Shown one piece after another: positions 1 to 64,000 of a stretch of 64,000 bases of DNA. The stretch lies in contig OX359191.1 of NCBI GenBank assembly GCA_947172415.1, positions 62,001 through 126,000 of the forward strand, read 5' to 3'. Position 1 is the stretch's first letter. Each line of letters starts with the position of its first letter. The notes under the pieces were generated by a model that saw only the letters and a list, made by a program, of their open reading frames with translations, ran no database searches and had not been told where the DNA came from. This DNA is from Chondrosia reniformis (lineage: Eukaryota; Porifera; Demospongiae; Chondrillida; Chondrillidae). The translations under genes and the position numbers were made by a program.

Positions 1-229
1 CCAAATATGGAACCTCATATATTGGCTGGGCACCGTGCAAGACTGATTGTGAGTGATGGGTTTTAACAGACACTACTTGCTCTCTCTTCGCATTGCACTA
101 CTTGCTCTCTCTCCACATTGCATTTCAGTCGTCATCAGCTCAAAATAAAGTTGTTGAGAAATGTGTTTCCAACAGAAAACTAGATTCATTACGTCTAACC
201 TCATCACAAACAAGTAATGGCATTATCTT

Positions 230-562
230 GTATCTCTAATGTATTGATATGATCTTGTATCTCTAATGTATTGATATGATCTGTATCTCTAATGTATTGA
301 TATGATCTGTATCTCTAATGTATTGATATGATCTGTATCTCTAATGTATTGATATGATCTTGTATCTCTAATGTATTGATATGATCTGTATCTCTAATGT
401 ATTGATATGATCTTGTATCTCTAATGTATTGATATGATCTTGTATCTCTAATGTATTGATATGATCTTGTATCTCTAATGTATTGATATGATCTGTATCT
501 CTAATGTATTGATATGATCTTGTATATCTAATGTATTGATATGATCTTGTATCTCTAATGTT
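230..562. repeat. AT-rich minisatellite, about 26-bp unit
   Basis: About 13 direct copies of a 25-27 bp unit with core tctctaatgtattgatatga. Units differ mainly by one or two bases in gatct(t)gtat. The flanks (1-229 and 563-1020) are AT-rich and hold no gene that I can see. Confidence 0.95.
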
Positions 563-1019
563 AGGTGTGCATGAAGCAGGTATAAAAGGTCAAACGTTTC
601 AAACAAGATCTTCCCCAATAATTCAAATAACTAAAGAACATAACTAATTCACTAAACATTTTACCAAACTTACATATAAAATTATATAAATCTCACTAGA
701 AATGTTTCATACATGTTTGTGGAATGCTGTTTAAGCTTTATATTTCACAGAATTACAGCACTAATATACTTTCAATGTTGATTTACAAATTTTAGTATGT
801 ATCTCATTAAATTGTATAAAATATAATGTACATTTAGTATATACAGCAACTCTGTCAAATAGATATGCGATGTCATATATATTCTTAGGTAAGTTAGGAG
901 GTAAACTTATAATATATGCTTACCTTAAGTTTCCCTCCCATCAGTTTAAAGTAAGCATATATATCAGTTTAGTAATTACTCTCACTCATACCATACATTA
1001 ACTTTTTGTGGGAGATTTC

Positions 1020-1180
1020 AATGTACATTAAGGGTCGTAACTCCATCAAATGGCAAGATATGAAGCTAATACTTGATGTCAGTATTCACAGACATGTATG
1101 AAACATTTCCATTCAGTTTTAGAAGTTTCAAGTTTTGTTCATATTTGCCCTATCTCTCACTATACATTACGTATGGTGAG
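1020..1180. repeat. Isolated satellite monomer ending in an inverted repeat
   Basis: A single diverged copy of the satellite found further right. It ends at a near-palindrome: ttgccctatctctcac is followed within about 15 bp by gtgagagataaggcaa. The same junction recurs at about 4555-4600, so it marks a structural boundary of the spacer unit. Confidence 0.85.
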
Positions 1181-2430
1181 AGATAAGGCAAATTAGAATA
1201 CATATCAAAATTTGCAAAACTCAATGAAAACCTTTCTTACATCTCTGTGAATACTGAGATAGAGTTTCAGATTCAAACCTTTTCATTTGGAAGAGTTACA
1301 GCACCACAATGTACATTAAATTTCTAATATACGACCTTTAATGGTGTAGCATTTATATCGTGCGATACTATTATGGAAATTATCGGCATACCAAGCTAAA
1401 ATGATTTGACATGAATGGGACTACTAGAAACACGCAGGAACAGTCCAGAACGCAGCTATCTGAAGGCCTTTATATAGAGGCAGGTAGCCATTATGCTATT
1501 ACAGCAATTGAGATTGAGTGTGGCTGGTTATACTAGTTTACCTTCATATCGGAACACCTCTCGCTAAAATCGTTTCTACATGGGACCAGAAAAGTAGTTC
1601 TCCTCCGCCAATCAAGACACTTACAGGATTCTATCCATTTTTCCCAGTTTCTAGATGAACCACAAATACTGGATATACCTTTAAAATGGCTTGGAACGAT
1701 GCACTGATCCCGAATTAACTTGATATAATTTGACTACATTTTTCTCGCAAATACCCTATTCTTAAGTATGGAATAGCGCCAACCACAATCGTTTCCTTTT
1801 GAAATTTTGTTGTTTAAATAGAAGCGCAAAACCTTATAAAGTAGGCCTACCTGGACACATCTCTATGGTGGTTGCGGTTCCCATAGAGGTTGGTAGCGCT
1901 TAGACTCTGAAGCTGTCTCCTAATCGGTTGGTGCCATAGAGACGTGCTCACCAATAATCCGGATTTCGGGGGGGTTCCACGTAATGTGGGATTGGCATCT
2001 GATATCTTAGGATTCATATGAGTCGGCCATATCGAGAAGAACTGGTTCTTCTCACGCAAGTGACACCCAAAGCTCAACTCGGCAGAGCGTTACCACCGAT
2101 CCCGGCCTCTGAGCGTCGTGGATGGTAGCGTTCGGTATGGTCCAACTGTTTTTCTTTGGAGTTTCGTTGGCCGTCGATCGGCAAAATTTAACTTTGACGA
2201 CATCCATATAATGTATGTGGATAAATACTGCTTCAACAACAATCAAGTACTACACAGTGCATATCCATGTGTATAAGAAATCTTTGGAAGCGATCTAGTT
2301 ATTCGGATATACATATATTATAATATCGCATTTGGTGCCTACTCACGGTCGGCCATTTATAGTATTGTACAATTATCGTATATATAAATTTAATACACAT
2401 TTATTGCTGTAACTCATTCAAACACCAACA
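1157..2430. repeat. Satellite-flanked spacer, copy 1
   Basis: About 1.27 kb of non-satellite sequence repeated almost identically at 4562-5835 (offset 3,405 bp). It holds only short unconvincing open frames, identical in both copies and without recognisable domains. It begins at the inverted satellite fragment and ends where forward monomers resume. It could be a non-autonomous mobile element or part of a larger repeat unit; no transposase or clear terminal repeats are visible. Confidence 0.85.
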
Positions 2431-4561
2431 TATGAAGCTAATACTTGATGTCAGCATTCACAGACATGTATGAATCATTTCCAGAGAGTTTTAGAAATTT
2501 CAATTTTTGTTCATATTTGCCCTATCTCTCACCATACATTAACTTTGTGTTGGAGATTTTAATGTACATTAAGGGTCGTAACTCCATCAAGCAGCAAGAT
2601 GTGAAGCCAATACTTGATGTCAGCATTCACAGACAAGTATGAAACATTTGCAAAGAGTTTTAGAAGTTTCAATTTTTGTTCATAATTGCCCTATCTCTCA
2701 CCATACATTAATTTTGTATGTTAGATTTTAAAGTACATTAAGGGTCATAACTCCAACAAACAGCAAGATGTGAAGCCAATACTTGATGTCAGCATTCACA
2801 GACATGTATGAAACATTTCCAAAGAGTTTTAGAATTTTCAAATTTTGTTCATATTTGCCCTATCTCTCACCATACATTAACTTTGTGTTGGAGATTTTAA
2901 TGTACATTAAGGGTCGTCACTCCATCAAACAGTAATATGTGAAGCTAATACTTGATGTCAGCATTCACAGACATATATGAATCATTTTAAAAGAGTTTTA
3001 GAAATTTCAAGTTTTGTTCATATTTGCCCTATCTCTCACCATACATTAAACTTGTATGTTAGATTTTAAAGTACATTAAGGGTCGTAACTCCAAAAAACA
3101 GAAAGATGTGAAGCTAATACTTGATGTCAGCATTCATAGACATGTATAAAACATTTCCAAAGAGTTTTAGAAGTTTTAATTTTTGTTCATAATTGCCCTA
3201 TCTCTCACCATACATTAACTTTTGTGTTGGAGATTTTAATGTACATTAAGGGTCGTCACTCCATCAAACAGTAATATGTGAAACTAATACTTGATGTCAG
3301 CATTCACAGACATATATGAATCATTTTAAAAGAGTTTTAGAAATTTCAAATTTTGTTCATATTTGCCCAATCTCTCACCATACATTAAACTTGTATGTTA
3401 GATTTTAAAGTACATTAAGGGTCGTAACTCCAAAAAACAGCAAGATGTGAAGCTAATACTTGATGTCAGCATTCATAGACATGTATAAAACATTTCCAAA
3501 GAGTTTTAGAAGTTTTAATTTTTGTTCATAATTGCCCTATCTCTCACCATACATTAACTTTGTGTTGGAGATTTTAATGTACATTAAGGGTCGTCACTCC
3601 ATCAAACAGTAATATGTGAAACTAATACTTGATGTCAGCATTCACAGACATATATGAATCATTTTAAAAGAGTTTTAGAAATTTCAAGTTTTGTTCATAT
3701 TTGCCCTATCTCTCACCATACATTAAACTTGTATGTTAGATTTTAAAGTACATTAAGGGTCGTAACTCCAAAAAACAGCAAGATGTGAAGCTAATACTTG
3801 ATGTCAGCATTCATAGACATGTATAAAACATTTCCAAAGAGTTTTAGAAGTTTTAATTTTTGTTCATAATTGCCCTATCTCTCACCATACATTAATTTTG
3901 TATGGTAGATTTTAAAGTACATTAAGGGTCGTAACTCCAACAAACAGCAAGATGTGAAGCGAATACTTGATTTCAGCATTCACAGACATTTATGAAACAT
4001 TTCCAAAGAGTTTTAGAAGTTTCAATTTTTGTTCATATTTGCCCTATATATCTCTCACCATACATTAATTTTGTATGGTAGATTTTAATGTACATTAAGG
4101 GTCCTAACTTCATCAAACAGCAAGATGTGTAGCTAATACTGGATTTCAACATTCACAGACATTTATGAAACATTTTTAATGAGTAAAAGTTTCAATTTTT
4201 GTTCATATTTGCCCTATCTCTTCACCATACATTAACTTTGTATGGTAGATTTTAAAGTACATTAAGGGTCGTAACTCCAACAAACAGCAAGATGTGAAGC
4301 TAATACTTGATGTCAGTATTGACAGACATTTATGTAACGTTTCTAGAGAGTTTTAAAAGTATCAATTTTTTCATATTTGCCTTATATATCTCTCACCATA
4401 CATTAACTTTTTGTGGGAGATTTCAATGTACATTAAGGGTCGTAACTCCATCAAACAGTAAGATGTGAAGCTAATACTTGATGTCAGCATTCACAGACAT
4501 GTATGAAACATTTCCATTCAGTTTTAGAAGTTTCAAGTTTTGTTCATATTTGCCCTATCTC
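2431..4561. repeat. Satellite array 1, about 13 monomers of about 168 bp
   Basis: Direct tandem copies of an AT-rich monomer recognised by tacttgatgtcagcattcac near 2443, 2613, 2780, 2949, 3119, 3289 and onward. Monomers are more diverged than in array 2; later copies read gatttcag in place of gatgtcag. Together with the preceding spacer this forms a 3.4-kb unit. Confidence 0.95.
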
Positions 4562-5835
4562 TCACTATACATTACGTATGGTGAGAGATAAGGCAAATTA
4601 GAATACATATCAAAATTTGCAAAACTCAATGAAAACCTTTCTTACATCTCTGTGAATACTGAGATAGAGTTTCAGATTCAAACCTTTTCATTTGGAAGAG
4701 TTACAGCACCACAATGTACATTAAATTTCTAATATACGACCTTTAATGGTGTAGCATTTATATCGTGCGATACTATTATGGAAATTATCGGCATACCAAG
4801 CTAAAATGATTTGACATGAATGGGACTACTAGAAACACGCAGGAACAGTCCAGAACGCAGCTATCTGAAGGCCTTTATATAGAGGCAGGTAGCCATTATG
4901 CTATTACAGCAATTGAGATTGAGTGTGGCTGGTTATACTAGTTTACCTTCATATCGGAACACCTCTCGCTAAAATCGTTTCTACATGGGACCAGAAAAGT
5001 AGTTCTCCTCCGCCAATCAAGACACTTACAGGATTCTATCCATTTTTCCCAGTTTCTAGATGAACCACAAATACTGGATATACCTTTAAAATGGCTTGGA
5101 ACGATGCACTGATCCCGAATTAACTTGATATAATTTGACTACATTTTTCTCGCAAATACCCTATTCTTAAGTATGGAATAGCGCCAACCACAATCGTTTC
5201 CTTTTGAAATTTTGTTGTTTAAATAGAAGCGCAAAACCTTATAAAGTAGGCCTACCTGGACACATCTCTATGGTGGTTGCGGTTCCCATAGAGGTTGGTA
5301 GCGCTTAGACTCTGAAGCTGTCTCCTAATCGGTTGGTGCCATAGAGACGTGCTCACCAATAATCCGGATTTCGGGGGGGTTCCACGTAATGTGGGATTGG
5401 CATCTGATATCTTAGGATTCATATGAGTCGGCCATATCGAGAAGAACTGGTTCTTCTCACGCAAGTGACACCCAAAGCTCAACTCGGCAGAGCGTTACCA
5501 CCGATCCCGGCCTCTGAGCGTCGTGGATGGTAGCGTTCGGTATGGTCCAACTGTTTTTCTTTGGAGTTTCGTTGGCCGTCGATCGGCAAAATTTTACTTT
5601 AACGACATCCATATAATGTATGTGGATAAATACTGCTTCAACAACAATCAAGTACTATACAGTGCATATCCATGTGTATAAGAAATCTTTGGAAGCGATC
5701 TAGTTATTCGGATATACATATATTATAATATCGCATTTGGTACCTACTCACGGTCGGCCATTTATAGTATTGTACAATTATCGTATATATAAATTTAATA
5801 CACATTTATTGCTGTAACTCTTTCAAACACCAACA
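4562..5835. repeat. Satellite-flanked spacer, copy 2
   Basis: Near-identical repeat of 1157-2430, with only scattered single-base differences (for example near 5592-5600 and at 5742). Same inverted-repeat left junction and same right junction into forward monomers. Confidence 0.85.
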
Positions 5836-8800
5836 TATGAAGCTAATACTTGATGTCAGCATTCACAGACATGTATGAATCATTTCCAGAGAGTTTTAGA
5901 AATTTCAATTTTTGTTCATATTTGCCCTATCTCTCACCATACATTAACTTTGTGTTGGAGATTTTAATGTACATTAAGGGTCGTAACTCCATCAAGCAGC
6001 AAGATGTGAAGCCAATACTTGATGTCAGCATTCACAGACATGTATGAAACATTTGCAAAGAGTTTTAGAAGTTTCAATTTTTGTTCATATTTGCCCTATC
6101 TCTCACCATACATTAACTTTGGGTTGGAGATTTTAATGTACATTAAGTGCCGTCACTCCATCAAACAGTAATATGTGAAGCTAATACTTGATGTCAGCAT
6201 TCACAGACATGTATGAATCATTTCCAAAGAGTTTTAGAAATTTCAATATTTGCCCTATCTCTCACCATACATTAACTTTGGGTTGGAGATTTTAATGTAC
6301 ATTAAGTGCCGTCACTCCATCAAACAGTAATATGTGAAGCTAATACTTGATGTCAGCATTCACAGACATGTATGAAACATTTGCAAAGAGTTTTAGAAGT
6401 TTCAATTTTTGTTCATATTTGCCCTATCTCTCACCATACATTTACTTTGGGTTGGAGATTTTAATGTACATTAAGTGCCGTCACTCCATCAAACAGTAAT
6501 ATGTGAAGCTAATACTTGATGTCAGCATTCACAGACATGTATGAAACATTTGCAAAGAGTTTTAGAAGTTTCAATTTTTGTTCATATTTGCCCTATCTCT
6601 CACCATACATTTACTTTGTGTTGGAGATTTTAATGTACATTAAGGGTCGTAACTCCATCAAACAGTAATATGTGAAGCTAATACTTGATGTCAGCATTCA
6701 CAGACATGTATGAATCATTTCCAAAGAGTTTTAGAAATTTCAATTTTTGTTCATATTTGCTCTATCTCTCACCATACATTAACTTTGTGTGGGAGATTTT
6801 AATGTACATTAAGGGTCATAACTCCATCAAACAGTAATATGTGAAGCTTATACTTGATGTCAGCATTCACAGACATGTATGAATCATTTCCAAAGAGTTT
6901 TAGAAATTTCAATATTTGCCCTATCTCTCACCATACATTAACTTTGGGTTGGAGATTTTAATGTACATTAAGTGCCGTCACTCCATCAAACAGTAATATG
7001 TGAAGCTAATACTTGATGTCAGCATTCACAGACATTTATGAAACATTTGCAAAGAGTTTTAGAAGTTTCAATTTTTGTTCATATTTGCCCTATCTCTCAC
7101 CATACATTTACTTTGTGTTGGAGATTTTAATGTACATTAAGGGTCGTAACTCCATCAAACAGTAATATGTGAAGCTAATACTTGATGTCAGCATTCACAG
7201 ACATGTATGAATCATTTCCAAAGAGTTTTAGAAATTTCAATTTTTGTTCATATTTGCTCTATCTCTCACCATACATTAACTTTGTGTGGGAGATTTTAAT
7301 GTACATTAAGGGTCATAACTCCATCAAACAGTAAGATGTAAAGCTAATACTTGATGTCAGCATTCACAGACATGTATGAAACATTTGCAAAGAGTTTTAG
7401 AAGTTTCAATTTTTGTTCATATTTGCCCTATCTCTCACCATACATTTACTTTGGGTTGGAGATTTTAATGTACATTAAGTGCCGTCACTCCATCAAACAG
7501 TAATATGTGAAGCTAATACTTGATGTCAGCATTCACAGACATGTATGAATCATTTCCAAAGAGTTTTAGAAATTTCAATATTTGCCCTATCTCTCACCAT
7601 ACATTAACTTTGGGTTGGAGATTTTAATGTACATTAAGTGCCGTCACTCCATCAAACAGTAATATGTGAAGCTAATACTTGATGTCAGCATTCACAGACA
7701 TGTATGAATCATTTCCAAAGAGTTTTAGAAATTTCAATATTTGCCCTATCTCTCACCATACATTAACTTTGGGTTGGAGATTTTAATGTACATTAAGTGC
7801 CGTCACTCCATCAAACAGTAATATGTGAAGCTAATACTTGATGTCAGCATTCACAGACATTTATGAAACATTTCCAAAGAGTTTTAGAAGTTTCAATTTT
7901 TGTTCATATTTGCCCTATCTCTCACCATACATTTACTTTGTGTTGGAGATTTTAATGTACATTAAGGGTCGTAACTCCATCAAACAGTAATATGTGAAGC
8001 TAATACTTGATGTCAGCATTCACAGACATGTATGAATCATTTCCAAAGAGTTTTAGAAATTTCAATTTTTGTTCATATTTGCTCTATCTCTCACCATACA
8101 TTAACTTTGTGTGGGAGATTTTAATGTACATTAAGGGTCATAACTCCATCAAACAGTAATATGTGAAGCTTATACTTGATGTCAGCATTCACAGACATGT
8201 ATGAATCATTTCCAAAGAGTTTTAGAAATTTCAATATTTGCCCTATCTCTCACCATACATTAACTTTGGGTTGGAGATTTTAATGTACATTAAGTGCCGT
8301 CACTCCATCAAACAGTAATATGTGAAGCTAATACTTGATGTCAGCATTCACAGACATTTATGAAACATTTGCAAAGAGTTTTAGAAGTTTCAATTTTTGT
8401 TCATATTTGCCCTATCTCTCACCATACATTTACTTTGTGTTGGAGATTTTAATGTACATTAAGGGTCGTAACTCCATCAAACAGTAATATGTGAAGCTAA
8501 TACTTGATGTCAGCATTCACAGACATGTATGAATCATTTCCAAAGAGTTTTAGAAATTTCAATTTTTGTTCATATTTGCTCTATCTCTCACCATACATTA
8601 ACTTTGTGTGGGAGATTTTAATGTACATTAAGGGTCATAACTCCATCAAACAGTAAGATGTAAAGCTAATACTTGATGTCAGCATTCACAGACATGTATG
8701 AAACATTTGCAAAGAGTTTTAGAAGTTTCAATTTTTGTTCATATTTGCCCTATCTCTCACCATACATTTACTTTGGGTTGGAGATTTTAATGTACATTAA

Positions 8801-11580
8801 GTGCCGTCACTCCATCAAACAGTAATATGTGAAGCTAATACTTGATGTCAGCATTCACAGACATGTATGAATCATTTCCAAAGAGTTTTAGAAATTTCAA
8901 TATTTGCCCTATCTCTCACCATACATTAACTTTGGGTTGGAGATTTTAATGTACATTAAGTGCCGTCACTCCATCAAACAGTAATATGTGAAGCTAATAC
9001 TTGATGTCAGCATTCACAGACATGTATGAATCATTTCCAAAGAGTTTTAGAAATTTCAATATTTGCCCTATCTCTCACCATACATTAACTTTGGGTTGGA
9101 GATTTTAATGTACATTAAGTGCCGTCACTCCATCAAACAGTAATATGTGAAGCTAATACTTGATGTCAGCATTCACAGACATTTATGAAACATTTCCAAA
9201 GAGTTTTAGAAGTTTCAATTTTTGTTCATATTTGCCCTATCTCTCACCATACATTTACTTTGTGTTGGAGATTTTAATGTACATTAAGGGTCGTAACTCC
9301 ATCAAACAGTAATATGTAAAGCTAATACTTGATGTCAGCATTCACAGACATGTATGAATCATTTCCAAAGAGTTTTAGAAATTTCAATTTTTGTTCATAT
9401 TTGCTCTATCTCTCACCATACATTAACTTTGTGTGGGAGATTTTAATGTACATTAAGGGTCATAACTCCATCAAACAGTAAGATGTAAAGCTAATACTTG
9501 ATGTCAGCATTCACAGACATGTATGAATCATTTCCAAAGAGTTTTAGAAATTTCAATATTTGCCCTATCTCTCACCATACATTAACTTTGGGTTGGAGAT
9601 TTTAATGTACATTAAGTGCCGTCACTCCATCAAACAGTAATATGTGAAGCTAATACTTGATGTCAGCATTCACAGACATGTATGAAACATTTGCAAAGAG
9701 TTTTAGAAGTTTCAATTTTTGTTCATATTTGCCCTATCTCTCACCATACATTTACTTTGGGTTGGAGATTTTAATGTACATTAAGTGCCGTCACTCCATC
9801 AAACAGTAATATGTGAAGCTAATACTTGATGTCAGCATTCACAGACATGTATGAATCATTTCCAAAGAGTTTTAGAAATTTCAATATTTGCCCTATCTCT
9901 CACCATACATTAACTTTGGGTTGGAGATTTTAATGTTCATTAAGTGCCGTCACTCCATCAAACAGTAATATGTGAAGCTAATACTTGATGTCAGCATTCA
10001 CAGACATGTATGAAACATTTGCAAAGAGTTTTAGAAGTTTCAATTTTTGTTCATATTTGCCCTATCTCTCACCATACATTTACTTTGTGTTGGAGATTTT
10101 AATGTACATTAAGGGTCGTAACTCCATCAAACAGTAATATGTGAAGCTAATACTTGATGTCAGCATTCACAGACATGTATGAATCATTTCCAAAGAGTTT
10201 TAGAAATTTCAATTTTTGTTCATATTTGCTCTATCTCTCACCATACATTAACTTTGTGTGGGAGATTTTAATGTACATTAAGGGTCATAACTCCATCAAA
10301 CAGTAATATGTGAAGCTTATACTTGATGTCAGCATTCACAGACATGTATGAATCATTTCCAAAGAGTTTTAGAAATTTCAATATTTGCCCTATCTCTCAC
10401 CATACATTAACTTTGGGTTGGAGATTTTAATGTACATTAAGTGCCGTCACTCCATCAAACAGTAATATGTGAAGCTAATACTTGATGTCAGCATTCACAG
10501 ACATTTATGAAACATTTGCAAAGAGTTTTAGAAGTTTCAATTTTTGTTCATATTTGCCCTATCTCTCACCATACATTTACTTTGTGTTGGAGATTTTAAT
10601 GTACATTAAGGGTCGTAACTCCATCAAACAGTAATATGTGAAGCTAATACTTGATGTCAGCATTCACAGACATGTATGAATCATTTCCAAAGAGTTTTAG
10701 AAATTTCAATTTTTGTTCATATTTGCTCTATCTCTCACCATACATTAACTTTGTGTGGGAGATTTTAATGTACATTAAGGGTCATAACTCCATCAAACAG
10801 TAAGATGTAAAGCTAATACTTGATGTCAGCATTCACAGACATGTATGAAACATTTGCAAAGAGTTTTAGAAGTTTCAATTTTTGTTCATATTTGCCCTAT
10901 CTCTCACCATACATTTACTTTGGGTTGGAGATTTTAATGTACATTAAGTGCCGTCACTCCATCAAACAGTAATATGTGAAGCTAATACTTGATGTCAGCA
11001 TTCACAGACATGTATGAATCATTTCCAAAGAGTTTTAGAAATTTCAATATTTGCCCTATCTCTCACCATACATTAACTTTGGGTTGGAGATTTTAATGTA
11101 CATTAAGTGCCGTCACTCCATCAAACAGTAATATGTGAAGCTAATACTTGATGTCAGCATTCACAGACATTTATGAAACATTTCCAAAGAGTTTTAGAAG
11201 TTTCAATTTTTGTTCATATTTGCCCTATCTCTCACCATACATTTACTTTGTGTTGGAGATTTTAATGTACATTAAGGGTCGTAACTCCATCAAACAGTAA
11301 TATGTGAAGCTAATACTTGATGTCAGCATTCACAGACATGTATGAATCATTTCCAAAGAGTTTTAGAAATTTCAATTTTTGTTCATATTTGCTCTATCTC
11401 TCACCATACATTAACTTTGTGTGGGAGATTTTAATGTACATTAAGGGTCATAACTCCATCAAACAGTAAGATGTAAAGCTAATACTTGATGTCAGCATTC
11501 ACAGACATGTATGAAACATTTGCAAAGAGTTTTAGAAGTTTCAATTTTTGTTCATATTTGCCATATCTCTCACCAGACAT
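5836..11580. repeat. Satellite array 2 with a 1,322-bp higher-order repeat
   Basis: About 35 direct monomers of two lengths. The 169-bp form has caatttttgttcatatttgc; the 159-bp form lacks 10 bp there (caatatttgcc). From 7343 the gctaatactt starts fall at 7512, 7671, 7830, 7999, 8168, 8327, 8496 and 8665, that is 169,159,159,169,169,159,169,169, total 1,322 bp. The same order of diagnostic variants (agatgtaaagc, gctcta, acatttatg) recurs at 8665 and beyond. The array ends in unique sequence at about 11580. Confidence 0.95.
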
Positions 11581-11716
11581 CAAACACTAAGATATGATAT
11601 AGCTACATTTAGAAATACTTGAACGAATAATAAAAATATATATACAAATCAAGGATGATTAAAATGTGCGTCAAATGTATGTTATATAATTGTTGACAGG
11701 TGTGGCAGTGCCAAAG

Positions 11717-14700
11717 TCACCAAATATAGTGCAGCATTTGAAGGGCTGATGTGGCTGCGACTTGAATTAGTTAACATGAAAATGAAGAAACATCTTTACT
11801 TGTAGAATCTACAAAAAGGAAGTAGAAGCATGTACGTCCCAAATGGATTGGATGTGTGGGTGGATGGATAAATGAGTGGATAGATGTAGCATTAAAATTT
11901 AGCTTACCAGTATCCTTTGCTTCAAGGTCTCCTTGAGAGGAGGTGCGTGAAGCTGTGGGAGAGGGCGTCTGGAAGGGGGAAGATGACAGCGCTGCAGAAC
12001 GAGCAGTCTTTTTGAATCTTTTACTTATCTTCCTGATAAAGTGATTCTGTGAAGGAGATTCCTTACTAGCGTGTGATTGGTCGGTTGCAAGGAGCAATGA
12101 ATTTACAGCAGTTTTTAAGGTCTTCCTTGCCTAAAATAAAACACAAGTTCACACAATTAGGTGCTTCTTAAATAAACAGTGGCATGAAAAGTAATACAAT
12201 ACAATACAGGTGATCATATCAGGGTTTTACTCACCTCTCCCTGAGGCACTTGCAAGGCTAAGACCATGTCATGGTAGGTGAAGTTGTCATCCAGTGCAAT
12301 GAGACCGCCATGTATGCCTGCTCCTCTAAGGTTGGGGGTGTACTCCCCCAGGCCAATAAACTCCACCCACTGGATCACCTGATCCGCTGTCCACATTAGA
12401 ACATCACCTGCAACATCAAGCCAATCAGAGGAAGTCATGTGACATCATCAGCAGTCACATGACAATGCCATATACACTTCAGAGGTGATGTCATGTGACA
12501 TCACCAGCAGTCACATAACAATGCCATATACACTTCAGAGGTGATGTCATGTGACATCTTCAGCAGTCACATGACAGGTCACTAAACTATACACCATGGT
12601 GTGCTGAAGTTAACATACTCGGTGGATCAGACACAGAGATTTGCAGTCTTCTCTCTTCTAATTCCTTTCGGTCATAGTTTACTTTCTTTAGAACTTCAAC
12701 CCCAAATAGAAAACTGTTCCTGCGGCAACAGATAGATTTCTAGTTAATATCTATTACATATCACCAAATGTTGCTAAGCAACCTGTGAACTTTGTCAAGC
12801 ATTTTCAAAGTTCCTCTCAAATCTTTCTTTGTCAAATGTTCCAACATTCGTGCATCAATGAGGTTGTCATGGAACACAGTCTAAGGACAGTCAGTAGGAA
12901 GTGATGCTGATGCACCAGACACCACATCCTGACAACTCACTGCATACTGCTGCAGTCCCAGGGTTGGTATCCAACTGTAGCTGACCCACTTGTGGTCCAC
13001 TCCGGACTCTTTGGGGCTGATCATCTAAAGGGGGACAGTCGCATATCTAATGTCTCCTAATCACTCACTCTCACGACTCACCGGATGAGGCAGGACTTGA
13101 CCAGACTGTGCCTTGAGCATGCTCTGGACAGCCAAGGAAAGCTTTAAGCGATGTAGAGAGTTCCTTAAGCCCAATTCTCTCTCCATCTCCCCATCTGACA
13201 AGTTCTGTACGGCAAACAGAGACTTATATATGTAGTTAATTCCACTAATTGAGCTGTCAGAAACAAACTTCAACGATGTGAATGTTTTGAACCCTAGGTC
13301 TTCATATACACATGTACGTACGTACGTACATATACACATGTATGTACGTATATACTTCATCTTCTCAAAAATGACTGCGACTTACGTACCACAAGAAATG
13401 CTCCACTCTTTACTTTCTCCTTGCAAACTTCAACCATCCACTTTGGAACACCAACTGAGAGCTGGAGTTTAAAAACCATGTGATCATCATGTGAGGATCA
13501 TGTGACATGAATGTTTCATTACTCGCCTCCAGCCATGCTACTAGAGTGTAGCTGTCCCACAAGGAAAATGGAGTGCCTTTCTTACGAATATCTTCTAAAT
13601 GGACCAACCTATGTACATATGAAGTAGTTGTGGTCAAGTGGGCGTGGTCAAGGGATGTGGGCGTGGTCTTACTTGTTTGTTTTATCATCATCATCATCTT
13701 CAATGGAGAATTCAATAGCATCCCATTCCTCAAAGCTCACTATAGACACACATGAGATACAAGTGAGGGGTGGAGCTGGTGAGGGGTGGAGCTGGTGAGG
13801 GGTGGAGCTGGTGATGGGTGGAGCTAGTGATGGGTGGAGCTAGTGATGGGTGGAGCTGGTGATGGGTGGAGCTGGTGATGGGTGGAGCTAGTGAGGGGTG
13901 GAGCTGGTGATGGGTGGAGCTGGTGATGGGTGGAGCTGGTGATGGGTGGAGCTGGTGATGGTTGGAGCTGGTGATGGGTGGAGCTGGTGATGGGTGGAGC
14001 TAGAGAGGAACCAATTTAACTAACCTGGCACACTCTTCCTTCTGTCCTTGTAGGCATTAGAATCCTTTCCCTTGAAGGAGCGCTGAAGGAGCTTGCCTAA
14101 AGCTCTGCCAACCGAGCCAGTTCGCAGTCTCAGTTTTGAGTAAAAGGACTCGGGATGTACGCCATTGGTTTCAAAACCAGAATCATCCAAACTGAAAAAG
14201 GCAGAAAGTAAACAGCATGCATGGAGTGACAGCAGGTGAAGCCTACTTCCTCTTTTCAGCTGTGACCTGCTCTGCTCCAGCACTGCTAGTGGCACCCTCC
14301 GTTACCATGGAGAAGTCAAAAGTGGCAGACGGGGACTACATAGGTGGTTAGGTGGTTAGGGAATACAGTATCCATCTGACAGCACAGGGCAGTACTTACT
14401 ACTGGAAAAGGGGAAATGGAGGCTCTAAGGAAGTCACCATTGGCCATGTAGTCCAAAACATCATTCAGAGCAGATTCCTCTTCAGTAGGTCTGGAGGAGA
14501 GGGAGAAAGTGGGCGTGGTGAGGAGGGGAAGAGAGTGGGCGTGGTGAGGAGGGGAAGAGAGTGGGCGTGGTGGGGAGGGGAAGAAAGTGGGCGTGGTGGG
14601 GATGGGGAGAAAGTGAGCGTGGTGAGGATGGGAAGAGAGTGGGCGTGGTGGGGAGGGGAAGAAAGTGGGCGTGGTGGGGAGGGGAAGAAAGTGGGCGTGG

Positions 14701-17700
14701 TGGGGATGGGGAGAAAGTGAGCGTGGTGAGGATGGGGAGAAAGTGGGCGTGGTGAGGAGGGGGAGAAAGTGGGCGTGGTGAGGAGTGGGAGAAAGTGGGC
14801 GTGGTGATGGGTGGAGAGGCATGTCTACTTACTCTGTCTCCTCGTAGCCACTCATTTGTTTGATTTCAGTCAGTTGATCCTCCAGTTCCTTCAAATAAAC
14901 TCCAACTTCATCATTGTTGTCATGGTGATTTGGGTTGAGCAGTTCAGGGTCAACACTCTTGGCTCGCTGTCTCAAGCGAGCAGACTTTGGACTGGCCAAG
15001 AGCTTTGCTGTTAGAGTAGGACTTAGTAATGTACCCTTTAAGGTAGAAAGCTTGGATAACTTTGGGGATGGTCAGTAAAACTCTGTATACTCACTTTCCA
15101 TGGTCCAGTTAACTGCTGCACATCTCGATCAGTTTCAGCTTCTGCTATAGCAGCATCAATGTCAGTCTCCTGCCATGTGGTCCTCAGCTTCATACCTGTC
15201 CTGTGAATGCTGGATCCGGAGGGCACTCGGCGCTGGTGAAATGAGATTGGAGGATGGTGGAGGGAGATTGGAGGATGGTGGAGGGAGATTGGAGGATGAT
15301 TGGACAGAATGTACGTATATTAGAAGCTCACTAGAAGTGAAGAGTGTTCTATTTTCATAACTTCTAATTGTTCCTGAAGATTCTCCTAAGTACAAACGTA
15401 TATACGTATGTATGTTCAGTTTAAATACTAGTCATGTGACAATCACATGACAATAAAGGTAACCCTTACATTGATAGCCTTCTCTTTAAGCAGCTTTTTC
15501 TCCAATGAATTGAGTTTCGTAATGAGGTCATTCTAAATATAGTAGCACACTGTAATTAAAGGGGTATACTCACCATCAAAAGGTACCTAACCTTCTCTTC
15601 TGCCAGGTGTGACTTCTCTTCAGCTGTTGATCGCATTCTCTCGTTCGACTCTTTCAACATTCGGTCCACAGTACAAGAGAGTTGTGCAATGTGACTCTCC
15701 TTCACTTTGAGCTTGTCGTTATACTATACATTAACACCACATAACAACAATATAAATAAAAGTGTACAAGAGCATATACGTATGTACATTCGATGGTCGA
15801 CAGTTGACACTCACAGACTGGACCTCTCTTTCCTTGGCTTCCAAGTCAACCTCAAGCTCTCTGATCCGATTCTCAGCCGAATCATTCTTCTCCTCTATTC
15901 TCAGAATCTCCTGAGAATATCTTCTCTCTGATATCACAGCCCTCTCTTTGTAGTGTACCATCTGCAAGTCTTTCTCTGTAAGCTTATCTTGAATGTCGGA
16001 CAAAATTTCTTCCAACTAGAAATCACATAGGAACACTAAAGTCAATACTCATGCCTTTATATTACTATACTTCCATACAAACCTGTATAAATTTGGCCTC
16101 TTTGTATGCCAGTGAATCTTGCAGTTTGTGGTAATCTTCCTGGAGGCTCTTTAACTCCTTGTGATAGTGACTAGATTGGGATTGGGCCTCAGTAATCAGT
16201 GATTCCATTTTAGTTTTGTAATCTCCAATCTAGAATGGGAATGCAGTCTCAAGTAAAAGGATGTCTCATTACACTATCCTGTAACAATGCAGGGAATGGA
16301 TGGCAGTCCGCTTGAAGTGGGAGTGGCCCAGGAATGCACTTGCAGAAGGTGCATGAGTGTTACCGTGGCTACCTCATTGTGACTCCTCTTTGCCGAAGCA
16401 CTGCTCTGCTGCTCTCGGACTAGATCTCTTTTCAGCTGTAACAGCTCCTCCTCCGAAGCCTGGTGAGACCTCTCCAGTTCCTCTCTCGTGATGCTGGCCT
16501 CTTCCAGCTGGGCAGTCAATTCATCTAATCTGAACTGTAGGTCGCTAATGATCTCCTCTTTCTCCTCAAGAATAGACAACTGAAAGGGAGTGACAAGTGG
16601 GCGTGGCCATTAGTAAGGGGCGTGGCCTTTAGTAAGGGGCGTGGCCTTTAGTAAGGGGTGTGGCCTTTAGTAAGGGGTGTGGCCTTTAGTAAGGGGTGTG
16701 GCCATGTAGTGGTCAGTACCTGAGTGGCTGTGAATCCTGCCTCCTCCAAGTTGAGGCTCAGTCTGATGGAACTCCTGTTCCTCTCCTTCATTAGATGTCT
16801 GGTCCGATTCAGCTCATCCTGTAGAGCCTTCAGCTCTTGATTGGCCAACATCAGCTCATCCTCGAGGATAGAGTTTCTCTCCAAAGCTACTCTCAATCTC
16901 TCACGGACCTGCAGAACCCATACGCCACATCAGCCCATACAGGTGACGCCACATCAGCCCAACAATTCCTCACATAACTATACTACAGCACATACATACA
17001 TATACACCCACCAACTTTTCTATTGCTATATACATATAATGTGCCCTATTACGTATTTGATGAGTATATTGAGGTTGTTGTACCTTTTCATCGAGAGCTT
17101 TGTGATGGTCAAAGAGAGACTTTAATGCCTTCAGTACTTCCACTTCAGAAGAGACACCAGTGCTGGAGGACTGACGCTTGACCACTGTCATGCGTAAGGC
17201 CTTTTCGTGTCGCGAGACCAAACATTCCAAATGTTCCAGCAACAACTGAAGAGCGGATGAGTGTATGGACAGACAAATGGATGAGTGGATGGATGGATGG
17301 ACGGACAAATGGATGAGTAGATGTATGGATGGACGGACATACTCTAGTGTTATTCCTTTCTGCTTTCAATTCCTTCACTTCTTCAACCTTTTCAGAAAGA
17401 GCTTCTTTCGTCAAGTTTAACTCTCTCAAAAGACTTCCAAATTCTTCAGCAAGCGGCCATTTTTTCAGTTGGTCTGTGCTACCATTACACAAAACTCCTT
17501 CATTTTGCTTGATCTCCTCAATTACCCTCAGCAGATCCTCATCCTTCTAGATCAGATGAGATTAGGGAGATAGTGGCCATCACAACAGCTGATAGCTTCA
17601 GGTGTTACAATATATACAAACTGTCTGTTAAGTCAACATAAACAATCCCACAATGGACCCAGGGCAATATGTCTAGACTATGAATATCATTACAGAAGCT

Positions 17701-19802
17701 ATGAATATAATAATGTAATCACCAAGGTATCTATGAATATAATTACAAAAGGTGCAAAATAAATTCCACCTATGAATATCATTATATAGTGTTTACATTA
17801 TCCAGCAAGGTTTATCTTACTGAGATAAGCACATGACCTACTCTAGCAAAAATGGCTGCTCATGAATATCATTAAAACTCCAGAAGGTTTGTGAAATGAA
17901 AACCACACTCTAATTAATTTTATTAACATTCAATTACTCTTGCAGCACTAACTCTTTGTGGATGGAACTTAATATCAGGCCAGTCACTCAGTCATGCATC
18001 ACAAATTTCATGGAAATACGGCTTGCAACACGTCCAACCTATGCTATCTCAATAGCCATACATACCTCCTTATACATGATAAATCCGCAATCTAAACATC
18101 TGTGAAGCTGTACCACCCACATTAAGATAAGGTATACATATGTACATACATAGACAGCTTTATGCGGTAACTGGATCCTGTAATTACAAAAGCTGGCAGA
18201 TTGCTTTACAGCGTGAATAGCTGGTCAAGTGCTACTCAAATCACATCAAGAGCTCAAATGTCTACCAATACTAAAGTACCATGCTATCTAGCACTCATGA
18301 GACAGCCATATTTAACTGAAATCTACAATTTGTAATGTTATTGGCAGCAATTAAGTTTACTTCCAATATGAGTGGGAGGCAACAGTTAGCACTAGAAACA
18401 GTCTCTAAACCAACTTGACTACCTCACCTCTTCAGGTGGGAGGCTGGAGACACATATCACCATGGCAACAGGCCTTCTCCAGCCTTCATCTCTACAGAGG
18501 TTTGGTCACTAAAGGACCTCCTCAAACAGTGCCATCTAAACAAGTGTTTAAAGTGACGTGTCCGACAGTAGCACCAGGTACCACGGTTTAGAGGGCGTCT
18601 ACCAGAACATGCAGCATATTGTATCAACAATAACAGCGCCCTAGACGCAGTTCAAAGTTAAAGTTATATAACCAGTACCAGAGGGTCCTCTACTAGTACA
18701 GGTTGGGTACCAGAGGGTCCTCTACTAGTACAGGTTGGGTACCAGAGGTCCTCTACTAGTACAGGTTGGGTACCAGAGGTCCTCTACTAGTACAGGTTGG
18801 GTACCAGAGGGTCCTCTACTAGTACAGGTTGGGTACCAGAGGTCCTCTACTAGTACAGGTTGGGTACCAGAGGTCCTCTACTAGTACAGGTTGGGTACCA
18901 GAGGGTCCTCTACTAGTACAGGTTGGGTACCAGAGGTCCTCTACTAGTACAGGTTGGGTACCAGAGGGTCCTCTACTAGTACAGGTTGGGTACCAGAGGT
19001 CCTCTACTAGTACAGGTTGGGTACCAGAGGTCCTCTACTAGTACAGGTTGGGTACCAGAGGTCCTCTACTAGTACAGGTTGGGTACCAGAGGTCCTCTAC
19101 TAGTACAGGTTGGGTACCAGAGGTCCTCTACTAGTACAGGTTGGGTACCAGAGGTCCTCTACTAGTACAGGTTGGGTACCAGAGGTCCTCTACTAGTACA
19201 GGTTGGGTACCAGAGGGTCCTCTACTAGTACAGGTTGGATATAACTACGTAGATGACAGGGATTTCTTCTAACTGCACCAAACGTATCTTTGAGATGCTA
19301 CGTGTAACTACAGTTTTAATCCAGAGGTATTATTGAGCAACAGCAACATAAATTATTGATAATAGGATGCTTTAACCCGTAGGTCTTCATCAGCAAACGT
19401 ATAACTACAGTATAGCTAAAATGATTTCTTTTAAAGGTTGAATGAGATATGTTTCAAAACAAGAGCGGTTCTCTACACTAAATAAGACACAAGTGTCATT
19501 CAAGTGTCAGGTAATGCATTACATCAGAAAGGCAACTTCTGTAAGAGTCTTTCCACTTGTACCATTAACTCAATATGACTCACTTCTGGCATAAGAGCAT
19601 GCAGCTGCCTCATTAGGGCAGAATTGTCCGTCTGACATTCAGTCAGTTTGTCAGAGGTAGTTCTGAGGTTCTGATGCGCATCCTTCAGCTTCTTGGCAAG
19701 TCTGTCTCGTTCCGCCAACAGGTTCATCAAGAGCTGTTCTAACTTGCTCGAGTCCCCTTCAGGACTTGGAGAGGTCTCGTGAATCGGCGGGAGACCGTCC
19801 AT
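11717..19802 (-). CDS. PPFIA: Liprin-alpha (presynaptic/adhesion scaffold)
   Basis: Scaffold that organises LAR-type receptor phosphatases and active-zone proteins. Exons from 5': 19802-19584, 17546-17343, 17245-17084, 16908-16720, 16579-16373, 16229-16083, 16015-15815, 15723-15592, 15532-15470, 15232-15095, 15002-14833, 14490-14400, 14191-14025, 13739-13673, 13608-13523, 13454-13390, 13204-13082, 13024-12941, 12880-12783, 12719-12619, 12407-12235, 12130-11908 and a tentative last exon 11754-11717. The N-terminal coiled coil carries the liprin signature [20 protein letters not shown] followed by TVVKRQ and [17 protein letters not shown]1 spans 13608-13082 ([26 protein letters not shown]), SAM2 13024-12619 ([23 protein letters not shown]) and SAM3 12407-12235 ([23 protein letters not shown]). 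The start is ATG at 19802; the open frame further upstream begins with TTG. The exon 14490-14400 to 14191 junction does not close in phase, so a small exon is probably missed. About 1,050 residues, near the family length. Confidence 0.95.
12429..12600. repeat. 56-bp repeat in a liprin intron with CATGTGAC boxes
   Basis: About three direct copies of a 56-bp unit containing gatgtcatgtgacatc and gcagtcacatgacaatgcca. Each unit carries two head-to-head E-box-like CATGTG/CACATG sites. It lies in the intron between the SAM2 and SAM3 exons. Confidence 0.85.
13763..14005. repeat. Minisatellite, ggtgatgggtggagct
   Basis: About 14 near-perfect direct copies of a 16-17 bp unit inside the liprin intron between the exons at 14025-14191 and 13673-13739. 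Confidence 0.95.
14495..14815. repeat. Minisatellite with gtgggcgtggtga core
   Basis: About 13 copies of a 22-24 bp unit (agaaagtgggcgtggtgagg) within a liprin intron. The long open frames on both strands here are products of the repeat and not genes. Confidence 0.95.
16590..16705. repeat. Minisatellite, agtaaggggcgtggcctt
   Basis: Six copies of a 20-bp unit in the liprin intron just outside the exon at 16720-16908. It shares the GGGCGTGG core with other minisatellites of the window. Confidence 0.9.
17547..19583. other. Liprin intron 1, no gene seen
   Basis: A 2.0-kb intron between the first two coding exons of liprin-alpha. The part from 17550 to 18660 is AT-rich with no coding or RNA feature that I can support. 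The rest is largely the minisatellite at 18690-19240. Confidence 0.8.
18690..19240. repeat. Minisatellite, 30-31 bp, in liprin intron 1
   Basis: About 18 direct copies of a unit built on ctctactagtacaggttggg followed by taccagagg(g)tc. Copies differ almost only by one G, giving 30 or 31 bp. No unique spacers separate them. Confidence 0.97.
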
Positions 19803-20081
19803 AACACGTTCTAACGCAAAACCCAAAACTCCAAGTGATCGTTGCCTCTATTTAAACCTTATTTCTCATGGATTAACAGACCCGACTTCAGACCACTAGT
19901 AAATGATTCATAATAAAGTGACTGAAGATGTACGGAACTCTCAACAAATATAAATGATTTACACTTTTTGGGTTTTGGCGAGAACTAATAAAAGATCACG
20001 TGATCGATCAAATCAAACCAATGAATATGATTAATAATTCAAGTTATACGTAGCATTCAACGCTATAATTGCAATAGTTTG
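19803..20081. promoter_or_regulatory. Liprin 5' region / RING gene 3' region
   Basis: 279 bp between the liprin start codon and the stop of the next minus-strand gene. It should contain the liprin promoter. An inverted pair atcacgtgatcgat is visible near 19995, holding a CACGTG E-box. No TATA box was identified. Confidence 0.45.
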
Positions 20082-23000
20082 TCACTTCATGCTGGACCTA
20101 CACTGCGGACAGGTGAAACTGTTCTGTGAAGAGAGAGATATAAGAGAACAACACTAATTACAACAAGATGGCCACTTTATAGTGTCACATGCAACATGTA
20201 TGGTGCTCCTGCTAATGATGGTGGTAACAGCGATATGGACTAGACACATGGTTAACCCTTTCTAATGGCATCACACTCATTGTGCAATGCCCCAGGAAAC
20301 AGGTTTAACCCTTGCAAAATCTCACGGGCAAATACAAAGTATTCATTATAATAGAATAAGGATTTCTTCCAACTGCGTCGAACTTATCTTTACCATCTTA
20401 AAGTTACAGAGCATTCAGCATTAGGTGGTACGGTAACTGCTCTGTGTGCAAATACAAATCTTAGGTAAACTAAAAGTAAAGCCAGTCATTTCCAGTTGGA
20501 GCAACAGTTGAAAGGTCTTTGAATACAAACAGTTAGTCTAAACTGAAAAGGTTAACACTTCCCACAAATAGGTTAAATAGGAAGCATCAAAGGAGTGAAT
20601 CCCTCTAATTACAAGTAGGCGGAGACCACTTACCTTAAACCAGTTGTCAATGCACTCCCTGTGATACTTGTGTTTGCACTTTAGTAATCTCATGTCCTCT
20701 CCCTTGACGTAGTCTGCCAAACAAATGGTGCAGCGGTCCCTAGGAGGAGGAGAATGTTATACCTTAGATACTCGAGACTTTATTACTTAAAGAGGACACT
20801 TCTAGTGGAACGAATTAGTGGAAATCACTTGTTAAACTCACTCAGTTTCCCCATCCTCTTCTCTAAACTTGTACACCTTTAGCTGGTCCAGTGCTAGAGG
20901 TAACAAGGAGAAAGGTCAATAATGTATGTGGGCGGGCCCCTGTATGTGGGAGGGGCCCTGCATGTGGGAGGGGCCCTGCATGTGGGAGGGGCCCTGTATG
21001 TGGGAGGGGCCCTGTATGTGGGAGGGGCCCTGCATGTGGCTGCATGTGGGAGGGGCCCTGCATGTAGGAGAGGTCACTGGATGTGGGAGGGTCACTGCAT
21101 GTGGGAGGGGCCCTGCATGTGGGAGGGTGCTAACCTTCCTTGTTCAATCCCTGTGGTTGACTTCCCATTAAATTTGCCAACTCTAGAAGGTGCTACAAAT
21201 GAGTGTGCAGACAACACAGGCAATGAATAGGAGGTACCTTTGAGACAATACATATGCACAAAATGGACTTACGTATGTAGGAGCTATAGCAATACAGATG
21301 TGAGTGTGCATAAGCTGTTAGTACTGACTACAGACTGTATGTTTGTGTAAACATGAGAATGGCAAATCAGCAGTTATTGCAAAAGAAGACTTAAATGTGA
21401 CAATAGTCATAAAATTGCATTTCTTGTAGTTTAGCAAAGTAGAAAGCTATTCACAGTACTGTATGGGTGTGTTGCCATGGTAACCTCATATCCCATTTCC
21501 ATAGTGAGAAACATTGTGAGAAGCCTCCGTGGAATCTGCCTTTCTCCGTAAGAGTCCCTCTCCAGATCAGCAACCCGCCTTCTGATCCCCTGCAGTCGGT
21601 TCTCCAACCTCTCAACGTGGTGGCTACACAAGGCACGAGAGAAGGGAAGGACAAGCACTCCACAAAGATTAGAGATTTCAATGTCAAATATTTCTTTAGA
21701 ATCACTGATTGGCTCAATTATACTCAAAAGCGTGTGTGTATGCATTAGCATGAAATCTGTTGCTATGGGAACAGTGTCTCTTGGAGTGAGGTTGTGTCTA
21801 ACTAGTGTGTTACCTACTCTGTGTGTGTCTCCGAGTGTGAACCTCCCTGTCTCCTTCCACGAGAAGCGGAGGCAGACATTCGGGCAGTCCTTCTGATGAC
21901 GGGATGGTAATACTGCAGAGGGAGAGGAAGCACTCATGACATGCACACACTGATAGCAGCATAAAATCTACCAACCACAAGTATTTCCATGGCACACTTA
22001 ATCAGCTCACCTCAGTGGGTGCCCAAGGGTGCTGATCCGGATCGTACTGCGGCATGGCGTCGTACTCCTCCATCTGCAGTCTCCTGGCTAGCCGCTCATC
22101 ATCACTGATCTGTCTGGACTGGTTGCCTGGGTTACCATGAATAGGCATGTGGGTGGAGCTATGAGGCTCCTCCCACCTCCCACCTGACCTCCTTTGATGG
22201 GGATAAGCCACTCCTCTCTGTCTCCTGAAGCTTGACGTGCTAACGAAGGGGATCTCCTCTTCACTATCATCTGACAACACCACGACATCATGAGGACGAG
22301 ACACTGACACTAGTGTGGGGGGAGGTAGAATAGTCCGTCCTACCTGCCCTGTGGGGGGTGGAGTGGAGCTGGATTGGCTGACACTCAGCTGAGGAGGAGA
22401 GAGCATGGGAAAGAACTGGTGAGAGGAGGTGAACCCCAGTGGCAGAGTAGGTATGCCAAATGTGGACAGGGGAGAGGGAAAGACTGGAGTTGAGGTGTGC
22501 AGAGCACCGTTCTGCGGATTTATCACTTGCGTGGCTGTGCTAAAGGAGGGGCGTGGCTGTTGGAGGGATGGTCCTTCTATCGTAGAGGGGCGTGGCTGCT
22601 GTTGGAGGGATGGTCCTTCCATCGTAGAGGGGCGTGGCTGCTGTTGGAGGGATGGTCCTTCCATCGTAGAGGGGCGTGGCTGCTGTTGGAGGGATGGTCC
22701 TTCTATTGTAGAGGGGCGTGGCTGTTGGAGGGATGGTCCTTCTATTGTAGAGGGGCGTGGCTGTTGGAGGGATGGTCCTTCCAGTGTAGAGGGGCGTGGC
22801 TGTTGGAGGGATGGTCCTTCTATTGTAGAGGGGCGTGGCTGTTGGAGGGATGGTCCTTCTATTGTAGAGGGGCGTGGCTGTTGGAGGGATGGTCCTTCCA
22901 TCGTGGAGGGGTGTGGCTGTTGGAGGGATGATCCTTCTATTGTAGAGGGGCGTGGCTGTTGGAGGGATGATCCTTCTATTGTAGAGGGGCGTGGCTGTTG

Positions 23001-24586
23001 GAGGGATGGTCCTTCCATCATAGAGGGGTGTGGCTGTTGGAGGGATGATCCTTCCATCGTAGAGGGGAGTGGCTGTTGGAGGGATGGTCCTTCCATCATA
23101 GAGGGGTGTGGCTGTTGGAGGGATGGTCCTACCATAGTGGAGGGGTGTGGCTGTTGGAGGGATGGTCCTACCATAGTGGAGGGGCGTGGCTGCTGGTGAA
23201 CATACCCACCAACTGGCATCCACCAGTGCAGAGGCCGGGGAAGCTGGTGGTGGGCCTGTTCCATGACAGGGTACGGGGAGAGCTGATTCAGGACGGCACT
23301 GTGGTCGGCCGGGGACAACACCACTCCGTGGCGACGCTGCCTCGGAATTGGACTGTTTAAGGAGTATTCGCTGTTGATTATTGGATGTTGAGTTAAAATG
23401 GGAGAACCCTGGTGATTTAGCGGAGATGCTAACATCTGTGTTGGTTGTACATAGTGCTCCCTTAGTGAAGGTCCAGGGCAGTTGTGTTGTCTGCTGCTGG
23501 TTGCACTTGGGAGTATGTCCTCCATCCTCCTCTCCTCCAGTGTCTCTCCCGTTGTACAAGACAAGTTGGCCGACTCAAGTACATTCTGATGCATTCTTGG
23601 CTGTAGGACCGGGGAACAGGCCAAGAGGCTCGGTGGGACCAGCACAGGAAACAGCGGTGCCCCATGAGGGGAGGGCGCTGGGGTTGCTGGGGAGAGACTA
23701 ACTGGAGCAGCCTTGCGTCTTCTGGCTTGCCTCACGGGTCTGAAGACACATCAAGAGATGTCAACCTCATACGTACATATGTATGTACGGTTCAGTAAAC
23801 TTACCTCTTAGATCTGTTGGAGCAAACTGGTTCCTTAGTACCTCCTCTAGCTGTCCTATTGGAAACACATGAGGGGGTTCCCCCAATCTCAGAGCTAGTA
23901 GTGGAGGTACCTGTAAGTGCAGTGAAGGGCTGGGATGTGTGGGGATTCCCCTCAGCTTCAGTGACAGAGGGCTGTTGTACTTTGGATTGAAATGCATTGA
24001 GGTCACTGGTACTTCTGTGATCAGACCTTGGGGAGGTGGATTGGGGGACATTTGGGGTGGAGTTCTTTTTGACTGCTTTTGTCTTACCCTTTTTAGACCT
24101 GTAAACACAACCACAGAAGACATACAGTGAAATGAAACTAAAACGGTTGGCTGTGATGAAGACCATTAAATGTGACACTGGATACTAAAATGTAACGCGA
24201 CTTTGTAGGTATTTCAGTTAATGAAATTGTGTGTGTTGAGTCATACATTATAACACCAGACACTATAACACACGCTCTTCATCATACGATGAGAGTAGCT
24301 ACTCAAAATGGTTGAGGAAGGGTCTGGCTAGACTTGCAAAATGACTTACTTTTGTGGCCAAAACAATAAAATATTGTAACTTATACACGTTACATCACTG
24401 AAGCCACCACCGATCCGTATCTTCCTACTACAAGACACTTACATGGACAACCAAAAGAGATTACTGTACGTACCTTGAAACCGACCGTCTAATGACACTA
24501 GATCTTCGTTCTCTCTCCTCCAAAGACACCTTACTCTTCGGAGCGTCTTGTTCAAAATCGTTCCTTCTCTTACAGCGCGATGCCAT
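20082..24586 (-). CDS. RING-H2 E3 ubiquitin ligase candidate with SUMO-interacting motif
   Basis: Exons: 24586-24474, 24098-23805, 23739-22011, 21912-21818, 21623-21485, 21180-21135, 20893-20842, 20739-20634, 20123-20082. All phases close to 871 residues. The last exons encode a RING-H2 domain: CTICLADYVKGED, then CKHKYHREC, then CPQC eleven residues after the last Cys of the central block, giving all eight zinc ligands in canonical order. It is preceded by GLNKEALDQLKVYKF, a typical pre-RING helix. The large exon has a hydrophobic-acidic SUMO-interacting motif, VVVLSDDSEEE (about 22250-22280), then LARRLQMEEYD. N-terminal exons are basic and Ser/Thr-rich (SKKGKTKAVKK), suggesting a nuclear protein. 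By analogy with RNF4/RNF111 it may be a SUMO-targeted ligase; orthology is not claimed. About 16 repeats of 13 residues fill the middle. Confidence 0.9.
20925..21125. repeat. Minisatellite, gggaggggccctgcatgt
   Basis: About 10 copies of an 18-bp GC-rich unit inside a RING-gene intron. Each unit contains the palindrome ggggcccc or its variant. Confidence 0.93.
22555..23190. repeat. Coding minisatellite (39/42-bp units) in the RING gene
   Basis: About 16 in-frame units of 39 bp, three of them 42 bp through one extra CAG-type Gln codon. On the minus strand they encode LQQPRPSTIEGPS with variants (H for R, M or L for I, S for P). The plus strand reads gaggggcgtggctgttggag. Unit lengths are multiples of three, so copy number can change without breaking the protein. 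Confidence 0.95.
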
Positions 24587-24995
24587 CCTTCTTGTTGAAT
24601 GGTTCAGTGAATACGACTATTCAATTGCCTACTCCGTAGAAAGTACCGCAAAACGAAACTACAGCAAGACGAACCGTTGATATGGTTACCATTTTAAATT
24701 TAAATTGACTCACTTTTAATTCTCAACTAAACAGATTGTTCTTTAATTTTAAATATCTCTATCCTAAACCAATCTCAGCGAATAAGTGAATTCCTCATAC
24801 GCAGACATTGGTATTTGAAGTAGTAGCTGTCACAACGCCATTTTTCAATGACGTCATCATGTGGCTATGTAGCCAATAGTGTGTTTATGGTAGAGTACAA
24901 TACATATGGCGTATACAGTCTTAAAATGCAATATGCATTAGTATAAAATTAAAAGGGTATACATTATAAAATATCAGTGATTCGGTCAGTGAAAA
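24587..24995. promoter_or_regulatory. RING gene 5' region and Twinkle 3' UTR
   Basis: 409 bp between the RING-gene start codon and the Twinkle stop codon, both genes on the minus strand. A CRE-like tgacgtcatcatg lies near 24850. The Twinkle 3' UTR must end here; no single polyadenylation signal stands out. Confidence 0.45.
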
Positions 24996-27900
24996 TCAGT
25001 CATCTTCGTCTAGTAGTTCTATCATTTCTTCCACTTCTTCTTCAATTGTCCTAACTACTCCAGTAGCGACAGTAGTTGGGCTAACACTGTTGGTCTGGTT
25101 GACAGCTAAACTGTTCCCCTTGTACCTGCTGTTGGACCTGAGTGAGGGCTGCTTGACAGCAAATGAAAACTGCTGACGGTCACCAGAAAATCCTTCAGCT
25201 GTGGGTGGAGTTGCTGAGTCAGCAGATGGCTGGGTTGCTACTCCTTTCAGTGTTGAGCCCAAGGACTTCCACCTGCTACCCAGCTTTGGGGTGCTTGGGG
25301 TGACCTTTGACCTTTCTGGAGCGGTATCTATAGATTCCTTTGCCTTGTACATTCCAGAGAGAGTTAGTGATTCATAATCAAAGGAGAGTTGGATCTTTCC
25401 CAAGTCTCCATCAAACCTGTTCTTTGTCACCTAACATAGCACAGAGGGACAGAGAGAGGGAGGGTGGGAGGGAGGAGAGAGGAAGAGGAAGGGAGAGGGA
25501 GAGAGAGGGAGAAGAGAGGGAGGGTGGGGGGTAGGAAATGGAGGGAGGGAGAAGGGGAGAGGGAGGGAGAGGGAGAAGAGAGGGAGGGTGGGGGGTAGGA
25601 AATGGAGGGAGGGAGAAGGGGAGAGGGAGGGAGAGAAGGGGAGAGGGAGGGAGAGAGAAGGGGAGAGGAGATACAGACTGAAATATGAGGAGGGCAATAC
25701 ACATTTAGTCAATAAACAAGTTATTGTTCTAAATGCAAAACCAGTTTATAGAACCAGTTCACTGGACACACAAAACCACTCAATACAGTGACTGTCAAAC
25801 TAGAGTACACAAAATGAATGATGGGGCTACACTCAAGACCTGTTGAACTGATTGGCAGGTTACCTAGGCAACAAGTGGCTAACCTGAAGGTACTTTCCCC
25901 TTCCAGGAGGCCTTTGAAGTATAAGTATGTTGTCAGACTCCTGACTTGCCTTGGCTGTGCCAAATATGGAAGCAGTCTGGAGCTCTATGTTGTCATCTTC
26001 CTAATATACAAACAATGACAGTATTACATGTATAAATTGGCTCACCACCAAATGTATACCTTTCTGGGGTGTATCACCACGGTAACGTGAACATTTCTGG
26101 ATGAGGCAAACTTTCTAAATTCTGCTATTGCTTGATTTTGTATGGTAAATCGATCTGCGAAACTTTACAAAAAATTCAAATTATCAACTATTATAAACAC
26201 CCATTTATAAGCACACTTATTACAGGGTTATCCTCTTTCTCTGTATATTCAAACTCACTTAAGTGTACTTCCAGTCATGAACTGCAGATTGTCTATAATG
26301 ACATGTCTGATATCGTACACATAAGCTGCATGAGACATGGCCTGGTGGTGGAGTGGAATAAGAGGGGGTTCCCCTAATGACATCATCCACACAATTATTG
26401 TAAAATGGTGACATACTTCAATGACTGTGAAAATGTCTTCTGCTCCGTGGAATGACATAAAGTACATCGGAATGTGTTCCATCTTGTCCGCCCAAAAGTG
26501 AAACTTGTCCAAATGTTTTTCCAAATTCATTCTAAATAATTATAACTAATTTACCTGCACTTTCCTGCATCTTACCTGATATTTACTTACCTACCTAATA
26601 TACACACTTACCTACCCAATATACACACTTACCTACCCCATCTGATATACATACTTACCTACCCCATCTGATATACACACTTACCCAATATACACACTTA
26701 CCTACCCCATCTGATATACACACTTACCTACCCCATATACACACTTACCCAATATACACACTTACCTACCCCATATACACACTTACCTACCCCATATACA
26801 CACTTACCTACCCCATATACACACTTACCCCATATACACACTTATCCAATATACACACTTACCTACCCCATATACACACTTACCTACCCCATGTACATTA
26901 CTTACCCCATATACACACTTACCTACCCCATGTACATTACCTACCCCATATACACACTTACCTACCCCATATACACACTTACCTACCCCATATACACACT
27001 TACCCAATATACACACTTACCCTGATAACTGACGCATCATAATCTTTGCCAGTCGAACATTCTTGATTTCAAAGCTCCCCCACAAGGTAGCTACCTGGAG
27101 AGAGTTACAGTAAACAGCTCTCAAACTCCAAGTTACTATGACCATATATATAGAGCTAATTAAAATATTCTATCTTAATTACTTATTAAGCTAAACTTTT
27201 ATTTAATCTCAAAAGCTTAAGGCCCGTACTGTGTGGCTCACTAGGTGTGTGAGCTACCTTCAGCCTCAAATAATGTCCATTCCATCAATATAGAGTCCTG
27301 TATGACTGGTCTATAACAAGTTCATTAGCTGCTAGTGACTACTGACATCCACTGATATGCTAGTTCAAGTTCAAAAGCCTCTCAAATCAACTGGAGGCAG
27401 CCATTTAAACAGACAAAACACTTAATTGCCAGCATGACACACTGTTTACATTGGACTGGTAAAGCCGTCAGCCTGACGGAGTGTACTGAACCCCAGTCCA
27501 AAAATAACAAAGTTACCATGACAACACTGTAAACAATGACCTGATCCCTTACTAAACACACCTCTTATTTGAGCTATACACACCCAGCTTCACAGGAGGT
27601 GTGTAGCATTACCATATTTGGAGGCAGCTCATTTAAAGGCTGACGTACTCAGAGGAGAAGCCAATCAGAGAGTGAGATGCACAAAGAGGAATACCCTACT
27701 TATCATAGCTCCTCCTCCTTTAGCCACCAACCAATCAAAGAACACAGCTAACGGAAGACACGTGAGCTGTAAACTACGTCAGAGATTTTCTTTGTAAAAA
27801 GGTGAGTTCCAACTAACTACACTACTTTGAGCAGAAACAACACTTTGAAGGAGAAAGAGCTACTTATTAGAAAGAATGAGTTCTAAAGTAAGAGATAATT

Positions 27901-30900
27901 AATATAATGTCAAACTAAACAGCTCCTGGGCCTTCACTTCTACTATTTTGCTACTTTCAGTCTTCAAAGAATGTAAATGTTGATAGTAATCCGGAACTGA
28001 ATAATGCTAGTGCTAGAGTGCCAACCACATCTGGTGCTTCCTCCCAACCCAACCCCATAGGGGTGGGGTCACAAGTGGTAAGACACAAGTAGGCCAGGGG
28101 AGGGCTGGGGCGAGGAGGTGGGAGCTATTCTTCTTAAAATGATGAAACTTTTGAGATCAAAAATCGTTTTACATAATTAACTTTAAAACCAAAGGCAAGG
28201 CTAATGACTACAACACTTCATTGTTCAAAATGTGACTACATTACTACTGACTACACTGACTTGTAGGGGCAGATTTATAGCTGCTTCTCAGAGCAGACAG
28301 CCTCAAGAAATGTCCAGTTTACTTGTGGACACTGGCACTACATATCTGAAAATGAAACGTACTCAGCAAGATGTGGGAATTGTTACCGAGATGATAACCA
28401 CCAGAACCCCTCCCATCGTACAGATGGAGTGAAGCCACAGTACCAGTAGTTGTCCAGACACACTTTGAAAGTCGAGTGAAACACAAACTAGGTTTAGCTG
28501 TGTGATTTAGTATATCTTTAGGCTTCCAGTAACCTCCTGGTACACTTAGTAGAATATAGACTTGTAATCATTTCAAAGTGTGACATTATAAAGAAACTTT
28601 CTGTAATTTATATTCTGCATGTAATATCAAGTGATGCACTACCTCTCTGAGCTAAAAGAGATGATATTTAATCTTATATCACTGAGTTACTCACATCACC
28701 AAAGATATAGTCTTAGTGTAGCAGAGTTACTGGGACTGAATGAGAAAAGAAAGTTACGTTTAATATACTTGATAGACTTGCTGATGTAAAACTGAGATAA
28801 TGTCAAAATCGGTCTGCTTACTCTAGCTCCTCCAACCCTCTCCCCAGCCCTTCCATCTCAGGTGTACTCAGTGTTACCTCTTCCCTCACTTGCTCATTTG
28901 TAGGTTAGAGAACAGTCTGTGTGTTCTGAGTGTCACCAGCTGCAAAATACATCCAACCTCACCACTATACAGTACACTTGCAAGTGCTATCGGATCCTCT
29001 GTCCGTCTTGTGAGGAACGGACCAAATCTAAAGACTACTGCACTATTCACAGGATGGAGGGGAGACTGGATTTTGATCAGATACTCAGTGCACTCAAGAA
29101 GACTTGGTGAAATGACTTGAAAGTTTTTTTAATTATTTTTTTTGTCATTTGTTATGCAGAAATGAATTTTATAAGCATCTTGTTAACTACATTCATAGCA
29201 CACCTCCAGTGTATTAGTGACTGCTAGCCAGTTTGCCGCAGCTAGTAGCGTGCTCTTAGGGGAATTCCTTGAGCTATACCTCTTCCTAGAATAGGACACA
29301 CCCACCTTTACAGGAGGTGTGTAGCATTACCATATTTGGAGGCAGCTCATTTAAAGGCTGACGTACTCAGAGAAGAAGCCAATCAGAGAGTGAGACGCAC
29401 AGAGAGGAATACCCTACTTATCATAGTTCCTCCTCCTTTAGCCACCAACCAATCAAAGGACACAGCTATCGGAAGACACGTGAGCTGTAAACTACGTCAG
29501 AGATTTTCTCTGTAAAAAGGTGAGTTCCAACTAAACTACACTACTTTGAGCAGAAACAACACTTTGAAGGAGAAAAGAGCTATTTATTAGAAAGAATGAG
29601 TTCTAAAGTAAGAGATAATTAATATAATGTCAAACTAAACAGCTCCTGGGCCTTCACTTCTACTATTTTGCTACTTTCAGTCTCTAAAGAATGTAAATGT
29701 TGATAGTAATCCGGAACTGAATAATGCTAGTGCTAGAGTGCCAACCACATCTGGTGCTTCCTCCCAACCCAACCCCATAGGGGTGGGGTCACAAGTGGTA
29801 AGACACAAGTAGGCCAGGGGAGGGCTGGGGAGAGGAGGTGGGAGCATCAGCCGAGATGAAGCTATTCTTTTTTATAAAAAAATCAAAAAGGTTAAAATTT
29901 TATAAACTATCACAAAAATGTTTTATATACTTAATTTGATAAAACTGTAATCTAAAAACTACTATAAAATGTGACTGTATTACTCAGTATCCAAAAACAT
30001 ATGTTAATGGTACTGACTACACTGACTTGTGCAGAGCTGCTTCTCAGGCAAGAAAGGCGCAAGTCTTGTCGAGTTTGATTGTGGAAAATGGCACTGCGTA
30101 ACTGAAGATGAAAAGTACTCAGTACAATGTAAGGACTGTGTCAGTAAGGAGAACCACCAGGACCCTCAGGACCAGAACCATGACTATTGTACATATGAAG
30201 TGCAGTTAAAGTACAAGTAGATGTCCAGTCTGGACTGAGGGACACACTTTGAAAGTCGAATGAAACACAAACTAGGTTTAGCTGTGTGATCTAGTATATC
30301 CTTAGGCTTCCAGTAACCTCCTGGTACACTTAGTAGAATATAGACTTGTAATCATTTCAAAGTGTGACATTATAAAGAAACTTTCTGTAATTTATATTCT
30401 GCATGTAATATCAAGTGATGCACTACCTCTCTGAGCTAAAAGAGATGATAATTAATCTTATATCACTGAGTTACTCACATCACCAAGGATATAGTCTTAG
30501 TGTAGCAGAGTTACTGGGACTGAATGAGAAAAGAAAGATACATTTAATATACTTGATAGACTTGCTGATGTAAAACTGAGATAATGTCAAAATCGGTCTG
30601 CTTACTCTAGCTCCTCCAACCCTCTCCCCAGCCCTTCCATCTCAGGTGTACTCAGTGTTACCGCTTCCCTCACTTGCTCATTTGTAGGTTAGAGAACAGT
30701 CTGTGTGTTCTGAGTGTCACCAGCTGCAAAATACATCCAACCTCACCACTATACAGTACACTTACAAGTGCTATCGGATCCTCTGTCCGTCTTGTGAGGA
30801 ACGGACCAAATCTAAAGACTACTGCACTATTCACAGGATGGAGGGGAGACTGGATTTTGATCAGATACTCAGTGCACTCAAGAAGACTTGGTGAAATGAC

Positions 30901-33900
30901 TTGAAAGTTTTTTATTTATTTTTTGTTATTTGTTATGCAGAAATGAATTTTATAAGCATCTTGTTAACTACATTCATAGCACACCTCCAGTGTATTAGTG
31001 ACTGCTAGCCAGTTTGCCGCAGCTAGTAGCGTGCTCTTAGGGGAATTCCTTGAGCTATACCTCTTCCTAGAATAGGACACACCCACCTTTACAGGAGGTG
31101 TGTAGCATTACCATATTTGGAGGCAGCTCATTTAAAGGCTGACGTACTCAGAGGAGAAGCCAATCAGAGAGTGAGACGCACAGAGAGGAATACCCTACTT
31201 ATCATAGCTCCTCCTCTTTTAGCCACCAACCAATCAAATTGTAATACTATTAGAAATCGTGGGCTGTAAGCTACGTCAGAGATTTTCTTCGTAAAAAGGT
31301 GAGTTCCAACTAATTAAGCTACTTTGAACAGAAATCACTAAGAACGGGAGAGAAGAGAAGATGAGCGGAAAGGTAATTGAAATTACAGTGATCAGACCAT
31401 CCGATCCATTCCCATCTCCTCCCAAATGTCTCACTGTTCCCTCTGCAGGACAACAGAGCCAACATTGACACTGAGGAGCAGCAGCTAAATACTGTAGGTT
31501 GGCAGGACAGCAGTGGTTGACATGTTCCTTACTCTTTCCTCTCTCCACTTGTAGAGCTGTGAGACCTCCAGCTCCTCCACTCCTGAGACCCCCTCCCAGC
31601 CTCCTATAACTGTGGGGGGCCCTCAGGGGGCACTTGGGGTAAGATGCACTGACATATAGGCACACAGTTAAGGTAAGGCTGATGAGAAGAGGGAGGCTGA
31701 TGAGAAGAGGGAGGCTGATGAGAAGGGGAGTGGCTGATGAGAAGGAGAGTGGCTGATGAGAAGGGGAGTGGCTGATGAGAAGGAGAGTGGCTGATGAGAA
31801 GGGGAGTGGCTGATGAGAAGGGGAGTGGCTGATGAGAAGGGGAGTGGCTGATGAGAAGGGGAGTGGCTGATGAGAAGGGGAGTGGCTGATGAGAAGGGGA
31901 GTGGCTGATGAGAAGGGGAGTGGCTGATGAGAAGGGGAGTGGCTGATGAGAAGGGGAGTGGCTGATGAGAAGGGGAGTGGCTGATGAGAAGGGGAGTGGC
32001 TGATGAGAAGGGGAGTGGCTGATGAGAAGGGAGTGGCTGATGAGAAGGGGAGTGGCTGATGAGAAGGGGAGTGGCTGATGAGAAGGGAGTGGCTGATGAG
32101 AAGGGGAGTGGCTGATGAGAAGGGGAGTGGCTGATGAGAAGGGGAGTGGCTGATAAGAAGGGGAGTGGCTGACCATTATGTGCTTGATAATACTGTCACT
32201 GATTTGTAGAAGAAAAGCTGTTTCTCCAACAAGACTGATACCACTTATGAAAAGTTTACTTGCGGACACTATCACTACCTGGCTAACTGTGAGAGGGAAG
32301 GGGCAAGATGTTCCAACTGTGACCAGACTCATGGTCACAACTATGACCCCTCCCATCGTACAGATGGGGTGAAGCAACAATAACAAGTAGTTGTCCAGTG
32401 GACCGAGGGACACACTTTGAAAGTCGAGTGAAACACAAATTAGGTTTAGCTGTGTGATCTAGTATATCTTTAGGCCTCCAGTAACCTCCTGGTACACTTA
32501 GTAGAATATAGACTTGTAATCATTTCAAAGTGTGACAATATAAAGAAACTTAGTATTCAAGCGATCTGCTGCCTATTTGCACCATAGAGATGATAGCGAA
32601 TGCTGTACAGTGAATCTTAAGAATCTGGTAAATTCCCTGCATTATTAATCTGTTACCTACAATGAAATGGCCACGCCCCCAGCTATGTGGCCACGCCCCC
32701 ATCTTACCCCTTGGCTGCAGAGGTCCAGAGACAGCTCGCTCATCACTGTGGTCTTGCCACTTCCTGTTGGTCCAGTGAAGATGCTCAACTCGCCAAGTCT
32801 GTGTCCCTTCAAGATGGAGGTCAGCCCCGGAAACCTCTTCCACTGCAGCACACACAAATAGACTGAACAACAGTCACTAGAAAAGTATACACTTACAACT
32901 CTAATATTATAAACAATACAATATCTCTTTTGGTATATAAGGTGTTAGTACTACACGTATGCAGTGCAGGGCATACCTTAGTACCAGCAACATGATCCAC
33001 ATCAGCTAGTTCACTGTACACGTCATCTCTCAACTGCAATTATACACAGAACGTTGCACAATATAATTATGATACACCCTTGTATTAGAGCCCATGCCAC
33101 ATATTAGAGCCCTTGCCACATATTAGAGCACATGCCACATATTAGGGCCCATGCCACATATTAGGGCCCATGCCACATATTAGAGCCCATGCCACATATT
33201 AGAGCCCATGCCACATATTAGAGCACATGCCATATATTAGACCCCATGCCACATATTAGAGCCCATGCCACATATTAGAGCCCGTGCCACATATTAGAGA
33301 TCAGGCTTCTTATCAAAATCCTTACCTGCTGAAAATTGAGAATCCTATTGTGGGAAAATGGCCGTGCATCCTGAATGATCTTGTTTAAGTCCAAACCTTT
33401 GTTCATTGCATCCACTGCACTTCCAAACTTACTCGAATAGGACTCATCCAAGCTTCTACACAGACAGTCACACACAAGTCAGTTGGAAACCAAACTACAC
33501 TCCAATACCATACACTTCACCACACACACCCTCACCACACCATAGTACACTTCACCACACACACCCTCACCACACACACCCTCACCACACCATAGTACAC
33601 TTCACCACACACACCCTCACCACACACACCCTCACCACACCATAGTACACTTCACCACACCATAGTACACTTCACCACACCATAGTACACTTCACCACAC
33701 ACACCCTCACCGCCCATAGTACACTTCACCACACACCCTCACCACACCATAGTACACTTCACCACACACACCCTCACCACATCATAGTACACTTCACCAC
33801 ACACCCTCACCACACCATAGTACACTTCACCACACACACCCTCACCACACCATAGTACACTTCACCACACACCCTCACCACACCATAGTACACTTCACCA

Positions 33901-36900
33901 CACACACCCTCACCACACCATAGTACACTTCACCACACACCCTCACCACACCATAGTACACTTCACCACACACCCTCACCACACCATAGTACACTTCACC
34001 ACACACCCTCACCACACCATAGTACACTTCACCACACACCCTCACCACACCATAGTACACTTCACCACACACACCCTCACCACACCATAGTACACTTCAC
34101 CACACACCCTCACCACACCATAGTACACTTCACCACACACACCCTCACCACACCATAGTACACTTCACCACACACCCTCACCACACCATAGTACACTTCA
34201 CCACACCATAGTACACTTCACCACACACACCCTCACCGCCCATAGTACACTTCACCACACACCCTCACCACACCATAGTACACTTCACCACACACCCTCA
34301 CTGCCCATAGTACACTTCACCACACACACCCTCACCACACCATAGTACACTTCACCACACACCCTCACCACACCATAGTACACTTCACCACACACCCTCA
34401 CCACACCATAGTACACTTCACCACACACACCCTCACCACACCATAGTACACTTCACCACACACCCTCACCACACCATAGTACACTTCACCACACCATAGT
34501 ACACTTCACCACACACACCCTCACCGCCCATAGTACACTTCACCACACACCCTCACCACACCATAGTACACTTCACCACACACCCTCACTGCCCATAGTA
34601 CACTTCACCACACACACCCTCACCACACCATAGTACACTTCACCACACCATAGTACACTTCACCACACACCCTCACTGCCCATAGTACACTTCACCACAC
34701 ACCCTCACTGCCCATAGTACACTTCACCACACACCCTCACCGCCCATAGTACACTTCACCACACACACCCTCACCACACCATAGTACACTTCACCACACA
34801 CACCCTCACCACACCATAGTACACTTCACCACACACACCCTCACCACACCATAGTACACTTCACCACACACACACTTCACCACACCATAGTACACTTCAC
34901 CACACACACCCTCACCACACCATAGTACACTTCACCACACACCCTCACTGCCCATAGTACACTTCACCACACACCCTCACTGCCCATAGTACACTTCACC
35001 ACACACCCTCACTGCCCATAGTACACTTCACCACACACCCTCACTGCCCATAGTACACTTCACCACACACACCCTCACCGCCCATAGTACACTTCACCAC
35101 ACACCCTCACCACACCATAGTACACTTCACCACACACCCTCACTGCCCATAGTACACTTCACCACACACACCCTCACCACACCATAGTACACTTCACCAC
35201 ACCATAGTACACTTCACCACACACCCTCACTGCCCATAGTACACTTCACCACACACACCCTCACCACACCATAGTACACTTCACCACACACCCTCACCGC
35301 CCATAGTACACTTCACCACACACACCCTCACCACACCATAGTACACTTCACCACACACACCCTCACCACACCATAGTACACTTCACCACACACACCCTCA
35401 CCACACCATAGTACACTTCACCACACACACACTTCACCACACCATAGTACACTTCACCACACACACCCTCACCACACCATAGTACACTTCACCACACACC
35501 CTCACTGCCCATAGTACACTTCACCACACACACCCTCACCACACCATAGTACACTTCACCACACACACCCTCACCACACCATAGTACACTTCACCACACA
35601 CACCCTCACCACACCATAGTACACTTCACCACACACACCCTCACCACACCATAGTACACTTCACCACACACACCCTCACCACACCATAGTACACTTCACC
35701 ACACACCCTCACCACACCATAGTACACTTCACCACACACACACTTCACCACACCATAGTACACTTCACCACACACACCCTCACCACACCATAGTACACTT
35801 CACCACACCATAGTACACTTCACCACACCATAGTACACTTTATCCTGCTCTGTGCCGTGTTACCTGACGAGATAGCATCTGTTGAGGTGCAGTTTCCTTG
35901 CAAACTGACTGGCTGTCTGTCTGGAGTGAACATCTCCATCAAACCAGAGGATAACCCTGTCAAACTGCTCCAAACGAGGTAGCAGCTCAGGAGGCAGGGT
36001 CGCTAGGCCCATCGGCAAGGTAACCACAGGCAGACCAGTGCTCTGGTGGACAGCCATTGCTGCAGTCTCGTGTGAGGTGATCACAAGCTAGTGGAAGGAA
36101 GTGCTGACACATGTCACAGAAGAGATATTCAAAGAATTCAAATTTACACTGACCAACTATAGCTAAGTGATCATATTCCATATTTGGTAATTATAGCTAA
36201 GTGATCATATTCCATATTTGGTAACTTTTAAGTTGTCCACCCCATATTTCTGTGAAATCACCTTAAATCTACAGCTATCCTTATAATATTGCATGCCAAT
36301 TAAAAATATAAATATAACAGTTTAGAATATTATCTACATGTATAGATGTGAAATTTGCTAATAATGGTCATGAACACCTTGTTACTAGTAGTATAGAGAT
36401 TACATACAAAGGGTCTATACTGAGTGGTTGAGAGGTGGTGGTCACTAATTGGAGTATGCTACCTGTTGGTCTGTCTCTTTCACCACATTCCACCCAAACA
36501 TCCCATAGTGTCCGTGTCTCGGATCCAGCAGCACTTGTCTGTCAGAGGGAGGAGCTATTGTCTCCACTTTGCACCTAAAGACCACACCCTCTCTGCCACA
36601 CCCCCCAGAGTACCACGGATACACAACACATGGCATGTCCTCTAGTGAACCTTGAACAGTCGGAAACTAGTACAGTATGTGGGAGAGAGAAGAGATGGTT
36701 AGAGGAGAGAAGGAGTGGGGTTAGGAGTGGAGATGGTTAGAGGAGAGAAGGAGTGGGGTTAGGAGTGGAGATGGTTAGAGGAGAGAAGGAGTGGGGTTAG
36801 GAGTGGGGATGGTCGGAGGAGTGGAGATGGTCGGAGGAGATGACTCACTTGACTCTTTGTCAGTCTAACAGAGTATTTATTGAACATTTCTTCTTTGATG

Positions 36901-46721: not shown

Positions 46722-47364
46722 TTTTTGTGATGGTTTACGAACGGAAATTGCTGAAAAGACGCCGTGCTCTCAATAGCGATTCTAAGTGATTAGCTAAATT
46801 TCTGTCAGACATTTTGTGAATGGAATCACTGTCCGACTCCTTAATGGATTGGAAACGGCATCATGTGACGCGTATAAGTTTTATATAAATTTTAACCGCA
46901 ATATAGATCGAGGGTTGTTACGCTTCCGGTTGCGTAGAATAAGCCGTATCCCTTTTTTATATATATCGTCGTTTCCTCAGCAATAGGGCAATTCAATGAC
47001 ACACTTCACAAGGTATCGATTGAAAGGTTACGTTGCTAAGTATCGTATTATATCGATATATACGGAAATCGTTCGCAACGGATCTTGTTAAGAAGCGAAA
47101 AGAAGGTTAGTAACGCACGTAAATCATTTGTGTACCTGTAGTAGTAGCACTACATAATTCTTTAATGAATATAGCATATCCCTAAGAATATCTACATGTG
47201 CTACACGGACTCCACTAGTTAAAATAGGCCATCCTTTTAGCAAACTTAAAATTACAACAAAAATTATCAAACAAATATACACAGTATAACATAAAAGTAA
47301 TGTTTATAATAAATTAACAATTGAATTAAGGAAAGAAAAGATTGGATTAGATATGTCCCTCCAC
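46722..47364. promoter_or_regulatory. Death-domain gene 5' region
   Basis: 640 bp upstream of the minus-strand death-domain gene, AT-rich on the right. An inverted cgatatatacg-type pair and atatatatcg lie around 46960-47060. No gene seen. It ends at the expanded minisatellite that opens the segmental duplication. Confidence 0.5.
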
Positions 47365-48228
47365 AATCTGGAGACCACCTCTCTAGTGTGACCACCTCTC
47401 TAGTGTGACCACCTCTCTAGTGTGACCACCTCTCTAGTGTGACCACCTCTCTAGTGTGACCACCTCTCTAGTGTGACCGCCTCTCTAATGTGACCACCTC
47501 TCTAGTGTGACCGCCTCTCTAGTGTGACCGCCTCTCTAGTGTGACCACCTCTCTAGTGTGACCGCCTCTCTAATGTGACCACCTCTCTAGTGTGACCACA
47601 TCTCTAGTGTGACCACCTCTCTAGTGTGACCACCTCTCTAGTGTGACCACCTCTCTAGTGTGACCACCTCTCTAGTGTGACCACCTCTCTAGTGTGACCA
47701 CCTCTCTAGTGTGACCACCTCTCTAGTGTGACCACCTCTCTAGTGTGACCACCTCTCTAGTGTGACCACCTCTCTAGTGTGACCAGCTCTCTAATGTGAC
47801 CACCTCTCTAGTGTGACCACCTCTCTAGTGCGACCGCCTCTCTAGTGCGACCGCCTCTCTAGTGCGACCGCCTCTCTAGTGTGACCACCTCTCTAGTGGG
47901 ACCACCTCTCTAGTGTGACCACCTCTCTAGTGTGACCACCTCTCTAGTGTGACCACCTCTCTAGTGTGACCACCTCTCTAGTGTGACCACCTCTCTAGTG
48001 CGACCACCTCTCTAGTGCGACCACCTCTCTAGTGCGACCACCTCTCTAGTGTGACCACCTCTCTAGTGCGACCACCTCTCTAGTGTGACCACCTCTCTAG
48101 TGAGACCACCTCTCTAGTGTGACCGCCTCTCTAGTGTGACCGCCTCTCTAGTGCGACCACCTCTCTAGTGCGACCGCCTCTCTAGTGTGACTGCCTCTCT
48201 AGTGTGACCACCTCTCTAACCTCTCTAA
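47365..48228. repeat. Expanded 18-bp minisatellite at duplication edge
   Basis: About 48 copies of ctctctagtgtgaccacc and variants (gcgacc, gtgggacc), homologous to TM7SF3 intron 3. It stands in place of the promoter and exons 1-3 of TM7SF3 in the duplicated copy. Confidence 0.96.
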
Positions 48229-48233
48229 TGTAG

Positions 48234-50265
48234 GTTCCTGTAACATTGAAGTATGACGATCCAAAACAGATTAATCTAGATTCTCTTCCCGGTCAAGGCG
48301 TGGTGTACAATGTTCTAGTCTCTTCACGTGATGAGGGATTTGGAGCGTATGTTCCAACAGTCACTTTCATGTGTGATATAGCAGCAGATGGGAGTGGCTG
48401 TGTTGGACTAGGTGGGTGTGGTGTTGCCATAGAAACAGGATTTTAATCAACATATAATACTTTTTCTGCATGTGTACAGGATCTACCATTACCATGGTAA
48501 CCGTAGGGTTGCTAGGCGCCATAGGTCTGGTATTCTGTCTGTTTGGACATAGACTGCTTCATTTTGGTAAGTCTGTTTTGAGGTCTCCTGTTCCCAAACT
48601 GATTTTAGATTTACTTTCCACTTCAGAGGTTCCCATTCTGAGTTTGGCCATGTCATTCTTTGTCGTATACTGTATATTGAAGGCTCACACCAAATGGTCT
48701 GAAATAGGAGTTCAGCTGGCTGCGTTGGGAATGGGGATAACCCCATCATTACTGGTGACCCTCTTCTGGTTCTTTACTGGTCACTACTTCACTTTGGTCT
48801 TTGTGTTTGCAACATTTGCTTCATTCAATTTGACATTAATTTTATTTTATACACCTTTTGGTGAGTAATTTATATTGCATGCTATGGACATATATTTAAA
48901 CAAATTGTATTGCTTTTACATTATTTCTATGCCAGTCTATGAGTATGCTATTTCTATTAGGTGATTTGCAATTCTTTGATATCCCCTATGTGTATGGATT
49001 GGCCATATTTAGTGGAACTGTTCTGCTTCTGATTCCAGTATTGGGAATCGAACTGGGAAGGATTTGCTGTCCTCAAAAGCTAAAAGATGGAATGCCCACC
49101 AAATTAGTTAGTGTCCCCATACCTTATGGTTGCCATGGTGACAGTCTCTCCTTCCATCCTCCAGACAAATGTATTTGTGTGTGCATTTCTGGGAAGTACA
49201 GCTGTTATATTTGGTGAGTCAGTACATATTATATAGAATGTTGTTTTAGTATATTCTGTAAACTTTGAACTCCAAATGATTCATTTTGTAGCGATTGCGA
49301 CATATCTTCACAGTTCGTTGACTTTGATTTGGATCAACTTTGGAAAACGTGTAACAATAGAAAATTACAACTTTAAGATTTACCAGGACTACCCTTTTCA
49401 GTTAAATGGTAAGCAAATCTCCATACCTCCCCACCTCTCCCTTGACCCCTCCCCTCCCCACCTCTCCCTTGACCCCTCCCCTCCCCACCTCTCCCTTGAC
49501 CCCTCCCTCCCCACCTCTCCCTTGACCCCTCCCTCCCCACCTCTCCCTTGACCCCTCCCTCCCCACCTCTCTCTTGACCCCTCCCCTCCCCACCTCTCCC
49601 TTGACCCCTCCCTCCCCACCTCTCCCTTGACCCCTCCCTCCCCACCTCTCCCTTGACCCCTCCCTCCCCACCTCTCTCTTGACTCCTCCCTCCCCACCTC
49701 TCCCTTGACTCCTCCCTCCCCACCTCTCCCTTGACTCCTCCCTCCCCACCTCTCCCTTGACCCCTCCCTCCCCACCTCTCCCTTGACCCCTCCCTCCCCA
49801 CCTCTCCCTTGACCCCTCCCTCCCCACCTCTCCCTTGACCCCTCCCTCCCCACCTCTCCCTTGACTCCTCCCTCCCCACCTCTCCCTTGACTCCTCCCTC
49901 CCCACCTCTCTCTTGACTCCTCCCTCCCCACCTCTCTCTTGACTCCTCCCTCCCCACCTCTCCCTTGACTCCTCCCTCCTCACCTCTCCCTTGACTCCTC
50001 CCTCCTCACCTCTCCCTTGACTCTTCCCTCCCACCTCTCCCTGGTCCCTCCTGTAGAGATACTACTAGGCATCTCTTGGGTGGTACTGTTCTTTTTGGGG
50101 ATAACCCTACAATTACTCATAACTCGTAAGCAGCGTCCCTTCCCAAAGAAGTCTCTTTACAAGTATCTCAAGACGAGGAGAACTAGAAAAGAGAAGAACA
50201 GATTATTAGTCACAGAGAGGTCACCGTTGCTAAGATACGCTGCCCAGTCCCCAACTGTACAATGA
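48234..50265 (+). pseudogene. TM7SF3 3' fragment (exons 4-10), duplicated
   Basis: Exons matching TM7SF3 exons 4-10 at 48234-48411, 48480-48566, 48627-48860, 48961-49106, 49165-49213, 49292-49408 and 50057-50265. Coding sequence is almost identical to the parent and remains open with intact splice sites, so the copy is recent. It lacks the signal peptide and exons 1-3. The parental AATAAA is changed to AATATA (50377 region). It could only be expressed from an unidentified upstream start. Intron 9 has swollen to about 650 bp by minisatellite growth. Confidence 0.88.
49425..50050. repeat. Minisatellite, cccacctctcccttgactcc
   Basis: About 25 copies of a 24-25 bp pyrimidine-rich unit in intron 9 of the TM7SF3 fragment. 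The parent intron at 40915-40980 has about two to three copies. Long Arg/Glu/Gly open frames on the minus strand are by-products. Confidence 0.96.
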
Positions 50266-50663
50266 ACAACTTCTCATGTTTATAGCAGTTTCATTTAAAT
50301 TTTTGGTCTATTTTCATGTATTAAATTGAGAAACTATTTTGTAATAGATTGTTTATTTTGTAAACGAATACGCCCGCAATATACGTAATCGTTTTTAACT
50401 CGTTTTGGGGGCCCGTACTTTGTACTAATAAGGAAAGTGAGCGAGTAAAATGGCTGTTCACTCTCTGATCAGAGTTTTTTGAGTCTTTAACAAGAGAAGA
50501 AAGCTGTTTGTAATAACTTGAGATTTATTTGTTTGGTGGTGAAAGTTTCATTTGGAGACACAATCATTTGCGTTTACTTTAACAGTCAAATTTGAAAGTT
50601 GTTACATTTTAAAATTTCAAGACAAATCAAGGTTGGACTCGTTACTGCTCGTGGTGGTCGAAG
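50266..50663. promoter_or_regulatory. Ankyrin-ZU5 gene 2 promoter region (duplicate)
   Basis: Near copy of 41191-41590. Differences include loss of the AATAAA and small indels. It carries the presumed promoter of ankyrin-ZU5 gene 2. Confidence 0.55.
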
Positions 50664-53600
50664 ATGGAAGTGATTGGATATAAAGAGATCAGAAATGAAT
50701 TGACCAGAATAATGAACAGACTAGATGAATTGACCAGAATAAGGAACAGACTAGATGAATTGACCAGAATAAGGAACAGACTAGTGAGCACATCAGAGGT
50801 GAATGCGAGACATTGTTATGTAAACGTATACAAACTAACTATTTACTACTAGTTAAACTTAGGTATTAATGGGGGATATCTTATAAACCTTTGAACGTTT
50901 TGTTAAATCCATTTGACATTAGAAGACATTGAAGTTGTGGACTATAATGAGTTGATCTGATGTGATGACTCAAAAAATACAAAAATCTAATAATTATTAA
51001 TCAATTCTATGTAATTTATAGTTTTTCAGGAGGTCCCCAGATGAGATATTGCTGAAGTCCATTGAATCTGGTGATAAGTTAACAGTGTTAATAGAAGTGA
51101 GTTGGTTAAGTGGTTTCACTATTATGTACATTTGCTAGCACTTGTCATTGTCTTCTCCAATTGAAGTTGAAGAAACTGGTCAACAGTGAGAATTTGAACA
51201 GAGAGTTGAAGAAGGATACTCTGTTTGGAATGTGGTATACAACAACTCTACATGAAGCAGTGAGATATGGTCAAGTCAGTATTATGAAGTATCTCCTTCA
51301 AATTGGTGCTGATGTGGGTAAGAAAGATTCTGATGGGAGAACAGCACTGGATGTTGCAGTTAAGACAGTAAGTGTAAATACCTTATTAGAAGTGGCTAGA
51401 ATATGAGACATGTGAACATGTTCTCCATTTTATAGAAGTCTACTCTGACATCACCGTGTTACTTCTCATCAGGCGATGTACTTCATGTAAGTATTGTTAA
51501 GGGTCTAACTTATGGGTAATGTAGTAACTTGTTTGTTAAACTTTTCTAATGTACAGAACATGATAATTATTGAACTACTTCGCCAGTACACTAGAGAGAA
51601 AGATGCAGAAATCCTTTACCTTATAAGGAAAGGCTGCTTTAATGAGGTATTGTGTACTTTACTGTAAAGCCAGCACATCATTAGCTAGCATTTATGGTTG
51701 CTAAAATGTTTATTATAACGCATACGCAATAGTGTGCCACGTTGTGAGTGAAGTGCAAAATGGCATCCTCCCTGACAGCAGGTTACAGTAAGGAAAACTG
51801 CCGTCATCTTTGCTAACATATATTACACATATTATACAGGATATTAGTATTTAAAGTTGTTTATTATATGAAACTGATTGTATTCTCTTTAAATTGTAGT
51901 TGAAGAAACTGGTGAACAGTGAGAATGTGAACAGAGAGTTGAAGAAGTATACTCTGTTTGGAATGCAGTGTACTACGACAGCTCTACACGAAGCAGTGAG
52001 ATATGGTCAATTCAGCATTGTAAAGTATCTCCTTAAAGTTGGTGCTGATGTGGATAAGAAGGATTCTAAAGGGAGAACAGTACTGGATGTTGCAGTTGAG
52101 GAAGTAAGTGGAAATACCTTATTAGAAGTGGCTAGAATATGAGACATGTGAACATGTTCTCCATTTTCTAGGAGCCTACTCGGACACCATGGTCTATTCT
52201 GAGAGAGGATTACTGCTCATCTGCTGTCACAAGAGCCGAAGTACTGCACAAGAGAATCATTGAACTACTTCTCCAGTACACTAGAAAGAAAGATGCAAAA
52301 ATCCTTTACCTTATAAGGAAAGGCTGCTTTTATGAGGTATTGTGTACTTTATTCACTAGATTGTGGGATTATTAAACAAATTTTCATAATATGATATGAT
52401 TGACACAGGTACTTCAGAAGAATTGAGACACTTTTAACTTCACTTTTTGTTTAACTAGCATCTCGTGATGCTGTTTGATTTTGACAATTTTTCCTACAAT
52501 TGGAGGAATCAAATTTTACTATGGACTATAATGAGTTTATCTGATGTGATGACAATTAATATCTTCACTTTAGAAATTTTTAAATGTTGTAAATGATAGA
52601 AATTTATGATTACAATCAAAGCTTATCTCCTCTCTATCAAGGATTTCATAACATGGAACCAAGCAAAGACCAACTGCCACAGCCATGCAACTATGGCAAA
52701 GAGATTTGGTCATGTTTCCTTTGTAAGTAAGAATTTTATTTATTAAATATAACATCAGCTCTAACTAACAAGTTTATAACCTTAAAGCAAAGCAATTGAT
52801 ATTTTAGAATTGGATGAGGTTATACAACAGTAAGCATCACTCCAAAATCAAACCAAAAGACAGGTGGAAAGGTTCTAAACAAATGTTTGATACTGAAGGT
52901 AAATAATGCAAGAATTTTATCTGCTTTAGTTTTACTGTAAAATATGAACACGTGTTCCTATTGGTTGAATATACTTGTTGTTTCCAATACTGTACTTCCC
53001 TCCACTTCCTGTTAGTTGATGAAGATGTTCTGCTGAAGAAGTGTTGGTTCCCATTTGGTTTGCACAGTCTAGTAGTAGGACCTGGAGGAGGGGATTTCCC
53101 TTTGGATTGTGGAGATAGCTTACTTGAAGTCCCAGAAGGAGCATTTGAAAAAGAGGTTGTCATTCGATATGGCATAGCACTGTATGGTCCATGGGAGCTT
53201 CCTGAAGGGTACACTCCATGCAGTGTGACAGTGTACCTGAATCTCCAGGGCCACCATCCAAATAAGGAGCTGACACTGCACCTCTCCAACTGGTATGGAG
53301 GGAAGGAGAGGGATGGAGTGAGGTTTGTGCGAGCTCCTCACATTCTCAAAGAAGGAGAGTCCAAGTACCAGTTCACCTTACTGGAGGAGGGAGACTTCTC
53401 TGATGTCAGAAGAGGAAAGCTGAAGATTGGACAACCATTGTGTCTTTATGCAGTTGCTCTCAGAGATTTGGATAAAAAGGAGCGGTTTCAAGTGAATGCT
53501 GTACAAAGGGTAATTGGTAAAGCTGAATGTCGTCCAGAATTGAGAATTCTCTTTTCTGTACAATCATACAACTGGATTGAAGTGAGTGATTATTACTTAG

Positions 53601-54221
53601 TACCTAAACATTGTAAACATTGTAATATCCTATAATATCTGGTGTACATAGATACTCAAGGAGTTGTACAATTATGACTGGGAGCTAAGGTCACAATGGA
53701 CCAATTTTCAATTTGGAGAGAATGATGTAAGAATAGTTGGAGTTCCTGACTGTTCTTGGATAAATGGGAAAACTGGAGTGAGTACATTTAAGTACTTCTA
53801 TATATATAATATTGATAATTTGGATAATGGTTTGTATTTTAAGATAAGTTTTTTTAGATTTGAATCTTGTATTGTTAAACATTTTCAATTGAATTGAACG
53901 ATGCATAGATTGAGAAAGAAGATTTTGTGTTTCGTGGAAAAACTTCTGAAGAGTTGAAAGTTGCTGTAGAACGATACCACTATCCACCATATATTCAGTG
54001 CTTTGTCCACTGTGAATGTCCAAGGACTCAAAAAATTTCCTTTTATTTGAAAGGAACCGACCGCAGGAGTGACCCAGTATTTCACTATTTCTGTAACATT
54101 GAAAAAGGTTAGTATCTGACTTACAAGAGTAAGTGGATCTATTCAACTGCACGCTAATCTTATTTTGTACATAGCAAATGAAGAGGATATCCAGTCCCCA
54201 GTAGAAGAAACTCATCGCTGA
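50664..54221 (+). CDS. Ankyrin-repeat/ZU5 protein 2 (paralog)
   Basis: Exons 50664-50783, 51022-51096, 51167-51367, 51436-51486, 51557-51646, 51900-52103, 52172-52336, 52642-52722, 52808-52898, 53016-53581, 53661-53777, 53909-54107, 54175-54221. All phases close: 668 residues. Same plan as gene 1: N-terminal helix, here with three copies of a ten-residue unit (RLDELTRIRN); two ankyrin units; ZU5 (GPGGGDFPLDCGDSLLEVP); the C-terminal module (RYHYPPYIQC). The ZU5 exon is nearly identical to gene 1, whereas the C-terminal exons are strongly diverged. Two exons of gene 1 (42975-43028 and 43122-43205) are one exon here, and the third partial ankyrin exon is missing. Confidence 0.85.
51660..51850. 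other. Copy-specific insertion in an intron of ankyrin-ZU5 gene 2
   Basis: About 190 bp that interrupts the intron homologous to 42580-42693 of gene 1. No coding content or clear terminal inverted repeats are visible; a short mobile element is possible. Confidence 0.4.
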
Positions 54222-54386
54222 TGCAAGAGTTGGTGTCGTCACAGAACTTACAATTATTAGTGTGAACTAATTATCTAAACTAAATAATAAATAATTAAAA
54301 ATGTAAGTTACTCTTTGATTACACTCCCAACTGTTTCTTGAATTTCTTGATCAGCTTCTTCGAGACACTGGCAATGAACAATTGCT

Positions 54387-55804
54387 TCATAAATTGTTTC
54401 CAGTGTCCTTGATTTGGTACAATTCTAAAAAAGAAACTCCATCAGTTGCTGAATAGAGCTATCAACTAATGGAACTAACCTTCCTTTATGTCAATGTTAA
54501 AATTATAATCAGCATCGCCAGAACAACCCACTAGTGATATAGGAATTATTGATTCATTTGTCAGCTCTCCTTTACGTTTACCTCTTGTATATTGAGCAAA
54601 ACATGAAATGTATGGAGGAAAGTAGTGGGAATTGACTGCTTTTTTCATTTCTTCTCCTGAAAGCTCCATTCCAATTTCAAAGTCCCACTGCTCCACCTGA
54701 CATGAAAATTGCACTGAAATTCCAGAATTCACACATAACTTGCTATAACTTACTCCCTGCTTGCCCTGGATGGCAGCATACCAGCCAGGACCGCTGGTCT
54801 GTACAATATTCACATGCACATCTGAGGAATCCTGGAATGTAAATTCACGCCACTTGGTCAGCAAGTGCCAACTGTTTGGCTTATAAAGATCCTCCATAAC
54901 CTAAAAACAGTACAGTGTATATACACAGATGCATTCACTTTATCCGGAATACCTTGGTCCAGTTACATGACTTGTGTGAGAATAATACTCTTAACTCTTC
55001 ACAACTTTCCAATTCACTGATTAGTCTTTGTGCAGCATTCACTTGAAACCGCTCCTTTTTATCCAAATCTCTGAGAGCAACTGCATAAAGACACAATGGT
55101 TGTCCAATCTTCAGCTTCCCTCTTCTGACATCAGAGAAGTCTCCCTCCTCCAGTAAGATGAACTGGTACTTGGACTCTCCTTTGAGAACGTGAGGAGCTC
55201 GCACAAACTTTACTCCATCTCTCTCCTTCCCTCCGTACCAGTTGGAGAGGTGCAGTGTCAGCTCCTTATTTGGATGGTGGCCCTGGAGATTCAGGTACAC
55301 TGTCACACTGCATGAAGTGTACCCTTCAGGAAGCTCCCATGGACCGTGCAGTGCTATACCATATCGAATGACAACCTCTTCTTCAAATGCTCCACTTGGG
55401 ACTTCAAGTAAGCTATCTCCATAATCTAAAGGGAAATCCCCTCCTCCAGGTCCTACTACTAGACTGTGCAAACCAAATGGGAACCAACACTTCTTCAGCA
55501 AAACATTTTCATTAACTGACGGGAGCCATTCCTCTATATCTCTTGCTAATGCCATCTGATTGTCCTTACTCTCATCCTTCTTCAATACCTCGGCAAAAGC
55601 TTTTAACTTTCTAACCGAAGGATCCTTTACTAACAAACTATACAGATAGCCTCGTCCATTTTCATCAGTAGTTCTCTGAATCTCAGATAGTTCATTTTCA
55701 TTTATAACGTCACTTCTATGAAGTTCTGTAGCTAAGGTTTTAACGTCGATAAACTTATAATACTTGTTAAAGCTTTCGTTGAAAATTCGAAGTAAAGATT
55801 CCAT
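54387..55804 (-). CDS. CARD-like/ZU5 protein
   Basis: Exons 55804-54953, 54900-54754, 54696-54480, 54424-54387. All phases close: 417 residues. Residues 1-95 form an all-helical death-fold domain, most like a CARD (NENELSEIQRTTDE, YLYSLLVKDPSVRKLKAF). A ZU5 domain follows (GPGGGDFPLDYGDSLLEVP), very close to that of the two ankyrin-ZU5 proteins. The C-terminal module has GPGWYAAIQGKQG and SHYFPPYISCFAQ. It lacks ankyrin repeats, so its first exon is a swap of the N-terminal half relative to its neighbours. It is head to head with the double-CARD gene. The CARD call is by pattern only; a DED is possible. Confidence 0.85.
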
Positions 55805-55890
55805 TTTTTAGTGCGTCACCAATAAATATGGAGACGAGATAGTGGTCTCGACTTGCGAGACTTAGTCCCCTGAGTTGGTCCTATATATAT
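55805..55890. promoter_or_regulatory. 86-bp bidirectional promoter between two death-fold genes
   Basis: The start codons at 55804 (minus) and 55891 (plus) are 86 bp apart. The interval has caccaataaatatgg (CCAAT-like), a perfect palindrome GTCTCG-acttg-CGAGAC at 55845-55861 and a tatatatat run at 55882-55890 next to the plus-strand ATG. Confidence 0.7.
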
Positions 55891-58516
55891 ATGGCGACAA
55901 CCACAGAACGAGATGAATTGGAGAAGTTTCAAGACGTTCTGCGGAGATTAGAAGCTTCCTTTGTCTCTCAACTCCACGTTCCGTCCGTTCTACCAGAACT
56001 ATTCTCAAATGGCGTAGTTACGAGCGCAGAGAAAGAAGAGATTCAGTCAAAAGGAACTCCTCACGAGTCAGTTTCGTGTTTAATGACATGTATACGGAGA
56101 CTGCATCGCGGGAAGGAGACGGTCAAGTTATTGTACGATATTCTTATGAAGAGAGACCACTCGTCACTAGCGAATCAACTAGAGGAAGGTACTATCTCAC
56201 CTGTAGAAGGACCTACATCAGATTATAGATTATCTCTTATGACTACATAACTATAGACCATGTACGTATGTGTAGTGTGCAAATTGCATTTGTAAGAACT
56301 TAACTAAATATTGATTTTAATTCAAAACATTACTCAATGTAGATTAATGTTAACAGCTTCATCGAGAGAGAGAGAGAGAGAGTGATAATGTGTTTAACTC
56401 TCTGTATGTAGCCTTTTCAGCCGAAGGGATCTCTCTAACAGAGGAGCCACTCTCCACTCCACAGCAATCTTCAGAAGACCACCCAACCCTGTCCAGGAGG
56501 ATACTCCACTATAGGCCCCTGGAGGAGCTGGTACCGGCACCAGTGAGTACAGAAGGTGCTCCTCGTAGACCTGATGTAGTCTACTTTCCAAAGGGACTGG
56601 ACCAACTGAACACTCTCTTTTCACATCTTATGAGCAAAGCTTGTGACGTAGTCTTTGAACTCCCAAAAAGTAAATGTTTTTCATTGAAAAAATTTCTCAG
56701 CAGTTTAATGAAGAGCCATACCTTTGGTCCTGAGTGTCACATCAAATCAGATGATCCTTACGAGCTTGCTGAAATAGTGACACACGACAGCCAGGACTTT
56801 ATCAACTATAACGTATTGAGGGAGTCAGTTCGACAAATCAGAAATGAGGACTTGCAGAAGGTACTTGAAGAGTATGAAGAGAAGTTAAAGTGTCACAGAG
56901 AGAAGGTGCTGGGGGAAGTGGAAGTTGACACAAGAGTTTTGAATTTGGAACAATCCAACATTCTTATTCGTATAGGACATCCTGAAAAGTCTCGAGATGA
57001 GCTAAAGATGGATCTGGTGATCAGAGAGCGGGACCTCCTTGCTCAAGGGCTAAGGATAGGACAAGTGCGCTTTGAGGGATTCATGTGGGGTAGCGTGTTC
57101 TTGTATTATTCAGTTCCAGAAGAATCCGTCTTCTTACTCTTCCAACTCATTGAAATGAATGTTTTTAAGTTGAAGGGTTGGGGAGCCACTGAGATTATAG
57201 CCTATGACAACTTCACCTTTGACCTTCGAACTGCCACCTTCACATCTTGGAGACCTGTGAGCACTACCATTGACCATATTAGGAAATCGTCAAATATATC
57301 TTGTATATACAGTAGATATATTGTGCTGTATATATACAGTTGAATAGTGTACAATTTGACTGAATAACTGATCATGTGTTATATCTGTTGTTGGGTGCTG
57401 CAGGAGATGAGAAAGCGTTTGTCCGAAGCACTTGAGAAAGTAAAGGAGTGTGTGGTTATGGAGGCGGAGAGGGATGAACTCAGAAATGAAAACATGGCCT
57501 CCAAGATTAAAAGTGCTTTGCTGAAGAACCAAGAAAGCATGGCTTTGGCTCAATGCAGAAGTGCAATGGATCGGAGCAAGTTGTCTGAAGCAGCTAAATT
57601 GGCTTCTGTAAGTCCAAATGGAGTAGTTGCATAAGAATTAAAGTCTGTTGAGTGACTGTGTTAAGAGCATTCTATTATTTAGCTGATTTTAGCTGTTGCC
57701 AATAGTTGTGGTTCTGTTTATCAGTACCATGTTTGTACATATAACAGGATAGAAAGAGGGAAGAAGTTGAGAAAGAATTGAAGGAACGTACAGAAGAATT
57801 GGAACGCTTTAAACTCCTTTGTGAAGATAAGGAGGTATGGAGTAGTTTAGGGGACAGTGTTTGAAGGATTCTAATGTGTTTAGTTGTCATCTGATTTCCA
57901 TATTTGGCTGTTGTAGAAAGGAGATATGGGGACAGCTGACATTATTAAACGTTTAGAGAAGAAAGTTGAGTTGTGTCAAGCTGAAATCAAAAAGTTGAGA
58001 GAAGAACAGGAACAGGAACAGGAAGTGATAAAACAGGAAGCATCAGGTATGTTGATGATGTGCAATGCACTTAAACCTACTATCCTTTCTACCAAACATT
58101 TTGACAGCTAACAGTGAACACTTGTGTGTCAAAAATATTTATAGGAATGTTAAAATTATGCTGTAGAGTGTAATAATTTCTACTTTAATTGGACAAACTT
58201 GTGTTTTGCAGTAGGTACTTGGAAGGGGACCTTAAAAGTCAAACACTGGACCTTCCTACTGGATAATCTCAATACTGACAAGATGGCTGATCAGCTCTTA
58301 CAAGGAGTGGAGGACACGCCATTGGTCACTAAAAGTGTGTATGAAGAGATCAAGGCATCAACAGACAGGCGACGTTCCAATGAAATATTCATCAATCATT
58401 TAGTGAACAGGGGTACAGAGGAAAGCATTAGGCTCTTCTGTGAAATACTTGAGCAATCATCTCAAAACTATCCAATCCATAAAGTGGTTGCGGACAAGTT
58501 GAAAGAGGATTTTTAA
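55891..58516 (+). CDS. CARD - unknown domain - coiled coil - CARD protein
   Basis: Exons 55891-56188, 56412-57256, 57404-57607, 57748-57834, 57917-58046, 58212-58516. All phases close: 622 residues. The N-terminal exon encodes a CARD-like helical domain (LEKFQDVLRRLEASF, CLMTCIRRLHRGKETVKLL). Exon 2 encodes about 280 residues not known to me; it opens with a Ser/Pro-rich linker and then has mixed alpha/beta character (GLDQLNTLFSHLMSKACDVV, WGSVFLYYSVPEESVFLLFQ). Exons 3-5 are heptad-rich coiled coil (VEKELKERTEELERFKLL, EEQEQEQEVIKQE). The last exon encodes a second CARD-like domain (LVTKSVYEEIKAS, FINHLVNRGTEESIRLF). A two-CARD oligomer would be a good nucleator of signalling filaments; that is inference. 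Confidence 0.82.
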
Positions 58517-58662
58517 CACTAATCATTCATCCATTCTAGTGTGTTAGGTTGTCACTGTGTATTTGTAAATGAAACTATTTTTAACAATGTCTTTAATGTT
58601 GTTCACTGTGTATAAAGTATTTGGAATTTCTCTGCTCGCGAGGATTGTGCAATCAATGGAAA
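58517..58662. promoter_or_regulatory. Short intergenic region before propeller gene
   Basis: 146 bp between the double-CARD stop and the next ATG. It contains the 3' UTR of the first gene and the promoter of the next (ctgctcgcgaggattg near 58631). Confidence 0.4.
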
Positions 58663-59783
58663 ATGGCGGCCATACCAAAGGTATTTAATTTCACGTTACT
58701 CCTCAATTTGCCCTGATGATCAAAAGAATATTTGTCTTTCAAATGTAAAGCACTCTTATTTCATGTTTGCTTCAAGTGTCTCTGTATTGTGTGCATGTAC
58801 AGTCCGCGGTTCCAGGTAACTACTTGTAATCCTCCGCAGTGCGTCTCTACATCTCTCTTCTCTTCCTATCCGCATAGATTCGCGCTGCCGTTCAGTTAGA
58901 AAGCTTGGAGGATGCAGTCGACGCGATAGAGATCCCTCGCTCCGAAGGAGGCAACTCGGAGGCTGTATCCGGACTAGCTGTAGCACGAAACGGACTGATT
59001 GCGGCTCTGCAGGAAACGGACAAGAAAGTGTACATTTACAACGACTCTAAAGAGCTGGTTCACGAGTTTCCCGTTTCGGGGGATAATGAAGAATTCTCTT
59101 ACGCGAATCAGATGATTTTGGACCAGTGGAACAATCTCATCATCTGCATAGGAGATGGTAAGTCGCTCTTGCGGTACACACTGAATGGAAAGAAGTTGCC
59201 AAGCATTCAAGGACCAGACTATGTCTACCAAATGGGTGGTGTTACCATGGCAACTAATGGTGACCTTTACGTGTCCTCCAATGACCCTTCATGCATACTG
59301 AAGCTTCCGAAAGGCAGTCAGGATTGGGAGAAGGTCTACAGTGGGAAGGATGACGAAGATAGTGGCTCCAGTGACGAGGAAGATGAGGACGAGAATGATG
59401 ATGATGAGTATGACCCGAAGAGGCAGTATCCGGGGCAGCTGGCCCTGGGACCAGATGGGTTCATTTACATAGCAACAGAGAACTGCATCAACGTGCTGGA
59501 CCCGTCAACCAAGAGCATTGTCAGACAGATTGGGGTGGACATGCATAAGGAGGGCAACTTGTCCAAGATTGAAGGTGTTTGTGTGACAGGAGATGGATAC
59601 GTGTTTGGAACAGACCAAGACGGCTCTGTTTGCATCTTCAAGACCGATGGCTCATTTGTGAAAAAGTTTGGTGGAAGTGGAGATGAGATTGGAAAGTTTT
59701 CTCAGCCCTGGGCAGTTGTGTTGGATTATCACGGCTTCATAATGGTGTCTGATATCAACTCTAGACTGATTCACATTTTCTAA
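58663..59783 (+). CDS. NHL-like beta-propeller protein
   Basis: Exons 58663-58680 (MAAIPK) and 58878-59783, joined in phase 0: 307 residues. The long frame lacks an early ATG (it opens at a TTG), which is why the 18-bp first exon was sought. Repeats of about 45 residues with the pattern G-(V/L)-x-x-x-x-x-G-x-(I/L)-(Y/I)-(V/I)-(A/S) recur: MGGVTMATNGDLYVSSND, LALGPDGFIYIATENCINVL, GVCVTGDGYVFGTDQDGSV, WAVVLDYHGFIMVSDINSR. The last ends in a typical NHL strand, so a six-bladed propeller is likely. A highly acidic loop (SGSSDEEDEDENDDDEYD) interrupts it. No RING or B-box is attached, so a TRIM-type ligase is not supported. Partner unknown. Confidence 0.82.
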
Positions 59784-60220
59784 GTTATATCTATACAGCC
59801 TGTATGTATCTAAGGGAATTGTTAACTGTAGCTATATTGACCTATCTTAAAATTGTTTTCAAAATGTGTAATTAATTATATATGTATAATTGAGAGTATT
59901 GTACAAAGTATAATCAATGTGCAATGTGTTATACAGTCCTTGAAAAGTACTCATCCAAAATAGTCTTAATTCTTCTAATTGCAATAAATGAGATGGTTTA
60001 TCTTTTGAACTTTATGAGCATCTAGAGATGCAGTTTGTTGACATCAAGCATTCAGACCAGATCTTCATTAACAACTTAATGACACCTGACAGTCCAATAA
60101 ACTGTTTAGATATATATTCACATCAAAGGTGGGCATTAAAGAATACATGCTTTACATCAGGAACTATTTGTATAAGAACGGGGAGTGCCGAAGGAGGACA
60201 TTTCATGCAAAATGGTTTGT
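59784..60220. other. Tail-to-tail interval, no gene seen
   Basis: 437 bp between the propeller stop codon and the ETS stop codon on the other strand. AT-rich. AATAAA near 59983 fits a polyadenylation site of the plus-strand gene. Short open frames here look spurious. Confidence 0.6.
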
Positions 60221-63200
60221 TTATGAGGTCTCTTCATCGCTGGATGCCTCGGAGATGGAGGGAGGAGGAGGTTTCGAGGCTTTAGGTATCTCCTTCATCA
60301 CAAAGGTAGGATCAGCCTTTGACAACACTTCCCACCAGTGGGAATGGTACCTACATTGACCAATCAGATTACAGTATATATAGCCCTGAATAAGGCAGCC
60401 CCAAATATGGTGTGGCTCACTTGAACTGATAGTAGAGTCTCTTTGGCCCCTTGTCAAGGAGGTCCTTTCCGTAGTAATACCTCATCGCCCTCGACAGCTT
60501 GTCATAGGTCATGTTGGACCTGCGCTTGTGGACACCCCAGAATTGCGCAAGACTGTGTGAATCCACTACCCTGAATATACCTGAGGGATGGTACACAGGA
60601 AGTACTATTGCATAATATTTATAGCTAACTTGTGTGTTACCTTCTTGTTTGCTGGTCCACACAATGAGTTGTTTGTAACAGTCATTCAACAGCATTTGGA
60701 GGAGAAACTCCCACAATTGCATACCTACACATACATACATATACATTGTATATACCTATATACACATACAACATATACATTGTATATACCTATATACACA
60801 TACAACATATACATTGTATATACTTATATACACATACAACATATACATTGTATATACTTATATACACATACAACATATACATTGTATATACTTATATACA
60901 CATACATACATATACATTGTATATACTTATATACACATACGTACATATACATTGTATATACTTACGTATATACACATACGTACATATACATTGTATATAC
61001 TTATATACACATACGTACATATACATTGTATATACCTATATACACATAGCTACTGCATGTATTAGGAGCATATGGTACAATGAGTACTTCTGCAGACACA
61101 CTCACCAGAATGGAGCTTGATCAGTGGTAGCGAGTTGAAGGACGTGTTGGGGTCTAATACAAAAGAGGAGTGGCTGAGGGAGTTGGGGGTGTGGCTGAGT
61201 GAAGTAAACTCACTATTGGATGAGGTAGTTTGCTGTTCTGAATAGTAACTTGATGTACCTGATGAAGGTTTTGTTGTCAGGACAGTGGACAGTGGTGCTG
61301 CCATGGCAACAGATGTGGCAAGGTTTGAGAGTGATATAATGGATGGCACTGGATTAACAGAACGGCCCTCAAGTTCCTGAGGAGCTGGGTTGTGAGAGAT
61401 GTTGGGGGAGGGAGTGGGTGTTGCCACAGTACTGGACACACCCACTGAGGTCCTCACGAATGGTACAGCAGTGGATAATGGAGGGACTGAAGGCAGAAAG
61501 GTGGATGGCAATGAGAAAGTTGGAATCATTCCTGAATTAGTTCCAGATTGGGAGATTGGAAGTGGAACCCTGCAAGTGGCAGGAATGGGATATGGGATGG
61601 GAACACTTGGATATGGGAAATATACAAATGGTCTCATTCCGGGCAGCGCCATGTTGGGGTACAGTCCAGCGGTCTCAGGGCAGTAGAAGGGGGCAGCCAT
61701 GTTGGGAACACTCTATAGGAATGAATGCAACAATTAAGGGAAATTAGTAAGTGCAATGGTTTGAGTGTCTGTCATCATCAGCGTGTATCACGACATGACA
61801 AATGGTCTGATAACATATCTGATAACAGGTTGTGCTACATTGAGCTCACACACTTCACTTGTGGCACCAGTGAAACACGCCATGACATTTGCACTTATTG
61901 TTATCATATTTGCCACAAGTGGAAAATTACTTGTAATATTACACTATACCAACCACGGGGACAAAGTTCACATCTTGGTTGGTTGGGGAGTGAAGTCCTA
62001 TTAAAATGGCAACCAGTGATCACCTCCTCCTCTAATGGGGTTCTCTTGGAACTGTCAGCTAACTCAGTACAGTACCTTGCGAGAGACAGATGTAGTGAAA
62101 TGAAGCGGTGTACTTACAAGGTTGGGCTCAGGCTGTCTTGTGCCATGACTTGGTGAGACAGTCTCTGCCGAGCTCTTCTGAGAAGGAGAAGATTGTAGAG
62201 AGGCCTTCCTTGCAAGTGCCTTGTCCTTCATCCTCTGTCGGCTTGAGACCAGCTCACCTTTGCTTCCTCTCCGCAGCACTACCTTCCTGCGCCACTGGTC
62301 ATGTGACTTTAGTAACATCATCCTCTCCTGCTTTGACAGATTCTCAGACAAAGTGCTGATATCAGCTTTGGGTCTTGTGTTGTTATGGTGATGGTTGCCA
62401 TGGTGATGATGTCGCTGTCTCTGTGTGTACTCCATAATGACATTGGTGCCGGGGGCTGACAGTTTGCTCTCATTGCTCCCCAGGGTACTCCGGCTGTCCG
62501 ACCGTCTGTTATTGTTGGAGGTGCCACCAGAACCAGTATTTGATGAGGTCGCGTGACTACTGAACTGGCTGGAACGAGACTTTGAGCCCATTTTGAACAC
62601 GTTGCTGCAAATGGCTTTCTCCCCAATCTCATAATTTTGACGTACTTTAGCATGAATGGCTATTAGGAGCTGTTTGTCCTTTTCTCTGATCCACTCTTCT
62701 CTACTTCCCTCTCCATCACTGGCTACCAACTTTTCTAATAAGCAAGCATACAAGGTCTATTGTCACCGAGTGACACGGAATCTCAAGATAGTCACAACAA
62801 TTCTTGTGTAAATACCTTCTATAATGATCTCCCAAATTGAGTTCTTACTATTCTCCAACAACTCTGAGACTGAAGAATCTAAAATGAGAAAGTTACACTA
62901 GAGAGGTGGTCACACTAGAAAGGTGATCTACACTTACGTTTGTCGATACAGATGTCATGTAGCCTCAGGAAGATGTCGTCGTAGGGAGATTCCTCCAGAG
63001 CAGCCAAAGACGGTTCAAATTCACATTTCCTAATAATGTAGTCGATTTCTGAGAGAAACAACTTGTTGAGTTTTCCAAACTACAGAAATTTCACGATAAA
63101 TACAAGCAATATACACTATAGAATATACAGTATTCAATATACACTATTTAGTATATATATACACTCTACACTAAAGATATATAACAGTATTCAAACTGGT

Positions 63201-63539
63201 CAACTGTACCAAAGAAATAATGTATTTTATATAAATATTGTAAAACGTACAGATTGTATAATCTTTGGATATATTCGTTTCAAAAGCTCTTTAATAGAAA
63301 GGAAATAAGTTATTTAATCCTTTAAGCGTTTAAAAACTTGAAAAGACTATTTTTCCTGTATATTGTCAACAGTCAACGACAAATCTTTTTTAAATCTTAA
63401 CAATTAACTAGCTCCTGTCGATAAAGCGATATTTATTCCTGGGACTGTGTCGCGCTAACTTTACCTTTCCCTGATGGCGTACTCGGACCCCACTACTCGG
63501 AGATGGAAAAGCTTCAATTTTGGACCAACTCTTCTTCAT
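60221..63539 (-). CDS. ETS-domain transcription factor
   Basis: Exons from 5': 63539-63465 (MKKSWSKIEAFPSP), 63079-62938, about 62871-62817, about 62756-62118, 61712-61106, 60724-60641, 60580-60421, 60350-60221. The C-terminal exons encode a complete ETS winged-helix domain: QLWEFLLQMLLNDCYKQLIV, GIFRVVDSHSLAQFWGVHK, then NMTYDKLSRAMRYYYGKDLL and LYYQFK, with the DNA-reading YDKLSRAMRYYY helix intact. MTYDKLSRAMRYYY resembles the ELF/ESE branch. No pointed domain is recognisable; the N-terminal 100 residues are not known to me. The middle is Ser/Pro/His-rich with basic patches. The join between the third and fourth exons does not close with the strongest donor and remains open. The intron 61105-60725 is mostly a TA-rich repeat. 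Confidence 0.88.
60725..61050. repeat. TA-rich minisatellite in ETS intron
   Basis: Eight to nine copies of a 34-40 bp unit, acatatacattgtatatac plus ttatatacacatac, between two exons of the ETS gene. Tyr/Ile/His-rich open frames across it are by-products. Confidence 0.95.
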
Positions 63540-64000
63540 TTTTGTTTGGGGTCAATGTCATGAATATAATTAATCCTGACCTCGTCTATACTTACGGAAG
63601 TATAGAAGATCTATCTTGTATGGCTTCACCATGTACAAACAAACGTAGCTAGAATAATAAGTGGCACTTCTATCAAGTCTCAAAAATTATTTTAAATGAT
63701 AATTCATCTAATGGTAATGCAGCAATATAAATTATGTCTAGGTACGTTCCTGGATTAGGAAGGTCTACTCATCATCGCTTACCTTCATAACTGTGTCTTT
63801 ACTATAAATTAATTGCGATCTTGACTTGAGCGCTCTCTCATCCGATCAACAACTATCGCTAGCTACGAACGTACATATAAAGATAACAATGGTAGCTCTC
63901 TTACATAACGTTACATAACAAGTCTATGAATGTCGTTAGCTCGTTCTACAACTCGGGGAATTCCCATTCAAGCATGAAAGGAATAGCCTTTGTTGATCGT
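63540..64000. promoter_or_regulatory. ETS gene 5' region
   Basis: 460 bp upstream of the presumed ETS start codon, AT-rich, with no gene visible to the window edge. The promoter of the minus-strand ETS gene should be here. No motif stands out. Confidence 0.4.

What the first reader, a model, noticed from the sequence alone, without database searches (positions are those of the whole stretch)
27590..32540. Unrecognised three-gene family nested antisense in the Twinkle intron
Seen: three tandem small genes on the plus strand lie wholly inside one 5.6-kb intron of the minus-strand Twinkle gene. Each has a phase-0 exon chain, and each encodes a 101-111 residue protein with a short leader, a Ser/Pro-rich linker and a Cys/His-rich end (CFS ... 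CGHWH ... C-x-x-C ... H). I know no family with this layout. Inference: small zinc-binding proteins of lineage-specific function; transcription could interfere with Twinkle expression. This is the best candidate for an undescribed system in the window.
Basis: partly seen in the sequence, partly recalled or inferred. Interest (0 to 1): 0.85.

Follow-up and report, generated by a model that had tools for sequence, protein, structure and literature searches.

The report
Tandem zinc-finger genes inside Twinkle intron
In a genome that appears to be that of the kidney sponge, three small tandem genes sit backwards inside an intron of the mitochondrial helicase gene Twinkle and seem to attach one of two different zinc-binding ends to a shared short leader; they belong to a small undescribed family with relatives elsewhere on the same chromosome.

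Summary
Three head-to-tail units (U1-U3, 27588-32551) lie antisense in a 5,613-bp phase-0 Twinkle intron (27095-32707). Each has GT-AG, phase-0 exon chains giving 103-111 aa proteins. The reading needs widening in three ways.

(1) They are not an isolated trio. U1 and U2 carry a second candidate terminal exon (3b) after 3a. 3b has four relatives elsewhere on the same chromosome, each readable as a small gene with only phase-0 exons and a Cys-rich last exon, and resembles a tandem array of five longer Cys-rich exons.

(2) 3b is an eight-ligand, RING-like module close to the NOT4 (C4C4) RING spacing but with a final His. No Pfam cut-off is met. Exon 3a was found only in this locus and matched no known family.

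(3) U1 and U2 differ at 1.8% of aligned sites outside, and 27.9% inside, a sharply bounded island (3' part of intron 2 plus exon 3a).

Best reading: leader-sharing genes with alternative terminal exons, an older RING-like 3b and a younger, locus-specific 3a, homogenised around their 3a cassettes. Function (protein-binding adaptor or mini-E3) is inferred.

The parts
27095..32707 (-). Twinkle intron (phase 0) that holds the three units
   Evidence: exon edges; Twinkle identity
27588..27875 (+). U1 upstream block, promoter-like: CCAAT x2, TGACGT, ACGTCA, CACGTG, donor-like GGTGAGT
   Evidence: present at matching places in U2; U3 keeps all but CACGTG; motif roles are recalled, not tested
27876..27887 (+). 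U1 exon 1, MSSK
27961..28077 (+). U1 exon 2, Ser/Pro/Asn-rich linker, phase 0
28122..28462 (+). divergent island of U1 (intron 2 tail, exon 3a, first 3'UTR bases); edges set by eye from the alignment
   Evidence: 27.9% mismatch to U2 against 1.8% outside
28267..28449 (+). U1 terminal exon 3a (CFS...CGHWH...CxxC...H), with stop
28904..29110 (+). U1 alternative terminal exon 3b, RING-like C-x2-C-x15-C-x-C-x4-C-x2-C-x9-C-x2-H, with stop
29306..29595 (+). U2 upstream block
29596..29607 (+). U2 exon 1, MSSK
29681..29797 (+). U2 exon 2
30035..30220 (+). U2 terminal exon 3a (CFS...CGKWH...CxxC...H), own acceptor position
30688..30894 (+). U2 exon 3b; one change from U1, which turns ligand 3 (Cys) into Tyr
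31087..31360 (+). U3 upstream block (90% to U1 over about 250 bases)
31361..31372 (+). U3 exon 1, MSGK
31449..31493 (+). U3 exon 2
31555..31638 (+). U3 exon 2b, Ser/Pro-rich
31677..32172 (.). 19-bp minisatellite, 26 copies, in the last intron of U3
32210..32383 (+). U3 terminal exon 3a (CFS...CGHYH...CxxC...H); no 3b found after it

Best explanation
Three tandem small genes of a family on one chromosome of this sponge were copied head to tail inside a Twinkle intron, each with its own upstream block. The ancestral gene made a short low-complexity leader joined in phase 0 to a RING-like eight-ligand zinc module (3b). In this locus a new terminal exon with its own stop (3a) arose in the intron before 3b. 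In U1 and U2 the choice of acceptor therefore yields either a 3a-ended or a 3b-ended protein with the same leader; U3 has lost 3b. Recent duplication or gene conversion keeps U1 and U2 alike except in the 3a cassette. The proteins most likely act as small zinc-stabilised protein-binding adaptors; the 3b form may be a mini-E3. Shown: sequences, frames, splice signals, paralogs, the island. Inferred: transcription, alternative splicing, order of gain and loss, copying mechanism, zinc binding, function.
For: Gene models with GT-AG and phase-0 junctions throughout. Four relatives with the same plan, and no match to one strict 3a-like pattern on the gene's strand of the loci read: C3:2110716-2110886, C3:2376173-2376325, C3:2378482-2378649, C3:2405144-2405299. 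3b and the first halves of the five-exon array align with all eight ligands in 10 of 11 rows; profile comparison P 1.8e-4 for the single pair. NOT4-like spacing: single-pair P 3e-4 for A6 against the sponge's own CNOT4 RING, 0.005 for the 3b-type rows alone; BLASTP 5e-4 for the L012 relative alone. Island: 92 of 330 aligned sites differ inside, 25 of 1,373 outside. 3a dN/dS 0.46 (U1-U3) and 0.54 (U2-U3).
Against: No transcript evidence. 3a has only three sequences, all from one locus. The direct link from window 3b to its relatives is modest: U1 3b finds the 2.11-Mb gene at E 0.0011 and the 2.378-Mb gene at 0.011, and not the other two, which are reached through the 2.378-Mb exon (E 2.1e-22 and 4.4e-25). 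U1-U2 3a dN/dS is 1.42 and its exon divergence (27.6%) is like that of the adjoining intron tail (30.1%), so purifying selection is not visible in that pair. U2 3b has lost one ligand. With Cys/His held in place and the rest shuffled, 696 of 2,000 shuffles of U1 3b reach its CNOT4 score (207 for the L012 relative, 42 for the L013 one); full shuffles 61, 0 and 2 of 2,000. The likeness lies mainly in ligand spacing. Homology of 3a to 3b is not shown.
Confidence: 0.55

Rival explanations
1. Only the 3a chains are used. 3b in U1 and U2 is a relic of the ancestral terminal exon, silenced since 3a with its stop and 3'UTR was placed before it.
For: No 3b was found after U3. The single 3b change between U1 and U2 destroys a ligand.
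Against: 3b is open in both units, with a pyrimidine-rich tract and TAG acceptor in phase 0, and differs at 1 of 207 sites against 8 of 441 in the non-coding stretch before it; the counts are small.
Confidence: 0.25
2. U1 and U2 are two haplotypes wrongly assembled in tandem, so the island would be allelic.
For: 1.8% divergence outside the island could be heterozygosity (inference; the paper passages seen give no such value).
Against: The published assembly that this genome appears to be is from HiFi reads at about 70x (10.31 Gb in 0.80 million reads, mean about 13 kb by my division), and 4 haplotypic duplications were removed (passages of PMC12181767); such reads should span the 5-kb cluster (inference). 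A third, more different copy follows in the same orientation.
Confidence: 0.07
3. Decaying non-coding tandem repeats with chance open frames.
For: No RNA evidence; overall U1-U2 3a divergence is near neutral.
Against: Frame and all six Cys/His kept in 4 and 2 of 20,000 simulations (ligands chosen after looking). Four paralogs with intact phase-0 gene plans.
Confidence: 0.08
4. The 3a cassette is a diversifying recognition module: selection for new 3a variants resists homogenisation of the tandem copies, as in immune or allorecognition genes.
For: Sharp island; 44.5 nonsynonymous against 7.5 synonymous differences in U1-U2 while framework Cys/His are kept.
Against: dN/dS 1.42 was not tested against 1, the intron tail diverges as much as the exon, and the other two pairs are below 1. 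No population data.
Confidence: 0.15

Closest known systems
NOT4/CNOT4 C4C4 RING (Pfam zf-RING_4, PF14570)
   Same: The L012 relative (x2, x13, x1, x4, x2, x10, x2) nearly repeats the ligand spacing of the sponge's own CNOT4 RING (x2, x13, x1, x4, x2, x11, x2); U1 3b is close (x15, x9)
   Different: Last ligand His; no Pfam cut-off met; none of 23 genome matches to PF14570 is a 3b exon; likeness rests mainly on spacing; array members space the middle ligands differently
B-box and ZZ cross-brace zinc fingers (domain labels recalled)
   Same: Eight Cys/His in four pairs; weak PDB profile matches to a dystrobrevin chain (E 0.034) and a TRIM2 chain (E 0.05), both ahead of the best NOT4 chain (E 0.24)
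   Different: None significant; partial coverage only
Nested antisense intronic genes
   Same: Complete small gene models on the opposite strand inside a host intron
   Different: Three tandem members of one family in one intron, two with a second candidate last exon; no expression data
RZ-type zinc finger of RNF213/ZNFX1
   Same: A GH-Y-x-Y ... C-x2-C likeness of 3a, noted from memory only
   Different: No RZ match of 3a in the Pfam scans or in the PDB search

Membership tests
RING finger (NOT4 type, PF14570) | Eight ligands in RING order and spacing | tested here: met
   10 of 11 aligned rows keep all eight, the last being His; U2 3b lacks ligand 3; array rows space the middle ligands differently
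RING finger (NOT4 type, PF14570) | Score above the curated Pfam cut-off | tested here: not met
   Best: L012 relative, PF14447 18.9 bits and PF14570 12.6 bits, both cut-offs 27; no RING match for U1 or U2 3b; no 3b among 23 genome matches
RING finger (NOT4 type, PF14570) | E2 binding and ubiquitin transfer | not testable with these tools
   Needs an in vitro assay
RING finger (NOT4 type, PF14570) | Cross-brace fold with two zinc ions | not testable with these tools
Any named family for exon 3a | Profile match in Pfam, NCBIfam, PHROGs or PDB | tested here: not met
   Pfam: none for the U1 and U2 chains, PTPS E 0.12 for U3 3a, zf-LYAR E 0.12 for U2 3a alone, all below cut-off. NCBIfam: U1 FlgG E 0.0068, 16 bits against a cut-off of 350; U2 and U3 none. 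PHROGs: none, U1 only. PDB: none up to E 10
Nested intronic gene | Complete gene inside one host intron | tested here: met
   27588-32551 inside 27095-32707
Nested intronic gene | Own transcript | not testable with these tools
   RNA reads are not held

The most novel reading that the evidence does not exclude
A sponge family of leader-sharing mini-genes in which a swappable last exon (3a) is kept diverse between otherwise homogenised tandem copies while the alternative last exon (3b) is kept nearly constant: a small system for making variable zinc-finger recognition ends on a fixed leader.
Probability: 0.15. Interest if true: 0.75.

Novelty: new variant of a known kind. Interest (0 to 1): 0.5.

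Why it matters
If transcribed as read, this shows how a compact animal genome gains a new protein end: a new terminal exon placed before an old one gives two proteins from one leader, and tandem copies then differ almost only in that new exon. It also adds an undescribed RING-like small-protein family to an early-branching animal, with public RNA-seq ready to test it.

Tried and rejected
Homology of 3a to the array or to 3b: single-pair P 0.015 and 0.025, not accepted. 3a as a NOT4-like RING: P 0.0029 over 17 columns only; 131 and 1,025 of 2,000 full shuffles reach the scores of U1 and U3 3a, U2 not tested; not accepted. Weak own-genome matches on C4 (E 0.64) and C7 (E 7.62) were read and set aside because they lack the ligand set.

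Relatives in other collections: none confirmed for 3a in viral contigs, none for 3b in genome contigs or viral contigs; 3a was not sought in genome contigs. No eukaryote genome other than this one was searched, so absence from other sponges is not shown. Rfam: no match at 24500-38300.

The pattern test (1 match in the window, 0 in 200 mononucleotide shuffles) used a pattern taken from these sequences and is only a sanity check. Literature: (3, 0 and 2 papers listed) showed nothing on such a family, judged from titles and abstract starts in the listings only.

Full report
Setting. The window is C3:62001-126000 of a 117,379,552-base genome in 15 contigs. This fits the kidney sponge Chondrosia reniformis (117.37 Mb, 14 chromosomal pseudomolecules plus a mitochondrial genome; abstract start in the listing, passages). 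The species is inferred from size and contig count. Minus-strand exon pieces match Twinkle in the PDB at 4.6e-78. The intron between LDLCSQG and [10 protein letters not shown] runs 27095-32707, 5,613 bp, phase 0.

The three genes. A self-comparison shows three head-to-tail units: U1 from 27588, U2 from 29306, U3 from 31087. In the five models every intron is GT-AG and every junction phase 0. The 3a-ended proteins are 103, 104 and 104 aa. U1 and U2 carry a second open terminal exon, 3b, also reachable in phase 0 from exon 2, giving 111 aa proteins. No 3b was found after U3. The upstream blocks share CCAAT, TGACGT, ACGTCA and GGTGAGT at matching places in all three, CACGTG only in U1 and U2; their role as promoters is inferred.

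The island. U1 and U2 differ at 25 of 1,373 aligned sites outside and 92 of 330 inside an island that starts 44 bases into intron 2 and ends about 13 bases after the 3a stop; its edges were set by eye. Exon 3a (48 of 174) and the intron tail (43 of 143) diverge alike. Within 3a, U1-U2 shows 44.5 nonsynonymous and 7.5 synonymous differences (dN/dS 1.42); U1-U3 and U2-U3 give 0.46 and 0.54. Six Cys/His are invariant; random substitution keeps frame and ligands in 4 and 2 of 20,000 simulations for U1-U2 and U1-U3, with the ligand set chosen after looking. The simplest account is an old divergence of the 3a cassettes followed by recent homogenisation of their surroundings. Diversifying selection is possible but not shown.

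The wider family. U1 3b finds the gene at C3:2.11 Mb at E 0.0011 and the one at 2.378 Mb at 0.011; the 2.378-Mb exon finds U1 3b back at 0.0016 and two close sisters at 2.376 and 2.405 Mb; the 2.11-Mb exon finds U1 3b at 9.3e-4. Each of the four reads as a complete small gene with three or four phase-0 exons, a short leader and a Cys-rich last exon, and a strict 3a-like pattern matched only the three window copies among the strands scanned. Next to the 2.11-Mb gene lies a tandem row of five longer Cys-rich exons. Their first halves align with 3b over all eight ligands; ten of eleven rows keep all eight, U2 3b having Tyr at the third. 3a has no other copy in this genome in three searches up to E 10, which score only the best candidates.

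What it resembles. The C-x2-C...C-x-C-x4-C-x2-C...C-x2-[H/C] spacing of 3b is that of the NOT4 RING, including the sponge's own CNOT4. Single-pair comparisons with that RING give P 3e-4 for all eleven rows, 0.005 for the six 3b-type rows, and BLASTP E 5e-4 for the 2.11-Mb exon. The NOT4 RING is a described C4C4 RING, and human CNOT4 an E3 ligase (passages of PMC4032980). But Pfam cut-offs are not met, no 3b exon is among 23 genome matches to PF14570, PDB matches are weak and led by other zinc domains or proteins, and with Cys/His fixed the likeness of U1 3b is not special. 3a has no known family in the libraries searched.

Judgement. The genes are probably real and lineage-restricted as far as could be searched, which does not include other sponges. 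The notable part is the two candidate ends and the cassette-like divergence of one of them, not the nesting, which is a known and common arrangement (passages of PMC3192792). Transcription and splicing are the missing proof.

Noticed in passing
L012:9407-9700 and L015:555-791, 1254-1586, 2643-2969, 3802-4137 (C3:2.112-2.117 Mb): Tandem row of five Cys-rich exons (79-112 aa), each with two Cys-rich halves, no Pfam match above cut-off
   Followed up: partly
window 24500-38300: Minisatellites crowd the Twinkle gene, e.g. 33511-35840 (35 bp, 68 copies) and 37179-37916 (44 bp, 17 copies)
   Followed up: no
L013:5317-5640 (-): Open frame with a YIGETGRSLQKRIYEH stretch that recalls a GIY-YIG endonuclease of a retroelement (label recalled, not tested)
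   Followed up: no
L012:412-1962 (-): 517-aa protein-kinase-like open frame in the same fetched stretch as the L012 gene (label recalled, not tested)
   Followed up: no
window 30688-30894: U2 3b has Tyr at zinc ligand 3, its only difference from U1 3b
   Followed up: yes
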